35,335 nucleotides of DNA from Anaerolineae bacterium. GTDB taxonomy: Bacteria > Chloroflexota > Anaerolineae > Aggregatilineales > Phototrophicaceae. The notes under the pieces were generated by a model that made no database searches, had not been told where the DNA came from, and saw only the letters and a list, made by a program, of their open reading frames with translations. Numbering within the stretch: position 1 is the first letter of the stretch; every line of letters starts with the position of its first letter. Both the position numbers and the translations under genes were made by a program. Location: assembly GCA_025454495.1 (NCBI GenBank), contig JALOOI010000010.1, forward strand, positions 1 to 35,335, read 5' to 3'. Of this stretch, positions 1 through 35,335 are shown piece by piece.

Positions 1-2
1 CG

Positions 3-365
3 AATTACATTTTTAAGCGCCCGGTGGTGGAAGCCGCGCCGGTGCGCCCGCCGGCCGCCGTCCAGTCGCCGCAGCCGCAGCCGCAACCGCGCCCGGCACA
101 GCCCGGCCAACCGCAACCGCAGACGCGCCCCGCCCAGCCGGGCCAACCGCAGCCGCAGCGCCCCGCACAGCCGGGCCAGACCGCACAGCCGCCGCAACCG
201 CAGCCGCAACCGCAATCGCGCCCCGCGCAGCCGGGCCAGTCGGGCCAGTCGCAGCCGCCGCGCCTCATTCAGCCGCGCCCCGCCCAGCCCGGCCAACCGC
301 AACCCCAACCGCAACCGCAGCGCCCCGTGGCCCCGCGCCCGGCGGAACCGGATGAGGACGCATGA
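3..365 (+). CDS. Pro/Gln-rich protein, C-terminal part only
   Basis: The reading frame is open from the first bases of the window, so this is the 3' end of a longer gene. The visible 120 residues begin NYIFKRPVVEAAPV and are then almost entirely Pro, Gln, Ala and Arg, with five copies of RPAQPGQ separated by PQ-dipeptide runs, ending in an acidic AEPDEDA tail. The tail looks disordered and contains no recognisable domain, membrane segment or catalytic motif, so the function must lie upstream. The stop codon overlaps the start of the following decarboxylase in an ATGA arrangement, which suggests translational coupling. A GTG at 24 is only an internal possible start. Confidence 0.7.
   Translation, partial: NYIFKRPVVEAAPVRPPAAVQSPQPQPQPRPAQPGQPQPQTRPAQPGQPQPQRPAQPGQTAQPPQPQPQPQSRPAQPGQSGQSQPPRLIQPRPAQPGQPQPQPQPQRPVAPRPAEPDEDA
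90..296 (+). repeat. Imperfect coding repeat for RPAQPGQ
   Basis: Five imperfect copies of a 21-base unit encoding RPAQPGQ lie in one frame, separated by CCGCAA/CCGCAG runs encoding Pro-Gln. The synonymous codons differ between copies, so the protein repeat looks maintained rather than recently duplicated. Low-complexity DNA of this kind can also change length by slippage. Confidence 0.7.
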
Positions 366-1777
366 TTGACCTGTCGCCGGTGGATTTGCTGGCGGAGCAA
401 CTGGCCGGCGTAACCACCGCGCCGGTACGCCGCCCGGTGCCCGCTGACCTGCGCCAGGCGCTGCTGCACCGGCCGCTGCCGGAAACCGCCACCGCGCCGG
501 ATACCCTGCTGGACACGCTGGAACGTGATTTGCTGCCCTACCCTATGGGCAACGCCAGCCCGCGCTTTTTTGCCTGGGTCAATTCGCCGCCCGCGCCCCT
601 GGGCGTGCTGGCCGATTTTATCGCTGCCGGGCACAACGCCAGCAGCGCCGGGGGCGATCACAGCGCCATCTACATGGAACATGCGGTGCTGAACTGGCTG
701 AAAACCCTGCTCGGCTACCCGGCCGAGAGCGCCGGGCTGCTGGTCAGCGGTGGCAGCGTGGCCAGCATCGTGGGGCTGGCCGTCATGCGCCATGCCATGA
801 CCGGCGGGGCCGTGCGGGCCGGCGGCATGGCCGCCCTGCCCGGCGTGCCGGTGGTGTATACCTCCACCCAGGGGCATAGCTGCCTGCAAAAAGCCGTCGA
901 ACTGCTGGGCATTGGCCATGATTACCTGCGCCGGGTGCCGGTGGATGATGCTTATCGGCTGGATGTGGCCGCGCTGCGGGCGCAAATCGCCGCCGACCGG
1001 GCGGCCGGGCTGTGGCCGCTGTGCGTGGCCGCCACCGCCGGCACGGTCAACACCGGGGCCATTGACCCGCTGGAGGAAATCGCCGCTGTGTGCGCGGCCG
1101 AAAAACTGTGGTTCCATGTGGATGGCGCTTATGGCGGCGTGGGCATCCTGGCCCCTTCGGCCCGGCCGCTGTATGCCGGCCTGGCCCGCGCGGACAGCCT
1201 GGCCATCGACCCGCACAAATGGCTGTATGTGCCGGTGGAATGCGGCTGTATCTTCGTGCGTGATGCCGCCGCCATGCGCGCTACGTTCAGCGTCCTGCCG
1301 CCCTACCTGCGCGATGACCGCGGGCTGCCCTGGTTCGCGGAATTCGGCCTGCAACAAACGCGCGGCTTTAAGGCGCTTAAACTGTGGCTGACGATGCAGG
1401 CGGTGGGCGCGGCCGGCTATGCCGATCTCATTCAGCGCGATATTGACCTGGCCCGCTATCTTCAGCAGCAGGTGCAGGCCCACCCGGATTTTGAGCTGGT
1501 GGCGGCCGGGCCGCTGAGCATCACCTGTTTTCGCTATGCGCCGCCCGGTGTGCCGCCGGCCGCTCTGGATGCGCTGAACCAGGCGCTGGCGCTGCGCGTG
1601 CAGCAGGAGGGCGAGGCCTTTTTAACGACGACGATGCTGCACGAGCGCACGGTGCTGCGGGCCTGCATCGTCAATTTTCGCACCACCCCCGCCGATCTGG
1701 ATCGTACCCTGGCGGCGCTGGCGGCGGCCGGTCAGCGCGTGCTGGCCGCGCAATCGCCCGACCAGGCCAGCCGGTAA
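362..1777 (+). CDS. PLP-dependent group II amino acid decarboxylase
   Basis: This 471-residue protein belongs to the aromatic-L-amino-acid/glutamate decarboxylase fold family (type I PLP enzymes). Visible landmarks are PRFFAWVNSPP near residue 67, the GGS phosphate-binding turn at 130-132, a His at 172 in TQGHS expected to stack on PLP, HVDGAYGG with the PLP-pairing Asp254, and DPHKW with the Schiff-base Lys286. The length is normal for the family. The substrate cannot be read from sequence; aromatic amino acids or aspartate are possible. The ATG overlaps the upstream stop by four bases. The 3' end overlaps the convergent glycosyltransferase gene by 46 bases, which is unusual and could produce antisense transcripts. 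Confidence 0.9.
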   Translation: MIDLSPVDLLAEQLAGVTTAPVRRPVPADLRQALLHRPLPETATAPDTLLDTLERDLLPYPMGNASPRFFAWVNSPPAPLGVLADFIAAGHNASSAGGDHSAIYMEHAVLNWLKTLLGYPAESAGLLVSGGSVASIVGLAVMRHAMTGGAVRAGGMAALPGVPVVYTSTQGHSCLQKAVELLGIGHDYLRRVPVDDAYRLDVAALRAQIAADRAAGLWPLCVAATAGTVNTGAIDPLEEIAAVCAAEKLWFHVDGAYGGVGILAPSARPLYAGLARADSLAIDPHKWLYVPVECGCIFVRDAAAMRATFSVLPPYLRDDRGLPWFAEFGLQQTRGFKALKLWLTMQAVGAAGYADLIQRDIDLARYLQQQVQAHPDFELVAAGPLSITCFRYAPPGVPPAALDALNQALALRVQQEGEAFLTTTMLHERTVLRACIVNFRTTPADLDRTLAALAAAGQRVLAAQSPDQASR

Positions 1778-3264
1778 ATGGTCATATTGGGTTCGCCCAC
1801 CTGCTGCGTGATGGCCGCGCCGGTGACGAAGACCGGGCACAGGCGCGGATCGGCCGGGTTGCGGCCGGGAATCTGGTTGGGGAAGGCCAGCAGGTACCGC
1901 GCCTGGCGTGCTTCCAGCAGCGCCCACAGCGCCGCCGGGTCGGTCACGATGGGGATCACCTCCGGGCTGATGAGGCCGGCAATATCCAGCAGCGGGCGCG
2001 GGGCAAAATAACCCACCGCGCCAATATCATGCACGGCCAGCAGGTCGGTCGGCGGCACCTGGTCGCGCAGCCAGTGCGCGGCCGTCACCATTTCGCCGTC
2101 GATGATGGCCACATCCACCCGATAAATGATGGCACCCTGCACGATGAAAAACAGGTACAGCAGCAGCGCGGCCCCCGCCAGGGCGCGGGTGAGGATGCGC
2201 GGCAGCAGGTGACGGCGGGCCGCGTGCAGCAGCGCCAGCAGCCCCGGCACGCCCACCACCACCAGCGCCGGCAGCGCCGGGATGACGTAGCGGCCATGTT
2301 GATAGGCGGCCGGCAGCCGGGCCGCGTACAGCGCCACCAGGGCCAGCGCCCACAGCAGCAGCAGGATAATGGTGCCCTGGCGCAGCCCGGCCCGCCCGCG
2401 CAGCGCCCGCCAGGCGGCAAACAGCACCCCCGGCAGCAGCAGCGCCTGCCCCCCGGCCAGGATGGCCACCAGCAGCGCCCGGTAGCGCTCCGGGTAGGGC
2501 AGCGTGAGCAAAATAGCGTGCTGTTCAAATTTGGCGGCGGCAGTACCGGGCAGCAGGCCGCCCGTCAGGTGCACATTCAGCGCCAGATAAGGCGCGATGC
2601 CCGGCGCAAACGCCAGCGCCGCGCCCGCGCTCCAGCGCAGCAGCCCGGCCCACCCCGCCGGGCGCAGCAGCAGCCCCCACAGCCCGATCATGCCGGCCAG
2701 CAGGATGCCTTCCGGGCGGGCCAGGGTGGTGAGCGCCGCCAGCCCGCCAAACACCAGCCCGGCCCGCGCCGGGTGCGGGGTGGCGGCCGGCCGCTGCCAC
2801 ACCAGCAGCAGCGTGAACAGCCCGAACAGGGCCGTTTCCATGCCGGCGGCGGCCGCCCACAGCAAATGCCAGGTGCTCAGCAGCGCCAGCCCGGTGAGCA
2901 GCGGCGCGGCCGGGCGTTCCGGCGTGACCTGCGCCGCCAGCCGGGCCCCCACCCAGGCCAGCGCCGCCAGCGTCAGCGCCCCCAGGGCGTGCGTCCACAG
3001 CGCGAACGGCACCCCCAGGGCATAACCGGCGGCCAGCAGCACGGTATACAGCGGCGACGTGGACGCGGCCGAAGGCTGGCCCGGCACAAACGCCCATTCG
3101 CCGCGCTGCGCCAGGTTGCGCCCGTAAGTCTGGTGAATCCAGCTATCATCCAGGGGAAAGCCGCCGCCGGCGGCCAGCACATAGCCGCCCACCAGCAGCG
3201 CCGCCAGCAGCAGGAACAGCAGCGCCTGCCCCCGCGGCGTTAAAGCCAGTGCCCGCCGCATCAT
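1732..3264 (-). CDS. Polytopic GT-C family glycosyltransferase-like protein
   Basis: This 510-residue hydrophobic protein has an N-terminal membrane segment (residues about 15-32) followed directly by PLDDSWIHQTYGRN. This acidic loop-1 motif is typical of GT-C enzymes (GT39/ArnT-like), which use polyprenyl-phosphate sugars outside the membrane. About ten further membrane segments follow, and the C-terminus is a soluble stretch (HDIGAVGYFAPRPLLD) typical of these proteins. It is likely to glycosylate surface lipids, polymers or proteins; the acceptor is unknown. The gene starts MM; the ATG at 3264 overlaps the histidine kinase stop by four bases, so the two are co-translated. The distal end overlaps the convergent decarboxylase gene. 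Confidence 0.8.
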   Translation of the reverse strand: MMRRALALTPRGQALLFLLLAALLVGGYVLAAGGGFPLDDSWIHQTYGRNLAQRGEWAFVPGQPSAASTSPLYTVLLAAGYALGVPFALWTHALGALTLAALAWVGARLAAQVTPERPAAPLLTGLALLSTWHLLWAAAAGMETALFGLFTLLLVWQRPAATPHPARAGLVFGGLAALTTLARPEGILLAGMIGLWGLLLRPAGWAGLLRWSAGAALAFAPGIAPYLALNVHLTGGLLPGTAAAKFEQHAILLTLPYPERYRALLVAILAGGQALLLPGVLFAAWRALRGRAGLRQGTIILLLLWALALVALYAARLPAAYQHGRYVIPALPALVVVGVPGLLALLHAARRHLLPRILTRALAGAALLLYLFFIVQGAIIYRVDVAIIDGEMVTAAHWLRDQVPPTDLLAVHDIGAVGYFAPRPLLDIAGLISPEVIPIVTDPAALWALLEARQARYLLAFPNQIPGRNPADPRLCPVFVTGAAITQQVGEPNMTIYRLAWSGDCAASTR

Positions 3265-6194
3265 GGCTGTCCCTCCGCGCCCATATTCACCAGCAGGCGC
3301 GGCAGCAGCGGCAGCCGCACGATGAACCGGCTGCCGTGGCCCGGCGTGCTGTGCAGTTCAATGGTGCCCTGGTGCGTTTGTACTGCGGCTTTCACGATGC
3401 TCAGCCCCAGGCCCAGGCCCGGGCTTTCATCCTGCGCCGGGCTGCGATACAGCGGCTCAAAAATGCGCCGCTGCTCCGCCAGGGCGATGCCCGGCCCGGC
3501 ATCCTGCACGCTCAGGTACAGCGTGCCGGCTTCGCGCCAGGCGTGCAGGCTCACCGGCGCGGCCGGCCCGGAATATTTCAGCGCATTGTCCAGCAGGTGC
3601 GCCAGAATATACTGCACGATCTTTTCATCCACCGCCACCCCGTCCAGCCCGTTTTCCAGCGCCAGCGTGATGGCCCGCGGCGACGGCTGTTCCCGCTGCG
3701 CCTGGTCGATCACCTGCTGGCACAGCCGGGGCAGGTTCACCTGCGTCACGTACAGCTCGCCGCTGCCTTCGCCGCGCAGCAGCAGCACAATATCATCCAG
3801 CGTCGCCGTCAGGTGTTTAACCTGCTTTTTGATCTGTAGCAGCCGCTGCTGATTTTGCTCCAGGCTCAGGCGGGTGGCATAGCGTTCCAGCAGTTCGGCC
3901 GAGGTGTTGATGATGGCCAGCGGGGTCCGAAATTCATGGGAAAGGCGTTCCATCATATGCGTTTTTAGCTCGCCCAGTTCGCGCTCTTTGTGCAGCGCCA
4001 CGCGCAGCGTCTCCTGTTCCACCAGCGCCGCCTGCATCATCTGCCGCCCGGTAATATCCCGCGAGGACAGCAGCATGTGGGTGATGTGCCCCTCCGCATC
4101 CAGAATGGGTTTGGCCAGCGTTTCCAGCCAGACCCAGGTGCCATCCTTGCGGCAGGCGCGGTATTCCATGCGGGCGACGGTGCCGGCGGCCGGCGGGGTG
4201 TGCATAAAGCGGCGGACATATTCGCGGTCATCCGGGTGGAAAAATTCCATCCGGCCCAGCGCCTGCATATCGGCCACGGAATAGCCCAGGGTGCGCTCAA
4301 AAGAGGGGCTGGCATAGGTGATGATGCCGTCCATCGTCTGGAGCGCCACCAGGTCGGTGGTGTGTTCGGCCAGCAGGCGATAGCGGCTTTCGCTGTCGCG
4401 CAGGCTGGCTTCGGCCTGTTTGCGGCGGTACAGGTTGCTGAGCGTGGCGGCATACAGCGCCACCAGGCTGGCATCATACGGCGTGAGGGGCTGCTGCGTC
4501 AGCAGGTTATCCACATACATCATGCCGATCATCTGATCGCCCTCGGCCAGCGGGGCGGACATCTGCCAGCCATGGCCGATGATTTCCACCTGATCGTTGT
4601 ACAGGGGGGCATCATGATCGACCGAGACCGGGATCATGCCGGTTTCCAGGTGAATGGCCTCCACGTAATCGTACATCTCATCGTCGGTGTCGATAGGGAT
4701 GATCTTTTCGCGTTCATCGCGCAGGTGGCCATGCTCATCAATGCCGAAGGTGCCGCGCAGCAGGCGGGTTGACGGGATGCACAGCCAGATGCTCAGGCGG
4801 TCGAACAGGCCCAGGTCATGGGCCACCAGCACCGCCTGCCGCCACAGCTCATCCAGCGTGGCCACCGTGCTCAGGCGCAGGCTGATGCTGGTGAGGCGTT
4901 TTAAGCGGTCGGCAAAGCGGCGGGCGCTGCTCTCGCTGGTTTGCAGGGCGGCGGTGGCTTCGCGCAGGGCGGTAATATCGGTGGCGATGCCATCCCAGAT
5001 GATGCTGCCATCGGCCACAGTGTACGGTCGGGATTCCAGCCGCCGCCACTGCACCTGCCCGCGAATGATGAAGCGCCCTTCCCACACGAATGGCTCCAGC
5101 ATGGCGCGGCTGTGGTGGGCGGCCCGGTCATAATCGGCGCGGTCGTCCGGGTGAATCTGGCGCAGCAGCCAGTCCGGGTGATCGATGGCGGCGGCCGGGT
5201 CGATGTCGTGCAGGGCCTGGCTGCGCGGGCTGACGTACTCAAAGCGCAGGTCATCCCCGCGCCGCCGCACGCGATAGACCATGCCGGGCAGGCCGGCCAC
5301 CAGTTCATCATAACGCTGGTTGGCTTCGCGCAGGGCTTCTTCCAGCCGTTTGCGGCGGTAAATACTGGTGATGGCCGTGGCATACAGCGACAGCAGTTCC
5401 GGCTCATAGGCGGCCAGCGGCTGGCGGCGCAAATAATTATCCACCGAGAGATAGCCGATGACCTGCTGCTGTTCCACCAGGCAGGCCACCAGCACCCAGC
5501 CATGCCCCACCACTTCGGCGCGATGGTTAATCAGCGGGCTGCTGGTGCTCACATACAGCGGCAGCCCCGGATACACCGGGCGATTGGCGAAATGGGTAAT
5601 ATCAATGGGCAGGTGCACGTGCCGTTCATCGCGCAGGTGGCCCTCTTCATCGGTGCCACAGGTGCCCACCAGTTGCTGATCGTCCGTCACCAGCCACAGC
5701 CCCAGGCGGTCGAAATCCAGCGCCTGCTGCCCCTGGAGGATGACCTGCTGGAAGAAAGCGTGCATCGTCGGCGTGGCGGTCAGCTCCAGCACGGCCTGTT
5801 GCAGCGCTTTCAGGCGTTCCTGAAAGACATCCGGCGCGGCCTGGAGATATTCCAGCGGCGGCGGCTGAAAGCGGCGTAAATCCTGCACGGTGAACAGGCT
5901 AACGGGCTGCCCATCATCATCGTGGATGAGGGCGGCGCTAATTTCCACCGGGCACAGTTCGCCGCCGGCACGGATGAGCGTGCCGATGATGGCGGGCAGG
6001 GAGGCGGGGGGCGCGGCCGGGGCGGGCAGGCGGCCGACGGTGGTATCGGTATACAGCGCGGTGAAGGGCACCTGGGCCAGGTGTTCCGGCGGGTAGCCGG
6101 TGAGCCGGTGGGCGGCGGCCGTGGCAAAAAGAATACGATTGTGGTGTACCACAAATAGCGGTACGGCTACACCACCGAGCGCGGACAGCGTCAT
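3261..6194 (-). CDS. Cytosolic multi-PAS/GAF sensor histidine kinase
   Basis: This large soluble kinase has no membrane segments. Residues below are numbered from an upstream TTG at 6206; subtract four for the ATG at 6194. The order is PAS (about 10-110), GAF (135-290), PAS (298-415), GAF (440-590), PAS (605-722), HisKA (745-812) and HATPase_c (855-965). The phosphoacceptor is His757 in LSHEFRTP, followed by the N box with Asn874 (DNALKYS), G1 (DAGPGI, Asp902), F box (FEPLYR) and G2 (GLGLGLS). The two GAF domains share TDEEGHLRDER/IDEHGHLRDER, GHGW and YRRK at 304-310 residue spacing, showing duplication of a GAF-PAS unit. Its signal could be a small ligand or redox state. No response regulator is adjacent. 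The ATG was chosen because the TTG sits directly against the AGGG that would serve as ribosome site. Confidence 0.92.
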   Translation of the reverse strand: MTLSALGGVAVPLFVVHHNRILFATAAAHRLTGYPPEHLAQVPFTALYTDTTVGRLPAPAAPPASLPAIIGTLIRAGGELCPVEISAALIHDDDGQPVSLFTVQDLRRFQPPPLEYLQAAPDVFQERLKALQQAVLELTATPTMHAFFQQVILQGQQALDFDRLGLWLVTDDQQLVGTCGTDEEGHLRDERHVHLPIDITHFANRPVYPGLPLYVSTSSPLINHRAEVVGHGWVLVACLVEQQQVIGYLSVDNYLRRQPLAAYEPELLSLYATAITSIYRRKRLEEALREANQRYDELVAGLPGMVYRVRRRGDDLRFEYVSPRSQALHDIDPAAAIDHPDWLLRQIHPDDRADYDRAAHHSRAMLEPFVWEGRFIIRGQVQWRRLESRPYTVADGSIIWDGIATDITALREATAALQTSESSARRFADRLKRLTSISLRLSTVATLDELWRQAVLVAHDLGLFDRLSIWLCIPSTRLLRGTFGIDEHGHLRDEREKIIPIDTDDEMYDYVEAIHLETGMIPVSVDHDAPLYNDQVEIIGHGWQMSAPLAEGDQMIGMMYVDNLLTQQPLTPYDASLVALYAATLSNLYRRKQAEASLRDSESRYRLLAEHTTDLVALQTMDGIITYASPSFERTLGYSVADMQALGRMEFFHPDDREYVRRFMHTPPAAGTVARMEYRACRKDGTWVWLETLAKPILDAEGHITHMLLSSRDITGRQMMQAALVEQETLRVALHKERELGELKTHMMERLSHEFRTPLAIINTSAELLERYATRLSLEQNQQRLLQIKKQVKHLTATLDDIVLLLRGEGSGELYVTQVNLPRLCQQVIDQAQREQPSPRAITLALENGLDGVAVDEKIVQYILAHLLDNALKYSGPAAPVSLHAWREAGTLYLSVQDAGPGIALAEQRRIFEPLYRSPAQDESPGLGLGLSIVKAAVQTHQGTIELHSTPGHGSRFIVRLPLLPRLLVNMGAEGQP

Positions 6195-6234
6195 ACCCCG
6201 GCCCAACCCTGACTTACGATTACGGATGGGCGCT

Positions 6235-6243
6235 ATTGTACCA
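6235..6243 (-). promoter_or_regulatory. Putative extended -10 promoter for the kinase operon
   Basis: On the minus strand the sequence reads TGGTACAAT, an extended -10 element (TGn plus TACAAT), about 40 bases before the kinase ATG. No good -35 is seen (a C-rich stretch occupies that position), which is acceptable for extended -10 promoters. Predicted transcription starts near 6228. Confidence 0.45.
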
Positions 6244-6312
6244 GATGCGGGCCGGGCAGGGGGCGGGGCAAGGACGCGGTGCCGTACAGACCATTACAGA
6301 ATTTTTATGATC

Positions 6313-6942
6313 TTATAGCATCATCCCCAGGGCGATGAGCACCAGCATGGGCACAATCGCGCCGATGAGCGTGCCGGCCACCACCTGCGCCGGCGTGTGG
6401 CGCTTCAGCCGCAGCCGGGCGATGCCCACCAGCACCACCAGCGGCACCAGCAGCAGCGCCGTGCCAATGCTGAAGATGACCCCCACGGCAATGGTCGCGC
6501 TGCTGATGCTCATGGCGTGCATACTGATCTGCCACATGAGCGTGATGAGCGCAATGACGGCGATATTCACCACGCTGATGATGGCCAGCAGCGGCAGGGC
6601 CGGCGGCGCGTTCAGCACCAGCAGCAGGGCAAAGGCAATCAGGGTGCAGCCGATGGACACCAGGAAGGGCAGGTAACGCTCGTGGCGTTCCTTCATGTGC
6701 ATATCGCCGATTTTGCCCCGGGCGACCATGACGGCGACGAAGACAATGGGCAGCAGCGACACGAACAGGCTGTAGATCAGCGCCCAGCCCAGGGCCTGCC
6801 CGGTGGTGGTGCTGTAATGCAGGGCCACCGGCAGCACCATCACCGCCCACACCACCGGCGGGCTGATAATGTCGGAGACAACCCGCGCCCAGGAAAATTC
6901 GGGATGGTAGAAATATTGTTTGACGTGCGTCATTCCAGTCAT
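6313..6942 (-). CDS. PAP2-superfamily-like membrane phosphatase
   Basis: This is a 209-residue protein with about five or six membrane segments. Three charged patches fall where PAP2 (type 2 phosphatidic acid phosphatase) signature motifs are expected: KERHERYLP near 84-92, ISMHAMS with His142, and RHTPAQVVAG with His182 near the C-terminus. In known PAP2 enzymes these provide phosphate binding and the two catalytic histidines. Members dephosphorylate lipid phosphates such as undecaprenyl pyrophosphate. The last motif has Gln where many members have Asp, so activity is not certain. An AGGA six bases before the ATG at 6942 supports the start. It is followed by an intergenic gap with no clear terminator. 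Confidence 0.65.
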   Translation of the reverse strand: MTGMTHVKQYFYHPEFSWARVVSDIISPPVVWAVMVLPVALHYSTTTGQALGWALIYSLFVSLLPIVFVAVMVARGKIGDMHMKERHERYLPFLVSIGCTLIAFALLLVLNAPPALPLLAIISVVNIAVIALITLMWQISMHAMSISSATIAVGVIFSIGTALLLVPLVVLVGIARLRLKRHTPAQVVAGTLIGAIVPMLVLIALGMML

Positions 6943-7008
6943 AAAATGTCCTGTTGAACCGCCGGCAGCAGCCTCTCAGCAGCAGCATACCACACATCAT
7001 AGCGCCGG

Positions 7009-7014
7009 ATTATA
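7009..7014 (-). promoter_or_regulatory. Possible -10 element for the PAP2-like gene
   Basis: A perfect TATAAT on the minus strand lies about 67 bases before the PAP2-like ATG. It is part of the symmetric ATTATAAT, so it also reads as TATAAT on the plus strand, where no gene follows. No convincing -35 is present. Confidence 0.3.
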
Positions 7015-7069
7015 ATGTTTGTATCATCAAGAGATTAAGATTTACCGGCAATCGCCACCAGCAGCCCCA

Positions 7070-8926
7070 TCAGCGCCGGCGGTACCAGCCCACCTGGGGC
7101 AAAAATTCGCCCTCGATCACTTCGCGCAGATACTGAAAACGCGGCCCGTTCAGCGCCCACAGCGGCGGGCCCCAGGCACCATCCTCCGTGGGAATGCGGG
7201 TGCCGGTATACAGGTCGCGCAGGGTGCTGAAGCCATAGGCCGGGCTGAGCGCCAGCGCCCGGTCAATGGCGGCCAGGGCGGTGGGCGTATCGCCGGCCTG
7301 CCAGGCCAGCGCCGCCCGGTTGACCCAGGCGCTGCTGTGGTACGGCTCCAGCCGCAGATACTCGTCATAGCCGGCGGCGGCCTGGCGGGCAGCGGCCGCG
7401 TCGCCGTCGGCGGCGGCCAGCCCGTATAAATAGGCCTGCATCAGCACATAGGCCGGCTGGCGCGGGTCGGCTTCGCGGATCGCGGTCAGCTCAGCGGCGG
7501 CGGCGGCATAGGCCCCGGTGCGGAGGGCCGTTTGCAACACGCCATAGTAGCGCCCGTACAGGCTGCTGCTCCAGAAGCCCACCAGCAGCAGGGCCGCCCA
7601 CAGCAGCGCCATCCCGGCCGGGTGGCCGACGCGCCGCCAGGGGGCCCGCAGCGGCACCGGCTGCGCCGGGGCGGCCGCCACCGCCGCCAGCCCCACGCCC
7701 ACCAGCGCGATGAGGGGCATCATGGCCGGGGTATCCAGCAGGTGATGCACGCCGAAGCCAGCCAGGGCCGCCACCGCGGCCAGCCAGGCCGGGCGTTCCT
7801 CCGGGGGCAGGGTGCGGGCGTTGCGGCCCAGGTGCCACAGCAGCACGGCCACCGTCAGCGCCAGCGCCAGCAGCCCCGGCAGCCCGGTTTCCGCGGCGAT
7901 GCTCAGCGGGATGCTGTGGGCGTGGCTGTGCGGCTGCCCCGGCGGAATGGCATCGAAGCGGGGCAGATGATAGCCAAAGGTAAACAGCCCGTGGCCGGTC
8001 AGCGGTTTTTCCGCGAACAGGCGCAGCGCCGCTTCCCACAGATACAGGCGCAGGCTGGCCTGGCGGCCGCCCTCATTGAAGGATTGCAGCAGCAGCCCGC
8101 CGGCCAGCACCGCGCCGGCCAGCGCCCCGACCGCCAGCAGCAGCCCGGTGCGCCGCTGCGCGGCCGTGCGCCCGGCCAGCCAGTCCCGCAGCGCAGCCGG
8201 ACGATGCAGCCCGCGCTGCCACAGCCACAGCGCCGCCAGCGTCAGCAGGGCCGCGCCCGCGCCCAGCCAGGCCCCGCGGGAAAAGGTGATTAGCAGCAGC
8301 AGCAGGGTCGCCAGGCTGTACAGCGCCAGCAGCCGGCGCAGCCAGCCGCCGGCCGTGATGGCCCCGCTGACGGCCGCGGGCAGCAGCGCCACCAGGAACG
8401 CGCCCAGGGCGTTGGGGTTGCCGATGAGGCTGGCCGGGCGCGGCAGGGCACCGCTGCTGGTGAGCGTGTGCAGCACCTGCACCCCGCCGAAGAACAGCAC
8501 CACCAGCCCGGTGATGAGCAGCGCCCGCAGGAGATGGGCCCGGCGCAGCCCCTGCGCCAGCGTATCGCACAGCACATACCACACGGCGATATACAGCCCC
8601 ATGTACCACAGGGCCTCGGCGCTGCGCCGCCAGGTATCCGGGCTGGCGACGATAGACAGGGCCCACGCCGCGCCCCACAGCGGGAAAATAGCATCCAGCG
8701 GGGTGGTGTGCCAGGGCAGCCGGTAGCGCCGGTGGGCCAGCAGCATCCCGGCCGCCACCAGCCCGAACAGGGCCAGCGTCACCGGCTGCGTGGCGGGCAG
8801 GGCCAGCACCCCGTTAAAGGTTGCGCCCACGGTCGCCAGATACAGCAGCAGCGCGGCCGGCAGCAGCCGCCCCACGGGGCGCAGCCAGCGCGGAGGCCGG
8901 CGGGGGGCATTGTGTGCAAGACTCAT
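7070..8926 (-). CDS. O-antigen ligase/Wzy-like membrane protein with TPR tail
   Basis: This 618-residue protein has about twelve membrane segments. The motifs fit the Wzy_C/O-antigen ligase family: SLIGNPNALGAFL, TFSRGAWLG, and the loop HSHAHSIPLSIAAETGLPGLL, whose His/Glu pattern marks the large periplasmic loop of these enzymes. A soluble C-terminal part (about residues 470-610) contains at least one clear TPR (SSAWVNRAALAWQAGD followed by ALAAIDRALALSP). Family members join or polymerise polyprenyl-linked glycans at the outer face of the membrane. In monoderm-like Chloroflexota the product is probably a surface polysaccharide or glycosylated protein rather than LPS. The start is supported by AGGA four bases before the ATG at 8926. 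Confidence 0.85.
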   Translation of the reverse strand: MSLAHNAPRRPPRWLRPVGRLLPAALLLYLATVGATFNGVLALPATQPVTLALFGLVAAGMLLAHRRYRLPWHTTPLDAIFPLWGAAWALSIVASPDTWRRSAEALWYMGLYIAVWYVLCDTLAQGLRRAHLLRALLITGLVVLFFGGVQVLHTLTSSGALPRPASLIGNPNALGAFLVALLPAAVSGAITAGGWLRRLLALYSLATLLLLLITFSRGAWLGAGAALLTLAALWLWQRGLHRPAALRDWLAGRTAAQRRTGLLLAVGALAGAVLAGGLLLQSFNEGGRQASLRLYLWEAALRLFAEKPLTGHGLFTFGYHLPRFDAIPPGQPHSHAHSIPLSIAAETGLPGLLALALTVAVLLWHLGRNARTLPPEERPAWLAAVAALAGFGVHHLLDTPAMMPLIALVGVGLAAVAAAPAQPVPLRAPWRRVGHPAGMALLWAALLLVGFWSSSLYGRYYGVLQTALRTGAYAAAAAELTAIREADPRQPAYVLMQAYLYGLAAADGDAAAARQAAAGYDEYLRLEPYHSSAWVNRAALAWQAGDTPTALAAIDRALALSPAYGFSTLRDLYTGTRIPTEDGAWGPPLWALNGPRFQYLREVIEGEFLPQVGWYRRR

Positions 8927-8957
8927 GGTTTCCTGGTATCCTGTGGGCCGGTGCCAT

Positions 8958-8976
8958 GCCGCCCGTCCGGGGCGGC
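8958..8976. other. GC-rich hairpin between divergent genes
   Basis: GCCGCCC and GGGCGGC form a seven-base stem with a five-base loop in the 85-base gap between the divergent ligase-like gene and the gene at 9012. No T tract follows on either strand, so it is more likely a leader or insulator structure than a terminator. Confidence 0.4.
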
Positions 8977-9011
8977 GTTCTTAACATATCACAGATTCCG
9001 GTGAGTGATCT

Positions 9012-10187
9012 ATGCGATCTTTGTCCCGCTGGTTATCCCCCCGCCCCTGGTGGCTGGCCACGCTGTTATGCCTGGGGTATGCGCTGGCGGTGGTGGCCTA
9101 CCGCGGCGATGCGCTGGCGCTGGTGACGCTGGGCCGCGATTACGCCCCGCCGGAACTGTGGCCCGCGGCCTACAGCGCCGAAGGCTACGATGGCCAGTCG
9201 GTGTATTACCTGGCCCGCTACGGCTTCGCGGCGGCCCCCTACCTGGACGTGCCCGCCTACCGGGCCCAGCGCATTCTGCTGCCGGCGGCCGGGGCGCTGC
9301 TGTCCCTGGGGCAGGTGGCGCTGCTGCCCTGGGCGCTGCTGGCCATCAATGTGCTGGCGCTGGCCGCCGGCACCGCCCTGCTGGAAGATTTGCTGCGCGG
9401 CTGGCGCGTCAGCGGCTGGTATGCGGCCGGCTATGCCTTCGCCTGCGGCGTGTTCGGCGCGGCCCGCCTCACCACCACCGAAACGCTGGCCTACGCGCTG
9501 GTGCTGGGCGGGCTGTGGCTGGCGCAGCACCAGCGCTGGGGCTGGTGCGCCCTGCTCTTTGCGCTGGCGGCGCTGGCCAAAGAGATGACGCTGCTGTTTC
9601 CGGCGGCGTATACGCTCATCCTGCTGGTGCAGCAGCGCCGCCCCCGCCTGGCGCTGGCCTTTGGCGCGGCGGCCGCGCTGCCCTTTGCCCTGTGGCAGGG
9701 CGTGCTGTATGCCCGCCTGGGCGCGTTTGGCGTGGGCAGCGGCGGCGACCAGGCGACCGCCTTTGAAGCGCTGCCCCTCATGGGCTTTGTGCGGATTCTC
9801 ACCGAAGGCGGCAGCGCCATTTTTGCCGTGCTGGCCCCGCTGATCGTGGTGTTTGTGCTGCTGCCCACCGCCTGGGCCCTGTGGCGCTGCGGGCGTGACT
9901 GGCAGCAGCAGCGGGCCATGCAGCGCGGCCCGCTCCCCCCCGGCACTTACCCCGGCTGGACACCCGGCACCACCCTGCTGGCGGCCAATGCCCTGCTGAT
10001 GCTGTTCGTCCCTTTTTCCACTTACCGCGAACTGCTGGGCATTTTCCGCTTCATCGTCGGGCTGCAAATCGCCGTCATCCTGTACGCCGCCGAGCGCCGC
10101 CAGCGCCGCGTGCTGCGCTACAGCACGCTGTGGTTCACCACCTCGTTCCTCGTCATTTTTTCGGATTTTGCTACCCCGCCCGGCTGA
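9012..10187 (+). CDS. Polytopic membrane protein, glycosyltransferase-like
   Basis: This is a 391-residue protein with roughly nine or ten membrane segments. After the first segment comes EGYDGQSVYYLARYG, then PAYRAQRILLPAAG, and later ALAALAKEMTLLFP. This combination is characteristic of a broad family of bacterial polytopic proteins of surface glycopolymer synthesis, related to GT-C/DUF2079-type enzymes. No donor or acceptor can be named. The ATG at 9012 has only a weak GGTGAG upstream; no better start exists. It stands alone, divergent from the O-antigen ligase-like gene, and is followed by a hairpin at 10189-10219. Confidence 0.75.
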   Translation: MRSLSRWLSPRPWWLATLLCLGYALAVVAYRGDALALVTLGRDYAPPELWPAAYSAEGYDGQSVYYLARYGFAAAPYLDVPAYRAQRILLPAAGALLSLGQVALLPWALLAINVLALAAGTALLEDLLRGWRVSGWYAAGYAFACGVFGAARLTTTETLAYALVLGGLWLAQHQRWGWCALLFALAALAKEMTLLFPAAYTLILLVQQRRPRLALAFGAAAALPFALWQGVLYARLGAFGVGSGGDQATAFEALPLMGFVRILTEGGSAIFAVLAPLIVVFVLLPTAWALWRCGRDWQQQRAMQRGPLPPGTYPGWTPGTTLLAANALLMLFVPFSTYRELLGIFRFIVGLQIAVILYAAERRQRRVLRYSTLWFTTSFLVIFSDFATPPG

Positions 10188-10188
10188 G

Positions 10189-10219
10189 GCACCCCGGTTA
10201 TGACCTCTGTCAGGGGTGC
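10189..10219 (+). terminator. Terminator-like hairpin after the membrane protein gene
   Basis: GCACCCC and GGGGTGC form a seven-base outer stem, and TGAC/GTCA a four-base inner stem, with an asymmetric bulge between. It begins two bases after the stop codon. Only a short ATTTG follows, so it may be a weak intrinsic terminator or a 3' stabilising structure. Confidence 0.45.
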
Positions 10220-10302
10220 ATTTGTGACATTTTGCACTAATCCCCGGCGCACAGGTCGAGTATAGTAGGCATGGTAGCGATGAATTTTACATATCTACAT
10301 AG

Positions 10303-10326
10303 GTGTATACCTGCACAGGGATACAC
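10303..10326. promoter_or_regulatory. Candidate operator dyad upstream of the ArsR-type gene
   Basis: GTGTATACC, six bases, then GGGATACAC forms an inverted repeat with eight of nine arm positions paired. It ends 18 bases before the ATG of the ArsR-type gene. Autoregulation through a dyad near the start is usual for this family. A GTG at 10303 would place the dyad inside the coding region, which is a reason to prefer the ATG at 10345. Confidence 0.5.
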
Positions 10327-10344
10327 GGGGCGAAGATACCCGGT

Positions 10345-10674
10345 ATGGAAATCACGCAGCGCCAGGCAGATGTATGCAGCGGGCTGGCCGACATTCACCG
10401 TATTTTGATGATGTACGCGCTGGCCGAACGCACACACAACGTCAGCGAGCTGGCCGCCCGCCTGAAGCTATCGCAGCCGGCGGTATCGCGCCATTTAAAA
10501 ATTATGCGGGAGTGCGGGCTGGTGCTGTCGGAACGGCAGGGCAAGTCCGTTTATTACACGCCGGCAGATGTGCGTATCGTACAGGCCATGGATTTGCTGC
10601 GGGCCGTCCTCACCGAGCGCATGAAACAGGAAGGTCAACTCGCCACGCAGGCTGCTGAGCGTCCGGCGATCTAA
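10345..10674 (+). CDS. ArsR-family winged-helix transcriptional regulator
   Basis: This 109-residue protein (from the ATG at 10345) shows the ArsR fold: DIHRILMMYALAE, then NVSELAARLKLSQPAVSRHLKIMRECGL as helix-turn-helix, and RQGKSVYYTPAD as the beta wing. The metal-binding ELCVCDL motif of arsenic and cadmium sensors is absent, and only two scattered cysteines remain, so the ligand is probably not a thiophilic metal. It is followed after 95 bases by pckG on the same strand, with a palindrome in the gap. It may regulate itself and the gluconeogenic gene. An in-frame GTG at 10303 would add 14 residues but lacks a ribosome site and overlaps the operator-like dyad. Confidence 0.85.
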   Translation: MEITQRQADVCSGLADIHRILMMYALAERTHNVSELAARLKLSQPAVSRHLKIMRECGLVLSERQGKSVYYTPADVRIVQAMDLLRAVLTERMKQEGQLATQAAERPAI

Positions 10675-10675
10675 A

Positions 10676-10692
10676 GTCCTGAACTTCAGGAC
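10676..10692. promoter_or_regulatory. Perfect 17-base palindrome before pckG
   Basis: GTCCTGAA, one base, TTCAGGAC is a perfect dyad placed two bases after the regulator stop and about 78 bases before the pckG start. No T tract follows, so it is not a standard intrinsic terminator. It could be an operator for the ArsR-type or another dimeric repressor, or an RNA hairpin separating the two genes. A second, imperfect GGGAG/CTCCC hairpin lies close behind (about 10700-10720). Confidence 0.5.
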
Positions 10693-10769
10693 GCAGCCGG
10701 GAGGGCCATCGCCTCTCCCCCGTTCTTTACGAGCGAAGCGCTATTCACAGCTTTCAGGAGCTAACCAAC

Positions 10770-12611
10770 ATGGAATTCCCTGCCTACATCCGTCACGACA
10801 AGATCAAGTCATGGATTGAGGAAACGGTCGCGCTGTGCAAGCCGGATGCCGTGTATTTTTGCGACGGCTCGCCGGAAGAATATGATCGCATGTGCCAGAC
10901 GCTGGTGGACAGTGGCACATTCATCAAACTCAATGAAAGCCTGCGTCCCAACAGCTTCCTGGCCCGGTCAGACCCGTCGGATGTGGCCCGTATGGAAGAC
11001 CGCACCTTCATTTGCAGCCTGAGCAAAAATGAAGCCGGCCCCACCAACAACTGGATGGATCCGCGCGAGATGCACAAAGAACTGGAAGGCCGTTTCGATG
11101 GCTCCATGCGCGGGCGCACCATGTACGTCATCCCCTTCAGCATGGGCCCCATGGGTTCCAACATCGCCTACTGCGGCATCGAACTGAGCGACTCGGCGTA
11201 TGTGGTGGTCAATATGAAGATCATGACCCGCATGGGCAAAGCCGTGTGGGATGTTTTGGGGGAAGATGGCTTCTATGTGCCCTGCGTGCACAGCGTGGGG
11301 ATGCCGCTGGAACCGGGGCAGGCCGACATTACCTGGCCGTGCCAGAAGGATGCCGCCAGCAAGTATATCGTCCACTTCCCGGAAGAACGCGCCATCTGGT
11401 CATATGGCAGCGGCTACGGCGGCAACGCGCTGCTGGGCAAGAAGTGCTTCGCGCTGCGGATTGCCTCTAACCTGGCGCGTGATGAAGGCTGGCTGGCGGA
11501 ACACATGCTCATCATGGGTGTGGAAGCCCCCAACGGCGAAAAAACCTATGTGGCGGCCGCCTTCCCCAGTGCCTGCGGCAAGACCAATTTCGCCATGCTC
11601 ATCCCGCCCAAAGCCTTCCAGGAAGACGGCTGGAAAGTGACCACCGTCGGCGATGACATCGCCTGGATTAAACCCGGCCCCGACGGCCGCCTGTACGCCA
11701 TCAACCCGGAAGCCGGTTACTTCGGCGTGGCCCCCGGCACCAACACCAAAACCAACCCCAACGCCATGGCGACCATCGCCAAAAACACCATCTTCACCAA
11801 CGTCGGGCTGACCCCCGAAGGCGATGTGTGGTGGGAAGGCATGACCGATACCCCGCCGGCCTCGCTCATTGACTGGACGGGCCAGGCCTGGACCCCGGAC
11901 AGCGGGCGCAAAGCGGCGCACCCCAACGCCCGCTTCACCGCCCCCGCCGCCCAGTGCCCGTCGATTGACCCGAACTGGGAAGACCCGGCCGGCGTGCCCA
12001 TCAAGGCCTTCATCTTCGGCGGCCGCCGCAGCACCGTCACCCCGCTGGTCTTCCAGGCGTTCAACTGGACGTATGGCGTGTACTATGCCGCCACCATGGG
12101 GTCAGAAATGACCGCCGCCGCCTTCGGCAAGATGGGCGAAGTTCGGCGCGATCCTTTCGCCATGCTGCCCTTCATCGGCTATCACATGGCCAGCTACTTC
12201 AACCACTGGATGCAGTTCGGGCGGCACATCCAGAACCCGCCGCGTATCTTCATCGTCAACTGGTTCCGCAAAGATGCCGATGGCAAATTCCTGTGGCCCG
12301 GCTTCGGCGAAAACATGCGCGTCCTCAAATGGATCGTGGATCGCTCCAACACCCGCGCGCCGGGTGCCGAAACCCCGCTGGGGCGCGTGCCGCTGTACGA
12401 AGATATGGACTGGCGCGGGCTGAACTTCAGCAAGAGTGATTTTGAGGGTGTGATGTCGGTGGATCGGGAGATGTGGAAGAACGAAATCCTCTCCCACGAA
12501 GAGCTGTTCATCAAGCTGTATGACCGGCTGCCCAAAGAACTGCTGAACGTGCGGGAACTGCTGCTGTCCTCGCTGTGGAGCCAGCCGCAGTGGCTTGATC
12601 GGCACGAATAA
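10770..12611 (+). CDS. pckG: Phosphoenolpyruvate carboxykinase (GTP)
   Basis: This 613-residue enzyme matches the GTP-dependent class (EC 4.1.1.32), which converts oxaloacetate and GTP to phosphoenolpyruvate, CO2 and GDP at the entry to gluconeogenesis. Motifs seen are [17 protein letters not shown], the P-loop-like [12 protein letters not shown] with its characteristic cysteine near residue 270, [11 protein letters not shown] for metal binding, [13 protein letters not shown], and [13 protein letters not shown]. The ATP class has a different P-loop and is shorter. The length is normal and there are no interruptions. AGGAG lies nine bases before the ATG. The gene follows an ArsR-type regulator and a palindrome, and ends at a strong terminator. 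Confidence 0.98.
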
Positions 12612-12631
12612 ACCGCTGCTGTGAGATAACG

Positions 12632-12667
12632 AAAACCCCCGCGCCGGTGCTGTGCGCGGGGGTTTTT
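12632..12667. terminator. Strong bidirectional intrinsic terminator
   Basis: A perfect nine-base stem (CCCCCGCGC with GCGCGGGGG) and nine-base loop is flanked by AAAA on the left and TTTTT on the right. It therefore reads as a terminator on both strands. It sits between the convergent stops of pckG (12611) and the 49-residue gene (12682). Confidence 0.9.
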
Positions 12668-12681
12668 GCTGGCCGGCAGGC

Positions 12682-12831
12682 TTAACGCACCTTCAGCACG
12701 TGTTTCAAAATTTCGTCCGGCAGAAAGTGCCGTACCGCGTCCGTTTCAATATCCGGCTTGTGCCGCTGCTGCTGCGCCTGCTGGCGCTGCTGTTCCAGAT
12801 ACAGCACGTTCATCAAAAAATGGCTGTCCAT
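12682..12831 (-). CDS. 49-residue hypothetical protein
   Basis: This short gene encodes 49 residues beginning MDSHFLMNVLYLEQQ, with a Gln-rich middle (QQRQQAQQQRHK) and an amphipathic end (FLPDEILKHVLKVR). It is predicted mostly helical, charged and soluble, with no family recognised. It is supported as a real gene by GGGGAG seven bases before the ATG, a TATAGT -10-like element at 12865-12870 on the same strand, the terminator positioned just past its stop, and its share of a palindromic control region with the WYL regulator. It could be a small partner or regulator; the function is unknown. Confidence 0.6.
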   Translation of the reverse strand: MDSHFLMNVLYLEQQRQQAQQQRHKPDIETDAVRHFLPDEILKHVLKVR

Positions 12832-12880
12832 GTCGCTGCTCCCCGTCTCGCTATCCACCCTTTTACTATAGCCGCCAAAG

Positions 12881-12897
12881 CTGACATCTCATGTCAG
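12881..12897. promoter_or_regulatory. Perfect palindrome between divergent genes, likely operator
   Basis: CTGACAT, CTC, ATGTCAG is a perfect seven-base dyad between the divergent 49-residue gene and the WYL regulator. It covers the -35 zone of both likely promoters: TATAGT on the minus strand (12865-12870) and TATCAT on the plus strand (12910-12915). The WYL/YafY-type protein encoded next door is the obvious candidate binder (inference). Confidence 0.6.
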
Positions 12898-12964
12898 GAT
12901 TTTCTGTGGTATCATAAACAGGCGTTCTACCATTGCTCGAACAGATGTCCCGGAGACACAGCCC

Positions 12965-13966
12965 ATGCGTGCGGAACGACTGCTCTCGATTATCCTGCTG
13001 CTCCAGGTGCGCGGGCGCATCACGGCCGAGTCCCTGGCGACGGAATTAGGCGTATCAGAACGGACGATTTACCGCGACCTGGACGCGCTGAGCCAGGCGG
13101 GGGTGGCCCTGTATGGTGATCGCGGGCCGGGGGGCGGCTATGCCCTGGTGGACGGCTACCGTACCTCGCTCACCGGCCTCACCGAAGCCGAAGCCAGTTC
13201 GCTGTTCATGGCCTCGCTGCCGCAGCCCCTGGCCGACCTGGGGCTGGATCAAACGGTACGCGCGGCCCTGTTAAAACTGCTGGCCGCCCTGCCCGCCGGC
13301 CGCCGCGCACAGGTGCAGCAGGAGAAGGCCATCATCCATCTGGATGCTGCGCCCTGGTTCCACACCGACGAAGGGGTGCCCTGCCTCACGCTGCTGCAAC
13401 AGGCGGCCCGCGCCGGCCAGAAAGTGTGGATGCGTTACCAGTACCCGGATGGCCACGAGTCGCAGCGGCTCATCAGCCCCTATGGTCTGGTGGCCAAGGC
13501 CACGCTGTGGTATGTGGTGGCGGCTACGCCCGGCGGAATGCGGCTGTATCGTGTGTCGCGCATTCAGGAAGCGCGGCTGACGGACGAAACCTTTGAGCGC
13601 CCGGCCGATTTTGACCTGGCGGCGTACTGGGCGGCCGCCTGCGAAACCTTTATGGCCAATTTACCGCGCTACCCGGTGACGCTGCGCGTGTCGCCGGTGC
13701 TGGCCGCGGCCCTGCCGGCTATTTACGGCGAGCATCTGCGGGCCCGCCTTGCCGCCGCCGCGCCAGACCCCGACGGCTGGCGGGTGATCGTCATCAGCTA
13801 TGATGATTTTCAATCCGCCTGCAACGAAGTGATGGGCCGCCTGGGCGACGCGGCCGAAGTGCTGGAGCCGGCCGAACTGCGGGCCGCCATCGTGGACGGC
13901 GCGGCCCGCCTGTGGGCCCGCTATGCCGGCGCAACTTCGGCCCTGGCTTTGCCGTATCAGCCTTAG
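12965..13966 (+). CDS. WYL-domain transcriptional regulator (YafY type)
   Basis: This 333-residue regulator has an N-terminal DeoR/HTH_11-type winged helix (residues 1-60, with TELGVSERTIYRDLDALSQAGV as helix-turn-helix and GPGGGYAL as wing) and a WYL ligand-binding domain at about 140-205. The name motif appears as Trp182-Tyr183-Val184 in TLWYVVAA, followed by MRLYRVSRI. A C-terminal WCX-like extension (to 333) completes the usual layout. WYL domains bind nucleotides or nucleic acids in characterised members; this ligand is unknown. GGAG lies nine bases before the ATG. The divergent palindrome at 12881-12897 suggests autoregulation together with the 49-residue gene. Confidence 0.92.
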   Translation: MRAERLLSIILLLQVRGRITAESLATELGVSERTIYRDLDALSQAGVALYGDRGPGGGYALVDGYRTSLTGLTEAEASSLFMASLPQPLADLGLDQTVRAALLKLLAALPAGRRAQVQQEKAIIHLDAAPWFHTDEGVPCLTLLQQAARAGQKVWMRYQYPDGHESQRLISPYGLVAKATLWYVVAATPGGMRLYRVSRIQEARLTDETFERPADFDLAAYWAAACETFMANLPRYPVTLRVSPVLAAALPAIYGEHLRARLAAAAPDPDGWRVIVISYDDFQSACNEVMGRLGDAAEVLEPAELRAAIVDGAARLWARYAGATSALALPYQP

Positions 13967-13979
13967 AGAGGGGTATAAT
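13949..13979 (+). promoter_or_regulatory. Putative promoter of the CocE-like hydrolase
   Basis: TTGCCG, 19 bases, TATAAT. The -10 is perfect and lies 26 bases before the ATG at 14006, so the leader would be about 20 bases. The promoter overlaps the end of the WYL gene, which suggests the hydrolase can be transcribed separately. Confidence 0.5.
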
Positions 13980-14005
13980 CCGGCGAATCAGTAAGGAGAC
14001 CCTCG

Positions 14006-15706
14006 ATGCAAAAACGACGATGGCTGGCGCTGTTCCTGGGACTGCTGGCGCTGCTGCTGGTGCTGCTGCGCCGCTACCTGGTGGCCCGGCGGCGGCACCA
14101 GCGCCCGCGCTACCGGGTGCAGGTGGTGCGCGGCCTGGCCTGCACCACCGATGATGGGGCCCGTTTGGTGGCCGATCATTACTTCCCCGATACGCTGGAA
14201 CGCTGCCCCACGCTCATCATTCGCACGCCTTACGGCCGCAACTGGCGTGCCGGGCTGTTCGGGGCCCAGGTGGAATGGTGCGCCCGCGGCTTTGCGGAAC
14301 GCGGCTATGATGTGCTGGTGCAGGATACCCGCGGCCGCTTCGATTCAACCGGCACGTTTGAACCGTATGTCTCGGAACGCGCCGATGGCCTGGCCACGCT
14401 GCGCTGGCTGGAACGCCAGCCCTGGTTCAGCGGCGCGGCGGCCATGTGGGGCCCCAGCTACCTGGGCATTGTGCAGTGGGCCATGGCCGATGCCCCGGCC
14501 CTGCAGGCGCTGTTCCCCATGATTAGCACCTCGCGCCTGTACGACATTGTGTTCCCCGATGGCGCGTTTGACCTGGGGCTGATGCTGCGCTGGATCGCCT
14601 TTTTGCTCTCCGGCGATAAACCGCGCCACCGGACGCTGCTCTTTGGGGGCGGCATTTTGCTGGATGTGGAATGGATGATCCGCCGCGGGCTGAATACCCT
14701 GCCCGTGACGCAATCCGATGTTGCGCTCACCGGGCAGCCGGTGGATTATTATCACCGCTGGCTGGAGCAGGTGCGCCCGGATGACCCGCTGTGGCACGAA
14801 ACCTTTAAACCCATCGACCCGGCCACCGTCACCGCGCCGGTACACCTCACCGGCGGCTGGTATGACCTGTTTTTGCGCGGGCTGTTGCAGGATTACGCCG
14901 CGCTGAAGGCCGCCGGCCAGCAGCCCTATCTCACCATTGGCGGCTGGCATCACTTCAGCCATTTGTTTTTGATGACGCGCAGCCTGGACGACGCGCTCAA
15001 CTGGTTCGATGCCCACCTGAAAGGCCAGACGCACCGGCTGCGCCCGCTGCCCGTGCGCCTGTACATCATGGGGGCGGACGAATGGCGCGATTACCCGGCC
15101 TACCCGCCGCCGTCTACGCCGCTGTACCTGTATCCCGGCGGGGGCGGGCAGCTTTTGCCACAGCCAGATGCTTCGCCGCCGGATCATTATCGTTATGACC
15201 CGGCCCACCCCACGCCCATCGTCGGCGGCACGCAGTTTCACGTCTTCGCCGGCCCGTGGGACAACCGCCGCCTGGAGCGCCGCCGCGATGTGCTCACCTA
15301 CACGGGGCCCGTCCTCAGCGCCCCGCTGGAGATCATTGGCCCGGTGCGGCTGCAACTGTACGTGTGTTCCTCGCTGGAACATACCGATTTTTACGGGCGG
15401 CTGTGCGATGTGCAGCCGGATGGCCGGGCCATCAATGTGTGTGAGGGGCTGCTGCGCCTGGCCCCCGGCAGCGGCGAGCGCCAGCCGGACGGCAGCCTGA
15501 AGATCGACATTGATCTGTGGGCCACCGCCTATCGTTTTAGGGCCGGCCATCGGCTGCGGCTGCTGGTGGCCAGCGGGGCCCATCCGCGCTGGTCGCGGCA
15601 CCCCGGCACGCCCGACCCGCTGCACAGCACGCGCCTGCTGGCCGCCGATCAAACCATCTTCCATGACCGGCAGCACCCCTCGGCGCTGATTGTGCCGCAG
15701 GTGTGA
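14006..15706 (+). CDS. Membrane-anchored CocE/NonD-family hydrolase
   Basis: This 566-residue alpha/beta hydrolase is of the S15/CocE type (X-Pro dipeptidyl peptidase, cocaine esterase and beta-lactam acylase relatives). It has an N-terminal anchor (residues 6-22) followed by positive residues. Landmarks are RTPYGR at 73-78, QDTRGRFDSTGTFEPY at 106-121, the nucleophile Ser151 in GPSYLG, Asp287 in TGGWYDLF, and the His pair 315/316 in GGWHHF. The C-terminal third is the jelly-roll PepX_C domain. It probably cleaves esters or amides at the outer membrane face; the substrate is unknown. AGGAG lies seven bases before the ATG. Its end faces the TipAS gene with a seven-base gap. Confidence 0.9.
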   Translation: MQKRRWLALFLGLLALLLVLLRRYLVARRRHQRPRYRVQVVRGLACTTDDGARLVADHYFPDTLERCPTLIIRTPYGRNWRAGLFGAQVEWCARGFAERGYDVLVQDTRGRFDSTGTFEPYVSERADGLATLRWLERQPWFSGAAAMWGPSYLGIVQWAMADAPALQALFPMISTSRLYDIVFPDGAFDLGLMLRWIAFLLSGDKPRHRTLLFGGGILLDVEWMIRRGLNTLPVTQSDVALTGQPVDYYHRWLEQVRPDDPLWHETFKPIDPATVTAPVHLTGGWYDLFLRGLLQDYAALKAAGQQPYLTIGGWHHFSHLFLMTRSLDDALNWFDAHLKGQTHRLRPLPVRLYIMGADEWRDYPAYPPPSTPLYLYPGGGGQLLPQPDASPPDHYRYDPAHPTPIVGGTQFHVFAGPWDNRRLERRRDVLTYTGPVLSAPLEIIGPVRLQLYVCSSLEHTDFYGRLCDVQPDGRAINVCEGLLRLAPGSGERQPDGSLKIDIDLWATAYRFRAGHRLRLLVASGAHPRWSRHPGTPDPLHSTRLLAADQTIFHDRQHPSALIVPQV

Positions 15707-15713
15707 GGTGGTG

Positions 15714-16190
15714 TTAGCGGCCCGCGCCGCCCTGTGCTTCATCTTCGGCCAGCAGGCGGGCGATGGCCGCGTATTCCAGCGCATCCACATACTGCTCGAT
15801 GGCCGCCTTCAGAAAAGCGGGCAGGTGCGGGTGCAGCGCCTGGAATTTAGCGTGAAAATCCGGGTGGGTGGTGTACAGGTCGCCCAGGCCGCGCAAAAGA
15901 TCCAGCGTTGGCTCATAAAAATAGCGCAGATGCTGGTGCCAGCGGGCGCTGACGGCCTGCACCCGCGCATCCTGCGCCGGCACCCCGGCCGCCAGCAGAT
16001 CAGCGAAGTCGTGGTAAATGGCGTTGCCCTCCGCCATGATCTGCTGCTGCTGCGCCGCGCTGTAGCTGTGCCACGTCGCCACCGATTCATTCACCAGCGT
16101 GGGGCCGTATTCCAGCCGCAGCTCACGCTCATACTGTTTTTGCTGCGCCGCGCTGTGCGGCTTAAACATGTCCGGCTTACGTTTGGCCAT
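15714..16190 (-). CDS. Stand-alone TipAS-like domain protein
   Basis: This 158-residue protein (from the ATG at 16190) resembles the TipAS antibiotic-recognition domain found at the C-terminus of MerR-type TipA regulators. The features are QQKQYERELRLEYG, YSAAQQQQIMAEGNAIYHDF, DLLAAGVPAQDARVQ, a WHQHLRYFYEPTLDLLRGLG core, and FLKAAIEQYVDALEY. No MerR helix-turn-helix precedes it; only a basic MAKRKPDMFK start does. Stand-alone forms exist, but their roles are poorly known; drug binding or sequestration is a possibility. AGGAGG lies upstream of the ATG, which is preferred to an in-frame GTG at 16211 that would place the ribosome site inside the gene. Confidence 0.75.
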   Translation of the reverse strand: MAKRKPDMFKPHSAAQQKQYERELRLEYGPTLVNESVATWHSYSAAQQQQIMAEGNAIYHDFADLLAAGVPAQDARVQAVSARWHQHLRYFYEPTLDLLRGLGDLYTTHPDFHAKFQALHPHLPAFLKAAIEQYVDALEYAAIARLLAEDEAQGGAGR

Positions 16191-16277
16191 GAGATACCCC
16201 CTCCTGAACACCCGGCCAGCATACCGTATGACGTAACGTTAGAGTCAAGGGGTGGCTGGCCGCCGGGCGGCTTTTGC

Positions 16278-16367
16278 GCCCTCTCCCCCTGGTCTCCCCG
16301 GCAGGGGCACGATCCATCGTGGTGCTGCGGGGCACAGCCCGTCCGGGAGAGGGGCGGGGGTGCGGGC
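16278..16367. repeat. Dispersed GC-rich repeat, inverted-repeat ends
   Basis: GCCCTCTCCC at 16278-16287 pairs with GGGAGAGGGGC at 16345-16355. The 39 bases at 16329-16367 match 24731-24769 at 36 positions and are also closely similar to 24948-24986. It is therefore a copy of an interspersed intergenic element; no protein is encoded. It lies between the TipAS gene and the thioredoxin-NHL gene. Confidence 0.8.
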
Positions 16368-16429
16368 TGCGCGGGCACTGGCTTTCCGGCCGCCGGCAGC
16401 ATGTCATGTATTCTGCCGGGGTTGTCGCG

Positions 16430-16435
16430 TATACT
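16430..16435 (+). promoter_or_regulatory. Possible -10 element for the thioredoxin-NHL gene
   Basis: TATACT lies 42 bases before the ATG of the following gene, a suitable distance for a leader with its GAGG ribosome site. No good -35 hexamer is visible. Confidence 0.35.
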
Positions 16436-16477
16436 GAAGGCCTGACCTGACCGACAGACAGAGAAGCGAGGCGGGCG

Positions 16478-18556
16478 ATGCGATGGATGATACGGGTGAG
16501 CGTGCTGGCGCTGCTGCTGCTGGCCGTCACCGGCGCACTGTGGGCGCAGGAAGCCACCCCGGCCGCCGATGCTGAGCAAACGCTGTATGAAGGCCAGGTG
16601 GACGCGCCGCCGTTCCCGCCGGGGCTGGACTGGCTGAATGTGCCCGCGCCCCTGACGCTGGATGGCCTGCGCGGCAAAATCATCCTGCTGGATTTTTGGA
16701 CGTATGGCTGCATCAACTGCCTGCATATGATCCCGGTGTTGCAGTCGCTGGCGGAAACTTATGCCCGCGAACTGGTCATCCTCAGCGTGCATTCCGCCAA
16801 GTTCGACAATGAAGGGCAAACGGCAAACCTGCGCCAGATTGTGCAGCGCTATGCCATTCAGCATCCGGTCATCAATGATCGTGATCTGACCGTATGGCGC
16901 ACCTATGGCATTCGCGCCTGGCCCACCTTCGTCGTCATCGACCCGCGCGGGCGGGTGGTGGCGCTCCAGTCCGGCGAAATTTCGCTGGAAGCCTTTGAGC
17001 GCTACATTGGCGGCATGGTGGCCTATTATGATCGCCTGGGCCAGGGCGACCTGAACCGCGAACCGCTGGCGGCCGCCCTGGAAGGGGCCGGCGACCCCGG
17101 CACGCTGCTGCTGTTCCCCGGCAAAGTGCAGGTGGATGCCGCCGGGCAGCGCCTGTTCATCGCCGATAGCAGCCATCACCGTATCATCATCGCCGATTTA
17201 ACCACCTATGAAGTGCTGGCCGTCATTGGCAGCGGGCAGCGCGGCCGTGCCGATGGCCCCTATGCCGACGCTCAATTTAACCAGCCGCAGGGCCTGGCCC
17301 TGCGCGGCGAGACGCTGGTGGTGGCCGATACCGGCAACCACCTGCTGCGGGCGGTGGACCTGGCCACGCAAACGGTGACGACGCTGGCCGGCACCGGCCG
17401 CATGGGGCGTACCTTCGTGCCCTTTGACCTGGTGATGAATGCGCCGCTTCAGGTGGATTTACGCAGCCCGTGGGATGTAGCCTTTGACGCTGATGGCACG
17501 CTGTATATCGCCATGGCCGGCACGCACCAACTGTGGCGGCTGGACGCGACGACGGGAGCGCTGCGGGTGCTGGTGGGCAGCGGCCGCGAAGCGCAAAATA
17601 ACGGCAGCCTGCGTACCACCGATCTGGCGCAGCCCTCCGGCCTCTATTATCACGCCGGGCGGCTGTATTTTGCCGATGCGGAATCCAGCACCGTGCGCGT
17701 GGCCGATCTGGCCGGGGATGCGGTGCAGGTCATCGCCGGCACCACGGCCAATGACCTGTTCGATTATGGCGATGTGGACGGCCCGCCCGGCCGCAGCCGG
17801 CTGCAACACCCGCTGGCCGTCGTCGGCACCGGCACGGATGACGGCCCGCTGTACATCGCCGATTCGTATAACAGCAAAATCAAAGTCTATGATCCGGCGG
17901 CCGGCACCACCACGACTCTGTCTGGCACCGGCGGCACCGGCGGCTTCCGCGATGGCGCGGCCGATGTGGCGCAGTTCGATGAGCCGGGGGGGCTGGCCTA
18001 TGCCGCCGGGCGGCTGTATGTCGCCGATACCAGCAATCACGCTATCCGGGTGATTGACCTGGCGACCGGGCAGGTGAGCACCGTCACCTTCCCCAACCCG
18101 GCCGCGCTCCAGCGCCCGGAACAGCCGGTGACGCTCATCGGCGGCAATGCGGCCGGCGGCGAAGAACAAACGCTGGCCGCGCAAACCGTGGCCGCCGGGG
18201 CCGGCCAGCTCCACCTGACGCTGGAACTGCCGGACGGCTATAAACTTAATCCCCTGGTGGCCTCGACCCTGGTGCTGGAGTCCACACCGCTGCTGACGGC
18301 CCTCCCGCCCGCCACCGCCACCGCGCCCGTGATCCGGTACGTCATCACCGGGGACACGCTCACCGTGCCGGTGACGTTCCAGGCGGGCACCGGCACCCTG
18401 ACGGCCGACCTGACGCTGTTCTACTGCGAAGCGGTGCAGGAAAGCTTCTGCTTCATTGATGAAGTGCGCCTGCGCCTGCCGGTGACGGTGGCCACCACCG
18501 GCGCGGAGGCGGATACGCTGCGGCTGGAGCGCCGGGTGATCCCGCCCGATTTGTGA
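16478..18556 (+). CDS. Secreted thioredoxin-fold and NHL-repeat protein
   Basis: This 692-residue protein has a signal peptide (residues 1-23, cut near LWAQ). A TlpA/thioredoxin-like domain follows (about 45-190), with FWTYGCINCLHMIP carrying the redox pair Cys78-Cys81. An NHL beta-propeller (about 200-545) has repeats such as LFIADSSHHRIIIAD, VVADTGNHLLRAVD and YIADSYNSKIKVYD. A C-terminal beta domain (about 555-690) has paired cysteines near FYCEAVQESFCFID. The thioredoxin-NHL order is that of the NHLRC2 family. It is likely an extracytoplasmic thiol-disulfide protein using the propeller for partner binding; the target is unknown. GAGG lies seven bases before the ATG. Confidence 0.88.
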   Translation: MRWMIRVSVLALLLLAVTGALWAQEATPAADAEQTLYEGQVDAPPFPPGLDWLNVPAPLTLDGLRGKIILLDFWTYGCINCLHMIPVLQSLAETYARELVILSVHSAKFDNEGQTANLRQIVQRYAIQHPVINDRDLTVWRTYGIRAWPTFVVIDPRGRVVALQSGEISLEAFERYIGGMVAYYDRLGQGDLNREPLAAALEGAGDPGTLLLFPGKVQVDAAGQRLFIADSSHHRIIIADLTTYEVLAVIGSGQRGRADGPYADAQFNQPQGLALRGETLVVADTGNHLLRAVDLATQTVTTLAGTGRMGRTFVPFDLVMNAPLQVDLRSPWDVAFDADGTLYIAMAGTHQLWRLDATTGALRVLVGSGREAQNNGSLRTTDLAQPSGLYYHAGRLYFADAESSTVRVADLAGDAVQVIAGTTANDLFDYGDVDGPPGRSRLQHPLAVVGTGTDDGPLYIADSYNSKIKVYDPAAGTTTTLSGTGGTGGFRDGAADVAQFDEPGGLAYAAGRLYVADTSNHAIRVIDLATGQVSTVTFPNPAALQRPEQPVTLIGGNAAGGEEQTLAAQTVAAGAGQLHLTLELPDGYKLNPLVASTLVLESTPLLTALPPATATAPVIRYVITGDTLTVPVTFQAGTGTLTADLTLFYCEAVQESFCFIDEVRLRLPVTVATTGAEADTLRLERRVIPPDL

Positions 18557-18573
18557 GCGGGCCGCGTTTTTTT
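18544..18573 (+). terminator. Weak intrinsic terminator overlapping the stop codon
   Basis: GCCCG and CGGGC form a five-base stem whose loop contains the TGA stop at 18554-18556. Four bases later comes a run of seven T. The stem is short, so termination may be partial and allow read-through into the acyl-CoA dehydrogenase. Confidence 0.35.
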
Positions 18574-18603
18574 AAACGATGATTTTTTGAGGAGTGATGC
18601 ACG

Positions 18604-19794
18604 ATGGATTTTACCATTCCCCCGCCTGTTCAACAGCTTGCCCGCCGGGTGCAGCAGTTCGTGGAGGAGGTGGTGCTGCCGGTGGAAAAGCGCGTGCTGG
18701 CCGGCGCAGAACTGACGAAAAACGATGTTTTCGCGCTGCGGGCCCAGGCACGGGCGGCCGGGCTGTTCGCCCCCACCATGCCGGTCCACCTGGGCGGGCT
18801 GGGCCTCAGCATCCCGGAATGGGTGCCCGTGCTGGAAGCGGCCGGCCGCAGCCTCATCGGGCCGCTGGCGCTGCACTGTGCCGCGCCGGATGAGGGCAAT
18901 ATGCACACGCTGCACCTGTACGCCAGCCCTGAGCAGGTGGAGCAGTATTTGCGCCCGCTGGTCGCCGGCGAGGTGTTCTCCGGCTTCAGCATGACGGAAC
19001 CGCCGCCCGGTGCCGGCAGCGACCCCACCATGATCCAGACCACAGCCGTCCGCGAGGGCGATACCTGGGTGCTGAACGGGCACAAATGGTATACCACCAA
19101 TGGCACCGTGGCCGACTTTTTGCTCATCTTCGCCCGCACCCGCCAGGACGTATCGCCCTACAAGGGGTGCAGCATCTTCCTGGCCCCGGTGACGACCCCC
19201 GGCATCCACATCGTGCGCGATGTGCCCACCATTGGCCGGCACGATTTTGGCGGCCATGTGGAAATTCGCTATGAGGAGGTGCGCCTGCCGCACAGCGCCC
19301 TGCTGGGCGAGGAAGGCGCGGGCTTCGGCATCACCCAGGCGCGGCTGGGCCCGGCCCGGCTGACGCACTGTATGCGCTGGACGGGCATCGCCCAGCGGGC
19401 GCTGGAGATCGCCGCCGGTTATGCCGCCACCCGCGAGGCCTTCGGCAAAAAACTGATGGAACATCAATCCGTGGGCTTTATGCTGGCCGACAGCGAGATG
19501 GAACTGCACGCCGGGCGGCTGCTGATGCACCAGGCGGCCTGGCTGCTGCACCAGGGCGACCAGGCGCGGGCCGAAGCGGCCATGACCAAGGTTTTCGTCA
19601 GCGAAGCCGTCAACCGCATCATTGACCGGGCCATCCAGATTTGCGGCGGCACCGGCATCAGCCGGGATTTGCCGCTGAGCACCTGGTACGAAAGCGCCCG
19701 CGCCTTTCGCATTTACGATGGCGCGTCCGAAGTGCATCGCATGGTGGCGGCCCGCCAGGTGATTAAAAAATATGCCGCGCCGCCGCCGCATTGA
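18604..19794 (+). CDS. Acyl-CoA dehydrogenase family protein
   Basis: This 396-residue flavoprotein has the normal family length. Signatures are GFSMTEPPPGAGSDPT (127-142, FAD contact), REAFGKKLMEHQSV (277-290), QICGGTGISRDLP, and RIYDGASEVHR at the C-terminus. Where medium-chain enzymes have the catalytic base Glu in YEG, this protein has Asp372 (YDG), as in ACAD10/11-type members. It should oxidise an acyl-CoA at the alpha-beta bond and pass electrons to ETF; chain length and branching are unknown. AGGAG lies about nine bases before the ATG. No ETF or enoyl-CoA hydratase gene is nearby. Confidence 0.93.
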   Translation: MDFTIPPPVQQLARRVQQFVEEVVLPVEKRVLAGAELTKNDVFALRAQARAAGLFAPTMPVHLGGLGLSIPEWVPVLEAAGRSLIGPLALHCAAPDEGNMHTLHLYASPEQVEQYLRPLVAGEVFSGFSMTEPPPGAGSDPTMIQTTAVREGDTWVLNGHKWYTTNGTVADFLLIFARTRQDVSPYKGCSIFLAPVTTPGIHIVRDVPTIGRHDFGGHVEIRYEEVRLPHSALLGEEGAGFGITQARLGPARLTHCMRWTGIAQRALEIAAGYAATREAFGKKLMEHQSVGFMLADSEMELHAGRLLMHQAAWLLHQGDQARAEAAMTKVFVSEAVNRIIDRAIQICGGTGISRDLPLSTWYESARAFRIYDGASEVHRMVAARQVIKKYAAPPPH

Positions 19795-19818
19795 TGCCCG
19801 GCCGGAGTCTGCTAGAAT
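19792..19818 (+). promoter_or_regulatory. Putative extended -10 promoter for the ABM/SRPBCC pair
   Basis: TTGATG, 15 bases, TAGAAT, with TGC directly before the -10 (extended -10). CTGCT and AGCAG form a small dyad around the -10 (19809-19824), which could serve as an operator. Transcription would start near 19825, about 40 bases before the GTG at 19864. Confidence 0.4.
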
Positions 19819-19863
19819 CAGCAGCGGCACCTTTTAGTTACCCCGGATGCAGGAGCAGCGCCC

Positions 19864-20172
19864 GTGCGGATTGTGATCGTCCATATTCATGTGCAGCCCG
19901 AAGCCATCGCCGCTTTCATCGCCGCGACCACCGACAACGCCCGCCACAGCCTGGAGGAAGAAGGCATCGTGCGCTTCGATTTTATGCAGCAGCGCGATGA
20001 CCCCACTCGTTTTGTGCTGGTGGAGGTGTACCGCGATGAAGACGCGCCCGCCCGCCACAAAGAGACGGCCCATTACCAGCGCTGGCGGGCCGCCGTGGCG
20101 GACATGATGGCCGAACCGCGCCAGGGCCAGACGTACAGCAATCTGTTCCCGGATGATGCCGGGTGGTCATAG
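19864..20172 (+). CDS. Antibiotic biosynthesis monooxygenase (ABM) domain protein
   Basis: This 102-residue protein fills one ABM/YgiN-LsrG-type dimeric alpha-beta barrel subunit: [58 protein letters not shown] and HYQRW. Relatives act as cofactor-free quinol monooxygenases or as AI-2 phosphate isomerases, so the reaction is not fixed by sequence. The start is GTG with AGGAG about nine bases upstream. It is followed after 18 bases by the SRPBCC gene, and the two probably form an operon. Confidence 0.85.
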
Positions 20173-20190
20173 AAAGTTTGAGAGTGAACG

Positions 20191-20637
20191 ATGCCGGTGA
20201 TTGAACACAGCATTACCATCAACCGCCCGCTGGTGGATGTCTTCCGGGCGGTGGCCGATTTTAACGCCTGGCACACCTGGCAGCCGGGCATCACCACCGT
20301 CAACCTCACCTCCGGCGACCCGGTGCGGGTGGGGACGATGCTCACCATCGTGCGCGGGGGCACCTTCATCAATGCCGATGTGCTGGATTACCAGCGCAAC
20401 AAGCTGATTGTGTTCCAGGGGGTGTGGGGGCGGTTTCGCTTCAGCCGCACGCTGGATTTTCAGAGTGGCAGCGTGGGTGGGCGCGAGGCGGTGGTGAAGG
20501 ACAAAATTAACCTGCAAACCGGCTGGCTGTTCTTCTGGTATGCGCCGCTGCTGGCTATGTCCGTCCGCAGCCAGACGGGTGGCGACTGGGCCAGCCTCAA
20601 GCGCCAGCTCGAAAACAGCGGGCGCAGCCAGCCTTAG
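20191..20637 (+). CDS. SRPBCC (START/polyketide cyclase-like) protein
   Basis: This 148-residue protein opens with the standard SRPBCC strand-helix pattern (IEHSITINRPLVDVFRAVADFNAWHTW), followed by the beta sheet (GTMLTIVRGGTFINADVLDY, RFRFSRTLDF) and a C-terminal helix. These helix-grip folds bind hydrophobic ligands, so a precise role cannot be given. It lies 18 bases after the ABM gene. Its stop overlaps by four bases the stop of the convergent DUF4013 gene. Confidence 0.82.
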   Translation: MPVIEHSITINRPLVDVFRAVADFNAWHTWQPGITTVNLTSGDPVRVGTMLTIVRGGTFINADVLDYQRNKLIVFQGVWGRFRFSRTLDFQSGSVGGREAVVKDKINLQTGWLFFWYAPLLAMSVRSQTGGDWASLKRQLENSGRSQP

Positions 20638-21299
20638 CCCCGCCGCGGCACGGCCAGCAGGCGGGCATACTGCCCCAGCAAATGCCCCTGCACGGGCAGG
20701 TACAGCGCCGCCACCACCAGCCAGCCCAGGACGGGGAGCAGCAGCAGCAGCAGCGCCGCCAGGTTCACGGCCGTGGCGGCCAGCCCCCATTGCAGCGTTA
20801 AGCCGGGGTGGGTACGCAGCACATCGTACAGGTGCGCCAGGCGATACAGCGGGGGCCGCTTCTCCGCGACGGCATATTCCGTCACGGCGATGGCCAGCAG
20901 CGACCAGGCGACAGCGGTATACAGCACGATCAGCGGCACAGCGCAGCACAGCAGCACCAGATTCACGATCCAGCCCAGAAACCCGCCGCTGATCGTCCAC
21001 ACGGTGGCGGCCAGCAGACCGAGCAGGGCCAGCAGGGGCAGGTTATACAGCAGCAGCGCCAGCAGCACCGGCGCACCCAGGCGCAGTTTGACGGCCACAT
21101 CCTGCCAGGCGGGCAGCGGGCGCGGCTGGCCGTTACGCACCGCACCGATGATCTGCACCAGTGCGCCCAGGCACAGCGCCAGCGGCAGCAGCCCCACCCC
21201 CGGCAGCAGCGACCCCGCCAGCAGCAGGGCCAGCAGCGCCAGTTTGGGCAGGCGCTGCTTATCTTCCAGGACGTAGGTCAGGGACTGGCTGTAATCCAT
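20634..21299 (-). CDS. DUF4013 family membrane protein
   Basis: This is a 221-residue protein with four or five membrane segments. It starts MDYSQSLTYVLEDKQRLPKL, followed by a membrane segment, then RNGQPRPLPAWQDV, which is the typical DUF4013 arrangement (short cytosolic start with an ED-K pair, later an R-N-G and LPxW loop). No biochemical role is known for the family. It is the third gene of the surface operon, 11 bases after the preceding stop, so it may help assemble or export the LysM/B-domain proteins (inference). Confidence 0.75.
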   Translation of the reverse strand: MDYSQSLTYVLEDKQRLPKLALLALLLAGSLLPGVGLLPLALCLGALVQIIGAVRNGQPRPLPAWQDVAVKLRLGAPVLLALLLYNLPLLALLGLLAATVWTISGGFLGWIVNLVLLCCAVPLIVLYTAVAWSLLAIAVTEYAVAEKRPPLYRLAHLYDVLRTHPGLTLQWGLAATAVNLAALLLLLLPVLGWLVVAALYLPVQGHLLGQYARLLAVPRRG

Positions 21300-21310
21300 C
21301 GCCGCCCCGG

Positions 21311-22150
21311 TTAATCCCCGGCCGAGGGCCGGTAGCGGCCGGTGTCGTCATCCGGGTTCAGCAGCGGCTCATCGAAGACCGGCGGGGCGATGTTGACGGG
21401 TTTGGACGGGCCCGTATCATCCAGCGCCGGGGCGGCCGGGGGCAGCGGGGGCACGGCGGGCGGGCGCAGGTAGCCGGTGGCCGGGTCTACCGGGCGCATG
21501 GGGCTGCCGGGGGTGGGCGGGGGATAACCCGGCACCGGCGGATAGCCCCCGGTGCCGCTGACGGCGTACATTTGCCCGGTGGTGCGGCGGGCGGGCTGTG
21601 CCGGCACGCGGAAGAACAACAGATACAGCACCGCGCCGACCACCGTCATCAGCCCCAGGACGACCACCGCCCCCAGGCTGGCGAAGAAGACGCGCTCCAG
21701 CAGGGCCCGCTGTGCGCCGGCCGTCAGGTTCAGGCTGCCGGGCTGGCGCACCGGCTCGGCTGTGCTGACCACCTGCTGTGCGCCAAAATCGAACGGCACC
21801 GGCACGCTGGTTTCGCTGATGGAGGTGACGTAGGTGATGGGCGTGGTCGCGCGGTAATCCGCACTGGCGATGGTGACGCTGTACTGGCCGCCGGCCAGCC
21901 CCTGAAAGCACACAATGCCCTGCGGCGCACGCGGCGAATCTTCCAGCAGCAGGCTCTGGACGATCACCCCTTCGACATCGGCCAGCGCCGCGCTGATGCC
22001 GCGGGTGATGGGCGGTTCGCCGGGGTCCTGCGTCTGGTTGCCGTTGCGGTCTTCGTAGGCCCGCACACAAATTTGCCCGCCGGAGGACTGCGCGAGCGCC
22101 GGTACTGTCAGGAGCAGCAGCAGCGCTGCCAGCAGCATCACACGTTGCAT
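21311..22150 (-). CDS. Surface protein: B-like domain, membrane anchor, Pro-rich tail
   Basis: This 279-residue protein has a signal peptide (1-20, ending PALAQ). A single SdrD B/prealbumin-like domain follows (27-122), opening with ICVRAYEDRNGNQTQDPGEP, the Asp/Asn calcium-loop signature. A membrane segment (about 156-180) precedes a cytosolic Pro-rich tail (GYPPVPGYPPPTPGSP) ending in acidic repeats. The topology is domain outside, tail inside, so it could connect the surface to cytosolic partners. No catalytic residues are visible. It lies 26 bases after the LysM gene stop, and both share the B-like domain type. Confidence 0.75.
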   Translation of the reverse strand: MQRVMLLAALLLLLTVPALAQSSGGQICVRAYEDRNGNQTQDPGEPPITRGISAALADVEGVIVQSLLLEDSPRAPQGIVCFQGLAGGQYSVTIASADYRATTPITYVTSISETSVPVPFDFGAQQVVSTAEPVRQPGSLNLTAGAQRALLERVFFASLGAVVVLGLMTVVGAVLYLLFFRVPAQPARRTTGQMYAVSGTGGYPPVPGYPPPTPGSPMRPVDPATGYLRPPAVPPLPPAAPALDDTGPSKPVNIAPPVFDEPLLNPDDDTGRYRPSAGD

Positions 22151-22176
22151 AATGACCTCTCGTGAAAATCGCCGGC

Positions 22177-23781
22177 TTACAGCCGGCGAATGATGACGGC
22201 CAGGATGAGGCCGCCCACCAGGACCACGCCCGCCAGCCCCACGAACAAAATGCCCAGCATCCCGCGCGACGCTTCGGGGGTGGCCGGCGCGTCGGCGGTG
22301 GCGGGGGTGGTCGGGTTATCCGGCGTGGGGGCGGTGGCCGCCGTCACCCCGGCAGCCGCGCCAAAGCTGATCTGGAACTGTGTGCCGGCCTGCACGCTGA
22401 CGCTGAGCACCGGCGGCGTGGTCAGCCCGTAACCCGCCGGCGCGGTGGCCGTCAGGCTGTAGGTGCCGGGCAGCACCTCCAGGAAGCAGGCCGGTTCGCC
22501 GTCGGCGGTGGTGGTGCGCGTGTCCAGCGTGGCACCGCTGCGATCCACCAGCGCGATGCTGCCGCCGGCCAGGGCCGGTTCCGTGCTGCCCTGCAACCGA
22601 TTCTGATTTTGATCGTCGAACAGCACCACACACACACCGGCTTCACGGGTGACGGGATTGCCGGTCGCGCCCGCGGTGACGACGGCCGTCGCGGCCGGCG
22701 TGGCGGTGGGCGGGATGTCCGTCGGCGTGGGCGAAACCTCTGGCGACGGCGTGGCGGTGGGCGGGATGTCCGTTGGCGGAATCGCCGTCGATGGGATGTC
22801 TGTCGGTGGGATGGCCGTGGGCGGCACGCTGGTCGCCTGTGCCGCCACCGCGGCCGGGGTATTGGGCGGGGCGCTCTGCTCTGCGGCGGTCGCCGGGGCG
22901 GTGGTGGCTTCCCCGGCCGGGGCTGCCTCCGGCGTGGCGATGATAATCACCTGGCCGATCTGGAGGAAGCCCCCCTGAAGATTGTTCAATTCGCGCAGGC
23001 GGCTGCTGGTGGTGCCATAGGCCACCGCAATCGCCGCCAGGGTATCGCCAGAGCGTACCGTATGGGTGATGCCATCGCTGGCATCGGTATCCTGCGCGTT
23101 GACGAAGGCGGCCTGCGGCCGCACGGGGACGCTGGTCGCGGCCGGGACGGCCCCGCCGGCGGCCGTGGGGACGGCCCCGGTGCCGGTGGCCACCAGGCTC
23201 ACATCCTCAATATACATCTGGTTGGGGCCTTCGGGCCCGTTGGGGAAGCGCTGATCGCTGTAGACGAACACGGTCACGCTGCCGGCCGGGACGACGGCAT
23301 CCACCGTCACCTGCTGCCAGCTATTGACGGCCGTCATGGCCGGGCTCCAGGTGATGGCGGGGTTGGCGGGGTCGGTGGTGTTGCTGCCAATGCCCACGTA
23401 GGCCGCTGCGCCGCTGGCGCTGGCATTTTCCAGGTACACCCAGGCGGTCGCCCGCAGGGCCGTACCCTGGGCGATGCCATCCACACGCTGCCAGATGGCC
23501 GCGGTGAAGGTGCCGCCGTTACGGCCGATGTTCTGCGACGCATTGCCGCTGCGCTTAAAATCCGCCGTGTGGGGGAAAAAGAACGGGTCAACATTCATCC
23601 AGGTCTCGGTGCGCGGGCTGTTGGTGAACCAGCCCTGCCAGCCCGCCGGCGTGCCGATGCCGCCGTACTGGCCATCCAGCGACCCGTTTTGCAGCAGATT
23701 GGTTTGTGCCTGTGCGGGCAGCGCCAGCAGGCTGCCTGGCAGCAGCACCAGCAGAAACATCCATAATCGCATGAGTCGCAT
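22177..23781 (-). CDS. LysM and B-like domain surface protein
   Basis: This is a 534-residue protein. In order it shows a signal peptide (1-25), an N-terminal jelly-roll or carbohydrate-binding-like module (about 28-196, starting NLLQNGSLDG), a LysM domain (239-284, HTVRSGDTLAAIAVAYG with the NNL and GQVI end), a Thr/Pro linker with PPTDIPPT repeats (319-360), an SdrD B-like domain (383-474, VCVVLFDDQNQNRLQGSTEP), and a C-terminal membrane anchor (508-530). LysM binds N-acetylglucosamine glycans such as peptidoglycan. It is probably a wall-binding, membrane-anchored structural protein. GGGAG lies about seven bases before the ATG; an in-frame ATG lies three codons later. Confidence 0.87.
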   Translation of the reverse strand: MRLMRLWMFLLVLLPGSLLALPAQAQTNLLQNGSLDGQYGGIGTPAGWQGWFTNSPRTETWMNVDPFFFPHTADFKRSGNASQNIGRNGGTFTAAIWQRVDGIAQGTALRATAWVYLENASASGAAAYVGIGSNTTDPANPAITWSPAMTAVNSWQQVTVDAVVPAGSVTVFVYSDQRFPNGPEGPNQMYIEDVSLVATGTGAVPTAAGGAVPAATSVPVRPQAAFVNAQDTDASDGITHTVRSGDTLAAIAVAYGTTSSRLRELNNLQGGFLQIGQVIIIATPEAAPAGEATTAPATAAEQSAPPNTPAAVAAQATSVPPTAIPPTDIPSTAIPPTDIPPTATPSPEVSPTPTDIPPTATPAATAVVTAGATGNPVTREAGVCVVLFDDQNQNRLQGSTEPALAGGSIALVDRSGATLDTRTTTADGEPACFLEVLPGTYSLTATAPAGYGLTTPPVLSVSVQAGTQFQISFGAAAGVTAATAPTPDNPTTPATADAPATPEASRGMLGILFVGLAGVVLVGGLILAVIIRRL

Positions 23782-23836
23782 TGCCTGCTCCCTGCCTCAT
23801 TAAACCGGCACCGTCGTGGTCACGTGTGCGGGCGCG

Positions 23837-23864
23837 ATTATAGCATGGGGCGCGGGCGAGTCAA
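23837..23864 (-). promoter_or_regulatory. Strong promoter of the LysM surface operon
   Basis: On the minus strand the sequence is TTGACT, 16 bases, TATAAT, with TGC immediately before the -10. The -35 matches the sigma-70 consensus at five of six, and the -10 is perfect and extended. Transcription would start near 23831, giving a leader of about 50 bases before the ATG at 23781. Confidence 0.75.
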
Positions 23865-23937
23865 CAGGGCTGGCGGCCGCGGCGGGTGGTGGGCGGGGGG
23901 AACGGCCGGCGAAGTGAGGCGGGCCGCGGCCGCGGCT

Positions 23938-24552
23938 TCAGCGCGTCAGCCGCAGCAGGCGCAGCACAAAGCGCGTGAAGCGCAGGGTGATGAGCAGGCT
24001 TTGCACGTCGCTGTGATTATCATACGTGCGCCCGCCGCCGCGGCGTAAATACTGCTCCAGGTCACTGATGGCCCCGGCATAATCGTAGCGGGCGGCCCGC
24101 AGCCGGCCGCGCAGTTCATACGCCGGGATCAGCCCGGCATTCAGCGCCAGCGCCTGCGTGAGGTCCGTTTCGGCCGCGGCCGCGGCCCCGGTGGCGGCAT
24201 ACAGCAGCGCCCGCCGGTACAGGGCGGCTTCGTGGTCGGGTTCCAGTGCCAGGGTGGTGTTGTAATCGCGCAGGGCGGCCGGGCCATTCCCCTGCGCCGC
24301 CAGCACATTGCCGCGCTCATAACAGGTATCCACGCTCACCGGGTTCAGCGCCAGCGCTTCATCAAAATCTTCCACCGCGCGGTTATAATCGCCCAGGCAG
24401 GCGAAGGCCACACCCCGGTAATGCAGCACCTCGGCCAGGTCGCCCAGGCTCAGGCGGTAGGCGCGGGTGAAGGCCTCCACCGCCGCCGCATAATGGCCAT
24501 CCTCCAGCGCGTGCAGACCCTGCTCAAAGTAGTTTTCCATCCGTTCGGCCAC
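23938..24552 (-). CDS. TPR-repeat protein
   Basis: This 204-residue protein consists of four or five tetratricopeptide repeats, such as AEVLHYRGVAFACLGDYNRA, DTCYERGNVLAAQGNGPA, and EAALYRRALLYAATGAAAA with the following Asp-Leu-ALALN helices. A basic hydrophobic tail ends LLRLTR. There is no signal peptide or membrane segment. TPR scaffolds mediate protein-protein contacts; the partner is unknown. The start is uncertain: GTG at 24552 has AGGAG 15 bases upstream, while ATG at 24540 has no close ribosome site but begins at the first repeat. The gene is monocistronic. Confidence 0.82.
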   Translation of the reverse strand: MAERMENYFEQGLHALEDGHYAAAVEAFTRAYRLSLGDLAEVLHYRGVAFACLGDYNRAVEDFDEALALNPVSVDTCYERGNVLAAQGNGPAALRDYNTTLALEPDHEAALYRRALLYAATGAAAAAETDLTQALALNAGLIPAYELRGRLRAARYDYAGAISDLEQYLRRGGGRTYDNHSDVQSLLITLRFTRFVLRLLRLTR

Positions 24553-24594
24553 CGGCAGCGCGTTCTACTCCTGCGCGATTGTGCGGTACGACTC

Positions 24595-24603
24595 ATTGTA
24601 GCA
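24595..24603 (-). promoter_or_regulatory. Extended -10 promoter of the TPR gene
   Basis: The minus strand reads TGCTACAAT, with a weak TTTGCA 16 bases upstream of the -10. It lies 43 bases before the GTG start. Confidence 0.5.
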
Positions 24604-24681
24604 CAGAGCCGGCCGCTGCAAAGCGCAGCGCGGCATCCGGGCAACCGGAGCCAGCTTCAGGATCAGCATAGCAGAAGATTG

Positions 24682-24889
24682 AACACAGCGGCACGGAGCA
24701 AAGATTGACAGAACAGGCCTCCCCTCGCCCAGGGCACAGCCCGTCGGGGAGAGGGGCGGGGGTGAGGGCGCAGGATATTGCCCTCACCCTGTTTCCCGCT
24801 CCCACCGGCGAGGGACGCGAAAAACGCCGCCGGCCCGGCACCCCTTCGCCCCCTGGGAGAAGGGGACGGGGGATGAGGGCAAAAAGATC
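24682..24889. repeat. Tandem intergenic repeat, copy 1
   Basis: This is a 208-base unit from AACACAGCGGCACGG to GGGCAAAAAGATC, directly repeated at 24890. It contains GGTGAGGGC and GCCCTCACC (24761-24769 and 24780-24788), which form a perfect nine-base stem, and the 39-base core shared with 16329-16367. All six frames look like low-complexity shadow translation, so it is non-coding. Confidence 0.88.
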
Positions 24890-25106
24890 AACACAGCGGC
24901 ACGGAGGGCACAGAGCAAAGATTAAGAGGGCCGGTCTCCCCTCGCCCAGGGCGCAGCCCGTCGGGGAGAGGGGCGGGGGTGAGGGCGCAGGATATTGCCC
25001 TCACCCTGTATCCCGCTCCCACCGGCGAGGGACGCGAAAAACGCCGCCGGCCCGGCATCCCTTCGCCCCCTGGGAGAAGGGGACGGGGGATGAGGGCAAA
25101 AAGATC
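24890..25106. repeat. Tandem intergenic repeat, copy 2
   Basis: This 217-base second copy is nearly identical to copy 1 except for an insertion of about nine bases (GGCACAGA region) near its start. The same hairpin is at 24978-24986 and 24997-25005. After it, AACACAGCGGCACG starts again at 25107 and runs to the stop of the helicase gene, leaving a third, truncated copy. The block lies downstream of the helicase gene. Confidence 0.88.
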
Positions 25107-25121
25107 AACACAGCGGCACGA

Positions 25122-26816
25122 TCAGGCCCGCACCAGTTTCACCGGCTTGTGCTTCATGCTAAAGCGCTTCAGGCGGTTCAGCACGCGCTCCACGTGCATT
25201 TCCTGCACATCGACGTAGGTTTCATCCTGGCGAATTTCGATGGCACCGATGGCCTTGCCGGGGATGCCGGCGTGCGCGGCGATGGAACCGACAATGTCAC
25301 CGGGGCGGATGCCATCCGTGTGGCCGATGTTCATCATCAGGCGCACCATGCCTTCTTCGGGCGTGGCTTCGCGGCGGCGGCGCGGGCGTTCCCCGCCCTC
25401 GTCCTCGCGGCGCGGGCGCTGGTCGCGGTCGCGGTCGCGGCTGCTGCTGCCGCTGCGCCGGTTCTCCCACGACGGGCGTTCCCGGCGCGGGTCCAGGTCA
25501 AGCTGCCGCACATGATCCACCGGGCGTTTGCTTTCGCTCAGCCGGGCGATCTGGATGGCGGCGGCGGCCACCTGGGTCATGTCGTAGCCGGCATCGGTGA
25601 GCGTGGCGACGATCTCCATGCCGGTGGCCACGTCGTCCGTCTCCAGGATTTTTTCCAGTTGCTGCAAAAAGAGCTGGTTACGCCGGGTGCGGATGTCTTC
25701 CAGGCGCGGCAGCTTCATCTCCGTCAGCGGCTGCTTGATGAAGTGTTCCAGCGAGCGCAGGCGGCGGCGTTCTTCCGGCGCGACCAGCGTGATGGCCTTG
25801 CCGCTGCGCCCGGCCCGCCCGGTACGGCCGATGCGATGCACATAATCATCTTCATCCATGGGGATGTCGAAGTTGAACACGTGCGACACATCAGGAATAT
25901 CCACCCCGCGGGCCACCACATCGGTCGCCACCAGCACCGGCAGGTCGCCGCTGCGGAAGCGGCGCATCACGGCTTCGCGGGCTTCCTGGGACAGGTCGCC
26001 GCTGATGACATCCACCAGATAGCCGCGGGTTTGCAGCGCTTCCATCAGTTCGGTCGCGCCGGCGCGGGTGCGGGTGAAGACCAGCGCACTCTGCATATCT
26101 TCCATTTCCAGCATCCGCGAGAGCGCCGGAATGCGCGAATCGTTGTGCACCAGCACATAATACTGCTCAATCTGCTGGACGGTGACTTCGGAACGCGGCA
26201 CATGCACAAATTCCGGCTGGCGCATGTATTTGCCGGCGATGTGGCGGATGGCTTCGGGCAGCGTGGCGGAAAAGAGCGCGGTCTGCCGGCTGGGGGCCAG
26301 TTGCGACAGAATGGCTTCCACATCTTCGATGAAGCCCATCCGCAGCATTTCATCGGCTTCGTCCAGCACCAGGTAACGCACGTGGCTCAGGTCGAGCATC
26401 TTTTTGTGCATCAGGTCCAGCAGCCGCCCCGGCGTACCGACGACGACATCCACCCCTCTTTCGAGGCGTTTTTGCTGGCGCACGTAGGACTGGCCGCCGT
26501 AAATGGGCATGATGCGCACCTGGCGATGCTTGCCATACGTCCACAGCGCGTCCGACACCTGAAGCGCCAGTTCGCGGGTGGGGGTGAGGATGAGCGCCTG
26601 AATGTGCGGGGCGGGAATATCCATCTGGTGCAGCAGCGGCAGGCCGAAGGCGGCCGTTTTGCCGGTGCCGGTCTGGGCCTGGCCCAGCACATCGTGGCCG
26701 CCCAGCAGGACGGGGATGGCCAGTTGCTGGATGGCGGTGGGTTCGGTGTAGCCGGATTCGGTAATGGCCTGGAGCAGTTCGGCACGCAGCCCCAGTGTTT
26801 CAAAAGTGGTGGTCAT
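25122..26816 (-). CDS. deaD: DEAD-box RNA helicase, DeaD/CshA type
   Basis: This 564-residue ATP-dependent RNA helicase has a Q motif (FETLGL, GYTEPTAIQ), Walker A AQTGTGKT (47-54), PTRELALQ, TPGR, DEAD (152-155), SAT (183-185), and HRIGRTGRAGR in the second RecA domain. An Arg/Asp-rich linker (about 455-490) is followed by a C-terminal DeaD/DbpA RNA-binding domain (GMVRLMMNIGHTDGIRPGDIVG onward). Such proteins unwind structured RNA in ribosome assembly, mRNA turnover and cold response. AGGA is suitably placed before the ATG at 26816. It has a predicted leader of about 225 bases and is followed directly by the tandem repeat block. Confidence 0.95.
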   Translation of the reverse strand: MTTTFETLGLRAELLQAITESGYTEPTAIQQLAIPVLLGGHDVLGQAQTGTGKTAAFGLPLLHQMDIPAPHIQALILTPTRELALQVSDALWTYGKHRQVRIMPIYGGQSYVRQQKRLERGVDVVVGTPGRLLDLMHKKMLDLSHVRYLVLDEADEMLRMGFIEDVEAILSQLAPSRQTALFSATLPEAIRHIAGKYMRQPEFVHVPRSEVTVQQIEQYYVLVHNDSRIPALSRMLEMEDMQSALVFTRTRAGATELMEALQTRGYLVDVISGDLSQEAREAVMRRFRSGDLPVLVATDVVARGVDIPDVSHVFNFDIPMDEDDYVHRIGRTGRAGRSGKAITLVAPEERRRLRSLEHFIKQPLTEMKLPRLEDIRTRRNQLFLQQLEKILETDDVATGMEIVATLTDAGYDMTQVAAAAIQIARLSESKRPVDHVRQLDLDPRRERPSWENRRSGSSSRDRDRDQRPRREDEGGERPRRRREATPEEGMVRLMMNIGHTDGIRPGDIVGSIAAHAGIPGKAIGAIEIRQDETYVDVQEMHVERVLNRLKRFSMKHKPVKLVRA

Positions 26817-27046
26817 CAGTCATCCTGTGAACGGTAAAACCTGTAGAGGTAAAAACGGTTTACCCCGGCTGCGCCCCCGCGAACCAATGTCGGAAAAGGT
26901 GGTGAGTTGCACTCACAGCAGCATGTCCTGCATCACCTATCCCGGTCATCATCTCGAGGGCTTTCCAGCCGCATGATCCCAGGTGACACAGAAAGAGCCT
27001 GCACAAGGCAGGCAGCAGGTTACAGGTCGTAGTGTACGATGCCATC
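26817..27046 (-). promoter_or_regulatory. Long structured 5' leader of the helicase mRNA
   Basis: The 313-base gap between the helicase and the Clp_N gene contains no convincing gene. From the promoter at 27047-27055, the leader would be about 225 bases. It contains a GTGAG-TTGCA-CTCAC hairpin (26902-26916). Close to the ribosome site there is a GGTAAA/TTTACC hairpin (26848-26864), plus a nearby ACGGTAAAACC (26831-26841) that could pair alternatively with it. Autoregulatory leaders are known for cold-shock helicases; here this is inference. No known riboswitch motif was recognised. Confidence 0.4.
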
Positions 27047-27055
27047 ATTATAACA
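27047..27055 (-). promoter_or_regulatory. Extended -10 promoter of the helicase gene
   Basis: The minus strand reads TGTTATAAT, a perfect -10 with a TGn extension. The -35 position holds GGTAAC, a poor match. Transcription would start near 27040. Confidence 0.55.
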
Positions 27056-27129
27056 GAGGCGGCCCCACCGTTACCAGAGAGAAGAAGGGGTGAATTATAA
27101 ATTTTTCGTAAGAAATATGATCGGATGGC

Positions 27130-28035
27130 TTAAAAGCGCTTCTTCCATTCGCCGGTGTCGTAGGGGTCGCCGCGCAGGTGTTTGTTCAGCAGGCGGTTCA
27201 CCTTATCCGCCGCCGCGCCGTACTGCTGCAACAGGCCAATGCCGGCCGGCAGCAGCGTCAGCGTCAGCAGCAAATGATCCGCCCCCACGTAATGGCTGCC
27301 CAGTTTATCCGCCTGTTCGATGGCGGTGCTCAGCAGCGGCTGAAGATCGCTCAGCAGCGCGGCTTCGCGCCGGTCGAGCGCCACCTGGAGGGCGACGGTT
27401 TGCAGGCCGCTGCGCTGCAAAATTTGCGAGGTCACGCCGCGCCGTTCCTGCACCAGCGCCAGCAGCACATGCCCCATCCCCGGGGCCGGGTGCTCCAGCG
27501 AGAGGGCGGTTTGTTCGGCGGCGTTCAGCACCCGGCGCGATAGTTCGCTGAGGCGGGTATTGCTGCGGACGACGGTGAGGTTAAATTCCTGTTCACGCGC
27601 CTGGATCACATGGCGCACGCGGCGGCGGATTTGCTCCGGCGGCAGGTCGATCAGCCGCAGCAGCTCCAGCGCATTCCCCGGCGTGGTGCGGGTGATGCCC
27701 AGCAGCAGGTGCTCGGTGCCGATGTAATGGCTGCCCAGCCAGTCCGATTCCAGTTCGGCATCGGCCAGCGCCTTCTGGAAGGCCTCGCCCGGGGGCATGG
27801 GCTGCGGCACCTCCTCCACGCGCGGCAGCAGGCGCTTGAGGAACACCCCGGCCACATCCGGCGTAATGTTCAATTCTGCGATCACCTGGGCCCCCAGGCT
27901 GCCTTCGGCCAGCATCACCCCCACCAGCAAATGCCCGGTATCCTGCTGCGCGTGCTGAAAGCCCGTCGCCAGGGTGCTGGCGTGCGTCAGCGCCCGGAGC
28001 GCATGATGACTGTAGCGGTGGCTGGCAGTGGTCAT
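27130..28035 (-). CDS. Clp_N-domain-only protein (no AAA+ domain)
   Basis: This 301-residue protein consists of two double Clp_N modules. Each is centred on a repeat like GSHYIGTEHLLLGITR (first) and GSHYVGADHLLLTLTL (second), with earlier half-repeats QQDTGHLLVGVMLAEGS and PAPGMGHVLLALVQERRG. In ClpA/ClpC this domain binds substrates or adaptors. Here there is no Walker A, Walker B or ClpP loop, so it cannot be an unfoldase itself and may act as an adaptor, decoy or drug-binding protein. The start at 28035 was chosen because a TATAAT at 28070-28075 would start transcription near 28064, past the upstream ATGs at 28089 and 28071. The leader has no clear ribosome site. Confidence 0.85.
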   Translation of the reverse strand: MTTASHRYSHHALRALTHASTLATGFQHAQQDTGHLLVGVMLAEGSLGAQVIAELNITPDVAGVFLKRLLPRVEEVPQPMPPGEAFQKALADAELESDWLGSHYIGTEHLLLGITRTTPGNALELLRLIDLPPEQIRRRVRHVIQAREQEFNLTVVRSNTRLSELSRRVLNAAEQTALSLEHPAPGMGHVLLALVQERRGVTSQILQRSGLQTVALQVALDRREAALLSDLQPLLSTAIEQADKLGSHYVGADHLLLTLTLLPAGIGLLQQYGAAADKVNRLLNKHLRGDPYDTGEWKKRF

Positions 28036-28069
28036 AAGGAAGGGCAGCCTGTGGACAACGATAAGTCTC

Positions 28070-28099
28070 ATTATAATGCGCCCCGGCATTCGGCGGCAA
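28070..28099 (-). promoter_or_regulatory. Putative promoter of the Clp_N-only gene
   Basis: On the minus strand the sequence is TTGCCG, 18 bases, TATAAT. The leader to the ATG at 28035 would be about 29 bases. It overlaps the two in-frame ATGs at 28071 and 28089, arguing against them. Confidence 0.5.
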
Positions 28100-28245
28100 C
28101 CAGCAGGCCGCCCCCGGCGCGGTGGCCGGGCGAGCCTGAGCGTCTCTCTTAACCATTGCTCACTTCTTTATCATGTCTTAAGTAAACGAAAGCTCATTTA
28201 GCGCTATACTGGGTGCCATAACGATCATTACGTAAGGACGACCCT

Positions 28246-28686
28246 ATGAACTCATCCAGCGCCCTGGCTGCACTTTTAGGGCTGCAAACCCCGGAAGAAA
28301 TCTTTTATGAACTGAACCGCGAAGGTGATGCCTGTGATGTCATCGTGCGGCTGGACGATGGCAGCGTGTATACGGCGACCTTTGTGACCATGGATTATCT
28401 GCGCCGCCAGATGGATTTGTCGTTTCAGGTGATGTGCCAGATGCCGGATACGCCGCCGGTGCGTTATGCCGTCATTGATACGACGCATGTGGTGGTGGAA
28501 GCGCTGGAGCGCGACCTCATCGAAGATACCATTGATAACCTCATCAACCTGGATGTTTTTGAAAGCTACTTCATCCGCGTGACCGAAGACCCGGCCGGGG
28601 CGGCCCGAACTATGAACGATGGCCGACGGGCGACCCAGGAAGTGGCGGCGGTGGTCATTTCGGATGTGCTGGTGGTGCAGCAGTAA
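28246..28686 (+). CDS. Hypothetical protein, 146 residues
   Basis: No family was recognised. The protein is acidic and soluble, with alternating strand and helix patterns: EEIFYELNREGDACDVIVRLDDGSV, a middle with hydrophobic YAVIDTTHVVVEAL, then LIEDTIDNLINLDVFESYFIRV, and a hydrophobic C-terminus VAAVVISDVLVVQQ. There is no signal peptide, cysteine motif or obvious catalytic set. AAGGA lies about eight bases before the ATG, and a TATACT lies at 28205-28210. It is divergent from the Clp_N-only gene and followed by a strong hairpin, so it seems to be a single-gene unit. Confidence 0.75.
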   Translation: MNSSSALAALLGLQTPEEIFYELNREGDACDVIVRLDDGSVYTATFVTMDYLRRQMDLSFQVMCQMPDTPPVRYAVIDTTHVVVEALERDLIEDTIDNLINLDVFESYFIRVTEDPAGAARTMNDGRRATQEVAAVVISDVLVVQQ

Positions 28687-28690
28687 AGCC

Positions 28691-28729
28691 TCCGGGCCCG
28701 GGCAGTACGCCGGTACTGCCGGGGCCGGA
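28691..28729 (+). terminator. Long near-perfect hairpin after the 28246 gene
   Basis: GGCCCGGGCAGTAC (28695-28708) pairs with GTACTGCCGGGGCC (28713-28726) with one mismatch and a four-base loop. TCC/GGA outside adds three pairs past a one-base bulge. It begins five bases after the stop codon. No T run follows, so it may be a Rho-aided terminator, a 3' stability structure or a protein site. Confidence 0.55.
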
Positions 28730-28732
28730 ACG

Positions 28733-28746
28733 GATCCATATGGATC
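28733..28746. promoter_or_regulatory. Perfect 14-base palindrome
   Basis: GATCCAT/ATGGATC is a perfect dyad placed just after the long hairpin and about 105 bases upstream of the likely thrS promoter. It could be a dimeric regulator site; there is no direct evidence of function. Confidence 0.3.
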
Positions 28747-29024
28747 ACTGCGCACCCCGACCCCCTGTTGTCTGCTGCTGACCGCATGGCGCGTTAGGCC
28801 GGCCTGCGCCGGTGCTGCGGCCATGTATTTCCTTTTGCCATACCCTGGTTATAATCATCCCCGCCTGCCATCGCACGCTGGCCGCGGCGGCCGGCAACTG
28901 CCCGGCCGGCCGGGCCCTCACGCAGCGCCCGGGCCCGTCAGGTATTGGCCCGGCCGCGCCCTGTTGATCGTCAATCATCGGCGCAATCGCCTACTGGATC
29001 ATCACACCACAGGAAAAACACAGC
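28747..29024 (+). promoter_or_regulatory. Upstream region and leader of thrS
   Basis: Together with the hairpin and palindrome, this fills the 338-base gap before thrS. A TATAAT at 28850-28855 (TTTCCT 16 bases before it, weak) would start transcription near 28862, giving a leader of about 160 bases. The leader is very GC-rich, with GGCCG/CGGCC runs and GGGCC/GGCCC pairing near 28930-28955. No T-box signature (such as the GGTGG-containing antiterminator element) was found, and no gene is evident. Confidence 0.35.
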
Positions 29025-30872
29025 ATGTCTAACCATGACCGTGACCGTAACCATGACCATGACCATGACCAACCCTACGAAGCCACCCCGCTGTATCGCA
29101 TCCGGCATTCGCTGGCGCATGTGCTGGCCCAGGCGATGCTGGAACGCTTCCCGGAAGCGCATATCGCCATTGGCCCGCCCATCGAAGATGGCTTCTATTA
29201 CGATTTTGCCCTGCCCGCGTCCATCACCGAGGGCGACCTGGAGTGGGTGGAAAACCGCATGAAGCAAATTGTGAAGGGCCGCCATGCCTTCACCGTGCGC
29301 GACGTTACGCCGGGCGAAGCGCGGCAGCTTTTCGCCGGCCAGCCCTTTAAGCTGGAACTGATCGATGACCTGGTGAACGGCCGGGTGGACGACAACGGCA
29401 ACAAAATCGCTGCGCCGGCCGAAAAAATGACGCTGTACACCCAGGACACGTTTACCGATTTGTGCCGCGGGCCGCATGTGGCCACCACGCAGGACATCAA
29501 CCCGAAGGCCTTCAGCATTCGCGTGCGGCCGCCGGCCGGGGCCTACTGGCGCGGCGATGAGAAGCGCCCGCAGTTAACGCGCATCTATGGCACCGCCTGG
29601 GAAACGCCGGAACAGCTTCAGGCGTATATCCAGCGCCTGGAAGAAGCCCGCCGGCGCGATCATCGCCTGCTGGGCGAAAAGCTGGAACTGTTCATCATCA
29701 GCCCGCTGGTGGGCAAGGGGCTGCCGCTGTGGCTGCCGGATGGCGCAACCCTGCGCGATACGCTGGAGCGCTGGCTGCGCCAGGTGCAGATCGACAATGG
29801 CTATCTGCCGGTGGTCACACCGCACATCGGCAACCTGGACCTGTACCGCACCTCCGGCCACTATCCTTACTACAAAGACAGCCAGTACACGCCCATCCAG
29901 GTGGATGAGGAAGAATACCTGCTGAAGCCGATGAACTGCCCGCACCACATCATGATCTATAAAAACGGGCTGCACAGCTACCGCGACCTGCCCATGCGCC
30001 TGGCAGAATTTGGCACCGTGTACCGCTACGAACAATCCGGCGAGCTGAACGGCCTCACCCGTGTGCGCGGCTTCACGGTGGACGACGCGCACATCTTCGT
30101 CACGCCGGAGCAGCTTCTGGAAGAATTTAAGACCGTGGTGGAACTGGTGCGCTACGTCTTTAGCACCCTGGGCCTGAGCGATTTTCGCTGCCGCGTGGGG
30201 ATTCGTGACCCGCAGAGCAACAAATATGTGGGCGATGATGCCCTGTGGGAGAGCGCGACGGCGGCCATCATCACCGCGGTGAAAGACCTGGGCCTGCCCT
30301 ACAGCGTGGAAGAAGGCGAAGCCGCTTTCTACGGCCCCAAGCTGGATTTTATCGTGCGGGATGTGCTGAAACGCCAGTGGCAACTGGGCACGGTGCAGGT
30401 GGATTATAACCTGCCGCAGCGCTTTGAACTGGAATATGTCGATGCGGATAACCAGCGCAAACGCCCGATCATGATCCATCGTGCGCCCTTCGGCAGCATG
30501 GAGCGCTTCGTGGGCATTTTGATCGAACATTTTGCCGGCGAGTTCCCGGTGTGGCTGGCCCCCACCCAGGTGATGCTCATCCCCATTCGCCCGGAACACA
30601 ACGCCTACGCCGAACAGGTGACGGCCCACCTGCGGGCGGCCGGGCTGCGCGTGAAAGCCGACCTGCGCGATAAAAATATGCGTAACAAAATCAAGGAACA
30701 TCGGCAGAAATTCATCCCCTACCTGCTCATTGTGGGGGATAAAGACGTGGAAAACGGCACCGTCAGCGTGCGGCTGCGGACGGATGAAGACCATGGCGCA
30801 CTGTCGCTGGCGGATTTTACCGCCATGGCGCAGGGCCTCATCCGCAGCCACAGCCCGGCGCTGCTGGCCTGA
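29025..30872 (+). CDS. thrS: Threonyl-tRNA synthetase without TGS domain
   Basis: This 615-residue enzyme charges tRNA-Thr. It has the editing (SAD) domain at 25-165, with HSLAH (His28, His32) and DLCRGPH (Cys147, His151). The class II core follows at about 220-510, with zinc ligands Cys305 (MNCPHH), His356 (DDAHIF) and His485 (MIHRAP), then the anticodon-binding domain (about 515-610). The roughly 60-residue TGS domain that opens the E. coli enzyme is missing. Instead there are 20 residues rich in His and Asp (MSNHDRDRNHDHDHDQ), encoded by CATGAC-type hexamers. AGGA lies about ten bases before the ATG. TGS is absent in some natural ThrRS, so this form is probably active. Confidence 0.95.
   Translation: MSNHDRDRNHDHDHDQPYEATPLYRIRHSLAHVLAQAMLERFPEAHIAIGPPIEDGFYYDFALPASITEGDLEWVENRMKQIVKGRHAFTVRDVTPGEARQLFAGQPFKLELIDDLVNGRVDDNGNKIAAPAEKMTLYTQDTFTDLCRGPHVATTQDINPKAFSIRVRPPAGAYWRGDEKRPQLTRIYGTAWETPEQLQAYIQRLEEARRRDHRLLGEKLELFIISPLVGKGLPLWLPDGATLRDTLERWLRQVQIDNGYLPVVTPHIGNLDLYRTSGHYPYYKDSQYTPIQVDEEEYLLKPMNCPHHIMIYKNGLHSYRDLPMRLAEFGTVYRYEQSGELNGLTRVRGFTVDDAHIFVTPEQLLEEFKTVVELVRYVFSTLGLSDFRCRVGIRDPQSNKYVGDDALWESATAAIITAVKDLGLPYSVEEGEAAFYGPKLDFIVRDVLKRQWQLGTVQVDYNLPQRFELEYVDADNQRKRPIMIHRAPFGSMERFVGILIEHFAGEFPVWLAPTQVMLIPIRPEHNAYAEQVTAHLRAAGLRVKADLRDKNMRNKIKEHRQKFIPYLLIVGDKDVENGTVSVRLRTDEDHGALSLADFTAMAQGLIRSHSPALLA
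29039..29070 (+). repeat. Hexamer repeat (CATGAC-like) at the thrS start
   Basis: Five or six imperfect units of the form CATGAC/CGTGAC/CGTAAC encode His-Asp and Arg-Asp dipeptides at the ThrRS N-terminus. The last three units are identical, as expected for a slippage-prone microsatellite. Each change of one unit would add or remove two residues without a frameshift. Confidence 0.7.
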
Positions 30873-30881
30873 GGCCGCCGG

Positions 30882-30938
30882 CACCCCCGCGCCCGCCGCA
30901 GGAGAACGCCTGTCTCTGCGCCGGGCGCGGGCCGGGGT
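30882..30938 (+). terminator. Large GC-rich hairpin after thrS
   Basis: CCCGCGCCCG (30886-30895) pairs perfectly with CGGGCGCGGG (30922-30931). An inner GCAG/CTGC plus AGA/TCT stem and an outer ACC/GGT extension enlarge it. It starts about ten bases after the stop codon. There is no T tract, so it may be a Rho-type or weak terminator before the next transcription unit. Confidence 0.45.
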
Positions 30939-30979
30939 CAGGATGGGGATGGGCGGGGATAAGGATCACGGAGGATCGC

Positions 30980-31243
30980 ATGACCTGGCAGGAAATTCGA
31001 CAGCGATACCCGCAGCGCTGGCTGGTGCTGGAAGGATTTGAAGCGTACAGCGCCGGCGGGCACTGGGTCGTCCCCCGGCTGGAGGTGATCGCGGTGTTTG
31101 CCGACGACTGGAAACCTGCCTGGGAACATTACAAACAGCTTCATCACGCCGATCGCTTCCGTGATTATTATGTGCTGCACACCGCCCGCGAGGAACTGAA
31201 TATTGGTGTGCTGGATCAATTTGGGCGGGTTGTCACCGAATAA
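30980..31243 (+). CDS. 87-residue hypothetical protein coupled to a retropepsin-like gene
   Basis: This is a small soluble protein (MTWQEIRQRYPQRWLVLEGFEA, later VVPRLEVIAVFADDWKPAWEHYKQLH, and YYVLHTAREELNIGVLDQFG). No family name was recognised. It has an aromatic-rich alpha/beta pattern and no signal peptide, cysteine set or catalytic motif. GGAGG lies five bases before the ATG, an excellent ribosome site. The TAA stop shares its last A with the ATG of the aspartic protease gene (TAATG), so the two are tightly co-translated and probably work together, perhaps as partner or substrate binder and protease (inference). Confidence 0.8.
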   Translation: MTWQEIRQRYPQRWLVLEGFEAYSAGGHWVVPRLEVIAVFADDWKPAWEHYKQLHHADRFRDYYVLHTAREELNIGVLDQFGRVVTE

Positions 31244-31638
31244 TGGCCGCGTCTATCAGCATCTTTCAGGGGTTGCCCTGTATTGCTGTGACCATCACCC
31301 ACGCTGGAAAAAGCCTCACCCTGGAGCGCGTGCTGATTGATACAGGTGCTGCGGCCTGCGTTTTCAAAACCGATGATCTGGTTTATATGCATGAAACGGA
31401 TATTTTGCGTACCATGCGCGGTGTGGGAGGCATTGAACGGGTTATCCAAAAACAAATTGATCGCCTGGAGGCCGGTGGTTTGCAGGCAGCGCCCTTTACC
31501 ATTCAGATGGGGGCGATGGATTATGGTTTGCCGCTGGATGGTATTCTGGGGAGCGATTTTTGGCTGGCCACCCGTGCAGTGATCAATTTTGCGACGCGGA
31601 CACTTCAGTCGGACGGCATGGGCTATAATGAAGCCTGA
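31243..31638 (+). CDS. Retropepsin-like aspartic protease
   Basis: This 131-residue protein is the size of one retropepsin subunit. It shows ERVLIDTGAAACVF, with the catalytic DTGA at about residues 33-36, and LDGILGSDFWLATRAVINF, the hydrophobic-hydrophobic-Gly motif that completes the fold. Active retropepsins are homodimers with one Asp from each chain. No signal peptide or membrane segment is seen, so it acts in the cytosol. The bases look less GC-rich than those of neighbouring genes, with more A/T at third positions, which might reflect a different origin. It depends on the preceding gene for translation through the TAATG overlap. Confidence 0.85.
   Translation: MAASISIFQGLPCIAVTITHAGKSLTLERVLIDTGAAACVFKTDDLVYMHETDILRTMRGVGGIERVIQKQIDRLEAGGLQAAPFTIQMGAMDYGLPLDGILGSDFWLATRAVINFATRTLQSDGMGYNEA
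31624..31629 (+). promoter_or_regulatory. Possible -10 element for the secreted protein gene
   Basis: A perfect TATAAT lies within the end of the protease gene, 41 bases before the ATG at 31670. No -35 hexamer is convincing. Its position argues for the ATG at 31670 rather than earlier in-frame starts at 31589 and 31628. Confidence 0.35.
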
Positions 31639-31669
31639 CGAAACCGATAACCACGAAAGGGACAGGCAC

Positions 31670-32578
31670 ATGGGGCGACGGAGAATAGTGGGACTGCTGG
31701 TGGCGCTGCTGCTGGTGCTGCTGGCGATGGCACCTGGGAGCGGCGGACGGGCGCTGGCGCAGGATGGCGCGGTGATCGGCGGGGATGATGCGGCGCTGCG
31801 GACGTACCTGGCCCGCCTGGCGCGGGCGGTGGGCGGGCCGCTGTCGGTGAGCGTGTATGTGGCGCAGCTTCCGCCGGAACTGCCCTTCGCCCTGCCGCTG
31901 CCGCCGGCCGTGCGCCTGGTGGGCAGCATCACCCGCCCCTCCTCCGAAGGGCGCACCTTTTACGAAATTGCGCTGGATGGCAGCACCCCCGGCGATGTGA
32001 TGACCTTCTACCGCGACGCGCTGACGGCCGCCGGCTGGACGGTCATCCAGTCCGATGCCACCACCAGCGGCGGTTTTGACCCCACCGCCAGCGCTTTCGG
32101 CAGCTTCTGCCTGAACAATACCGAAGCCAACATCACCCTGGATGCGTTTGCCGCCGGCACCCAGACCAATATCATCACCCTCAATGTGCAAATCCCCGCC
32201 GATAGCTTTCAGTGCCAGGCGGTGATTGCCCCGATCACGGTCGATCCGTATCGGCTGATCCCCATGCTGGCGCTGCCGCCCGGCGTGGCGCTGCAAAACA
32301 ACACCAGCGGCCTGTCGTTTTACACGCCAGAAGCGCCGGTGGCTTCGGCCCCGGCCACGCTCAGCAGCGAGCGCCCGCTGGCCGAGATCGCCGCGGATTA
32401 TAATCTTCAGCTTCAGGCGGCCGGCTGGACGCAGGTGAGCGCCGAAGCCGGCGGTACCTTCGCCCTCAGCCTGTGGACGCTGCCGGATACCGAAGGCGGC
32501 ACCTGGCAGGGCCGCTTTTTGCTGATGGCCGCCGGCACACCCGGCCAGTATCATGCGCTGCTGTACATTCAACAATGA
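31670..32578 (+). CDS. Secreted hypothetical protein, two related segments
   Basis: This 302-residue protein starts [10 protein letters not shown], with a hydrophobic segment and a likely cleavage after GRALAQ, so it is exported. The body has two segments of similar pattern: [20 protein letters not shown] in the first half and [20 protein letters not shown] in the second. Each is followed by strand-rich sequence, suggesting a duplicated small alpha/beta domain. There is no catalytic motif and no lipobox. The family was not recognised. AAGGG lies about nine bases before the ATG. It is followed by the RidA-like gene and may be co-transcribed with it. Confidence 0.75.
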
Positions 32579-32601
32579 GCATCCGGGGAGACGCAAAACT
32601 G

Positions 32602-33006
32602 ATGACACAGCGACAGACGATTTCATCCGGCACCGTGTGGGAGCCGCTGGTCGGCTATTCGCGGGCCGTGCGCGTGGGGAACATCGTCCACGTCAGCGGC
32701 ACCACCGCCACCGATGACGCGGGCCAGGTGGTGGGCCCGGGCGATGCCTACGCCCAGAGCCGCTACATCCTGCAAAAAATTGAACGCGCCCTGCACCAGG
32801 CGGGGGCCACCCTGGGCGATGTCGTCCGCACGCGCATTTACGTCACCGATGCCGCGCTGTGGCAGGCGGTGGGGCGGGCGCATCAGGAAGTGTTTGCGGA
32901 CATTCGCCCGGCCAATACCATGGTCGAAGTGAGCGCCCTCATCGGCACCGATTACCTGGTAGAAATCGAAGCGGAAGCCATCATCGCCGCCGCTGTCACG
33001 GGGTGA
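32602..33006 (+). CDS. RidA/YjgF-family protein lacking the catalytic Arg
   Basis: This 134-residue protein has the chorismate-mutase-like trimer fold of the Rid family: [48 protein letters not shown], and a C-terminal [20 protein letters not shown]. In RidA of E. coli the sequence PARSCVEV carries Arg105, needed for enamine/imine deaminase activity. Here the same position reads PANTMVEV, with Asn. The protein is therefore probably one of the Rid subfamilies without that activity. The ATG at 32602 is preceded by GGGGAG about 11 bases away. An ATG at 32575, overlapping the preceding stop, is an alternative start. Confidence 0.88.
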
Positions 33007-33018
33007 GTCGTCGGTGAG

Positions 33019-33071
33019 CAGTGATTGCAATCCGGGCGGCTTTGCGGTCAAATGAGCCGCGTCGATCACTG
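33019..33071 (+). other. Nested inverted repeat before the CDGSH gene
   Basis: CAGTGAT (33019-33025) pairs with ATCACTG (33065-33071), enclosing GCGGCT (33036-33041) paired with AGCCGC (33055-33060). The pairing is perfect in both stems with unequal bulges. It ends 21 bases before the ATG, so it could be an mRNA leader structure or separate this gene from the RidA-like one. No T run follows. Confidence 0.45.
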
Positions 33072-33092
33072 TAAACGGGAGGCCGGCAGGCA

Positions 33093-33755
33093 ATGACGGA
33101 CGACAAACTGCGTACTTACGATTCTGAGTCGATTGAGGTGAGCTACAGCACCCGGCGCTGCATCCATGCGGCGGAATGCGTGAATCGCCTGCGCGACGTG
33201 TTCGATACCACCCGCCGCCCGTGGATTCAGCCGCAGAATGCACCGGCGGCGGCGGTGGCCACCACCATTGAACACTGCCCCACCGGAGCGCTGCACTACA
33301 CCCGCAAAGATGGCGGCCCGGCCGAAGCGCCGGCGGAACACGCCAGCCTGCACATTGTGGCGGATGGCCCCATTTATGTGCGCGGGGCAGTGACGGTGAA
33401 GAACCCGGCCGGGGAGACGCTGCTGGAAGATACGCGCGTGGCGCTGTGCCGCTGCGGCGTGTCGCACAATAAGCCGCTGTGCGACAACAGCCATGGGCCG
33501 GCCGGTTTTGCCGCCGGGGATGCGCTGGCACAGAATTTACACAAATCGGACGCGGGGCTGGCGGGCGCGGCGGCGCTGACGATTACGCCGCAGGTGGATG
33601 GGCCGGTGCTGGTGGAAGGAGATTTTAGCCTGCACAGCAGTGATGGCGCAGCCGTGTATCAGGGTAAGAAGGTGTGGTTGTGCCGCTGCGGGGCTTCGGC
33701 CAATAAGCCGTTTTGCGATGGCACCCATAAGCGCACGGGCTTCACCGCGCCCTGA
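33093..33755 (+). CDS. Fe-S protein: Fer4_19 domain plus two CDGSH domains
   Basis: This 220-residue protein carries an N-terminal Fer4_19/YjdI-type domain (about 15-70; CIHAAEC with Cys23 and Cys29, and HCPTGAL with Cys62). Two CDGSH iron-sulfur domains follow: Cys119, Cys121, Cys130 and His134 in CRCGVSHNKPLCDNSH, and Cys197, Cys199, Cys208 and His212 in CRCGASANKPFCDGTH. Three-Cys-one-His ligation of 2Fe-2S clusters is the defining CDGSH trait. There is no membrane anchor. It is likely a soluble electron or cluster transfer protein. The first CDGSH has Asn in place of the Gly after CD. A GGAGG lies ten bases before the ATG. Confidence 0.93.
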   Translation: MTDDKLRTYDSESIEVSYSTRRCIHAAECVNRLRDVFDTTRRPWIQPQNAPAAAVATTIEHCPTGALHYTRKDGGPAEAPAEHASLHIVADGPIYVRGAVTVKNPAGETLLEDTRVALCRCGVSHNKPLCDNSHGPAGFAAGDALAQNLHKSDAGLAGAAALTITPQVDGPVLVEGDFSLHSSDGAAVYQGKKVWLCRCGASANKPFCDGTHKRTGFTAP

Positions 33756-33783
33756 GGTTGAGCTAACCCCGGTAGAAGCGTGA

Positions 33784-33838
33784 AGGGCATGTCCCTCCGA
33801 CATGCCCTCTCCTCCCGGCAGCCCCCGACCTCTGCCGG
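33784..33838. terminator. Pair of hairpins between convergent genes
   Basis: AGGGCATGTC and GACATGCCCT (33784-33808) form a perfect ten-base stem with a five-base loop. CCGGCAG and CTGCCGG (33815-33838) form a second, seven-base stem. They lie between the convergent ends of the CDGSH gene (33755) and the zinc-ribbon gene (33873), so they could end transcription from both sides. T tracts are short. Confidence 0.6.
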
Positions 33839-33872
33839 TCTTCCGTGCTGCTGCGACCTGTGCGGCGCTCTG

Positions 33873-34115
33873 TTAATCGCCGGCGGCGGCGGTCACAGCC
33901 CCAATCGCGGCAAAGCGGCGTTTCAGCCGGCGCGATGACTGGCGGAGCTGGGCGCGAAAGTGGGCGGCTTCGATGATGGAATATTTCCTGCGGAGGATGT
34001 CGTTGATTTCGTGGGTGCATCGTTTGCAAAACAGTGCGCTGGCGGTATCGAAGAAGACTTCAGGTAATTCTTGCTCGCAGCGCGCACAGGGCTGCATTTT
34101 TTGCATGTCTGGCAA
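33873..34115 (-). CDS. Small zinc-ribbon-like protein, 80 residues
   Basis: This small protein begins LPDMQKMQPCARCEQELP and has a second FCKRC pair, giving a C-x2-C ... C-x2-C zinc-binding pattern within 25 residues. A helical, Arg-rich remainder follows (RAQLRQSSRRLKRRFAA). The basic tail suggests nucleic acid or ribosome contact (inference). The start is set by AGGAGG at 34123-34128, seven bases before a TTG. The ATG at 34106 would be 16 bases away, and the longer frame starting at 34181 would overlap the promoter. Confidence 0.7.
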   Translation of the reverse strand: MPDMQKMQPCARCEQELPEVFFDTASALFCKRCTHEINDILRRKYSIIEAAHFRAQLRQSSRRLKRRFAAIGAVTAAAGD

Positions 34116-34122
34116 GGTAGCA

Positions 34123-34128
34123 CCTCCT
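34123..34128 (-). promoter_or_regulatory. Perfect ribosome-binding site selecting a TTG start
   Basis: The minus strand reads AGGAGG followed by seven bases and then TTG at 34115, so the rare TTG is the best-supported start of the zinc-ribbon gene. Confidence 0.65.
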
Positions 34129-34152
34129 GATGATTCTTCCACGTCAATCGGC

Positions 34153-34181
34153 AGTATAGCAGACTGTGTGACAAATGTCAC
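34153..34181 (-). promoter_or_regulatory. Promoter of the zinc-ribbon gene
   Basis: On the minus strand the sequence is GTGACA, 17 bases, TATACT, with TGC before the -10. Both hexamers are five of six to consensus, spacing is ideal and the -10 is extended. The -35 lies inside a CRP-like palindrome. Confidence 0.7.
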
Positions 34182-34182
34182 A
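34167..34182. promoter_or_regulatory. CRP/FNR-type operator palindrome
   Basis: TGTGACAAATGTCACA is a perfect dyad matching the E. coli CRP consensus TGTGA-N6-TCACA at all ten fixed positions. It covers the -35 of the leftward zinc-ribbon promoter, a place where binding would repress it, and lies 84 bases before the rightward GT87-like gene, where it could activate. No CRP-family gene is in the window. Confidence 0.6.
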
Positions 34183-34226
34183 GGTTTCTCATGATCCGGC
34201 GGTGAAACGTCGGGCGTGGTGGCCCG

Positions 34227-34250
34227 TAACAGGTCATAACAGGTGACAGG
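34227..34250. repeat. Ten-base-spaced direct repeats upstream of the GT87-like gene
   Basis: TAACAGGT occurs at 34227-34234 and 34237-34244, with a partial ACAGG at 34246-34250. The period is about one helical turn, so a protein could bind side by side on one face. It lies 17-40 bases before the ATG at 34267. Confidence 0.45.
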
Positions 34251-34266
34251 GGTTATCCTTTAAACC

Positions 34267-35335
34267 ATGCTTAATGAATGGCAAACACTGACCCCCGCCC
34301 GGCGCGGCCTGCTGCTGGGGCTGGCGGCGCTGCTGCTGCTGGCGACGCTGCATTTCATCCTCAGCACGGCCTATTTACCCTTTGACGTGCGCCAGAGCAG
34401 CACCTGGGCGTGGGATTTTCGCAATAATCTGTGGGGGCCGGCGCACCTGCTGCTGGCCGGGGAAAGCCCCTACCGCATCGACCGGCTGTACGATGCCAAC
34501 AGCGTGTGGCTGCCGATGGTGATCGGGACGTTTTTTGCGGCCGGGGCGCTGCCGCTGCCGGTGGCGGCCAACCTGTGGCTGGTGCTGTGCCTGGGGGCGC
34601 TGGCCGGGGTGCTGCTGCTGAGTATGCGCCAGGCGCAGCCCGCGCCGCTGTGGCTGGCGCTGTGCCTGGGGGCGGTGCTGCTGTTCCCGCCGCTGGTGTC
34701 CCATGTGCTGCTGGGGCAGTACAGCCTGGTGGCCGTGCTGCTGTGCCTGCTGGCCGCGGAAGGGCTGCGGCGCGGGCTGGCGCTGCCGTGGCTGGCGCTG
34801 CTGCTGGCGCTGGCGGCGGGCAAACCGCAGCTCGTGCTGCTGGTGCTGCCGGGGCTGCTGGCGGCCCTGCATCAGCGGGGCGGCGGGCGCAGCGCGGGGT
34901 ATTTCGCCCTGTGGCTGGCGCTGTGGTGTGCCCTGCTCACGCTGCCGCTGTGGCTGGCCTTCCCCGGCTGGCTGGAAGGCTTCCTGTGGGCACAGGGGCG
35001 CAATGCCGTGTGGTTGCAGCCGTCGCTGCTGTTCTGGCTGCGGGCCATGGCCGGGACAGCGGGCAGCCTGCTGTGGGCGCTGCTGGCCCTGGCCGCGCTG
35101 GCCGTCACCGTGCGTCGGTGGCGGCGCATTCCGCCGGACGCAGCCATGCGCCAGACGCTGGCGCTGACGGTCATCATCACCCCTTACGTGTGGTCATGGG
35201 ATTTTGTGCTGCTGCTGCCGCTGCTCATCCGGGCGTTGTTCGGCGTGCAAACGCGGGCCGCCCGGCTGGTGTGGGCCGCGGGCTATGCGGCGCTGTGGCT
35301 GGCGCTGCTGGCCGTGCGGCTGGCGGCGCAAACCG
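34267..35335 (+). CDS. GT87-like polytopic glycosyltransferase, 3' end missing
   Basis: The frame runs open from the ATG at 34267 to the window end, giving 356 visible residues with about nine membrane segments. It begins MLNEWQTLTPARRG, has the loop WAWDFRNNLWGPAHLLLAGESPYRIDRLYD typical of DUF2029/GT87 membrane mannosyltransferases, and later LALAAGKPQLVLLVLPGLLA and ITPYVWSWDFVLLLPLL. GT87 enzymes transfer sugars from polyprenyl-phosphate carriers outside the membrane. The acceptor is unknown. No strong ribosome site is seen; AGGGG lies about 15 bases upstream. It is divergent from the zinc-ribbon gene. Confidence 0.82.
   Translation, partial: MLNEWQTLTPARRGLLLGLAALLLLATLHFILSTAYLPFDVRQSSTWAWDFRNNLWGPAHLLLAGESPYRIDRLYDANSVWLPMVIGTFFAAGALPLPVAANLWLVLCLGALAGVLLLSMRQAQPAPLWLALCLGAVLLFPPLVSHVLLGQYSLVAVLLCLLAAEGLRRGLALPWLALLLALAAGKPQLVLLVLPGLLAALHQRGGGRSAGYFALWLALWCALLTLPLWLAFPGWLEGFLWAQGRNAVWLQPSLLFWLRAMAGTAGSLLWALLALAALAVTVRRWRRIPPDAAMRQTLALTVIITPYVWSWDFVLLLPLLIRALFGVQTRAARLVWAAGYAALWLALLAVRLAAQT

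What the first reader, a model, noticed from the sequence alone, without database searches (positions are those of the whole stretch)
30980..31638. One-base-overlapping pair: unknown 87-residue protein and cytosolic retropepsin
The TAATG junction makes production of a small DTGA-type retropepsin dependent on translation of the upstream protein. Free-standing bacterial retropepsins are poorly understood. A fixed partner would suggest a regulated proteolysis pair. The protease gene also looks richer in A/T than its neighbours.
Basis: partly seen in the sequence, partly recalled or inferred. Interest (0 to 1): 0.55.

Follow-up and report, generated by a model that had tools for sequence, protein, structure and literature searches.

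The report
Coupled retropepsin pair, candidate phage defence
Two overlapping bacterial genes encode a small protein of unknown function and an HIV-protease-like enzyme that travel together; the pair is already listed as a candidate anti-phage defence and may be a protease held in check by its own partner.

Summary
In detail: an 87-aa ORF (30980-31243) and a 131-aa DTG retropepsin ORF (31243-31638) overlap by one base (TAATG). In 278 genomes sampled from the window's class, all 34 strong protease matches sit directly behind the partner, whereas 17 of 46 intact partners have no intact protease beside them. So the protease was not seen alone, while the partner often is. Both genes are under purifying selection, co-inherited (Mantel r 0.81) and usually joined by a short overlap. 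The pair occurs in Chloroflexota, Proteobacteria, desulfobacteria and Bacillota, on a plasmid, on Clostridioides phages and on two IMG/VR contigs. Both proteins match PADLOC-DB models PDC-M08A and PDC-M08B, a catalogued candidate defence system; no paper naming PDC-M08 was found, and its source preprint could not be read. A single-chain AlphaFold2 model of partner plus protease from a relative gives pTM 0.81, suggesting a complex, without a negative control. Best reading: the partner, made first, binds and restrains a potentially harmful cytosolic retropepsin until a trigger such as infection, like a toxin-antitoxin pair. Identity is firm; the mechanism is inference (0.45).

The parts
30970..30974 (+). 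Shine-Dalgarno-like GGAGG, 5 bases before the partner's ATG
   Evidence: sequence
30980..31243 (+). partner, 87 aa, PDC-M08A family (no Pfam or NCBIfam family)
   Evidence: PADLOC PDC-M08A 3.4e-23; no Pfam or NCBIfam match at E up to 1; AlphaFold2 pLDDT 84.8, pTM 0.74
31241..31245 (+). TAATG stop-start overlap (one shared base)
   Evidence: coupling conserved in relatives
31243..31638 (+). retropepsin, 131 aa, PDC-M08B family; no signal peptide seen by eye
   Evidence: PADLOC PDC-M08B 7.2e-34; PF13650 9.3e-5, 23.5 bits against a cut-off of 24.3
31339..31350 (+). catalytic DTGA codons
   Evidence: sequence; D-T-G invariant in 33 of 33 rows of A3 (rows had been picked for D[TSA]G)
31417..31431 (+). 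RGVGG, flap-like motif (flap assignment by analogy with retropepsins, recalled)
   Evidence: G60, G62, G63 invariant in 33 of 33 rows
31540..31551 (+). GILG, the second hydrophobic-hydrophobic-Gly motif of clan AA (motif name recalled)
   Evidence: I101 and G103 invariant in 33 of 33 rows

Best explanation
This is a member of PADLOC's two-gene candidate defence system PDC-M08: a small alpha/beta partner (M08A) made first and a cytosolic retropepsin (M08B) made by coupled re-initiation. Proposed mechanism: M08A binds M08B as it is made and keeps it inactive or confined (retropepsins need homodimers, so a partner could block the dimer or the active site). Phage infection or another disturbance lowers or occupies M08A, and the freed protease cuts host or phage proteins and stops phage growth, perhaps by abortive infection. 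Shown here: the pair, its conserved overlap, co-inheritance, selection on both genes, one-sided dependence, presence on mobile elements. Predicted: the retropepsin fold and a partner-protease complex. Inferred only: translational coupling, inhibition, trigger, target, anti-phage effect.
For: Family identity: PDC-M08A 3.4e-23 and PDC-M08B 7.2e-34. Protease not seen without partner: 34 of 34 strong matches adjacent; all 29 intact proteases beside an intact partner, while 17 of 46 intact partners lack an intact protease (one of the 17 at a contig end). In the 80 loci, 77 assessable: 48 proteases full by profile coverage (one of them, L103, with a frameshift near its start), 10 damaged, 19 absent or remnant. 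L029 against L028: same site, protease deleted, partner core kept, partner dN/dS 0.04. Solitary partners: dN/dS 0.04-0.21 in the 13 of 27 where dS could be estimated, as expected for an antidote kept on its own. Both genes constrained where intact (0.04-0.29). Mantel r 0.81 over 48 pairs, 0 of 2000 permutations as high. Single-chain model of L094: pTM 0.81, pLDDT 87.6, joining stretch 80-87 under 50. Pair on a Clostridioides phage, an Alicyclobacillus plasmid and two IMG/VR contigs. No fixed neighbour gene (at most 7 of 81 loci). Absent in 11 of 11 same-family genomes sampled.
Against: No activity, toxicity, inhibition or phage-resistance data. The one-sided loss could also follow from coupling alone: a protease without its upstream gene may not be expressed and so decays. 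pTM is from a tethered chain with only 2 paired rows, no PAE and no mismatched control; two of five models were poor (mean pLDDT 73.1 and 65.4). The partner has no recognised inhibitor or DNA-binding fold. PADLOC's PDC label is itself a prediction. The defence-neighbour comparison counts families, not genes; some of the families are generic kinase or TPR models, and part of the test loci carry a damaged or missing protease. dN/dS values are pairwise and include time before protease loss.
Confidence: 0.45

Rival explanations
1. The partner is an activator, adaptor or folding chaperone: it presents substrates to the retropepsin or helps it fold, and coupling ensures stoichiometry.
For: Same genetics predicted for the protease (not seen without partner); predicted complex; weak structural resemblance of the partner model to ClpS adaptors (Z 3.8), within background.
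Against: 17 of 46 intact partners have no intact protease and solitary partners look constrained, which an obligate adaptor does not explain unless it serves another protease.
Confidence: 0.25
2. The partner is the protease's dedicated substrate or sensor: cleavage of the partner, for example at its variable C-terminal tail, is the signalling event.
For: Fixed pairing; C-terminal tail of the partner is low-confidence in the model and variable.
Against: No conserved cleavage motif visible by eye in the tail; solitary partners look constrained.
Confidence: 0.12
3. The partner has an unrelated function and only supplies translation for a passenger protease; selection on coupling, not on a complex, keeps the order.
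For: Conserved overlap; partner persists alone.
Against: Co-inheritance across several phyla and mobile elements and the single-chain pTM of 0.81 would then be coincidence.
Confidence: 0.13

Closest known systems
PDC-M08 (PADLOC-DB 2.0.0 candidate system; PMC12988326 credits the PDC set to Payne et al. 2024, bioRxiv 10.1101/2024.01.29.577857, which I saw only as a reference)
   Same: Both proteins match its A and B models; adjacent, A first
   Different: The window copy is divergent: DTGA instead of the usual DTGS, a 4-residue deletion after the catalytic loop, TAATG instead of ATGA.
Toxin-antitoxin operons (works like)
   Same: Two small overlapping genes, partner first, toxin-like gene not seen alone, solitary partner kept, patchy and mobile
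   Different: No toxicity or neutralisation shown; no known antitoxin fold; the effector would be an aspartic protease
RimB and RloA retropepsin-like proteases (PMC11957791: abstract, opening text and passages; PMC12239564: passages)
   Same: Bacterial retropepsin-like enzymes encoded in operons
   Different: RimB and RloA go with ATP-grasp proteins (RimK, RloC); RimA is a c-di-GMP phosphodiesterase; no recurring neighbour family was seen here
APRc-type retropepsin of Rickettsia conorii (PDB 5c9b) and Ddi1 RVP domain (7d66)
   Same: Protease half of the L094 model aligns at Z 10.1 (rmsd 2.5, 112 residues) and Z 10.7 (rmsd 2.3, 98 residues)
   Different: 17-18% identity; whether they have any such partner was not examined
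DUF5678-retropepsin neighbours
   Same: Small protein directly before a D[TS]G protease, often with the same ATGA overlap
   Different: Partner not detectably homologous (hhalign probability 24 over 20 columns); the one such protease tested scores only 0.001 to PDC-M08B

Membership tests
PDC-M08 candidate defence system | gene A matches PDC-M08A | tested here: met
   3.4e-23, residues 1-77 of 87
PDC-M08 candidate defence system | gene B matches PDC-M08B | tested here: met
   7.2e-34, residues 4-122 of 131
PDC-M08 candidate defence system | A and B adjacent | tested here: met
PDC-M08 candidate defence system | protects against phage | not testable with these tools
   no experiment; no paper in the library names PDC-M08
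clan AA retropepsins (MEROPS A2-like) | DTG/DSG plus hydrophobic-hydrophobic-Gly | tested here: met
   DTGA and GILG in the window
clan AA retropepsins (MEROPS A2-like) | retropepsin fold | tested here: met
   Foldseek HIV protease 4.2e-5; VIA Z 9.0-10.7; the model is of relative L094, not of the window's copy
clan AA retropepsins (MEROPS A2-like) | homodimeric active enzyme | not testable with these tools
   no dimer prediction or assay made
toxin-antitoxin system | toxin gene not found without antitoxin gene | tested here: met
   34 of 34 strong matches adjacent; consistent with, not specific to, TA
toxin-antitoxin system | effector toxic and neutralised by partner | not testable with these tools
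   no experiment
RimB family | matches the zinc-protease Pfam family of RimB/RloA (family named from PMC12239564 passages) | tested here: not met
   of 33 members none matched such a family at E up to 0.01; hits are PF13650 (33), PF13975 (32), PF00077 (9) and others
DUF5678 | partner homologous to DUF5678 | tested here: inconclusive
   no PF18929 match among 30 members; hhalign probability 24 over 20 columns

The most novel reading that the evidence does not exclude
A new class of toxin-antitoxin-like immunity in which the effector is a cytosolic retropepsin and the antidote is a small protein that binds it during coupled translation; solitary partners act as anti-addiction antidotes, and DUF5678-retropepsin pairs are a second, independently built version of the same design.
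Probability: 0.3. Interest if true: 0.78.

Novelty: new member of a known kind. Interest (0 to 1): 0.5.

Why it matters
Few bacterial retropepsins have a known job (stated in PMC12239564, passages). Here one comes with a constant partner, sits on phages and a plasmid, is prone to loss, and is listed as a defence candidate for which I found no published mechanism. If the partner is an inhibitor, this would put an HIV-protease-like enzyme into bacterial immunity and give a simple two-protein system in which to test it.

Tried and rejected
Partner as a DUF5678 member: no profile match. Fold of the partner: nothing in PDB better than Foldseek E 0.46 or Z 4.6, BFVD best E 0.092; ClpS-like and rubisco-small-subunit-like rows are background. 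Empty-site comparison: the downstream gene is found in only 1 of 15 relatives, so the flank gives no handle. The first mixed alignment for the fused model (A5) misplaced the protease rows; A6 and A7 were steps; A8 was folded. Species-tree comparison: not made. Per-gene defence counts: the tool lists families only.

Rows dropped before counts: L206 and L207 (copies of L204 and L205 in a close genome) from the neighbour test; control regions L242 and L243 fetched but not used; L081 and L063 from the co-inheritance test; 14 weak protease rows (E 2.3e-8 to 5.1e-5) left out of the 34. Of these 14, one (G573) lies beside a partner match, one (G445) beside a DUF5678 match, one (G535) beside a sub-threshold partner match (0.0058). 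L172 (IMG/VR) has a weaker protease match (8.8e-10) and no partner found. Priestia plasmid L166 has a partner but no protease match. L030 counts as intact by coverage but has a stop at codon 3. One search kept 80 of 124 relatives. Plasmid searches differ by query: the partner found Priestia and Alicyclobacillus, the protease found three C. difficile plasmids (listing only).

Full report
What is there. The window holds an 87-aa ORF (30980-31243) and a 131-aa ORF (31243-31638) on the + strand that share one base in TAATG. The first has GGAGG five bases before its ATG; by eye the second has no such site at normal spacing. Upstream lies a threonyl-tRNA synthetase gene (29025-30872, Pfam), downstream a gene from 31670. 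The own genome (4.74 Mb, 382 contigs) has one clear copy of each gene. Pfam and NCBIfam give no family for the partner; the protease scores just under the cut-off of PF13650.

Relatives. A search of 400 genomes of the phylum with single sequences showed other adjacent matches in G372 (two copies), G367 and G318; one G372 copy has an in-frame stop and the G318 protease lacks its N-terminal part. A scan of the 84,980-species collection with an alignment of five partners gave 124 relatives, of which 80 were kept; by record title these are Chloroflexi, Gammaproteobacteria (Thiomargarita, Methylococcaceae, Chromatiaceae), desulfobacteria, Acidobacteria, Bacillaceae, Paenibacillus, Clostridium and a few others. 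Behind the partner, on the same strand, 49 of the 80 loci and the window carry an ORF of at least 105 aa with D[TSA]G; offsets are given in the observation check. A count on the 80 loci by profile gives 48 full proteases (coverage from position 13 or lower to 115 or higher; L103 among them has a frameshift after codon 12), 10 damaged, 19 absent or only a remnant and 3 cut by a contig end; the partner is covered in all 80 by the same kind of test, although L030 has a stop at codon 3. The 80 were found through the partner, so this count alone is biased. In some 'absent' loci the first protease codons are still readable, for example L031, L041, L065.

The reverse test. The same 278 genomes of the window's class were searched with the protease alignment A3 and the partner alignment A2. 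Comparing coordinates by hand: 34 protease matches at E below 1e-11, all 34 next to a partner match (in G590 only a C-terminal fragment, at the distance expected); 29 are intact, each beside an intact partner. Of 54 partner matches 46 are intact (profile position 5 or lower to 75 or higher, no stop); 29 have an intact protease, 17 do not, one of these (G484) at a contig end; other contig ends were not checked one by one. Fourteen weaker protease matches look like other retropepsins and were left out (see Tried and rejected). None of the 11 same-family genomes sampled has either gene.

Evolution. Pairwise dN/dS in close relatives is 0.04-0.22 for partners and 0.05-0.29 for intact proteases where dS can be estimated; the pair with a frameshifted protease (L088/L081) gives 0.40 for the protease. 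Partner and protease distances correlate over 48 pairs, the window included (Mantel r 0.813, 0 of 2000 permutations as high; 0.78 after leaving out close pairs). L027, L028 and L029 share several surrounding ORFs; between L028 and L029, flanks 91.5% and 94.0% identical enclose a deletion that removes the protease and the last nine or so partner codons. Solitary or protease-damaged partners show 0.04-0.21 against their nearest relative in 13 of 27 cases, dS being saturated in the rest. No neighbour family recurs in more than 7 of 81 loci.

Mobility. The pair stands on Alicyclobacillus plasmid p1 beside a tyrosine-type recombinase gene, annotated as hypothetical protein and retropepsin-like aspartic protease, and on Clostridioides difficile phage phiCDIF1296T as hypothetical protein and a protein with Asp_protease_2, about 3.5 kb from a Doc-like gene. 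The partner and protease searches of the phage collection returned the same three Clostridioides phage records, with neighbouring coordinates in each. IMG/VR gave one contig with the partner query and three with the protease query; two of these contigs carry both genes (L169/L170 and L171), L172 a weaker protease alone. The Priestia plasmid has a partner only.

Known name. PADLOC-DB lists both proteins: window partner PDC-M08A 3.4e-23, window protease PDC-M08B 7.2e-34; L036 8.8e-39 and 2.6e-47; the phage copy 7.9e-28 and 6e-48. In PHROGs the phage genes are phrog_21859 (unknown) and phrog_21241 (protease). NCBIfam TIGR02281 (clan_AA_DTGA) matches 29 of 33 proteases at E up to 0.01, not the window's. 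PDC systems are described in PMC12988326 and PMC10855318 (passages read) as putative candidates from a guilt-by-embedding approach, most without validation; the source is cited as Payne et al. 2024, bioRxiv, not held and not read. A full-text search for PDC-M08 found no paper; searches for retropepsin with operon, toxin-antitoxin, defence or abortive-infection terms listed none that by title concerns this pair (listings).

Neighbours. For 18 loci in unnamed class genomes (pairs, and some with a damaged or missing protease), the up to 7 nearest ORFs each (113) were scanned with PADLOC at E up to 1e-10: 133 families match; the 25 shown include PtuA (3.5e-165), type II REase (3.1e-88), type II MTase (1.3e-50), PDC-S70 (2 ORFs) and AriA (2 ORFs), but also generic kinase and TPR models. 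In 18 arbitrarily chosen regions of some of the same genomes (124 ORFs) 6 families match: three RtcR models, mad3, C3a156, PDC-S60. One ORF can match many models; by eye the PtuA-like and kinase-like ORFs both lie in one locus (L220), whose protease is damaged; and four control regions come from G422, whose ORFs look fragmented. This is suggestive, not a measured enrichment. In G469 (L214) an ORF with a TSPPY methyltransferase motif lies near the pair and a MutL-like ORF follows it (by eye). Pfam scans of both sets (top 25 families shown) showed nothing specific.

Structure. The partner model has a helix (3-9), strands 14-20 and 33-40, helix 44-57, strand 62-67 and a loose tail (pLDDT 84.8, pTM 0.74). 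Foldseek and VIA-align found no convincing match. To ask about a complex, relative L094, where partner and protease are in frame and separated by TAA, was modelled as one chain with the stop read as glycine, using 29 rows of which only 2 span both halves. Result: pLDDT 87.6, pTM 0.81, joining stretch 80-87 below 50. Two well-folded domains with no fixed relation should give a clearly lower pTM (my estimate), so a defined arrangement is predicted. No PAE, coordinates or mismatched control were available, and two of five models were much less confident. The protease half matches HIV protease (Foldseek 4.2e-5), Ddi1 and a Rickettsia retropepsin (Z 10.7 and 10.1).

A second design. In 120 class genomes DUF5678 (PF18929) matches in 44; the window's genome has none. 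Of 30 fetched DUF5678 loci I count 16 with a D[TS]G or (often weakly) A3-matching ORF directly behind on the same strand (L173, L175-L178, L180-L182, L184, L185, L188, L189, L192, L194, L195, L197), several with the same ATGA overlap (the count is by eye). The two partner families are not detectably related.

Conclusion. The thing is a PDC-M08 pair: identity about 0.95. That the partner binds the protease is likely; that it restrains it, in a defence or addiction role, is the reading that best fits the one-sided dependence and the solitary, constrained partners, but coupling alone could also explain why the protease is not found alone.

Noticed in passing
L173, L175-L178, L180-L182, L184, L185, L188, L189, L192, L194, L195, L197: DUF5678 proteins directly before a D[TS]G or weakly matching retropepsin of another subfamily, several with ATGA overlap: 16 of 30 loci by eye. 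The one paper naming DUF5678 is by its title on another subject (listing).
   Followed up: partly
L174, L179, L193, L198, L200: A DUF5678 match lies at the N-terminus of a long ORF that looks like a tRNA nucleotidyltransferase/poly(A) polymerase (by eye).
   Followed up: no
L214:6747-7374 and neighbours: A pair lies near a methyltransferase-like ORF (TSPPY motif) and directly before a MutL-like ORF (by eye).
   Followed up: no
L032 and L218 (apparently the same locus), behind the partner: Where the protease would be, an ORF resembling DUF3800 (by recall) follows the partner.
   Followed up: no
L063:461-1012: A protease ORF in one frame with about 58 extra residues in the middle, as if an in-frame insertion had entered.
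   Followed up: no
L036, L060, L079, L017: BrnT-like ORFs lie within a few kb of the pair in these 4 loci (by eye).
   Followed up: no
window 28246-28686: An ORF of 146 aa with no Pfam family above cut-off and lower GC3 (0.680) than most neighbours.
   Followed up: no
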